Shown here: in pieces, positions 1 to 32,459 of the stretch
How positions within the stretch are numbered: the first letter of the stretch is position 1
How the letters are laid out: the number at the start of each line of letters is the position of its first letter
NCBI GenBank assembly: GCA_013373515.1
Contig: JABXHR010000017.1
Coordinates: 1 to 32,459 of the forward strand
Origin: Gammaproteobacteria bacterium
Lineage (GTDB): Bacteria > Pseudomonadota > Gammaproteobacteria > JABXHR01
DNA: 32,459 nt
Direction: 5' to 3'
Position numbers and translations under genes: made by a program
Notes under the pieces: generated by a model
What the model was told of the DNA's origin: nothing
The model's database searches: none
What the model saw: only the letters and a program-made list of their open reading frames with translations

Positions 1-1024
1 CACGCGTGGCGAAGCGACTGCGTTTGCCATGGTGGGCAACCCCAATGGTGAGGCAGTGAGCTACGACTGGCGAGGCAGTAGCGCAGAGATTGTTGCTGCT
101 GCAGTTGCCGACAGCTTGCAGACTGAGGCACTGCGATTTGACAGCTCAGTCCTGGCAGCAGGGCGCTACGAGCTCAAAGTCAAAGCCACACGCCAAGGCC
201 GCGTGGCGATGTCCACACTGCTGGTGAAAGTGCTCACACCAGAGCAGGTACAAGAGAATGTGCTCGATAGTGACGGCGATGGCGTGATCGATGAGTTTGA
301 TAACGCGCTCAACGCGGCAACGAATCCGTTGATGCAAAACAAACTACAGATTGAGCGTGGTATTGAGGATCGTTACACCCTTGATTCTGATGCGGGCATC
401 AAACTCCGTTTGGGCGCATATGCGCGCACGGCCAATGGCAACCAAGCCCAGATCGACAAGGCGATGTTAAGTGCGCCGTTAAGTTTCAAAGCGGTCGATG
501 GTGAAGTGCATGACTATGTCGTCGACTTTGAAGCCACGGGGCTGCCTGCAGCAGGATCGTCGATACGTGTGGTCTTGCCATTGAAACGTGCGTTGACTGA
601 ACGCGCTGCATATATGAAGTATCACGCCGCGTTGGGTTGGGTACCGTTTATCGAAGATCCAGCAAACCGTTTGTTCTCTGCACCGGGCTCAGATGGTGTC
701 TGCCCAGCGGCAGACTCAAGTGCCTATCGCTTGGGACTTAACACGGGGGACCGTTGTGTGATGCTTGAAATCGAAGATGGTGGCCCGAACGATGCCGATC
801 GTCTCAATGCTGATGGCAGTGTGACCGAGGATCGAGGCCTCAATGGCATGGTGGTTGATCCTGGCACCGTCGTTTACGACACAGATGTTCAAACGGAAGC
901 TGCACGCAACTTGGATTTCTCGGTCGAAGCGGGTCTTGCTGGCTCCGGCGCGCTGGGATGGCTGGCCCTTGTGGCTGGACTAATCGCTTGGCGATACCGC
1001 AAGCAGTGGGTCGCTAGAAACTAG
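1..1024 (+). CDS. C-terminal part of a surface protein with choice-of-anchor U domain and GlyGly-CTERM-like tail (partial)
   Basis: The reading frame is open from the first bases of the window, so the 5' end is missing and the ATG at 29 is probably internal. The visible part begins with an Ig/PKD-like beta-rich segment. A calcium-binding DSDGDGVIDEFDN stretch of thrombospondin type 3 style follows (near 268-306). The block EDGGPNDADR...GLNGMVVDPG (about 770-865) matches the signature of choice-of-anchor U domains, interrupted here by an extra stretch rich in D, N and E. The protein ends with a Gly/Ser-Gly turn, one hydrophobic helix (LGWLALVAGLIAW) and a basic tail (RYRKQ). That architecture fits a C-terminal sorting signal of the GlyGly-CTERM type, processed by rhombosortase in other Gammaproteobacteria. 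I infer a secreted or surface-attached protein; its ligand is unknown. A hairpin terminator follows the stop codon. Confidence 0.75.
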   Translation, partial: TRGEATAFAMVGNPNGEAVSYDWRGSSAEIVAAAVADSLQTEALRFDSSVLAAGRYELKVKATRQGRVAMSTLLVKVLTPEQVQENVLDSDGDGVIDEFDNALNAATNPLMQNKLQIERGIEDRYTLDSDAGIKLRLGAYARTANGNQAQIDKAMLSAPLSFKAVDGEVHDYVVDFEATGLPAAGSSIRVVLPLKRALTERAAYMKYHAALGWVPFIEDPANRLFSAPGSDGVCPAADSSAYRLGLNTGDRCVMLEIEDGGPNDADRLNADGSVTEDRGLNGMVVDPGTVVYDTDVQTEAARNLDFSVEAGLAGSGALGWLALVAGLIAWRYRKQWVARN

Positions 1025-1045
1025 CGCTTACGGTCAACTGTAAGG

Positions 1046-1075
1046 AACGCCTCATCAATCAGATGGGGCGTTTTT
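1046..1075 (+). terminator. Rho-independent terminator of the surface-protein gene
   Basis: AACGCCTCATC and GATGGGGCG(TT) form an 11-bp stem with one G-T pair around a 5-base loop, followed directly by a run of T. It lies 22 bases after the stop codon. Confidence 0.8.
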
Positions 1076-1126
1076 GTGTCTGGATCAATTAATAATTTGG
1101 CGTTCTGTGCGAGTGAAATCGCAGGT

Positions 1127-1161
1127 AAAAAAAAGCCCCGACTAACTGTCGAGGCTTTTTT
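1127..1161 (-). terminator. Terminator of the 80-residue protein gene, possibly bidirectional
   Basis: AAAAAGCCCCGAC and GTCGAGGCTTTTT pair with one mismatch around TAACT. A-tracts and T-tracts on both sides let it work in either direction. It sits 13 bases past the stop codon of the minus-strand gene at 1175-1417. Confidence 0.8.
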
Positions 1162-1174
1162 GGGTAATCTGTCT

Positions 1175-1417
1175 TTAGCCAAGATCTTCCGGCGCTATGC
1201 TGAGCTTCGTTGAGCGCAAAATATTCATATTTTGCGACCAGGTTTGTTCAATCATGCTTTCCATCACGCTGTTGAGCGCTTCAGTTAATACAGCTTGCTC
1301 TTCCGGTGTCATTTCAAGTTGTCCGCTCTGAGCGGTTTGCATCGGATCGGTGGTGGAGAGTGTTTTGCTAGACGGCAATTCCGTCGGGTTGGCAGCGCCA
1401 ATGGCAGGTATGGACAT
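1175..1417 (-). CDS. Small hypothetical protein, 80 aa
   Basis: I do not recognise this family. The first 30 residues are rich in Ser, Thr, Pro and Ala and look disordered. Residues about 35-70 (TPEEQAVLTEALNSVMESMIEQTW) look like one amphipathic helix. There is no signal peptide, no membrane segment and no cysteine. Support for a real gene comes from an ATG preceded by a purine-rich AAGAGAA at suitable distance and a good terminator right after the stop codon, suggesting its own transcript. The disordered head plus single helix resembles small rod, needle or adaptor subunits of export systems, and a type III secretion gene lies at the far end of the window, but nothing here proves a link. 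Confidence 0.6.
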   Translation of the reverse strand: MSIPAIGAANPTELPSSKTLSTTDPMQTAQSGQLEMTPEEQAVLTEALNSVMESMIEQTWSQNMNILRSTKLSIAPEDLG

Positions 1418-1515
1418 ATCCAGTTCTCTTAAGTTGTTGTTATGGACGGTTTGATCCTACTAGAAATTATCGACTTCTGGCAGCCGATCTAAATGTTTTT
1501 GTGATTTGGGTCGCG

Positions 1516-2313
1516 TTATTCGATCTCTACCCAAATCGGGCAGTGGTCTGATGGTTTTTCCATGCCACGAATATCGTAATCGATACCGGCGTCCACCACG
1601 CGAGCCGATAACGACTCACTCAACAGAATCTGGTCGATGCGCAGACCGCGTTTTGGCTCGGCTTCGAAGCCTTTGGAGCGGTAGTCAAACCACGAAAACA
1701 GCTCAGCTTCCTGTGGATAAGTGGCACGGAAGCTATCCTCTAAGCCCCAATCACACAGCGCATTCCACCACTCGCGTTCCTCGGGCAGAAAGCTGGTTTT
1801 TCCGGTTTGTTTCCAGCGCTTGGCATTGGCTTCGCCGATGCCGATATCTAGGTCGGTTGGCGCAACATTCATGTCACCCATTACAATCACATCTTGGGCT
1901 GGATGCAGATGTGTATTGAGGTGGCTCAGTAGGTCTGCGTAGTAGGCGCGCTTGGCGGGGAACTTGACGGCGTGGTCGCGAGCTTCGCCTTGTGGGAAGT
2001 AGCCATTAAGTACGTGTATATCTCCAAATTGGCCGCCGATCAGGCGTTTTTGCGCATCGTCGTCATCGCTGTCAAAGCCTTTGGTAACAGTGTCTGGCTT
2101 TGTTTTGGAGAGCATGGCCACACCATAGTGGGTCTTTTGGCCGAAAAATTCCGCGTGATAGCCCATCGACTCGATGGCTTCTAGCGGAAAATCATGGTCT
2201 TGGCATTTGGTTTCCTGCAGGCCAATGATCTCGGGGTCGTGCTTGGCAATGATGGCTTCGAGTTGGTGTAAGCGCAGGCGAATACTGTTGACATTAAAGC
2301 TAACAAATTTCAT
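1516..2313 (-). CDS. xthA: Exodeoxyribonuclease III (AP endonuclease)
   Basis: Exonuclease III cuts DNA at abasic sites and degrades duplex DNA from the 3' end in base-excision repair in the cytoplasm. The 265 residues are close to the E. coli enzyme's length. The endonuclease/exonuclease/phosphatase signatures are all visible: N7 in FNVNSIR, E34 in LQETK, D147 and N149 in GDMNVAPTD, D227 in RIDQIL, and D256-H257 in SDHCP. The start codon directly follows the stop codon of avtA with no gap, so the gene is translated as the last member of the mioC-like/avtA/xthA operon. No strong terminator is evident downstream. Confidence 0.95.
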   Translation of the reverse strand: MKFVSFNVNSIRLRLHQLEAIIAKHDPEIIGLQETKCQDHDFPLEAIESMGYHAEFFGQKTHYGVAMLSKTKPDTVTKGFDSDDDDAQKRLIGGQFGDIHVLNGYFPQGEARDHAVKFPAKRAYYADLLSHLNTHLHPAQDVIVMGDMNVAPTDLDIGIGEANAKRWKQTGKTSFLPEEREWWNALCDWGLEDSFRATYPQEAELFSWFDYRSKGFEAEPKRGLRIDQILLSESLSARVVDAGIDYDIRGMEKPSDHCPIWVEIE

Positions 2314-3564
2314 TTAGGCCTCGGCGTAGGTTTGGTTGATGACGCGGGCGATGAGCTCAATGCCGCGATCGAGCACGTCCTTGGGTTGGGCGATGGAAAT
2401 GCGCAAACACTCTTGTTTGTGCCGCCAATCATCCTCTAGTCCCGGAAAGAAATGATGACCGGGCACCACAATGACGCCTTGGGATTTCAGACGTTCGTAA
2501 AGCTCCGAGCTGTGCATTGGTAGGTTTTCACACCATACCCATAGAAAGATTGAACCTTCGCTTTTATGAATCCGAAGTGGCGTGCCCTCTGTCATCGACA
2601 ATAACTGTGCCGCTGCGTATTCGGCCTGTGACTGATAAAAGGGCTGGATGTCATTTTGACAAATGTCGTCGATGGTGTTGTCGCGAAATAGTGGCTCCAA
2701 TGCGGCGGGGCCGACATTGCTTGGTGCTAGATTCATAATCGCATTCATACCGCTCAATGCCTTGATTAGGGCGGGCTGTGCGATGACGATGCCTGTTCGT
2801 AAACCCGGCAGCCCGAGCTTTGAGAAACTCAGGCATAAGATGGTGTTGTCATCGTAATAGGGCTGGCTGTCGATATTGATGATGCCCGGGAAAGGCAAGC
2901 CGTAGGCGTTGTCCAGAATAAACGGAATATCCGCGGCTTTGGCCTTGGCAGCCAGCTGCCTGACCTCGTCGTCGGTCAATACGTTGCCGGTGGGGTTCGT
3001 TGGCCGCGAGCAACAGAGCGCCACGGTCTGCGGATCAATTTCAAACTGATCAAAGTCCACGCGGTATTTGAATCTGCGTCCGTCCAAATCGATGCTGGGT
3101 TTGAAAGACTTAAACACCTGCGTTTGAACCGGCACATCGGTGTAGCCAATGTACTCGGGTGCCATCGGCAGCACAATATTTTGCGGCTGGTTGTCACGGT
3201 TGGTACCACCGAACAGGTTAAACAGCTGGAAAAATGCGTTTTGGCTGCCGTTGGTGATGGCAATGTGATCTTCGCTGATGTCCCAGTTAAAGCGTTGATT
3301 GAGCCAATTGGCCAGCGTTTGTCGAAAACGTAGATGGCCTGCTGGCGAGGCGTAGCTCGCCACGCTCTGTGCAAATGCGCTCTCGTCTGCGGCCATCGCT
3401 TGGATCGCCTTTTGGAAGACTTGGTTGACCTTTGGCAAAATCGCCGGATTGCCGCCGCCGAGCATGCAGACATCGCCACTTTTTTGCGCGGCGACAATGT
3501 CATCCATCAATTGCAAAATGCCAGTGTCGCCGGTATAGCGATCGCCAAATTGCGAAATTCTCAT
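2314..3564 (-). CDS. avtA: Valine-pyruvate aminotransferase
   Basis: AvtA is a fold-type I pyridoxal-phosphate aminotransferase that exchanges amino groups between valine and pyruvate/alanine. A start at 3564 gives MRISQFGDRYTG and 416 residues, matching the usual AvtA length. A longer open frame up to 3666 adds a low-complexity extension overlapping the upstream gene and is rejected. Visible PLP residues are N190 in RPTNPTG, D218 and Y221 in LDNAYG, and the Schiff-base lysine K249 in SFSKLGLPGLRTG. The start overlaps the stop of the flavodoxin gene as ATGA, and its stop abuts the xthA start. In context it may link alanine and valine pools together with the ald gene elsewhere in the window. 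Specificity for valine is inferred from family resemblance. Confidence 0.92.
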   Translation of the reverse strand: MRISQFGDRYTGDTGILQLMDDIVAAQKSGDVCMLGGGNPAILPKVNQVFQKAIQAMAADESAFAQSVASYASPAGHLRFRQTLANWLNQRFNWDISEDHIAITNGSQNAFFQLFNLFGGTNRDNQPQNIVLPMAPEYIGYTDVPVQTQVFKSFKPSIDLDGRRFKYRVDFDQFEIDPQTVALCCSRPTNPTGNVLTDDEVRQLAAKAKAADIPFILDNAYGLPFPGIINIDSQPYYDDNTILCLSFSKLGLPGLRTGIVIAQPALIKALSGMNAIMNLAPSNVGPAALEPLFRDNTIDDICQNDIQPFYQSQAEYAAAQLLSMTEGTPLRIHKSEGSIFLWVWCENLPMHSSELYERLKSQGVIVVPGHHFFPGLEDDWRHKQECLRISIAQPKDVLDRGIELIARVINQTYAEA

Positions 3565-4001
3565 GCGCCTAGCTTCTCTAGTACCCACGGCATGGCGTCT
3601 TCCTCGGGTGCCATGGTCTCGGTGGTATCGATCAACATGGGTGCTGCTAGCGCCGCGGCACCACATTCCTGCAGTGCGCCGTTGAGCTTTTGGCCGCCCA
3701 TGCAGAAGCTATCGACGTAGCTGCTGTCACCAAGGGCCACCACCAAGCATTTTTTGCCGCTGAGATCGACAGACTTAGCAACCAAATCGTTGTAAAGGCT
3801 TTCTATGTTGTCTGGCACATCACCGACGCCGGTGGTAGAGCAGCTGGCCACGATGACGTCATAGTTCGTCAGGTCATCGGCACTCGGGTTGTCTAGCAGC
3901 GTGGCTTCATGGCCTGCGCCATTGATTGCGTCAGCAAGCTCCTCGGCAACAAATTGAGCACTTCCGTAAACTGAGCCAGCAATAACGGCAACTGATGACA
4001 T
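3561..4001 (-). CDS. mioC: MioC-family flavodoxin
   Basis: This is a short-chain flavodoxin of 146 residues, like E. coli MioC (about 147). It binds FMN and acts as a soluble electron carrier; MioC has been connected with biotin synthase activity in E. coli. The phosphate-binding loop is AGSVYGSAQFVAEEL near the N-terminus. The STTGVGDVPDN loop and the ALGDSSYVDSFC segment match the FMN-contact regions of the family. I chose the ATG at 4001 because AGGAG stands at the right distance; an upstream in-frame ATG at 4049 would add 16 basic residues before the first beta strand. It is the first gene of an operon with avtA and xthA. A YqcA-type role cannot be excluded. Confidence 0.88.
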   Translation of the reverse strand: MSSVAVIAGSVYGSAQFVAEELADAINGAGHEATLLDNPSADDLTNYDVIVASCSTTGVGDVPDNIESLYNDLVAKSVDLSGKKCLVVALGDSSYVDSFCMGGQKLNGALQECGAAALAAPMLIDTTETMAPEEDAMPWVLEKLGA

Positions 4002-4038
4002 TGGAACTCCTAAACGTTTAATCGGGTTAAAAGAGCGA

Positions 4039-4051
4039 GATTGTAACAATC
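4039..4051. promoter_or_regulatory. Perfect inverted repeat between divergent mioC and moxR operons
   Basis: GATTGT-A-ACAATC is a perfect 13-base palindrome 38 bases upstream of the mioC-like start, inside the 177-base divergent control region. Its position suits a repressor or activator site, but the protein is unknown. I could not pick a convincing pair of promoter hexamers beside it. Confidence 0.35.
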
Positions 4052-4178
4052 CTGATCTAAGTGGGTGTTTTCAATTTGTGCCATCGATTGATCAGATCTG
4101 TTTCTTAATCGGTTCATATTCGACTTGAATTACATACGATCTAACACAAAATAATGCAGGTTAATCAGAGGGGAAAAC

Positions 4179-5129
4179 ATGTCTGCCTATCCAAGAGTCG
4201 CCGAATTTGTTGAAGCATTAAACACCAAGCTACTGGGTCAGCAACGGCTGGTCGAGCGCTTGGTATTGGCGCTGATTGCCGAGGGACATGTGTTGATTGA
4301 GGGCGCACCAGGGCTAGCCAAAACCCGTGCGGTGCGCGAATTGGCCAATAAGATGCAGGCCAGTTTTAAGCGTGTCCAATTTACCCCAGATTTGATGCCT
4401 GCAGATTTGACAGGGTCAGATGTGTTTCGCCCGCAGACCGGTGATTTCCAATTTCAGGCGGGGCCACTATTTCATCAGTTAATCCTCGCCGATGAGATCA
4501 ATCGCGCGCAGGCCAAGGTGCATTCTGCGCTGCTCGAAGCCATGGCGGAGAAGCAAATTACAGTGGGTCAGCACACCTATCAATTGCCCAAGCCCTTTGT
4601 GGTCATCGCTACGCAGAACCCGCTGGAAAACGAAGGCACCTATGCCTTGCCAGAGGCACAATTAGACCGTTTTTTATTGCACGTCACGGTCGACTACCCC
4701 GACGCGGCGCTCGAAAAAGACATTCTCCAACTGGTTCGCGGCGAAGCTGCCAATCAACAGCCTGATGACGGTAGAGGAATGATTTCGCCCATCGAAATTC
4801 AGGCCGCGCAAAAAGAAGTGCAGCAGGTGAAGGTCTCGGCTGCGGTGGAAGACTATATGATCCGCTTGGTGATGGGCACACGAGAAGGAGGGGTATTGGC
4901 ACCGCTCCTCGAGGCCGGGGTCAGCCCGCGTGGCACCATTGCGCTTGATCAGTGTTCGCGAGGCCACGCATGGTTGCGCGGCAGAGACTACGTGCTGCCC
5001 GACGACGTGCAAGCCGTGGCCCCAGATGTGCTGCGCCACCGTATGCTGCTATCGCTCAAAGCGCAGGCCTCCGGCATTTCGCGCGAGCAGTTGGTGCAGT
5101 CGCTGCTCGATCAAGTGTCGGCCGTTTAA
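4179..5129 (+). CDS. moxR: MoxR-family AAA+ ATPase
   Basis: MoxR ATPases act as chaperone-like remodelers, usually for VWA proteins encoded beside them. The 316 residues carry Walker A GAPGLAKT (42-49), Walker B LILADE (101-106) followed by INRA, sensor 1 asparagine N147 in ATQNPLENEGTY, and the conserved QLDRF (161-165) with its arginine. A C-terminal lid domain follows. The start has a good ribosome-binding site (GAGGGG). It heads a seven-gene run in which the next genes encode a DUF58 protein, a DUF4381 protein, two VWA proteins, a TPR protein and BatD. That context strongly suggests it remodels the BatA/BatB complex at the inner membrane. The physiological role of such operons (envelope stress, aerotolerance) is known only in part. 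Confidence 0.95.
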   Translation: MSAYPRVAEFVEALNTKLLGQQRLVERLVLALIAEGHVLIEGAPGLAKTRAVRELANKMQASFKRVQFTPDLMPADLTGSDVFRPQTGDFQFQAGPLFHQLILADEINRAQAKVHSALLEAMAEKQITVGQHTYQLPKPFVVIATQNPLENEGTYALPEAQLDRFLLHVTVDYPDAALEKDILQLVRGEAANQQPDDGRGMISPIEIQAAQKEVQQVKVSAAVEDYMIRLVMGTREGGVLAPLLEAGVSPRGTIALDQCSRGHAWLRGRDYVLPDDVQAVAPDVLRHRMLLSLKAQASGISREQLVQSLLDQVSAV

Positions 5130-5134
5130 TTCAG

Positions 5135-5950
5135 ATGGATTTTCCCGCTTCGGCCACAGAGCCTAGCTTGGACGATTGGTTGTCTTTGCGCGCATTGGTG
5201 CGCAATGCCAAACGCCAAGCTGTGGTGATGCCGAGCGCCAATGCGGTACAGCGCAAGTTGTCGCGTGGATTGGAGTTTGCGGGACTTCGCCAATATCTGC
5301 CGGGCGATGAGGCGCGCCATATTGATTGGCGGGTCTACGCCCGAAGTGGTGAGGTGTTTACCCGCGAGTTTTATCCCGAAACCAGCCATCTAGTGAGCAT
5401 TAGTGTCGATGTCGCACCCAGCATGCAATTCGGATCGGTCAAGCAAACCAAACAAGTGATGGCCTATCGATTGATGGCGGCATTGGGATGGCACTTTAGC
5501 GAGTCTGGCGGGCAGGTGCCGCTCAGCGAGCTGCCCAGTCGCAATTTTGCGGCGCAACTCAATCAGCGATTTGACCGACGCGCCGAAGACGATTGGTTGC
5601 TTGGCCCCAGTGCTGGCACTCATGTGGTGATTTCCGACTTTAACCAAACCACGTTGGACCAAGTGCGCCATCAACGGCAAATACACGTCAACGCGCATTG
5701 GATCTGGGTGGTTGATCCCATGGAAAAAGCATTGCCAGCCAATGCGATGCCGTTTCGCATGAACGCTGACGCACCCGCGAAGGGGGCAACGGCGTGGTTG
5801 GCCAAGCAAACTGTCGACACCTCTTTTTCCGAGCGCGATGCCCGAATTAAGCGGTCGGCCGAGCGCTTAGCTGCGCAATTATCGGTGGTGCAAACCGACA
5901 GCAGTCTTCGCGATGCGCTGCGCCAAATATTGGGAGGGCGGCTTGGCTAA
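5135..5950 (+). CDS. DUF58 domain protein of the MoxR-Bat operon
   Basis: DUF58 proteins accompany MoxR ATPases in most Bat-type operons and have a VWA-like fold. The diagnostic block is visible at about residues 48-81: EFAGLRQYLPGDEARHIDW, then RVYARSGEVFTREFYPE. Just after it comes SISVDVAPSM (88-97), a degenerate metal-site strand. The chosen ATG at 5135 lies 5 bases after the moxR stop codon and gives 271 residues. An in-frame ATG at 4952 would overlap moxR by almost 180 bases and adds an Arg-rich stretch with no domain, so I reject it. There is no signal peptide or membrane segment, so the protein is probably cytoplasmic or membrane-associated. Its biochemical action is unknown. Confidence 0.9.
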   Translation: MDFPASATEPSLDDWLSLRALVRNAKRQAVVMPSANAVQRKLSRGLEFAGLRQYLPGDEARHIDWRVYARSGEVFTREFYPETSHLVSISVDVAPSMQFGSVKQTKQVMAYRLMAALGWHFSESGGQVPLSELPSRNFAAQLNQRFDRRAEDDWLLGPSAGTHVVISDFNQTTLDQVRHQRQIHVNAHWIWVVDPMEKALPANAMPFRMNADAPAKGATAWLAKQTVDTSFSERDARIKRSAERLAAQLSVVQTDSSLRDALRQILGGRLG

Positions 5951-6410
5951 TTCCCCGCTCTCGCCAGAGGTGTTGGCTGAACTTAAAGGCTTACAGATGC
6001 CACCTGTTCCAGAGGCGCCGCTGCCCTGGCTCTGGATGATATTGGCGGCGGTGTTGGCGACGTTGCTCATTTGGGCTGTTGTGACTTGGTGGATGAGACG
6101 GCCACGTCTCAGGGGTTGGAAAGTGTTGTTCGCCGAGGCGCAAGCCATCGAAGACGATATCGAGGCGCTGACTGCATTGGCGGTTTTGTGTCGGCGGTTC
6201 GTGTTGAGCAAATATGATGCGCCAGAGGTGGCTCGATTGTCTGGGGCGTCATGGGTGGCGTATCTTTCGACCCAGTTTGTTGCGCCAAGAGCGGCGTTTT
6301 CAGCCTTTTTGGCCGAGGGCATTTACCGTCCCGATGCAATTGATTCGCAAACGCGTGTGGCGATTTTTGCCGATGCGGCGGTTTGGTTTGAGGAGGCCAG
6401 CGCAAGATGA
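5943..6410 (+). CDS. DUF4381 membrane protein of the MoxR-Bat operon
   Basis: This is a small single-pass inner-membrane protein. It has a Pro-rich head (LPPVPEAPLPW-like segment), one transmembrane helix (WLWMILAAVLATLLIWAVVTWW) and a helical cytoplasmic domain. Position, length (about 155 residues) and topology match DUF4381, normally found between the DUF58 and BatA genes. I prefer the TTG at 5943, preceded by GGGAGGGCGG and overlapping the DUF58 stop by 8 bases. The ATG at 5913 would add ten residues lying wholly in the upstream gene. The end overlaps the batA start as ATGA. Function is unknown beyond a presumed scaffold role in the Bat complex. Confidence 0.82.
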   Translation: MANSPLSPEVLAELKGLQMPPVPEAPLPWLWMILAAVLATLLIWAVVTWWMRRPRLRGWKVLFAEAQAIEDDIEALTALAVLCRRFVLSKYDAPEVARLSGASWVAYLSTQFVAPRAAFSAFLAEGIYRPDAIDSQTRVAIFADAAVWFEEASAR

Positions 6411-7318
6411 GTTTTGCTTGGTGGCCACTTGCCGCACTTTGGCCGGTTTATTTTGTGCTGCAGCGCGTCCTGCGCCGAACGCAAATTGCGGCGCCGCCGC
6501 TTGCGATGTGGGTGGATGCTCAGGTGCAATTTCGCGCGGCAAAGCGCAACCCATGGCCGCTGTTAATCTGGACTTTGCTGGTCGCAGCGGCAATGCGCCC
6601 GATCACACTGAGCGACCAAGCCGTGTACGAGCGCACCGGGCGTGATTTGCAAATGGCAATCGATGTGTCGGGCAGTATGGATGAGCCCGATTTTGTCATC
6701 AATCGCCAGCGCGTGACGCGGCTGGAGGCTGTCAAAGCGGTGGCGTACGACTTTATCGCCAAGCGACAAGGTGATCGTGTCGGTTTGATCATCTTTGCTG
6801 ATCATGCCTATGTTCACACGCCCCTGAGTTACGACCTCAAGACGGCACAGCAGTTTTTGTTGGAGGTCGAGAGTGGGCTGGTGGGCCGCTCGACAGCCAT
6901 CGGCGATGCCATTGCGCTCTCGGTTAAACGCTTGCGCGATCGGCCAGCAGATAGCCGGGTGCTGGTACTACTCACCGACGGCAGTAACACCGGCGGCACC
7001 ATTCAGCCCAACGAAGCCACGGCACTTGCCAAGCAAACCGGCGTCCGAATTCACACCATTGGTGTGGGCAAGGCCAGCGAATCTTTGTTTATGTCGACGC
7101 CGGGACCAGACGAAGACTTGCTGCGGCTGATCGCTAGCGAGACCGGTGGTCAGTATTTCCATGCGGGCGATACACGTGCATTGCTCGGCGTCTACGATGC
7201 GATCAATCAAATCGAGCCCAGCCTCGATCCGGATCAAAATGCCAAGCGTTTTGTGGAGTGGTATTGGATGCCGTTGCTCGGCGCATTCGGGTTGCTGCTT
7301 TGGAGGCGTTGGCGATGA
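6407..7318 (+). CDS. batA: BatA-like VWA-domain membrane protein
   Basis: This VWA protein is anchored by N-terminal helices (about residues 3-20 and 50-63) and a C-terminal helix (MPLLGAFGLLLW). Its metal-ion-dependent adhesion site is complete: D86-x-S88-x-S90 in AIDVSGSMD, T163 in GRSTAIGDA and D191 in LLTDGSNTGG. Such sites bind a divalent cation and a partner's acidic residue. The 303 residues fit BatA. The ribosome-binding site is GAGGAGG, and start and stop codons overlap those of neighbouring genes, so translation is coupled. It probably partners with BatB and is acted on by MoxR. Confidence 0.93.
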   Translation: MSFAWWPLAALWPVYFVLQRVLRRTQIAAPPLAMWVDAQVQFRAAKRNPWPLLIWTLLVAAAMRPITLSDQAVYERTGRDLQMAIDVSGSMDEPDFVINRQRVTRLEAVKAVAYDFIAKRQGDRVGLIIFADHAYVHTPLSYDLKTAQQFLLEVESGLVGRSTAIGDAIALSVKRLRDRPADSRVLVLLTDGSNTGGTIQPNEATALAKQTGVRIHTIGVGKASESLFMSTPGPDEDLLRLIASETGGQYFHAGDTRALLGVYDAINQIEPSLDPDQNAKRFVEWYWMPLLGAFGLLLWRRWR

Positions 7319-8247
7319 ATTTTGTCATGCCTTGGTTTGGCCTGTTGTTTGGGCTGCTGTGGTGGATGCAGTATCGAAGCGCTCAGCACGCGCAATCGCC
7401 TTGGCTGACTGCCATTGAGTCTGCCGAGCTGCGTCAACATCTGCTGGGCGATGCATCAGTAACGCCGCGCGGTTGGGGGTTTTGGCTTGCGCTTAACCTG
7501 ATGGTATTGGCGCTGATGCAGCCGCGCATTGACTTGGGTCAGAGCGCGCAATATCGCTCCAATATGGCCAGAGTCGTGGTGATGGATTTATCGCCCTCGA
7601 TGCTGGCAAGTGATCTTTCGCCCTCTCGCGCAAAGCGCGCACAATTCAAACTCCGTGACATTTTGGCTTTGAGCCAAGCGGATCGGGTGGCGCTGGTGGG
7701 AATGGCCGCCGCAAGTTATGTGCTGTCGCCGCTGACCGAAGATCAGCGCACGCTCGAGCTGATGATCGATGGACTTGACCCCGAACTCGCGCCAGTGCCG
7801 GGCGGCAATGTGGCGGCTGCATTGGACGCGGCGTTGTCGCTGCTCGTGGGCGAGGGCGCTCAAGAAGGACAAGTGATCTTATTGAGCGATGCAACGGCGA
7901 CTACAGCTGGGGATGTCGAGCGTGCAATGGCGGCGGCATCGTCCATCAATGCAGCGGGTTATCAGCTGTCGGTGGTGGGCACCGCCACAGACAGTAAAAT
8001 CCAAGTTAACTATCAAGGGATGTCAGAGCTGACACAGTTCGATCCAGCGTTTTTGAATGAATTGGCGGGTGCCGGTGGCGGCGCTTACGTCGAGATGCGC
8101 GCCGATGATGGTGACTTGGCGCAGATTTGGCAGCAGGCGTCGGGGATCGGTTCCCGCGCCGGTGCGGGCAGTGGACAGGCAATCGGGCCCTATGTGTTGT
8201 TGTTGGCGTTGTTGTTACTGGCGATCAGCTGGAGGAACTGGGCATGA
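7315..8247 (+). CDS. batB: BatB-like VWA-domain membrane protein
   Basis: This is the second VWA protein of the operon, 310 residues from the ATG that overlaps the batA stop as ATGA. An in-frame start at 7258 lies inside batA and is rejected. N-terminal membrane helices (about 4-18 and 52-69), a VWA domain with D91-x-S93-x-S95 in VMDLSPSM, and a C-terminal helix (YVLLLALLLLAI) are visible. The later metal-site loops are less canonical than in BatA: LLSDATATTAG replaces the usual TDG. The pair BatA/BatB is expected to form a complex in the inner membrane. Confidence 0.92.
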   Translation: MNFVMPWFGLLFGLLWWMQYRSAQHAQSPWLTAIESAELRQHLLGDASVTPRGWGFWLALNLMVLALMQPRIDLGQSAQYRSNMARVVVMDLSPSMLASDLSPSRAKRAQFKLRDILALSQADRVALVGMAAASYVLSPLTEDQRTLELMIDGLDPELAPVPGGNVAAALDAALSLLVGEGAQEGQVILLSDATATTAGDVERAMAAASSINAAGYQLSVVGTATDSKIQVNYQGMSELTQFDPAFLNELAGAGGGAYVEMRADDGDLAQIWQQASGIGSRAGAGSGQAIGPYVLLLALLLLAISWRNWA

Positions 8248-8921
8248 GACTGCTGTTCTGTTGGTTGAGCTTGATATCGGTGGCAGTCGCATCCGATTAC
8301 GAAGCCTATCAGTCGCTTCAACAGGGAGACGCCAAGACAGCGGCTGAGCAAGCGCAATCGCCCGCTTGGCAGGGCGTGACCCGTTTTGAGACGGGCGATT
8401 ACCAAGCGGCGATCGAGGCTTTTGATCAGGACGATTCGGACACCGCCGCCTACAACGCGGCCACATCTCGCGCATTTGCGGGTGACGTCGAGGGCGCGAT
8501 TGCTGGTTATGAAGCGTTACTCGCATTGCAGCCTGAGCATATGGATGCAAAGCATAATCTCGAGGTGCTAAAGCGCGAGCAGTCGTCCTCTGAACAATCC
8601 TCAGAGGGTGAGTCCGGCGAGGATGAGCAACAGACTGAGCCCAACGACCAAGGCCAAGGCCGTTCTGAGCAAAATGCGGAACAATCACAGTCTGCACAAA
8701 CCGGCGATACAGAGGGGGAGCCGACACAGCCTCAACAGGCGCAAGCGGCACCGACTGCCGATCCGCGCGATGCTGAGCCACTTGATTTTGATGAGCAAGC
8801 GGTTGAGCAATGGTTGGGCCGCGTCAAAGAAGGTGATCTCAATTTGCTGAAGCAGCGGGTCTACATGATGCATCGGCGCGACCATCGCAACCTCGTGCGA
8901 CCGCCGGCGGGGCAGTGGTAA
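8244..8921 (+). CDS. batC: BatC-like TPR protein with a low-complexity acidic linker
   Basis: The 225-residue product begins with a hydrophobic signal-like segment (MRLLFCWLSLISVAVA). It has TPR-like helices from about residue 20 to 110 (DYQAAIEAF, DTAAYNAATS, AIAGYEALLALQPEHMDAKHNLE). A long linker rich in Glu, Gln and Ser follows (about 112-180), then a conserved tail (DFDEQAVEQWLGRVKEGDLNLLKQ). The ATG overlaps the batB stop as ATGA and is preceded by GGAGGA. An upstream in-frame start at 8127 is inside batB and rejected. The repeats suggest a periplasmic scaffold for BatA, BatB and BatD. The tail after the linker is the best-conserved looking part and may be the docking site, which is inference. 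Confidence 0.88.
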   Translation: MRLLFCWLSLISVAVASDYEAYQSLQQGDAKTAAEQAQSPAWQGVTRFETGDYQAAIEAFDQDDSDTAAYNAATSRAFAGDVEGAIAGYEALLALQPEHMDAKHNLEVLKREQSSSEQSSEGESGEDEQQTEPNDQGQGRSEQNAEQSQSAQTGDTEGEPTQPQQAQAAPTADPRDAEPLDFDEQAVEQWLGRVKEGDLNLLKQRVYMMHRRDHRNLVRPPAGQW

Positions 8922-10444
8922 TGCGCGCGCTATTACTGTGGTGCTTGCTAAGTGTGGCCGCCTTCGCCGTCGAGGTGACGGTGGATCGCCAATCGGTGTA
9001 TTTGGGCGAGTCCATTCAACTAAACATCACCCATCAAGGGGCAGATGACATTGATCTGACGCCACTGGAGCACGATTTTAATGTGGTTTATCGAGGGTTC
9101 TCACAGAGTCGACGCTTGACCAATCAGGGCTTGTCAGTCGAGCAAGTGGTGACACTCGGGATTGAGCCCAAACGCGAAGGCTTGCTGGAGATACCCTCTC
9201 TGCGCGTCGATGGCAAAGACACTGCGCCAATCGCGATTACCGTGCGTACCGATGAGGAATTGCAGCAGGCATTTCGCCTGACATTAGATGTCGACCGCGA
9301 TGAGGTGTACCTCAATCAGCAGGTGATGTTGCGCGTGCGTCTTTACCACGCGAGGCCACTCGATGGCGGCTCTCTGGCAGACCCGCAGGTGGACTCTGGC
9401 GTGCTGCGTAAAATCGGTGCAGACGTCAACAGCACGGCGGTCATCGATGGCGTTGAATATAGCGTGATTGAGCGTCGCTATTCGTTGATCACCGATAAAG
9501 TGGGACCGCTGGCAGTCGAGGGCGTCAGCGCGCGATTGCGCGTCAGCGCTCAGTCTAGACGGGGATTTCGTGCGGGCCGAGACGTGCTGCTGGAGGCTGA
9601 GCCCAAAACCATCAATGTGCTGCCAATTCCGAGCGGTGCCGGAGGCTGGTGGCTACCGGCCAGTGATCTCACGCTCGAGGAACTGAGCGCCACACCAGAT
9701 GTGATGCAGGTGGGCGACCAATGGGCGCGCAAGATCCGTATCCGTGCCAAAGGTGCTCAAGGTGTGCAGCTGCCGCCACTGGAAATCGGCGCGGTCAACG
9801 GCGTCAAATTGTATCCATCGCCCGGTGAGTCTCGCGTGCAATTGGACGATGACGGCGTCATTGGTCTGCGTGAGGACACTTGGTCCGTGGTTGTCACACA
9901 GCCCGGAAGCATTGAGCTGCCTGAAATCACGGTCAGATGGTGGAATGTTGATCGCAATCAGTGGCAGATCAGTCGCTTGCCGCCTGTGACGTTAGCGGTT
10001 GAAGGGGAGCCATCGACCGAAGTGTTGCCCGTTGTTGAGCCGATGAGGGTCGAGCAGGATCAGTCTTCTGAAGCTGCTGTTCTAGCGTCGTTTGATATTG
10101 GCGGCGTATTGCGTTGGCTCGGTGCGGTTGTACTGGTCGCGGCGATGCTCGGCGTTGTGAGTATTGCGATCAATCGATACCTCAACCGCCCCGAACGTCG
10201 TTGGCATCAGCTGCTGGCCGGTGATCGCGAGCGTCAAATGAAGCTATATCAAATACTCAGCGCCTTGCCGCAATGTGAGCAAACCAAGCCTTGGATGGCA
10301 TTATTTGGCGCTTATCTGTACGCCGAGCCGCGCCAGAGTTTGACCGAGCTCAAAGAGAGCGCCCCTGCGGTTTTTAAAGCGTTCATCCGTGCGCGGAATT
10401 CAAAAAAACCATCAAATTCTTCGGAGCAGTTGCCGCTATTGTGA
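8921..10444 (+). CDS. batD: BatD-like protein
   Basis: BatD proteins are large periplasmic beta-rich proteins with a C-terminal membrane anchor, usually last in the Bat operon. Here the 507 residues start with a clear signal peptide (MRALLLWCLLSVAAFA). Repeated Ig-like beta segments follow (for example VTVDRQSVYLGESIQLNI and DVDRDEVYLNQQVMLRVRLY). One transmembrane helix lies near residues 392-415 (RWLGAVVLVAAMLGVVSIAI), then a short helical cytoplasmic tail. The ATG at 8921 overlaps the batC stop as TAATG; a GTG two codons earlier is less likely. No terminator is evident after it. Confidence 0.9.
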   Translation: MRALLLWCLLSVAAFAVEVTVDRQSVYLGESIQLNITHQGADDIDLTPLEHDFNVVYRGFSQSRRLTNQGLSVEQVVTLGIEPKREGLLEIPSLRVDGKDTAPIAITVRTDEELQQAFRLTLDVDRDEVYLNQQVMLRVRLYHARPLDGGSLADPQVDSGVLRKIGADVNSTAVIDGVEYSVIERRYSLITDKVGPLAVEGVSARLRVSAQSRRGFRAGRDVLLEAEPKTINVLPIPSGAGGWWLPASDLTLEELSATPDVMQVGDQWARKIRIRAKGAQGVQLPPLEIGAVNGVKLYPSPGESRVQLDDDGVIGLREDTWSVVVTQPGSIELPEITVRWWNVDRNQWQISRLPPVTLAVEGEPSTEVLPVVEPMRVEQDQSSEAAVLASFDIGGVLRWLGAVVLVAAMLGVVSIAINRYLNRPERRWHQLLAGDRERQMKLYQILSALPQCEQTKPWMALFGAYLYAEPRQSLTELKESAPAVFKAFIRARNSKKPSNSSEQLPLL

Positions 10445-10515
10445 GCATGGCGGCCGCTTTGATGTGGCTTGTATATTGCTAACTGGTTCACATTACTTGG
10501 CGATTTGATGGCGTA

Positions 10516-11556
10516 ATGGCTGAAGAAATCGAAGAAAAACCCATTAAGAAATCCTCAGGACTAGGCAAGAAGTTCGCGCTGGCGTTTGTCATTTTGACAT
10601 CGGTGCCGCTGTTGGCTGTCCTTTGCATCATTGTGCTCAACGAGATCGGTAATCTTGGCGGCGTCATGAGTGTGGTTGAAATGGAGCAGAAAATCGAATC
10701 TGAGGTTGAGACTCGACTCAGAGCGCTCACACCGGCAGGCGATATGCCTAAACTCTCTGCTGTACGCACCAAGCCCGAGCAATTGATTGACGCCGAAGGC
10801 ATGTTTGCCGTCGAGGACTACCTCCAGCTGACGCGCGAGCGGAACTTGAGTCTGTCGCGCATGCACAATCTGTCCTTTAAAAAAGTTGCGATCGATCCCG
10901 GCCATGGTGGACGTGATGATGGCGTCAAGTATGGCAGTAGCGTTGAGAAAAACATCCTGCTCGATGTGAGTTTGAAGATTAAACAAATTCTGAAAAGCGA
11001 ATACGGCATTGATGCGGTGCTGACCCGCGAGGACGATGAAAATCTATCTATGGGTGATCGTATCCAGCGTGCGGCGCGTCAGGGCTCGGACTTGATGGTC
11101 TCATTGCATATGAGCAAGACGCCCGGCGATGACAGTTTCCCACTGCACAGTTATTATTTTGGCATTGCAGATGATCCAAATACCCTTGAAAACATCAGTT
11201 TGATCAACCGCGATGGATCGCTGTCTCTGCGTAATTTTTCAGATGCACTTGATGTCTACTCTCGCGGCCTGATTGCCTCGGACTCTCTCGAATTAGCACG
11301 GCGTGTGCACGGCCAAGTGTCGCAAGTGAGTCAAGATTTCAACATGGTGGCAGTTGATGACATTGGCGTGTCGTCAGCACCAATTACGCAGTTGCTGGCC
11401 GCAGATATGCCCGCCATGTTGCTGGAGTTTGGCACCATTGCCAATGCCAGGCAGGCGAGCTTCTGGGATCAGGAGGCGAACCGTCGCCACCTTGCTGAAG
11501 CCGTTGCGTCTGGGATTGCGGGCTATATACTGGTGAACACCGCTTCAGCCGAGTAA
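10516..11556 (+). CDS. Membrane-anchored N-acetylmuramoyl-L-alanine amidase (Amidase_3)
   Basis: The enzyme cleaves the bond between muramic acid and the stem peptide of peptidoglycan. Unlike AmiA/B/C it has a charged cytoplasmic head (residues 1-19), then one membrane anchor (about 20-44). A stalk with heptad-like acidic residues follows, and the catalytic domain starts at about 122. Zinc ligands are visible as H130 in IDPGHGGRDDG, E144 in SSVEKNILLDV and H198 in SLHMS; the catalytic glutamate is E304 in LLEFGTIAN. The HMS where the family usually has HAN is unusual. At 346 residues there is no AMIN or LysM domain. The gene starts 71 bases after batD and is followed after 6 bases by the SIMPL gene. 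Its cell-wall substrate is inferred from the family. Confidence 0.88.
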   Translation: MAEEIEEKPIKKSSGLGKKFALAFVILTSVPLLAVLCIIVLNEIGNLGGVMSVVEMEQKIESEVETRLRALTPAGDMPKLSAVRTKPEQLIDAEGMFAVEDYLQLTRERNLSLSRMHNLSFKKVAIDPGHGGRDDGVKYGSSVEKNILLDVSLKIKQILKSEYGIDAVLTREDDENLSMGDRIQRAARQGSDLMVSLHMSKTPGDDSFPLHSYYFGIADDPNTLENISLINRDGSLSLRNFSDALDVYSRGLIASDSLELARRVHGQVSQVSQDFNMVAVDDIGVSSAPITQLLAADMPAMLLEFGTIANARQASFWDQEANRRHLAEAVASGIAGYILVNTASAE

Positions 11557-11562
11557 ACCCCT

Positions 11563-12231
11563 GTGTTAAAACGTCTATTTGTAAGCCTCTTCTTACTGGT
11601 TAGTGGCTTTGCCTATGCGGAGCTTCCGTCTGGTTTAGTCTCAATTTCTACCTCAGCCTCGACTGCTGTGGCTCCGGATGAATATGTTGCCTCGGTGTCT
11701 GTGCAACATATTGACCGAGTCGCGGCCGTGGCGGCTGATGAAGTCAACCGTGCCATGCAAAATGCGCAAGCCCTCGCCGCCCAGCGACAGATAGAACTGT
11801 ATTCCGGTGGTTACAACACGTACTTCGATCGCAAAAATAATCGCTTTGTGATGAGTGCCACCGCCACACTGGTGGCCGACGACAGCGCGCGACTTGCCGA
11901 ACTGATTGCCGAGCTGCAGAGCAGCATGAACTACAACGGCACTGCCGGACGCTTAAAGCCCGACACCCGTGCGGCGAGTGAGAATGATCTGATAGCAGAA
12001 GCCATTGCCAAATTCCATGACCGAGCGCGGTTGGTGGCCAACTCACTGGGCGGGAATAGCTACCGCATCTATGACCTAGATGTGCAAACCCAAGGCGAAC
12101 CACCTTACCGTCCGATGGCGATGATGCGTTCGAGTGTACAGGCCGAAAGCGTGGCCGCGCCGTCAATCGAGCTGGATGATGAGCAGGTTAGCGTTTCGGT
12201 GCGCGGGCGCATTGTGGTCGAGGGGCTTTAA
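11563..12231 (+). CDS. Periplasmic SIMPL-domain (DUF541) protein
   Basis: The 222-residue product has a signal peptide (MLKRLFVSLFLLVSGFAYA). The rest fits the SIMPL/DUF541 fold: ISTSASTAVAPDEYVASVSVQH near the mature N-terminus, a YNTYFDRKNN segment, and a C-terminal beta strand VSVSVRGRIVVEG. Bacterial members are periplasmic or outer-membrane associated and form oligomers; their role is mostly unknown, with reported links to oxidative stress. The start codon is GTG, 6 bases after the amidase stop, so the two are likely co-transcribed. The stop codon lies inside a palindrome that may end the transcript. Confidence 0.85.
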   Translation: MLKRLFVSLFLLVSGFAYAELPSGLVSISTSASTAVAPDEYVASVSVQHIDRVAAVAADEVNRAMQNAQALAAQRQIELYSGGYNTYFDRKNNRFVMSATATLVADDSARLAELIAELQSSMNYNGTAGRLKPDTRAASENDLIAEAIAKFHDRARLVANSLGGNSYRIYDLDVQTQGEPPYRPMAMMRSSVQAESVAAPSIELDDEQVSVSVRGRIVVEGL

Positions 12232-12238
12232 AGCCCCT
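12221..12238 (+). terminator. Palindrome across the stop of the SIMPL gene, possible terminator
   Basis: AGGGGCTTTAAAGCCCCT is a perfect 18-base palindrome containing the TAA stop codon, followed by TTT. It can fold as a 6-bp stem with a TTTAAA loop. The T-run is short, so termination is likely but not certain. Confidence 0.5.
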
Positions 12239-12240
12239 TT

Positions 12241-12408
12241 AGGGCACTTCTAAAAAAAACCTCGCAATGTCCCCTTGGGCGGGGCTTATAGCGCACTAGC
12301 GTTGTCGTAGCGCTAGATAAGGGAACAACCCTTATACATCGAGCTTCTCCTAGCCCAGCACGCTATAAGACTCCCGCGAAACACTCAAAGGGTTTTTAGA
12401 AGTGCCCT
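12241..12408. repeat. 168-base self-complementary element, MITE-like
   Basis: The ends are inverted repeats: AGGGCACTTCTAAAAA at 12241-12256 and its exact complement at 12393-12408. Further matches run inward, including CTTATAGCG at 12285-12293 against CGCTATAAG at 12361-12369. The centre is a perfect hairpin, ATAAGGG-AACAA-CCCTTAT (12317-12335). A side hairpin CTAGCG...CGCTAG is also present. The whole stretch therefore folds on itself around its midpoint, with no coding capacity. This resembles a miniature inverted-repeat transposable element or REP/ERIC-type repeat. I see no clear target-site duplication. The right end touches the stop codon of the Lrp gene. Confidence 0.7.
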
Positions 12409-12881
12409 CAAGACTGTAAGCTGATCTCACGGCTATGGTAAACCTCACGCAGCACGAGGCGGGTATTGGTACTGGCAATGCCCGGCAGTGACAGAATTGA
12501 GCGCGTGTACAAAAGCTCGAAGTCTTTGGCATCTCGATAGATCACGCGGATGACATAGTCGTATTCTCCAGACACCAGATAGACATCTTGTACCGCCGGT
12601 ATTGCAGCGGCTGCGAGCTCAAATTCGCGGAAGGCTTTTTCGTTTTGTTTCTCCAGCCGAATATTCACAAACGCCACGCCGTTAAGGCCGAGTTTGTCGC
12701 GATCTAGCTGCGCATGAAATCCCTGAATGATTCCGCTGTCGAACAATTGTTTAGTACGCCGCAAACAGGTGGAGGGTGCCAGTGACAGCTGCTCTGCCAG
12801 TTCATAATTACTGAGTCGTGCATCCTTCTGTAGTGCACTTAGGATTTTACGATCTGTGGAATCGATGTTTAATTGAGTCAT
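12408..12881 (-). CDS. Lrp/AsnC family transcriptional regulator
   Basis: The 157-residue protein has an N-terminal helix-turn-helix (IDSTDRKILSALQKDARLSNYELAEQ then LSLAPSTCLRRTKQL) and a C-terminal RAM/AsnC ligand domain (about 70-145, with VYLVSGEYDYVIRV). It lies divergent from alanine dehydrogenase with 122 bases between the starts. In several proteobacteria and actinobacteria an Lrp-type protein (AldR, BkdR and similar) senses amino acids and controls ald, so I infer it regulates ald, probably in response to alanine, and its own promoter. Its final residues and TGA stop codon border the palindromic element, so the element may serve as its 3' end. Confidence 0.92.
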   Translation of the reverse strand: MTQLNIDSTDRKILSALQKDARLSNYELAEQLSLAPSTCLRRTKQLFDSGIIQGFHAQLDRDKLGLNGVAFVNIRLEKQNEKAFREFELAAAAIPAVQDVYLVSGEYDYVIRVIYRDAKDFELLYTRSILSLPGIASTNTRLVLREVYHSREISLQS

Positions 12882-13003
12882 GGCTTGAATTTTTGTGCAT
12901 CAAATAAGTCAAATTTAGGCCAATATAATGACGCAATGATTTATTTGTTTCAAACGAAACCGTCAAACTACACTTCAAATTCACACCGATTAAGAGGCCC
13001 AAG
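12882..13003. promoter_or_regulatory. Divergent lrp-type/ald control region
   Basis: This AT-rich region of 122 bases holds TATAAT at 12924-12929, a possible -10 box for ald without a convincing -35. It also holds the inverted repeat GTTTC-AAAC-GAAAC at 12947-12960. The repeat between that box and the ald start is a candidate operator. AAGAGG before the ald ATG is the ribosome-binding site. Confidence 0.45.
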
Positions 13004-14113
13004 ATGATTGTTGGCGTACCAAAGGAAATAAAGAATCACGAATACCGCGTAGGCCTTGTGCCTCGTTCGGTTAGCGAGTTTGTCCGTGCTGGGCACTCGG
13101 TCAAAGTTGAAACACAAGCAGGTGCTGGTATCGGTGCGTCGGACGACGACTACCGTGCAGCCGGTGCAGAGATTGTCGATACCGCTGAAGAAATCTTTGC
13201 CACCGCTGAAATGGTCGTCAAGGTCAAAGAACCGCAGCTTCATGAGTGTGCACAACTGCGTGAAGGCCAAATTTTGTACACCTACTTGCATCTGGCGCCA
13301 GATTGGGCGCAAACCGATGCGCTGATTAAATCTGGTGCCACCTGTATTGCTTACGAAACTGTCACCGATGCCAATGGTCGCTTGCCGTTGTTGGCGCCGA
13401 TGTCACGTGTTGCTGGTCGTATGTCCATCCAAGCGGCAGCGAGCGGTTTGGAGAAAAAGAATGGCGGTCGTGGCCTGTTGTTTGGTGGCGTGCCCGGGGT
13501 TGAGCCTGCGAAGGTGTTGGTACTTGGCGGCGGTGTTGTCGGTCGTAACGCAGCTGAAATGGCCGTGGGCTTGCGCGCGGATGTCACGGTGTTGGATCGC
13601 TCGGATGCGGTACTCAACGATATCGATCAGTGCTTCGATGGCCGTGTCAAAACGATTTTCTCTACCCAAAGTGCGATTGATGAGCTGATTACGCAGGCAG
13701 ATGTTGTGATTGGTGCGGTTTTGATTCCTGGCGCATCTGCACCAAAACTGGTTCGCAAGTCGCATCTCGCCACCATGAAACAGGGTGCGGTGATGGTAGA
13801 TGTCGCTGTCGATCAGGGCGGCTGCTTCGAAACCACCCACGCCACCACTCACGCAGATCCGATTTACAGTGTCGACGGCATTGTTCACTACTGTGTGGCC
13901 AATATGCCGGGTGCAGTGCCATTGACTTCATCGACAGCATTAAACAATGCGACCTTGGGTCATGGATTGAGCATCGCAAACAAAGGCTGGGAAGCTGCAC
14001 TCGCAGCAGACGCAGGCTTGATGAATGGCTTGAATGTGCACGCAGGCATGGTCACCAATGCGCAAGTTGCTGAAGCGCATGGCTTGGCACTTAGGGAAGT
14101 AAGGGTGGCGTAA
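13004..14113 (+). CDS. ald: Alanine dehydrogenase
   Basis: Ald reversibly converts L-alanine, NAD+ and water to pyruvate, ammonium and NADH in the cytoplasm. The 369 residues match the family length. Key residues are in their canonical places: R15 in EYRVGLVP, K75 in VKVKEP, H96 in YLHLAPD, and D270 in VDVAVDQGG. The Rossmann loop is VLGGGVVGRNAA (about 173-184). The C-terminal NMPGAVPLTSS motif is also typical. The start follows AAGAGG at suitable distance. Divergent to an Lrp-type regulator, it is probably induced by alanine. A terminator follows about 60 bases after the stop codon, so it is transcribed alone. Confidence 0.97.
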   Translation: MIVGVPKEIKNHEYRVGLVPRSVSEFVRAGHSVKVETQAGAGIGASDDDYRAAGAEIVDTAEEIFATAEMVVKVKEPQLHECAQLREGQILYTYLHLAPDWAQTDALIKSGATCIAYETVTDANGRLPLLAPMSRVAGRMSIQAAASGLEKKNGGRGLLFGGVPGVEPAKVLVLGGGVVGRNAAEMAVGLRADVTVLDRSDAVLNDIDQCFDGRVKTIFSTQSAIDELITQADVVIGAVLIPGASAPKLVRKSHLATMKQGAVMVDVAVDQGGCFETTHATTHADPIYSVDGIVHYCVANMPGAVPLTSSTALNNATLGHGLSIANKGWEAALAADAGLMNGLNVHAGMVTNAQVAEAHGLALREVRVA

Positions 14114-14171
14114 AACGACAACTATGTCTTAGGCGTGACGGCACTTACCCTCGTCGTCGCGTGACTTTGAT

Positions 14172-14212
14172 GCCTCGGTCTGGCGAAGTTTGCGCTGGGT
14201 CGAGGCTTTTTT
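14172..14212 (+). terminator. Likely terminator of ald
   Basis: GCCTCG and CGAGGC pair across a long internal loop that may itself pair weakly, followed by TTTTTT. It is the only T-run hairpin in the 260 bases after ald. Confidence 0.65.
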
Positions 14213-14227
14213 ATGCCAATGCCCTCG

Positions 14228-14246
14228 GCGATGCAATCGGCATCGC
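14228..14246. repeat. Perfect small inverted repeat between ald and the GGDEF-EAL gene
   Basis: GCGATGC-AATCG-GCATCGC is a perfect 7-bp stem with a 5-base loop. No T-run follows directly. It could be a protein-binding site or part of a short transcript. The rest of 14114-14373 shows nothing else I can support. Confidence 0.4.
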
Positions 14247-14373
14247 ACGGGATTGATTTTGGTTTTTGTGCAATCTTCCTCGTTTGTTTAAGTCGGCCGA
14301 CAAGCTGCCTTAATATCACGCCCAATTGGCCGCTGAACTGATATAGAAAATTAACCATAAATATCAGACATCA

Positions 14374-17100
14374 GTGGCACATAACGTAGCGGTCAAGCGG
14401 CACGCGCTCGATCAAGTATTTCGACAAATGCGTTTCACCATTTTCGGTGGGGCAGCGGCGTTGCTGGCAGTCGTGGGACTGCTCTATCAGCATGTCGACG
14501 CCATTACGCTATTGGCGTGGCTCTCCATGGGAATCACGACTTACGGTGCGCGATATTGGCTTTGGAATGCATACCAATCGCAGGCAGATTTTCGCGATTT
14601 ACGCTATTGGAAAACATTTATCACGGTACTGATGGGGTCAACGGGTGTGTTGTGGGCCTCGATGTGTCTGATATTCGATGTTGATTGGCCAACCTATGTA
14701 CAAATTCTGTTTGGGTTGGCATTGGCTGTGGTGTTTGTGTTTAGCGTGTTCACCTACTCGAGCCTGTTTCTCAGCGTTGTGGCCTATGCCACACCGATCA
14801 CACTCGGTGTGATCGTGTTGATCATCAAATTTAACCATGCGCAACAACTGTTAATCATTCCGGTATTTTTGCTCTGTGTATTTGCTGTTTTGGCGGCAAG
14901 TCTGCGCGGACATCAGCTCAATCAAACGCTGATACTTGCCGCGGTGAACGCCACGGCGCTCAACCGCAAACTAAAAACGCAACTGCAAAAGCTAACCACG
15001 CAGCTCAAGTTGATGCGTTTTGAGTTGATCAAACTCACCGATCGGGCCGAGATCAAAGAGTCGCTGGTTCAGGCCTCGCATGAGGCTGTGTTCTTGATTG
15101 ATGTTGAGAGTCGTTGCATTACCGAGTGCAATCGCTCGGCATCACGATTGTTTCGTCTGCCGCCGTCGGCCATTGTCGGTAAAGAGGTGGATAAGTTTTT
15201 TATCTCTATGGAAACGGGGGCTGCTGTCCGTGAGCAATTTGATTTGCTGCGCTCCGAGCAGCAAAGTGAGGCTGAAGCCGAAACTGAAATTATGCTCGGC
15301 CGCACCGATGGCAGTGGTGTCATGTGTGAGCTGCGCTCGACACGTATTCAAAATCGGCGTAAGCAAATGGTGCGCATTTCTCTGTTGGATATCACCACGC
15401 GCAAGCGCGTACAAATGCGCTTGGAAGAGAGTGAAACCCGCTATCGCACGCTGTTTGATAACAATCCTTCGATCTGTATTACGTTGTCGACCACGGGCTA
15501 TATCCTCGATATCAACACCAAGGGGGCGATTCATTTAGGTTTTCCCGATGGCCGGGCATTGGAAGGTCGCTTGGTGGGAACTCTGCTGAACCAAGGCGAC
15601 AAAATCCGCAGTGCACGCTATTTGCGCTCAGCGGCTTCGGAGCCGGGCAAAACTTTCCGCTGGGAGCACTCGGTGGTGGGTGCCGAAGGGCAAATGCTGC
15701 GAGTTCGCTCGTCTTTGATCGCCATTAAATCCGGCCACGATTTGCAATTGTTATTGGTTTGGGAAGACATTACCGAAACCGATGAGCTAAACCGCAAACT
15801 TCGCTGGCAAGCCAGTCATGATTCGTTGACTGGCCTGCTCAATCGCCAAGCCATGGAGCAAAATCTGCAGGTGCTGATCAATGATGGTGCGCCTGATCAA
15901 ACACATAGCTTTTGTCTGATCGATCTCGATCAATTCAAAATCGTCAATGACACTTCAGGACACCAAGCGGGCGACGAACTACTGCGCCAAGTCTCCAAAC
16001 TTATGCAGAGCACACTCCGAGAACGGGATCTACTTGCGAGAATCGGTGGCGACGAATTTGCCGTGATTTTGATTGATTGCCCAGAATACAAAGCCATTGA
16101 AATTGCCGAGCGCTTGCGCGAGCTCATCGACGAGTTTCGTTTTCAGTGGGAAAACAATAGCTTCAAAATCGGTCTGTCGCTTGGACTGGTGACGTTTGAG
16201 CCCAAAACCTGGCGGCTTGAGCGCATTTTGAGCTCTGCCGATGCCGCGTGTTACCTCGCCAAGGATCGTGGCAAGAACCGGATTGAGGTGTTTACCAACG
16301 ACGATGCAACGGGCGAGCGCCAGCTGGGAGATATGCGCTCAGCCGCAACACTGATGCAGCACATTGAGGAGGGCCGCTTCTCTTTAGTGACGCAAGTAAT
16401 CCATCCTCTGACTGTCGAAGGCCAGATTCGCTGTGAGCTATTGGTGCGTATGAAAAACGATAGCGGTGACTTGGTCAGTCCGGGCTCGTTTATGGGGGCG
16501 CTGGAGCGATTCAATGTGGTTACCGCGCTAGACCGTTGGGTTATCGAAGAAGCGTCACATTGGATAGAGAAGCATCAAGCCCAACTCACGGCGGTGGATT
16601 CGGTGGCGATCAATGTCTCCGCGCAATCCGTTATCGACGAACGATTCGAGCAGTTTGTGGTCGAGGCGTTGCGTTCAAAACCCGACGTGGCCACGAAGCT
16701 GGTATTTGAGATTCAGGAAACCGCGCTGTTATCCAATTTGACGCGCGTGCGCGAGTTTATTGATACGCTCAAAGGCCATGGTATCCGCTTTGCGGTAGAC
16801 GATTTTGGTAGCGGCCTCACGGCGTTTGATTATTTGAAACAAACGCACTTTGAGTACATCAAAATTGATGGGCGCTTTACACGGCATGTTGACGCCGATC
16901 CTTTTGTGCAAGCCATGCTGCGCTCGATCCACGAAATTGCGACATTGTTGCAATTGCGTACGGTGGCCGAATCGGTAGAGAGTGATGAGGTGCTCGGCTG
17001 GCTGCGTGCGCACAAGATCGATTATGCGCAAGGCTACGTATTATCTGCCCCAGAGCCGACTGAGCAATTTCTCAAATCGCTGAAAAATAAAGTCCGATAA
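14374..17100 (+). CDS. Membrane PAS-PAS-GGDEF-EAL protein (cyclic di-GMP turnover)
   Basis: This 908-residue signalling protein has about six N-terminal membrane helices (residues 18-195) that may act as a sensor. A short coiled coil follows, then two PAS domains (about 230-345 and 350-470), a GGDEF domain and an EAL domain. The diguanylate-cyclase motif IGGDEF is intact at about 557-562, with an RxxD inhibitory site (RERD) five residues before it. In the phosphodiesterase domain the signature is ELL (688-690, CELLVRM) instead of EAL. FEIQETA, DDFGSG (809-814), KIDG and AESVE are present, so activity is plausible. The start codon is GTG with a weak ribosome-binding site; a later ATG at 14428 would remove 18 residues. 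It appears to be a single-gene unit. Whether synthesis or breakdown dominates cannot be told. Confidence 0.92.
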   Translation: MAHNVAVKRHALDQVFRQMRFTIFGGAAALLAVVGLLYQHVDAITLLAWLSMGITTYGARYWLWNAYQSQADFRDLRYWKTFITVLMGSTGVLWASMCLIFDVDWPTYVQILFGLALAVVFVFSVFTYSSLFLSVVAYATPITLGVIVLIIKFNHAQQLLIIPVFLLCVFAVLAASLRGHQLNQTLILAAVNATALNRKLKTQLQKLTTQLKLMRFELIKLTDRAEIKESLVQASHEAVFLIDVESRCITECNRSASRLFRLPPSAIVGKEVDKFFISMETGAAVREQFDLLRSEQQSEAEAETEIMLGRTDGSGVMCELRSTRIQNRRKQMVRISLLDITTRKRVQMRLEESETRYRTLFDNNPSICITLSTTGYILDINTKGAIHLGFPDGRALEGRLVGTLLNQGDKIRSARYLRSAASEPGKTFRWEHSVVGAEGQMLRVRSSLIAIKSGHDLQLLLVWEDITETDELNRKLRWQASHDSLTGLLNRQAMEQNLQVLINDGAPDQTHSFCLIDLDQFKIVNDTSGHQAGDELLRQVSKLMQSTLRERDLLARIGGDEFAVILIDCPEYKAIEIAERLRELIDEFRFQWENNSFKIGLSLGLVTFEPKTWRLERILSSADAACYLAKDRGKNRIEVFTNDDATGERQLGDMRSAATLMQHIEEGRFSLVTQVIHPLTVEGQIRCELLVRMKNDSGDLVSPGSFMGALERFNVVTALDRWVIEEASHWIEKHQAQLTAVDSVAINVSAQSVIDERFEQFVVEALRSKPDVATKLVFEIQETALLSNLTRVREFIDTLKGHGIRFAVDDFGSGLTAFDYLKQTHFEYIKIDGRFTRHVDADPFVQAMLRSIHEIATLLQLRTVAESVESDEVLGWLRAHKIDYAQGYVLSAPEPTEQFLKSLKNKVR

Positions 17101-17251
17101 CCGGCGCAGTTAGCGGCCTGATTTAGCCTTTGTTGGAGTTGTCTCACTGCGACGCTTCTCAGGTGCACCACTGGTAGTCGCAACGGAGTAATATCAATCC
17201 AAGCAAGCACGTAGAATACGCCCAGTTTAGTGTTATAAGAGTGCGAATAGC

Positions 17252-18496
17252 ATGGCTCATTTCAGCGTGTTCTCACTTGTGCGTAATGCCTTGAATTACC
17301 ACAAGGATTGGCCGCGTCAATGGCGCAGCCCGGAACCCAAATCTCACTATGACGTGATCATCGTTGGTGGTGGTGCGCATGGTTTGGCAACGGCATATTA
17401 CTTGGCCACCGAGTGTGGTATCACCAATGTCGCTGTCCTCGAACGCGCTTGGATTGGTGGAGGCAACAGTGGGCGCAATACCACCATTGTTCGCTCAAAC
17501 TATCTATGGGACGAGTCTGCAGCGCTCTATGACCACTCGGTCAAGCTCTGGGAAGGTCTGTCACAAGAGCTCAATTACAACGTCATGTTCTCGCAGCGTG
17601 GCTTGTTGCACCTTGCGCATTCTGTACACGATATGCAGGAGATTGGCCGTCGCGGCTCTGCAATCCACCTCAACGGCATTGACTCCGAGTTTGTCACACC
17701 TGAGAAGGTCAAGGAGATGGTGCCGTTTATTAATCTCAACTGCCGCTACCCTGTGATGGGCGCGTTATTGCAGCGTCGTGGCGGGACTGCCCTGCACGAT
17801 GCAGTGGTTTGGGGCTACGCACGTGGCGCGGATGCCGCGGGCGTCGATATCATCCAGAACTGCGAAGTGACGGGCTTTAAGATCGAAGACAACACCGTGG
17901 TCGGTGTCGAAACCAGTCGTGGCGATATTATGGCCAATAAGGTCGGTGTTGTGGCGGCGGGTCATTCCTCTGTGATGGCTGAAATGGCCGGTTTCCGTAT
18001 GCCGCTGGAAAGCTTCCCATTGCAGGCGTTGGTTTCTGAACCGCTCAAGCCGTTGGTGGATAATGTCATTATGTCCAACGGTGTCCATGCGTATATCAGT
18101 CAGTCGGACAAGGGCGAGCTGGTCATCGGTGCAAGTTCCGATGCTTACACCAGCTACTCCCAGCGCGGTGGGTTCAACGTCATCGAAGACACTTTGCAGG
18201 CGATCTGTGAGCTCTACCCGGTCTTTAAGCGCGTAAAAATGATGCGCCAATGGGCTGGGATTGTCGACGTTACCGTCGATCGCTCGCCAATCATCACCAA
18301 GACGCCAGTTAACAATCTTTACTTCAACTGCGGTTGGGGTACGGGCGGCTTTAAAGCGACGCCGGGCTCGGGCAATGTATTCGCGCACTCCATTGCACGT
18401 GGCGAAATGCACCCAGTGGCCGAACCGTTCTCTATGTTCCGATTCCATAGCGGCGCGTTGATTGACGAAGGCGCTGCGGCTGCGGTTGCTCACTAA
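17252..18496 (+). CDS. soxB: Sarcosine oxidase beta subunit
   Basis: SoxB holds the sarcosine-oxidising site of the heterotetrameric enzyme, which converts sarcosine, tetrahydrofolate and oxygen to glycine, methylene-tetrahydrofolate and hydrogen peroxide. The 414 residues carry the FAD-binding loop [17 protein letters not shown] (about 35-51). H182 in [12 protein letters not shown] is the probable site of covalent FMN attachment, by comparison with the family. [14 protein letters not shown] near the C-terminus closes the FAD site. The 151 bases upstream carry no recognisable gene; I saw possible -10 boxes but no convincing promoter. The gene order soxB-soxD-soxA-soxG is canonical. Confidence 0.97.
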
Positions 18497-18514
18497 CTAC
18501 ACTGAGGAAAGAAG

Positions 18515-18805
18515 ATGTTTGTAATTGAATGCCCTTGGTGTGGCAAACGAGATCAGAGCGAATTTATTACCCACGGTGAGGCGCACATTGCTCGCCCAAC
18601 CAACGGCCATGAAATGACCGATGCCGAGTGGGGCGATTATGTGTTTTTCCGTGACAACCCCAAAGGTATTACGCGCGAGCGCTGGATTCACACGCACGGT
18701 TGCGCACGTTGGTTCAACGTTATGCGTCATACCGTGACCGAAGAAATTTTCGCCACTTATAAACCGACCGATCCCAAGCCGGAGCTTCCGGAGGGCTCAG
18801 AATGA
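18515..18805 (+). CDS. soxD: Sarcosine oxidase delta subunit
   Basis: This is the small zinc-binding subunit of sarcosine oxidase, 96 residues, usual for the family. C6 and C9 in ECPWCG with H59 and C63 in WIHTHGCARWFN are the expected zinc ligands. The ATG follows GAGGAAAG at good spacing, 18 bases after the soxB stop. The end overlaps the soxA start as ATGA. Confidence 0.97.
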   Translation: MFVIECPWCGKRDQSEFITHGEAHIARPTNGHEMTDAEWGDYVFFRDNPKGITRERWIHTHGCARWFNVMRHTVTEEIFATYKPTDPKPELPEGSE

Positions 18806-21804
18806 GCCAGTATCGTTTAAAACAAGGCGGTCGCATCGATCGCAACAAATCTGTGAGTTTTGTCTTCAATGGCAAACGCTACCAAGGCTGCGAAGGCGAT
18901 ACGCTTGCCTCAGCGTTGCTCGCCAATGGCGTGCATCTCGTAAGCCGCTCATTTAAGTACCATCGCCCGCGCGGCATCATGGGCCACGGCTGGGAAGATC
19001 CCAACGCACAGATCCAGCTGGAAAAAGGCGCTTTCACCACGCCCAATGTGTTTGCAACCATTCAAGAGCTGTACAACGGTCTTGAGGCAGAGTCGCAAAA
19101 CTGCTGGCCATCGGTCGAGAAAGACATCGGTGCGATTAACTCGATGCTGTCGCGGTTTTATGTTGCCGGCTTCTACTACAAAACCTTCAAATGGCCACGC
19201 GCAGCGTGGGAAACTCTTTATGAGAAAGTGATTCGTCGTGCAGCGGGCATGGGCAAAGTGCCAGAGCTTCCCGATCCGCATCGCTATGAGCATATGCATG
19301 CGTACTGTGATTTAGCCATTGTGGGTGCAGGCCCTGCCGGGATTGCCGCTGCGTTGACTGCGGCCAAAAGCGGCAAGCGCATTATGCTGATCGAAGACGC
19401 ACCAGAGCTTGGTGGCAGCTTGCTTGGCGAGCCCGGCACCATTGATGGTGCACCGAGCGACCAATGGTTGGCCTCAGCCAAAGCTGAGCTCGATGCGGCT
19501 GAGAACGTCACAGTGCTGACGCGCACGCAGGTTGCGGGTTATTACGACTATAACTACCTGGTGGCCTCTGAGCGTGTCACCCATCACCTGTCACCAAACA
19601 CCCCAAGCAAAGCGCCCCGCGAGCGTCTGTGGAAGATTCGCGCCGAGCGCGTGGTGTTGGCGACCGGCGCGATTGAGCGCCCGATGGTGTTTGCTGACAA
19701 TGATCGTCCCGGGATTATGATGGCCTCTTCGGTGATGGCATACATCAATCACTATGGCGTATGTCCAGGCCAGAAGATCGTGGTGTTTACCAACAACGAC
19801 TCTGCGTATCGAGCTGCTGCAGCGATGCAAGATGCGGGTGCCAGCGTGGTGGTCGTTGATGTGCGCGCTGAAGTTGATGAGGCACTGAAAGCTAAGTTTG
19901 AAGTTCACTGCGGCGCTGGGATTACTGGCGTCGACTACAGCGTCAAAAACGGCATCCGTTCGGTTGATGTGCATGCAATCAGCGCTGATGGCAGCACCAT
20001 TGAAGGGCCGGGGTCCACCATTGAATGCGATCTCGTGGCACAGTCTGCGGGCTGGCAGCCGACGGTTCATCTGCACACGCAGGCACGTGGCAAGCTCAAT
20101 TGGGATGCTGATCGACTATGCTTTGTGCCAAACGGCACCCATGTGGTCAATCCAAATACCTCAGTCGGCGCAGCCAATGGCACATTCGGTTTGGCCGATG
20201 TCATGGCGGAAGGCGCCGCAGCGGCGAAGTCACTGCTTGCAGAATTGAGTGTTGATGTCGAAGCCGTCGTGCCAAGCGCGGCAGAGAATCACGCCTTTGG
20301 CAGTATTCGTGAGCTATGGATCGTGCCGACCACGCACCCGGTGGGCGAGGGCAAGAAGAAGCATTTCCACGAATATCAAAACGACGCCACCGCGGCGGAC
20401 GTTTGGCTGGCCAAGCGCGAAGGCTTCGAGTCCGTAGAGCATCTGAAGCGCTACACCAACACGGGCCGGGGTACTGATCAAGGCAAGCTATCAAACGTCA
20501 ACGGTCTTGCCATTATGGCCGGTGCGCGTGGTTTGACGGTGCCAGAAGTCGGTTTCACGACCTTCCGCCCACCTTATACGCCACTGACCTTCGGGGCGGT
20601 GATGGGCCAAACCAACGACGACACCTTCACCCCTGCCCGTCAAACGGCAATGCACCAGTGCCACGTCGAGCGTGGCGCGGTGTTCGAAGATGTTGGCGAT
20701 TGGAAGCGTCCCTGGTATTTCCCCAAACACGGCGAAAGTATGCACGACGCGGTGCAGCGCGAGTGCTTGGCGGTACGCCAGAGTGTGGGGGTGCTCGATG
20801 CCTCAACGCTCGGCAAAATCGACATCAAGGGCAAGGATGCACGCAAGTTCCTCAACATGCTCTACACCAACAATTGGAGCAAGTTGGGCGAAGGACGCTG
20901 CCGCTATGGCCTGATGGTCAATGAGCACGGCATGGTGTTTGACGATGGTGTCACCACTTGTATTGGTGAAGATCATTTCCATATGACCACCACCACCGGC
21001 GGCGCAGCGCGCGTCATGACCTGGATCGAAGAGTGGTTGCAAACCGAATGGCCAGATTGGGAGGTTTACGCCACCAGTGTCACCGAACAATGGTCAGTGC
21101 TCAGCATTAACGGCCCAAAGTCACGTGAACTTTTGGCCGAGCTGACAGACATTGACCTCAGCAGCGAAGCCTTTCCATTTATGAGCATGCGTGAAGGCAA
21201 TGTGTGCGGTGTTCCTGCACGTGTTTATCGTATCTCGTTTACCGGTGAGCTGACCTACGAGGTCAATGTGCCAGCGCGCTATGGTCGCTATGTCTGGGAA
21301 CAAGTGTTCAAGGCGGGCGAAAAATACGACATCGTGCCCTATGGCACTGAGGCCATGCACGTCCTGCGTGCGGAAAAAGGCTTCATTATCGCCGGTCAAG
21401 ACACCGACGGCACCATGACACCGATGGATCTCGGTATGGATTGGATTGTCGGCAAGAAGGAAGACGCCATAGGTCGCCGTTCTTGGTCGCGTAGCGATAC
21501 CTCGCGCGCAGGGCGTAAGCAACTGGTGGGCTTGTTGACCCAAGACCCCAATGTGGTGTTGCCAGAAGGTACGCATGCAGTTTCGCGAGTGCTGCCAGCG
21601 CCGCCGATGGATATGATCGGTCATGTCACGTCGAGTTACATGAGCCCGAATTGTGGCCGCTCGATTGCCATGGGTTTGATCAAAGACGGCCTCAATCGCA
21701 TGGGGCAAACAATTGATTTCGTACTGATGGACGGCACTAGCGTGCCCGCGAAAATTGTAAAACCAATCTTTTTTGACGAAGCAGGGGAGCGCGGTCGTGA
21801 CTGA
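18802..21804 (+). CDS. soxA: Sarcosine oxidase alpha subunit
   Basis: The 1000-residue alpha subunit matches the usual size. An N-terminal ferredoxin-like domain (about 10-100, CEGDTLASALLANGV and SRSFKYHRPRG) precedes an NAD-binding module (VGAGPAGIAAAL at about 171-183). A second Rossmann segment lies near 325-360. A GcvT-type folate-binding domain fills residues about 620-1000. That domain takes up the methyl-derived carbon as 5,10-methylene-tetrahydrofolate; the NAD site is structural in known enzymes. Start and stop overlap the neighbouring sox genes. Two long antisense frames across this gene are composition artefacts. Confidence 0.97.
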   Translation: MSQYRLKQGGRIDRNKSVSFVFNGKRYQGCEGDTLASALLANGVHLVSRSFKYHRPRGIMGHGWEDPNAQIQLEKGAFTTPNVFATIQELYNGLEAESQNCWPSVEKDIGAINSMLSRFYVAGFYYKTFKWPRAAWETLYEKVIRRAAGMGKVPELPDPHRYEHMHAYCDLAIVGAGPAGIAAALTAAKSGKRIMLIEDAPELGGSLLGEPGTIDGAPSDQWLASAKAELDAAENVTVLTRTQVAGYYDYNYLVASERVTHHLSPNTPSKAPRERLWKIRAERVVLATGAIERPMVFADNDRPGIMMASSVMAYINHYGVCPGQKIVVFTNNDSAYRAAAAMQDAGASVVVVDVRAEVDEALKAKFEVHCGAGITGVDYSVKNGIRSVDVHAISADGSTIEGPGSTIECDLVAQSAGWQPTVHLHTQARGKLNWDADRLCFVPNGTHVVNPNTSVGAANGTFGLADVMAEGAAAAKSLLAELSVDVEAVVPSAAENHAFGSIRELWIVPTTHPVGEGKKKHFHEYQNDATAADVWLAKREGFESVEHLKRYTNTGRGTDQGKLSNVNGLAIMAGARGLTVPEVGFTTFRPPYTPLTFGAVMGQTNDDTFTPARQTAMHQCHVERGAVFEDVGDWKRPWYFPKHGESMHDAVQRECLAVRQSVGVLDASTLGKIDIKGKDARKFLNMLYTNNWSKLGEGRCRYGLMVNEHGMVFDDGVTTCIGEDHFHMTTTTGGAARVMTWIEEWLQTEWPDWEVYATSVTEQWSVLSINGPKSRELLAELTDIDLSSEAFPFMSMREGNVCGVPARVYRISFTGELTYEVNVPARYGRYVWEQVFKAGEKYDIVPYGTEAMHVLRAEKGFIIAGQDTDGTMTPMDLGMDWIVGKKEDAIGRRSWSRSDTSRAGRKQLVGLLTQDPNVVLPEGTHAVSRVLPAPPMDMIGHVTSSYMSPNCGRSIAMGLIKDGLNRMGQTIDFVLMDGTSVPAKIVKPIFFDEAGERGRD

Positions 21805-22366
21805 GTTAGCTTTCGAACCCACTATCGACTTGCCAGTACAAGGCGAAGTCATTAACACCCCGAGTGTCACCGTGTCGGCATTGCCCATCGCTGGCAAGCT
21901 CGTGCTGCGTGCTGAGGGTGATGCAATTGCTAAGGCGGTCAAGAAGGCGCTAAAACTGGAGCTGCCAAAGGGTGTCACTGACCTTACCCGCGCGGATGGT
22001 ATCGAAGCGATGTGGATGGGGCCAGATGAAACGCTGCTGGTTTGTGATATCGATCAGCTAGCCGCTACCCAAGCGGCCATCGGCAAAGCCGCGGCTAAAC
22101 TACACCATTCGCTGGTTGATGTGAGCGATTATTACATCTCGATGCAGATTCAAGGTGCCAAAGCGCGCGAAGTGCTCGCTAAGCACGTTCCGGCAGATAT
22201 GCACCCCAGTGCCTTTGTGGACGGCACTGTAATTCGTACACGATTCGCCAAAGCAACGGCCGTACTGGTTGCGCGCGGCGATGATACGTTTGAACTGATG
22301 GTGCGTTGGAGCTTTGCGCAATATGCTGCAGAGTTGCTGCGAGTGTCTTGTTTGGAATACGCCTAA
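21797..22366 (+). CDS. soxG: Sarcosine oxidase gamma subunit
   Basis: The 189-residue gamma subunit belongs to the GcvT/YgfZ-like fold and packs against the folate domain of SoxA. Typical segments are LPLAGKLVLR-like text early on, WMGPDETLLV in the middle and VDVSDYYISMQIQGAKAREVL in the second half. I chose the GTG at 21797, preceded by GGGGAG and overlapping the soxA stop by 8 bases. A TTG eight codons upstream is also in frame. A strong terminator follows, ending the four-gene operon. The operon lacks the glyA and purU genes that often accompany soxBDAG. Confidence 0.94.
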   Translation: MTELAFEPTIDLPVQGEVINTPSVTVSALPIAGKLVLRAEGDAIAKAVKKALKLELPKGVTDLTRADGIEAMWMGPDETLLVCDIDQLAATQAAIGKAAAKLHHSLVDVSDYYISMQIQGAKAREVLAKHVPADMHPSAFVDGTVIRTRFAKATAVLVARGDDTFELMVRWSFAQYAAELLRVSCLEYA

Positions 22367-22375
22367 GACACGCTG

Positions 22376-22402
22376 AAATCGCCCCGAGCTGGGGCGATTT
22401 TT
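22376..22402 (+). terminator. Strong terminator of soxBDAG
   Basis: AAATCGCCCC-GAGCT-GGGGCGATTT is a perfect 10-bp stem with a 5-base loop and a following T-run, 9 bases after the soxG stop. Confidence 0.93.
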
Positions 22403-22561
22403 CAAAATTTCACACGATTAGGATTGACCTAAGGCTGGTCGGTAAACGTGCCCGTTTTCCAGAAGATTAGTGGTGTAAATATCCAGTCTTTTAACACGCC
22501 TCCCTCCTTGTATTGCCGCCAAGATGCTATATTTAGTGCATCAATAAACTTTGGACTATAG

Positions 22562-23749
22562 ATGTTGCGCGCGCAAATTTTGCTTGTCGGTGTCATCACT
22601 GGATCGGCTCAAGCCGTCGAACTGACGGATTATATTGTTCCAAATAGTTTCTATGAGGCGGCCTATATTAGTGGTTCGTTGAATGCGGCTTCGAGCACCG
22701 AAGGCGATCAAGCCCAGTACAACTCCAATCTACAAGCCAATTATGAGCAACGTCGCTCAACGCTGCCCGTGTCTTGGCAGCTGAGCGTTGATACTTTCGG
22801 CAGTGCCAAGCGCGGCAGTGCAGAAGGCGACGAGCAAGAATCCCAATTTCAACTCGATCTCGGCGCATCTTACGATCGCTACTTCAATGCTCAGGATCCT
22901 TTGTTCTGGACAGCAGGGGTTGATTTTTCCTCGGCAGGCGGCAGCGCGGCGGTCTCTCAATCGGATGCCGATTTGAATTTGGGCATCGGTCGGGGGCGAA
23001 TTTTTGATGCCACACCGCTGGCTCGCGTGCTGCGTATTCAAGAGGAGTTGCTGCGCTACGAGCTCATCGAAGTCGAGATCGCAGACGATCTATTGCTCGA
23101 AATGGCAAAAGTTGTCGCCAAGGAAGCAGAGTACCGTTCTGAATATCAAGCCACGCAAGTGGAAGGCACTGACAAGGGTTATCAGGCCTACATCGTTGCC
23201 GACTTGGAAGCCATTCTCAATCGCGAAAAACTCTTGGTGGGCAATAGCCTCGGCGCGGTAGGTGCGCTTCGAATTGCAGAAGTCTTATTTGATGAATCAG
23301 TTAGTCCGCGCAAACACGGCTGGGTGGCTCGCGCTGGATTGGCGGTATCGCGCAATGAAACTGACGGGGTGGTTGAAGAGTCTGATCCAGCATTGAGTTT
23401 AGATTTCGAATATGCGCAGCCCTATGGCTATCGTGGTCAACTGACCAATACCGCTCGTTTCGTGCCGTCTTCCGATCGCACACGCGTCAGTAACTCATTG
23501 AGTTACACCTATGAGGTGACAGATACGATCGACTGGGAAAACACTTGGGATTGGCGCCTTGTCGACAATGAGCTGGGTAGCGACAGTACCCACACGTTAA
23601 GTTCTCGCTACGTGGTGCAAGTTACAGAGTCTCTCAATTACACCTTGGGAATGGAGTTGTCTCGCCGGGACGGCTTTGACGAAGACAAAAACGAAATTGA
23701 GCGTGCCGATTCTGCGCTGACCATGTCATTACGCTATCGTTTACGCTAG
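22562..23749 (+). CDS. Predicted outer-membrane beta-barrel protein of unknown function
   Basis: I do not recognise a named family. The 395 residues begin with a signal peptide (MLRAQILLVGVITGSAQA). Residues about 25-140 and 235-395 consist of alternating polar/hydrophobic strands (QFQLDLGASYDRYF, LSLDFEYAQPYGYRGQLTN, HTLSSRYVVQVTESLNYTLGMEL), as in a beta-barrel. Between them lies a charged helical block (about 140-225, with GRGRIFDATPLARVLRIQEELLRY). The last strand is LTMSLRYRLR, without the usual terminal aromatic residue. An in-frame TAG directly before the ATG fixes the start as the first possible one. It is a single gene between the sox terminator and a shared hairpin. A pore or assembly role is only a guess. 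Confidence 0.7.
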   Translation: MLRAQILLVGVITGSAQAVELTDYIVPNSFYEAAYISGSLNAASSTEGDQAQYNSNLQANYEQRRSTLPVSWQLSVDTFGSAKRGSAEGDEQESQFQLDLGASYDRYFNAQDPLFWTAGVDFSSAGGSAAVSQSDADLNLGIGRGRIFDATPLARVLRIQEELLRYELIEVEIADDLLLEMAKVVAKEAEYRSEYQATQVEGTDKGYQAYIVADLEAILNREKLLVGNSLGAVGALRIAEVLFDESVSPRKHGWVARAGLAVSRNETDGVVEESDPALSLDFEYAQPYGYRGQLTNTARFVPSSDRTRVSNSLSYTYEVTDTIDWENTWDWRLVDNELGSDSTHTLSSRYVVQVTESLNYTLGMELSRRDGFDEDKNEIERADSALTMSLRYRLR

Positions 23750-23775
23750 CAAACGCACTGGTTACGAGTTTGCTA
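23747..23775. terminator. Shared hairpin between convergent genes
   Basis: TAGCAAAC and GTTTGCTA form a perfect 8-bp stem around 13 bases. The left arm contains the TAG stop of the outer-membrane protein gene and the right arm contains the stop of the minus-strand Trm112-like gene. It probably limits read-through both ways. Confidence 0.55.
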
Positions 23776-23982
23776 CCGGCGGTTGCGCAGCCTATCTACT
23801 TCCTCCAAGCTTAGCGTGCGTGCGCTATCTGACAGTAGTAATGGTTTTCCGTTAACAATCGGGTAAGCGCTTGCACTGGCCGAACACCAGAGCTCTTCAC
23901 CTATTTGGGTTAAAGGTGCTTTTGTGACTGGGCAGACTAACAGTTTTAAGGTCGTTGGGTCGACGTCGCTTTTTGTGCTCAT
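23773..23982 (-). CDS. Trm112-like small zinc-ribbon protein (degenerate)
   Basis: The 69 residues fit the YcaR/Trm112 family: [11 protein letters not shown], then [21 protein letters not shown], then SDSARTLS. The family normally binds zinc through CxxC plus two more ligands; here only C17 and C33 remain, with Thr replacing the second cysteine. Metal binding may be lost. Bacterial members are often near lpxK and kdsB, but not here. Its ATG lies 50 bases from the divergent start of the RlpA-fusion gene, so the two share a control region. Confidence 0.85.
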
Positions 23983-24032
23983 GGTTTTGTGTGCTAGGAT
24001 GGCAGAATTTTGTCAACAGCGAAATTAACTGT

Positions 24033-25124
24033 ATGAAAACTTGGCACAAATTATATGCGCTGTGTGGTGTGATGTTAGCGGCTTCCTGTGCACAACTTCA
24101 AGTGGCACCTACAGACCCGAATGAAACTGTCTCGAGCACGATTTTAGATGTCGCTCAAAATATCGTGTCATCACAAATCGCGTACTCATCTGTTCCCTCA
24201 AATCTAGCAGATTGTTCTGGCATTTTTCTTCGTGCTTCAGAGCAATTGGGCAACCGCTGTGTCGGGCTGAACTATCCCTCTCCTAGTGAAGCAAGATCGA
24301 CCGCGGACATTGCACAATGGTTTGCAAGCCAAGGTCAGTTTATGGCGGTGAATTCATTGTCCGATATCGACAGCCTGCTACAGCCTGGTGATGTGGTGTT
24401 TTACAGCACTCGATCACAGCGTGGTTCGTCAGTGTCTTTCCGCGATTACGACCATATGGGGATTGTTGTTGGATTGACTAGAAACAGCCAGTATCAGATT
24501 ACAGGCTATCGCCTGTTACAAGGACGTAAGCCGGGAACGAATGCGCAAGTCTCTAGCTATCACAAGCGTGCAACCAATAACGATCGCCCTTTAGGCAATG
24601 GCAATCAATATTTAGTCGGGATCGCCAAACTGTGTCGTGGATCGATGTGTACCTGTGAAGGCGACAACTTAGCGGGCATGCTCGAGTCCAAACCCGTCGA
24701 ACCTAACGCACCTGCTGCGGTCGATGTCGCTAAGGCGGAGCCTGCATTGGAAGAGCCCGAAGTGGTCAAAGTGTCGGCTGGTGATATTGGCACCGAAGTC
24801 AAATTGCCAAACGGTAAGCGCAAGAAAGTTTTGCAGGTGCTCAAAGGTGGCGCCAGTTATTACGCGGAGTATTTTCATGGCCGTTTGACCGCCAACGGTG
24901 AGCGTTTCGACATGAATGCCATGACTGCCGCTCACAAGACCTTGCCGTTCGGAACCTGGGTACGTGTGCGCCGCACCGATACTGGTAAGTCTGTCATTGT
25001 ACGCATTAATGACCGAGGCCCATTTATCAAGGGCCGCATTATTGACCTATCCAAAGAAGCAGGGCGCCGCTTGGGTCTGATGAAAATTGGCGTGGCAAAG
25101 GTTGAAGTTGACGTTCTGGGTTGA
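24033..25124 (+). CDS. rlpA: Lipoprotein joining an NlpC/P60-like domain to an RlpA domain
   Basis: The 363-residue product starts with a lipoprotein signal (LAASC, lipidated C19), so it should sit in the outer membrane facing the periplasm. Residues about 45-200 look like an NlpC/P60 cysteine peptidase: C61 in [16 protein letters not shown] (116-124) and H141 in DHMGIVVG. A Pro/Ala/Glu linker (about 215-260) leads to an RlpA double-psi barrel (272-363). That domain has [19 protein letters not shown] with E290, [11 protein letters not shown], and D327 in INDRGPF, the acidic pair known to matter in RlpA lytic transglycosylase. It lacks the C-terminal SPOR domain of E. coli RlpA. The ATG at 24033 is preferred over one at 23955 inside the divergent gene. 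I infer a dual peptidoglycan hydrolase. Confidence 0.85.
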
Positions 25125-25152
25125 TTGAAGAAAATCAATTCGCCGATATACT
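25125..25152 (+). promoter_or_regulatory. Sigma-70-type promoter of rmuC
   Basis: TTGAAG (25125-25130) and TATACT (25147-25152) are separated by 16 bases. The -10 box overlaps the LexA box, an arrangement typical of SOS repression. Confidence 0.65.
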
Positions 25153-25168
25153 GTATTTAGATACAGCG
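25149..25168 (+). promoter_or_regulatory. LexA (SOS) box upstream of rmuC
   Basis: CTGTATTTAGATACAG (25151-25166) fits the gammaproteobacterial LexA consensus CTGT-N8-ACAG with an AT-rich core, preceded by TA as in strong boxes. It ends 14 bases before the rmuC ATG. Confidence 0.85.
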
Positions 25169-25179
25169 TTGGGTGGCGC

Positions 25180-26703
25180 ATGCAATCAATCTTAGAACAA
25201 TGGCTCGCCGGTGTTAGGGGGATCGGGCAAGGTTTGCAGACTGACTACGGCAATGGGCTGGTCGTTGGTCTGTTTGCTGGGATTGCCATCGGCGTTTTGT
25301 TCTATTGGCTACGTCAAACTAGCCTGAAATCGCTCTACCATAATCAAGCTCGACTCGACATCGCCAATCTGAAAACCGGTTTTGAGCGCGATCGATATCA
25401 TTTGGAGCAAACGGTTAGTGATCTGCGCAGGCGTTTGGCCGATTCTGAGCATGATGCGCGAACCCAATCCGTTGTCAATGTTGAACTTGGACAACAAAAT
25501 GCTCGGTTGGAAGAGTCGTTGAAGCAAATCCCACAGCTTCAAAGTGAGCTTGAAAAAACACGAGGTAAACTCAGTCACGCTGAGCAATCGCAGCTTGACC
25601 TCACGCAGCGAGCCAGTGAAGCACAGGCGCGTATCGATAGCATGGCCGAGGCGCAATCCAAACTCACCGCCGAGTTTCAGCTGTTGGCCGACAAAATCTT
25701 CAAAGAGCAACAGCGGCAGTTTGGCGATAGTCACCGCGCCGAGATCGGGCGTCTGTTAGATCCGCTCAAAAATCAACTGCAACAGTTCAAGACGGTTGTC
25801 GATAGCAATCGTGAAAATGAGTTGCGAGAACGCACGCTGCTAAAGCGAGAATTAGAGCAGCTCAAGTCTCTTAACCAGCAGCTTTCCGATGATGCTCAGT
25901 CGCTTGCGCAGGCACTGCGTGGTAGCAACAAACTGCAGGGCAATTGGGGCGAGCTTGTGCTGGAGCGGGTTCTGGAGAGCTCTGGTTTAGTGCTGGGGCG
26001 CGAGTACGAACGCGAGGTGGCTTTAAAATCACCTGATGGCGAAACCTTCAGACCTGATGTGCTGATTCATTTGCCCGATCAGCGTTTTGTGATCGTCGAC
26101 GCGAAAGTATCGTTACGTGCCTATGAAAATGCGATTCACGCCGAGTCTGATGCGGCAAGAGAGGCTCAGCTGTCACTGCATATCCAAAGTCTGCGCCAGC
26201 ATGTGTCCTCATTATCGGCCAAAAATTACGAGCAACTCGACGCGGTAAAATCGCTCGATTTTGTGTTGTTGTTTATCCCAATTGAAGGCGCGTTTCACGC
26301 GGCGATGCAACACTCCCCCGAGCTTTACGCGGATGCATTTAAGCGCAATGTGGTGTTGGTCTCGCCCACGACGCTGTTGGTCACGCTACGTACCATCCAC
26401 AATATCTGGCGCTATCAAAGTCAAAATGACAATGCGCAGGAAATCGCCGTTCGCGCTGGTCGCCTGATTGATCAGTTCTCAGGATTTGTCGAAGAGCTCG
26501 ATCACGTGGAGCGCCACATCGACAGGGCAAAGGAAGCCACGGACAAAGCACGTCGCAAGTTAAGTACCGGACGTGGTAACTTAGTTGCGCAAGCTAAAAC
26601 CATTCAAACCCTCGGTGCACCGACCAAGAAACCGCTTCCTGACCATGAAGAAGAAATGCTCGACAATCTTGTCGATTTGTCTCATCTGCGCACTGGCGAT
26701 TAG
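25180..26703 (+). CDS. rmuC: DNA recombination protein RmuC
   Basis: RmuC is a predicted nuclease that limits inversions between inverted repeats and is anchored to the inner membrane. The 507 residues include one N-terminal membrane helix (about 24-43), a long coiled coil (about 55-245) and the RmuC domain. The domain's nuclease core is visible as GNWGELVLERVLESSGL, then FRPDVLIHLPDQRFVIVDAKVSL, fitting the PD-(D/E)xK superfamily. The helix IPIEGAFHAAM and SPTTLLVTLRTIHNIWRYQ are family hallmarks. A LexA box covers its promoter, so it should be induced by DNA damage. Its last 59 bases overlap the DUF3080 gene, implying co-transcription. Confidence 0.95.
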   Translation: MQSILEQWLAGVRGIGQGLQTDYGNGLVVGLFAGIAIGVLFYWLRQTSLKSLYHNQARLDIANLKTGFERDRYHLEQTVSDLRRRLADSEHDARTQSVVNVELGQQNARLEESLKQIPQLQSELEKTRGKLSHAEQSQLDLTQRASEAQARIDSMAEAQSKLTAEFQLLADKIFKEQQRQFGDSHRAEIGRLLDPLKNQLQQFKTVVDSNRENELRERTLLKRELEQLKSLNQQLSDDAQSLAQALRGSNKLQGNWGELVLERVLESSGLVLGREYEREVALKSPDGETFRPDVLIHLPDQRFVIVDAKVSLRAYENAIHAESDAAREAQLSLHIQSLRQHVSSLSAKNYEQLDAVKSLDFVLLFIPIEGAFHAAMQHSPELYADAFKRNVVLVSPTTLLVTLRTIHNIWRYQSQNDNAQEIAVRAGRLIDQFSGFVEELDHVERHIDRAKEATDKARRKLSTGRGNLVAQAKTIQTLGAPTKKPLPDHEEEMLDNLVDLSHLRTGD

Positions 26704-27646
26704 TTGTCGCCCGACACCGTCTCTTTCCGCAAAATTAGACGATTATCTTGAGCGATTAGAACGGGTCACTGAGGTATCGCTGAAGCGATTGCCGGTCGAG
26801 CCGCTGGTGACCTATCCTGAGCGCCGTGAGCTGTTTAAGCCCCGTGCCGATATTCGTTTAAGCGTCCTTGATATTGTCGAGCTTCGTCAATGCGATTTTT
26901 TATATCGTGTCGCTCAGGGACATAGCGGTCTTGGCAAAGTCATGCCGGACGAGCATCGGTTGATTTACGAGGCTGAGTTGTTACCCGCCATGCGCGATTG
27001 CGTGCAGAGCTTGTCGGAGAGCACAGCAGAGAACCTCGTAAGCTTGATCGATCAAAAACGGCGTGATTGGCCCAATCTTTATTGGAATGCGGTCTATGCC
27101 AATGTGGCGCTGCAAAAGCACTTTTCCCAATTTGATACGCCGCTACTAGATGATGAAATGTCGCCAGAATTGGTTGATGCTCTGGCTTTGCTGACCAATC
27201 CTGAGCGTTTGGCGACTTTGAATAGCAGCGAGCAGATAGATAACGCTTTGCAGCGGCTCAATGAACAGCATTTTGGGGGGCGGCTACTCAGCGCGTTGAT
27301 GTTGGCAAATCGTCGTTTGCAAGAGGCCAACTACATATTATCGGTGGCACTAAGTACCAGAGCGCTCTGCCCACAGCAAACCAAAACACCCCGCGCCGAA
27401 ATTGCGTTTAATGTGCTAAGCCACTACATGCAGGAGCTTCAACCCGTCTTTGCAAGTTATCAGCGCAATATTGCGCATTATCGAGCCACACTGGCCACAG
27501 GAGAGGAGGGCCCAAGGGCTTACGCCAAGTGGTATCAGGAGACGTTTTCTGAGACCGGCGTGGCTAGCGAGTTTTTGCAAAACCAGCTCCAGCACGCCAA
27601 GCTTTGGCAGCGCTGGTTGGCCGACTGTGGGTTGGTGCCGACTTAG
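26645..27646 (+). CDS. DUF3080 lipoprotein
   Basis: The 333-residue protein starts with a lipoprotein signal ending LAISC (C21). The rest is mostly helical and resembles DUF3080: VEPLVTYPERRELF, LRQCDFLYRVAQGHSGLGKVM and a C-terminal KLWQRWLADC. Segment order and length fit the family, whose function is unknown. The ATG at 26645 lies within rmuC in another frame, a 59-base overlap. An earlier in-frame ATG at 26585 would place basic residues before the signal and is rejected. It shares the SOS-controlled promoter of rmuC. Its stop overlaps the stop of the convergent nitroreductase gene by 3-4 bases. Confidence 0.85.
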   Translation: MKKKCSTILSICLICALAISCRPTPSLSAKLDDYLERLERVTEVSLKRLPVEPLVTYPERRELFKPRADIRLSVLDIVELRQCDFLYRVAQGHSGLGKVMPDEHRLIYEAELLPAMRDCVQSLSESTAENLVSLIDQKRRDWPNLYWNAVYANVALQKHFSQFDTPLLDDEMSPELVDALALLTNPERLATLNSSEQIDNALQRLNEQHFGGRLLSALMLANRRLQEANYILSVALSTRALCPQQTKTPRAEIAFNVLSHYMQELQPVFASYQRNIAHYRATLATGEEGPRAYAKWYQETFSETGVASEFLQNQLQHAKLWQRWLADCGLVPT

Positions 27647-28380
27647 CGGGTTGCTAAACCCTGACTGTTCAAAAATGCCATCATATGGGGTCTGGTTTCT
27701 TTTTGGCCGACGATACCGGCAATTTGGCTGCTCCAGTCGGTGAGCTTTAGATTGCTGCCACGGGTTTGGTAGTACTGTGCCATGGTTTGATCATATTCGG
27801 CGATCGCCTCTGGTGTCGGGCTTTGATAGGTGTTTTCGTGAACAAACAAAGTCTTGGGTAGGCGGGGCTTGGTCTCAGGGTCTTGATCTGGATAGCCCAA
27901 GCACAGGCCAAATAACGCAATCGACTGGGTTGGCAAATTCAACAACGCCGCAACTCTCGCGGGATCATTGCGCAATGCACCGATATAGCAAATGCCCATG
28001 CCGAGTGATTCAGCGGCGACCACGCAGTTTTGCGCAACCAGGGCCGCATCAGCGGTAGCGATGAGCAGTTGCTCGATAAACCCACCTTGTAGCTCGGCAC
28101 CATGCATCTTGCAGGCAATCTGACTGCGATTGAACTCGCCCACAAACACCAAAAACTCTGGTGCAGCAGCGACGTATGCTTGATTGCCCGACACGGCCAT
28201 AAGACCCTCGCGAATGACCGTGTCGGTGACGCGAATGACCGATGTGGACTGAATAAAGCTGCTGGAAGCCGCAGCTTGGCCCGCCGCAATAACCGTATCC
28301 AGCGTCTGTGCTGAGATAGGCTTGTCTTGAAATTTGCGAATAGAGCGGTGGTTCAATAGCCCTTCGATCGTCGGGTTCAT
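27643..28380 (-). CDS. nfsA: NfsA-like NADPH nitroreductase
   Basis: This is an FMN-dependent oxygen-insensitive nitroreductase (245 residues; E. coli NfsA has 240) that reduces nitroaromatics and quinones with NADPH by two electrons. The FMN phosphate contact is HRSIRKFQDKPI near residue 12. The active-site region reads SSSFIQSTSVIRV, and GMGICYIGALRNDP and the NADPH-side KPRLPKTLFVHENTYQ are family hallmarks. The start overlaps the stop of the HAD phosphatase gene as ATGA, forming a two-gene operon. The physiological substrate in this organism is unknown. Confidence 0.93.
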   Translation of the reverse strand: MNPTIEGLLNHRSIRKFQDKPISAQTLDTVIAAGQAAASSSFIQSTSVIRVTDTVIREGLMAVSGNQAYVAAAPEFLVFVGEFNRSQIACKMHGAELQGGFIEQLLIATADAALVAQNCVVAAESLGMGICYIGALRNDPARVAALLNLPTQSIALFGLCLGYPDQDPETKPRLPKTLFVHENTYQSPTPEAIAEYDQTMAQYYQTRGSNLKLTDWSSQIAGIVGQKETRPHMMAFLNSQGLATR

Positions 28381-29057
28381 AGTGTCTCCAATAGTGTCAT
28401 TAATTCTTTAAGGTCTTTGGCGGTATGCGGCTGAGCCGTATCAGCTCGCCAGGGCTGCTCGGTGCGATTTATCCAAATGGGTTGGATGTTGGCCGTAAAT
28501 GCGCCATGGACATCGGTGTGTTGGTCATCCCCAATGTGAATTAAGTTGTCGCTATCGATGCCTTCGTTGTCGAGTACTTGCTTGAATATGGCCGGGTGCG
28601 GTTTCGCGACGCCTGCACCGATTGAGTTATATGCTCGCTCAAAATACGGAGCCAGCGGCGTTTTGAATACATCGGCATTGCCATTGGTGATTGAGACCAG
28701 TGTGTAGCGGTGTTTGAGTTCATCGAGCACTGGTATGACGTCGTCATAGGGGATTACGAAGTTGCGGTACTCCAAAATCAATTCCATGTACTGTGCTTGT
28801 AACGGCGCGCTTAGTCCATGGCCGAGTGTTTGTCGAACCCATTCACGACGCATGGTGGTTAAATCATGATGCCACTGTGTATTGGTCGCAAAAAATTGCT
28901 TGCGTGACGCCAAAAGCGCATCGGCGGTTTCTAATGGCACATCCCCGTGCCAATGGGTGTTTAGGAAATCGTAGGCCTTGGCTTCAGCCGCTCGAATCAC
29001 GGGCGCGCAGGGCCAAAGTGTATCGTCCAGATCGAAGCTTAAATGGGTAATCGGCAT
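28377..29057 (-). CDS. HAD-superfamily phosphatase, YigB-like
   Basis: The 226-residue hydrolase has the four HAD motifs: D9-x-D11 in SFDLDDTLW, T-N-G in SITNGNADVF, K in VAKPHPAIF and GDDQHTDVHGA. The helical cap between motifs I and II marks subfamily IA. The overall text resembles YigB, which dephosphorylates a riboflavin precursor and FMN in E. coli; that fits an FMN enzyme next door, but specificity is inference. It starts at ATG and is transcribed first in the pair with nfsA, divergent from the unknown gene at 29126. Confidence 0.88.
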   Translation of the reverse strand: MPITHLSFDLDDTLWPCAPVIRAAEAKAYDFLNTHWHGDVPLETADALLASRKQFFATNTQWHHDLTTMRREWVRQTLGHGLSAPLQAQYMELILEYRNFVIPYDDVIPVLDELKHRYTLVSITNGNADVFKTPLAPYFERAYNSIGAGVAKPHPAIFKQVLDNEGIDSDNLIHIGDDQHTDVHGAFTANIQPIWINRTEQPWRADTAQPHTAKDLKELMTLLETL

Positions 29058-29068
29058 AGTGCTCTGTC

Positions 29069-29098
29069 TTCAAAGTGGCAAAAACTTGCCGTTATATT
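29069..29098 (+). promoter_or_regulatory. Candidate promoter with an inverted repeat in the spacer
   Basis: TTCAAA (29069-29074) and TATATT (29093-29098) are 18 bases apart. Between them GGCAA-AAAC-TTGCC (29077-29090) is a perfect inverted repeat, a possible operator. It lies 27 bases before the start of the unknown gene on the plus strand. Confidence 0.4.
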
Positions 29099-29125
29099 GG
29101 CTAAGGGTAAAGATTAGTTGGGCAA

Positions 29126-30556
29126 ATGGAAATACCGATTCAAGTAGGGCAAGCCGCCAAAGTCACAGCAGGACCAACGGTTCTGCCGCGGCAGCTCCCT
29201 GTTGAAACACTGCTCGAGCTCACGACGCATCTGCCAGACGCCACGGCCAAGCGGGTCAAACTGCAATTGCCAAAAGCCGGTGAGGTGGCGATTCCGGCAC
29301 TGTTGCAGCGCTTGCCTCAAAACACGGTCGCACGGCTAAAAACAGTATTGACGGAATATCAACGCGGCAATATTGAACTGCCTAAACCGGCTGCAAATCA
29401 TCCAAATCCATCTGCCAATCCCTCGACTGCCCCGCAACAGGCAAACAGCCAGCGACCCGCTTCACCTTTGCCCATGCCACATCCGGGCTTAACTCGCGTG
29501 CGAACAAATCCTGCGCAGACGCCACCGAGCCCATCAACAGGGTTGGTTCCGCTGAGTGAGGATCAGCAATCGGCACCAGCTTCTGAGCCCACCAATCGAG
29601 CGCAGCATCCGCTGGGAGCGGCGCTAAGATCAGCTGAAGGCGAGCACATCGCGGATGCCAAGGCCACGCAAACACAGCGCAGTGAGCAGCCGCGTCCTAG
29701 CACGACAGGCTATGGCGATTCGTCGCAACGTGGCCCAGTGACACTGGACGGTGAAGCGACCGTAGAGTTTGTGTCTCGCGCCCAATCTGCGGCCGCTGAC
29801 TCGGTTGAGGAGACAGTGCGTCGATATGCCGGTGGTTATCAGTCCTCCTCACCCGAGGAGTTCGCCGCGGAGCCGGATAAAGAGGTCAAAGTCGACGCCC
29901 GTGGTTCAGAGTCAAAGGCGGCAACGGGCGCCGATCATTCGCCTGTACGCGAGGCGTTGCTAAAGGTGTTGGAGCTCGGGACGCCAAAGCCGACCCCAGC
30001 AGGTCCACGGCTTTTGCAATTGGCGGCGATTTTACGCTTGCCAATTCCTGAGATGAACGTCGTGATTACACGTGAAGATGTATTGCGTGTCGCGCAGAAT
30101 GAATTGTTGCGGCACTCACCACCAGAGCGATTAACGCAAGTTGTCGAAGCCTTGAGTGAGCAGGCCAAAAATCATCAAGGCCGAGCCGTCTACTTATTGG
30201 CGGATGAATCACATTCAAGGCGAGCGCCAGAGTTTGCCACCACTGTGGCGAATGAGATGATGCGCCAGCATGCGCAGGATGCACCGGCGCAATGGAGTCA
30301 ATTGGCCGCTTTGGCGAATTTAACGCCAACTGAGCTGGAGCAGGCCTTGGCGCTGAGAATGAGTAGCGAGCTGCATGACTGGCTGTCGAATCCAAAGATC
30401 GGTAATGCATTGCGCTCGATGGTCCCCGGGCAGTATTTGGCGTCGCCGTTTGCTTTTGTCGGTGTGGCCACGTCGTTTCAGTTGGGCTTGTCCAAGCCGT
30501 CTTACTGGTTGCCTTGGGCATTGGTGATCACTGGCGCGTTGTGGCTGGTGTTTTAG
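29126..30556 (+). CDS. Unknown proline-rich protein with a C-terminal membrane anchor
   Basis: I do not recognise this 476-residue protein. Residues 1-90 are a Leu-rich helical region with repeated LP(x)n motifs. Residues about 93-260 are low complexity, rich in Pro, Ser, Ala, Gln and Glu, and should be disordered. A folded helical domain follows (about 270-430, with ITREDVLRVAQNELLRHSPPERL and LANLTPTELEQALALRMSSELHDWL). The protein ends in one hydrophobic helix of about 17 residues (YWLPWALVITGALWLVF) with no tail after it, so it looks tail-anchored. There is no signal peptide. It faces sctV tail-to-tail with 28 bases between. A link with type III secretion, for example as a length-control-like or effector protein, is only a proposal. 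Confidence 0.72.
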   Translation: MEIPIQVGQAAKVTAGPTVLPRQLPVETLLELTTHLPDATAKRVKLQLPKAGEVAIPALLQRLPQNTVARLKTVLTEYQRGNIELPKPAANHPNPSANPSTAPQQANSQRPASPLPMPHPGLTRVRTNPAQTPPSPSTGLVPLSEDQQSAPASEPTNRAQHPLGAALRSAEGEHIADAKATQTQRSEQPRPSTTGYGDSSQRGPVTLDGEATVEFVSRAQSAAADSVEETVRRYAGGYQSSSPEEFAAEPDKEVKVDARGSESKAATGADHSPVREALLKVLELGTPKPTPAGPRLLQLAAILRLPIPEMNVVITREDVLRVAQNELLRHSPPERLTQVVEALSEQAKNHQGRAVYLLADESHSRRAPEFATTVANEMMRQHAQDAPAQWSQLAALANLTPTELEQALALRMSSELHDWLSNPKIGNALRSMVPGQYLASPFAFVGVATSFQLGLSKPSYWLPWALVITGALWLVF

Positions 30557-30584
30557 CCACAACGTTGATCAAGAATTTTATGGG

Positions 30585-32459
30585 TTAACTGTCTTTCTCT
30601 AGGTTGCCCACATATCCCATCGGATTGATCTGGGCCTCTGCAGAGAGTTCTTGACGCGAGATGACGCCAAAGTGCAGATTTTCCTGCTTGAGGACTGTGT
30701 TTAGGTGCACGCGCACGTCGGGTGACGTGATGATCACGGGTCTGCCGAGACCGATTTGCATTTGTGAAGCATCGGCTTCGACTTCCTTACAAATCGATTT
30801 TGCGGTTTCCGGATCCAGCGCCAAAAAGGTGCCGGAAGAGGTTTGGCGTACGGAATTGCGAATCAAATCCTCGGCAGTGGGCTGCAACAAAAATGCAGAT
30901 AAATGGTTTGAACCACCTGAGAGTTGATAGCAGATTTGGCGTTTTAGCGCGCGGCGCACATGTTCGCTAAGCGCGCCCGGATCTTTCTCTTTTTGTCCCC
31001 AATCGGCCAGTGCTTCAAGCACTAAGCGCAGGTGACGCAGGGGCACTTGCTCTGCTGCGAGGCGACGGAAGATGTCGTTGATCTTCAACATTGGCACAAC
31101 TTGTTGTGTTTCAGTGACCAAGTCCAGATGGCTGCGGCTGAGATCATCCAGCATGGCTTTGGTTTCTTGCAGGCCGATAAACGCTTCTGCGCTTCGATAC
31201 AGCGTGTACCGCAGGATGGTAATCAGCTGTCCTGTCGCCTCGAATGCCTCGAGTTGATGCTCTTCTAGCTGACCAATTTTTTCGGGGTCGACCCAGCAGA
31301 GCCATTGCTCGCTGTCGGACGCACGTTCGTGTTCGATATCGAGCTTGGTGAGCTGTGGTGAGGTAGCTTCCACCAATAAACGCTCGGGCTCGATTTTGTC
31401 GACGACCAGTCGCGCGGGTACATCGTCGATGGAAATTGCGATGGTGCCCTCGCTCAGCCGGGGACTAAATCGTATTGAAAAATTCGGAAAGGGCACACCT
31501 AATTCGCTGAGATAGCGTTCGCGAAGCGATCGCAATCTTGCATTAACTTCTTTGGGACGGATGGTGCCAGTTAAGTCCTCCGCCAGCGTCAGCGACACAA
31601 TGGTAGAGCTGCGCAATTGGGCAATGGATTTGGCCTCCATACTGTCGGCCCAAAACGACTCCTCGCGGATCATGCCTGCAGGATCAACTTTGTCTTTGCG
31701 GATAAATCCTGCAAAGCCAGCACCAGCGGCGAGTGTGAGGAAGATTGCCGTCGGGAAGCCTGGCACCATGGCAAACCCAATCAGCACCAGTGAGGTGATC
31801 TGCAGGGCTTGACGATTACCAAAGATTTGCTTGGAAATATCGGAACCCAAATCCTCGGAATCGTCGCTGGCGACACGGGTGACGATGGCACCAGAGGCAA
31901 TCGACAAGAACAGCGCTGGAATTTGAGAGACCAAACCATCACCGATGGTCAGTACTGAATAAATTTGCATCGCTTCACTAAACGGCAACCCGCGTTGCGA
32001 TACCCCGATGGCGATACCACCGATTAGGTTGACCGCGATGATAATGAGGCCCGCAATGGCGTCGCCTTTGACGAACTTCATCGCCCCGTCCATCGCCCCG
32101 TACAGCTGGCTTTCTTTTTCGAGTAACCCGCGTCGGCGCTTGGCTTCTTCAAGGTCAATCGACCCAGCACGCAAGTCGCCGTCGATGGAGATTTGTTTGC
32201 CTGGCATTGCATCGAGGGTAAAACGTGCACCCACTTCAGCCACACGCTCTGAGCCCTTGGTGATCACCACAAACTGCACGATGGTAATGATCAAAAACAC
32301 CACCAGACCGACGACCAGATTGCCTTGAATGACGACATTGCCGAAGGTGTCTACGATTTTTCCGGCGTCAGCATCGAGCAAAATAAGACGCGTGGTGGTG
32401 ATTGAAAGTGATAGCCGGAAGAGGGTGGCGACCAACAAGACGGAGGGTAGTGTCGAAAA
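30585..32459 (-). CDS. sctV: Type III secretion export gate SctV (partial, 5' end beyond window)
   Basis: SctV forms the nonameric export gate of non-flagellar type III secretion systems; FlhA is its flagellar relative. The frame is open to the window edge, so the first membrane helices are missing; the internal TTG at 32438 is not the start. The visible 624 residues begin STLPSVLLVATLFRLSLSI. They then show the FHIPEP-family core: GSERVAEVGARFTLDAMPG, YGAMDGAMKFVKGDAIAGL and LTIGDGLVSQIPALFLSIA. The cytoplasmic nonameric domain ends with RPVIITSPDVRVHLNTVL and INPMGYVG. The wording MDGAMKFVKGDAIAG and QFVVITKGSERVAEV favours SctV over FlhA. It is the last gene of an operon that continues to the right. 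Confidence 0.9.
   Translation of the reverse strand, partial: FSTLPSVLLVATLFRLSLSITTTRLILLDADAGKIVDTFGNVVIQGNLVVGLVVFLIITIVQFVVITKGSERVAEVGARFTLDAMPGKQISIDGDLRAGSIDLEEAKRRRGLLEKESQLYGAMDGAMKFVKGDAIAGLIIIAVNLIGGIAIGVSQRGLPFSEAMQIYSVLTIGDGLVSQIPALFLSIASGAIVTRVASDDSEDLGSDISKQIFGNRQALQITSLVLIGFAMVPGFPTAIFLTLAAGAGFAGFIRKDKVDPAGMIREESFWADSMEAKSIAQLRSSTIVSLTLAEDLTGTIRPKEVNARLRSLRERYLSELGVPFPNFSIRFSPRLSEGTIAISIDDVPARLVVDKIEPERLLVEATSPQLTKLDIEHERASDSEQWLCWVDPEKIGQLEEHQLEAFEATGQLITILRYTLYRSAEAFIGLQETKAMLDDLSRSHLDLVTETQQVVPMLKINDIFRRLAAEQVPLRHLRLVLEALADWGQKEKDPGALSEHVRRALKRQICYQLSGGSNHLSAFLLQPTAEDLIRNSVRQTSSGTFLALDPETAKSICKEVEADASQMQIGLGRPVIITSPDVRVHLNTVLKQENLHFGVISRQELSAEAQINPMGYVGNLEKDS

Follow-up and report, generated by a model that had tools for sequence, protein, structure and literature searches.

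The window analysed here is a stretch of 32,459 nucleotides from contig JABXHR010000017.1 of a gammaproteobacterial assembly (GCA_013373515.1). Within it, a SIMPL/DUF541 gene (11563–12231, plus strand; PF04402, E 7.7e-21) and a gene for an Lrp/AsnC-family regulator (12408–12881, minus strand; PF01037 and PF13404) converge on a segment in which the first-pass annotation had described a self-complementary, MITE-like stretch of 168 bases (12241–12408). This location is confirmed, and the stop codon of lrp (12408–12410, minus strand) directly adjoins the stretch. Its 16-bp ends, AGGGCACTTCTAAAAA (12241–12256) and TTTTTAGAAGTGCCCT (12393–12408), form the perfect inverted match that had been reported, which grows to 20 nt at 95% once flanking bases are counted. 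The central 7-bp hairpin with loop AACAA (ATAAGGG-AACAA-CCCTTAT, 12316–12334) is likewise present in the sequence. The 168 bases have a folding energy of -40.1 kcal/mol in DNA form and -69.9 in RNA form, far better than chance, with z = -6.48 in both cases and 0 of 200 shuffles equally good. The predicted shape is branched and does not correspond to a simple palindrome. A consensus scan of positions 12050–12600 returned neither an intrinsic terminator nor a sigma-70 promoter.

Comparison with sister copies sets the element proper at 12242–12407 (166 bp, ends GGGCACTTC), the outermost A/T of the 168-base stretch being a single additional complementary base. The left terminal inverted repeat (TIR), GGGCACTTCTAAAAA, occupies 12242–12256 on the plus strand and recurs on three copies elsewhere in the same genome (C244, C134, C225) and, with one mismatch, on a fourth (C137). 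The right TIR lies at 12393–12407 on the minus strand. Like a MITE, the copy is shorter than 500 bp, non-coding, and bounded by perfect TIRs of 15–16 bp. Its 4-bp flanks, TTTA and TCAA, hold no remaining target duplication, in agreement with the first-pass annotation. A search for the empty site recovered SIMPL relatives that are 29–40% identical and have no adjacent lrp.

The element is not confined to this locus. A search of its own assembly (3.65 Mb, 287 contigs) identified relatives on C244 (93%), C134 (94%), C109 (82%), C225 (80%), and C137, with E-values spanning 2.7e-59 to 1.1e-27. Several copies end at contig ends, as expected of repeats. The full-length relative, C244:22366-22631 (265 bp), makes the family clear when used as a query. 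Two families share a common core: family A, to which the window copy belongs (ends GGGCACTTCTAAAAA), and family B (ends GGGAACCTCCGAAyAAGTC). Family A flanks show no clean duplications, and family B members display perfect 4-bp duplications at three sites (TTAG/TTAG at C267, TTCG/TTCG at C238, and TTAA/TTAA at C243). Dispersed copies, TIRs, absence of coding sequence, and target duplications in the sister family together uphold the MITE-like character proposed for the locus, and the genome does not show the single, conserved copy that the first-pass annotation had named as counter-evidence. The family B ends, GGAACCTCCGAATAAGTC, resemble IS5-type ends, and both families are provisionally assigned to IS5 by end sequence and type of target duplication, not by a transposase found here. 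A search of the assembly for an insertion sequence with family A or family B ends, a check proposed in the first-pass annotation, found none.

Two further features of these repeats were recorded in the same genome. Family B copies (L041, L044, L045, L071) vary through additional paired segments at shared peripheral sites, from a minimal form in C109 to extended ones in C176, C267, and C238, much as helices vary among structured RNAs. The genome also holds a third family of small MITEs (G000:C113:11683-11840, L036), which has ends GGGCACCTCgAAAA and a TTTT/TTTT duplication; its interior resembles an alternative tip of the hairpin module described below, and a solo family B end lies about 200 bp away.

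Alignment with C244, C225, and C137 reveals that the window copy lacks approximately 100 nt at its left. In the sister copies, this segment is a long hairpin located between the direct repeats CCTCGC and TCTCGC, and the corresponding deletion junction in the window falls at 12257–12264. On this alignment, the window copy is an internally deleted, shortened derivative of a full family A element, a status that the first-pass annotation did not show. The junction is followed by a linker around TCCCCTTGGGCGGGGC (12270–12286); other members have a homologous linker, CUCCC-UYCG-GGGCGAG. Independent single-module forms occur at L114 and, in the same genome, at C243, where the other module was lost.

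The nature of the missing hairpin became apparent from other genomes. A BLAST search with the full C244 copy matched a part of about 55 nt in five genomes belonging to the same class, at loci that are themselves MITE-like with other ends, most of them holding the same imperfect hairpin twice in inverted orientation. An alignment of 15 such modules defines an imperfect hairpin of about 80 nt, in which an outer stem is followed by a conserved AAGGCG segment facing RACGC and then by a second stem capped with a conserved apex (GGsAAUGG...CCUU). The apex and the unpaired AAGGCG/CAACGC bases rank with the best-conserved columns of the alignment. Intact elements run from one TIR through a sense module, a short GC hairpin, and an inverted module to the other TIR. 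Adjacent modules are arranged plus-then-minus in 59 of 60 pairs, with a spacer of 23–24 nt in 51 of 59. Across 47 unique elements with two modules, core length is nearly always 182–187 nt, and the ends differ completely.

Covariation supports the predicted pairing. Double-sided changes affect 15 of the 16 pairs of the two main stems in the 15-module alignment, where the covariation score reaches 0.886; shuffling lowers it to 0.233, and sliding the partners to no more than 0.17. In an enlarged set of 65 distinct modules, 96.9% of cells are paired and covariation is 0.843 against 0.206. A covariance model, R1, was built without the window sequence. If the window element belongs to this group, its right-hand module should lie on the minus strand, and R1 does match that strand at 12366–12287 with 23.4 bits (E 7e-5 when only the window is searched), the next best position scoring 12.1 bits. 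The window copy keeps the right-hand inverted module only (12287–12366), with the AACAA hairpin as its apex. A right-core pattern, WTCTCCTAGCYCAGCACGC, had no match in 84,980 genomes, which argues that the window's own diverged module is lineage-specific.

Variation at the apex was observed in a further set of loci. L278, L280, L281, L279 (about 1501–1600), and L295:1150-1400 combine the AAGGCG/AACGC shell with other apical domains, namely GCGGAGTGTACT..AGTACATGAGC or GAGGAGAGAAxTTTG..AATGAACGACGAG. Such sequences suggest that module tips are interchangeable. A candidate AAGG-CCUU pseudoknot can also be drawn, in bases that hardly vary and thus lie outside the reach of covariation.

The module is widely distributed. 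At E<=1e-3, R1 has matches in 83 of the 274 Gammaproteobacteria genomes sampled (about 30%), often with more than 10 copies, and in many positive genomes every scored candidate is positive. Across the phylum, 62 of 398 genomes match at E<=1e-6, with at least one other class among them. A pattern search of named genomes returned at least 120 stretches, including matches in Thiotrichales, Thiohalomonas, Thiodiazotropha, Sedimenticola, Chromatiales, Thiobacillus, and others. Module-rich organisms in culture include Thiobacillus thioparus, Thiohalophilus, and Sedimenticola. By blastn, neither E. coli genomes nor phages gave a match, and plasmids yielded three weak ones. Separately, an unannotated member with ends GGGTCTGTTGACG lies on a conjugative plasmid of P. 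aeruginosa (L295; NZ_CP017294.1, about 8.6–8.8 kb), between genes for a CoA-transferase and an acyl-CoA dehydrogenase. Gene orientation around modules displays no clear preference. One contig (L082) mirrors itself almost perfectly on either side of a copy, an inverted duplication that is probably an assembly artefact.

The transposon ends that surround this core are diverse. Those of module-bearing MITEs include TAGTACTCTTTCAAGG, TAGTGTACTGCGTCACTC, and TACTAAGACAAACG, and L306 has IS5-like ends (GGAAGGTrCGAAyAAGTC). The complete genome G122 (G122:C1, L225-L247) harbors 22 near-identical copies, with 0–1 differences among those of equal length, and nearly all are bordered by TA on both sides; these flanks are of the IS630/mariner type. 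No insertion sequence with the same ends was found in this genome at up to 3 mismatches, and a five-copy IS630 element was rejected as the cognate one because its ends differ. The G122 copies point to recent spreading, driven by a transposase that has since been lost or is not a known one. In G196, an IS630-family element of 1,248 bp (L256:1367-2614) with a DDE_3 domain has 33-bp perfect ends, (C)TAGTACATCGACCAGTTTATATTGACGG, closely similar to the MITE ends TAGTACCTCGTCCAGTTTAAAATGACGG. The TA duplication (G122) and the ends shared with an IS630 element (L256) were observed in different families of the group. The L256 transposase is divided between two open frames (183 and 231 aa), which could reflect either programmed frameshifting or a broken gene. 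An autonomous element between the widely spaced modules at L114 and L128 was also considered and rejected, as these are separate MITEs with ordinary genes between them. The occurrence of TA-flanked, IS630-type ends and of IS5-like ends on the same core indicates one cargo with ends of different transposase families. That the core module is common to MITEs of other transposase families is likewise absent from the first-pass annotation.

The question arises whether the shared module is maintained as RNA, as single-stranded DNA, or without any function. With every module oriented in its sense direction, the stems hold 256 G-U pairs against 32 A-C mismatches, an approximate effect size given that R1 tolerates GU better than AC, which may inflate the asymmetry, and that the sequences are related. 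The TIRs of such elements give 45 to 30 (Fisher p 5e-8 for the contrast, optimistic for the same reasons), and among individual modules 55 hold more GU than AC, with 0 in the opposite direction. A process that treats both DNA strands alike should leave the two counts about equal; the module is therefore probably selected as RNA, or as strand-specific single-stranded DNA. RNA function is the simplest reading, from which we infer an RNA domain, although folding of one DNA strand would give the same signature. No known RNA family accounts for it: neither the element nor its relatives match Rfam at gathering level, and permissive E-values produced chance-level matches alone.

A module working as a strand-specific single-stranded DNA hairpin, in transposition or nucleoid binding after the REP/REPIN-RAYT fashion, would be expected to favor G-T over A-C in the same manner. 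The inverted pair of imperfect hairpins, the conserved unpaired bases, and the many copies per genome also fit such a role. However, DDE-type ends with TA or 4-bp duplications, together with one matching IS630 element, leave a transposase for single-stranded DNA unneeded, and we consider this explanation unlikely while still giving it real weight. Less credible is a functionless structure, in which complementarity is kept by template switching or hairpin repair and the sharing merely reflects descent from an old MITE. Palindromic MITEs are often self-complementary, and the TIRs of these elements are also well matched; yet hairpin repair is strand-symmetric, at odds with the difference between stems and TIRs, and unpaired and apical bases are strongly conserved as well; we hold this account to be improbable. 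The first-pass annotation had proposed a terminator for either gene or an RNA stem. The stem receives indirect support from the strand-specific covariation, whereas the terminator does not, given the empty consensus scan. An immobile local terminator or 3'-end structure of SIMPL or lrp would suit a site between convergent genes that adjoins the lrp stop codon, but copies beside other sequence in the same genome contradict it as an origin, and we regard it as very improbable. A co-opted 3'-end role for either gene is possible.

Several described repeats share individual traits with this group. MITEPsy1 of Pseudomonas syringae is a 100-nt element with IS5-type ends (GGAAGGTCTGAAAAAGCC) and a 4-nt duplication (CTAG or YTAA), non-autonomous and with movement shown in vivo (PMC3189936). 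It resembles the present family in its type of ends, 4-nt duplication, and non-autonomy, but differs, in a comparison by description and not by sequence, in having no reported paired structured module (PMC3189936). REPINs and BIMEs also consist of two imperfect inverted hairpins in many copies per genome, whereas the module hairpins are far larger and are bounded by DDE-type TIRs accompanied by TA or 4-bp duplications; a canonical member had no blastn match in E. coli genomes, which carry REP/BIME. MRSC-65-2, whose number points to the Thioalkalivibrio genome of the study reporting it as the place of first sighting, is structured, covarying, and present in many copies per genome, with a single long stem and a UYCCGG repeat (PMC11109978). 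Structure, covariation, and multicopy occurrence are thus alike, but the single long stem sets it apart (PMC11109978), and the UYCCGG repeat is found in 0 of 208 modules. QMITE2 of Coxiella burnetii and the Correia/NEMIS elements are also short, TIR-bounded, structured MITEs, often located at gene 3' ends, and some are transcribed (PMC5896051). By description, QMITE2 is distinguished by direct repeats of 7–11 nt, a GTAG REP, and the lack of a described paired module (PMC5896051). No description of the shared cargo was found in Rfam or in the main texts of open-licence papers, the 250 candidates of PMC11109978 lying in supplements. Searching papers for the module letters returned unrelated primers only.

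Taken together, the window element is best explained as a decayed, internally deleted IS5-type MITE with a putative cis-acting RNA cargo, a reading to which we assign a probability of about 0.7 on sequence evidence. As a decayed IS5-type MITE the copy is ordinary in kind, and its present-day mobility is unlikely. An IS5-family transposase acting in trans probably mobilised it via its GGGCACTTC... ends. Compensatory change preserves the module, whose sequence and surrounding transposon ends nevertheless turn over. Both modules face the centre of the element, so that transcription arriving from either flank would meet a sense module first, an anatomy that suggests a cis-acting role on read-through transcripts. 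In the window, a transcript from lrp alone would carry the sense module. Candidate roles include anti-termination or pausing of RNA polymerase and binding of a protein or RNase. More tentatively, and somewhat short of even odds, the module may be an undescribed cis-acting RNA domain, for instance one that modifies RNA polymerase or recruits a conserved RNA-binding protein, whose advantage lets the cargo pass between, or outlast, unrelated DDE ends (IS630-type, IS5-type, and others) across Pseudomonadota.

Bacterial MITEs are usually viewed as hollow elements whose identity lies in their ends. In this group it is the ends that are exchanged and the interior that is retained, with covariation resembling that of RNA, in about 30% of the Gammaproteobacteria genomes sampled. 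A structured cargo so widespread, and common to MITEs with unrelated ends, merits experimental work. If the module is a functional RNA, an abundant class is missing from Rfam, and the structured cargo of a gene-less transposon may soften insertion, aid its own movement, or serve the host.
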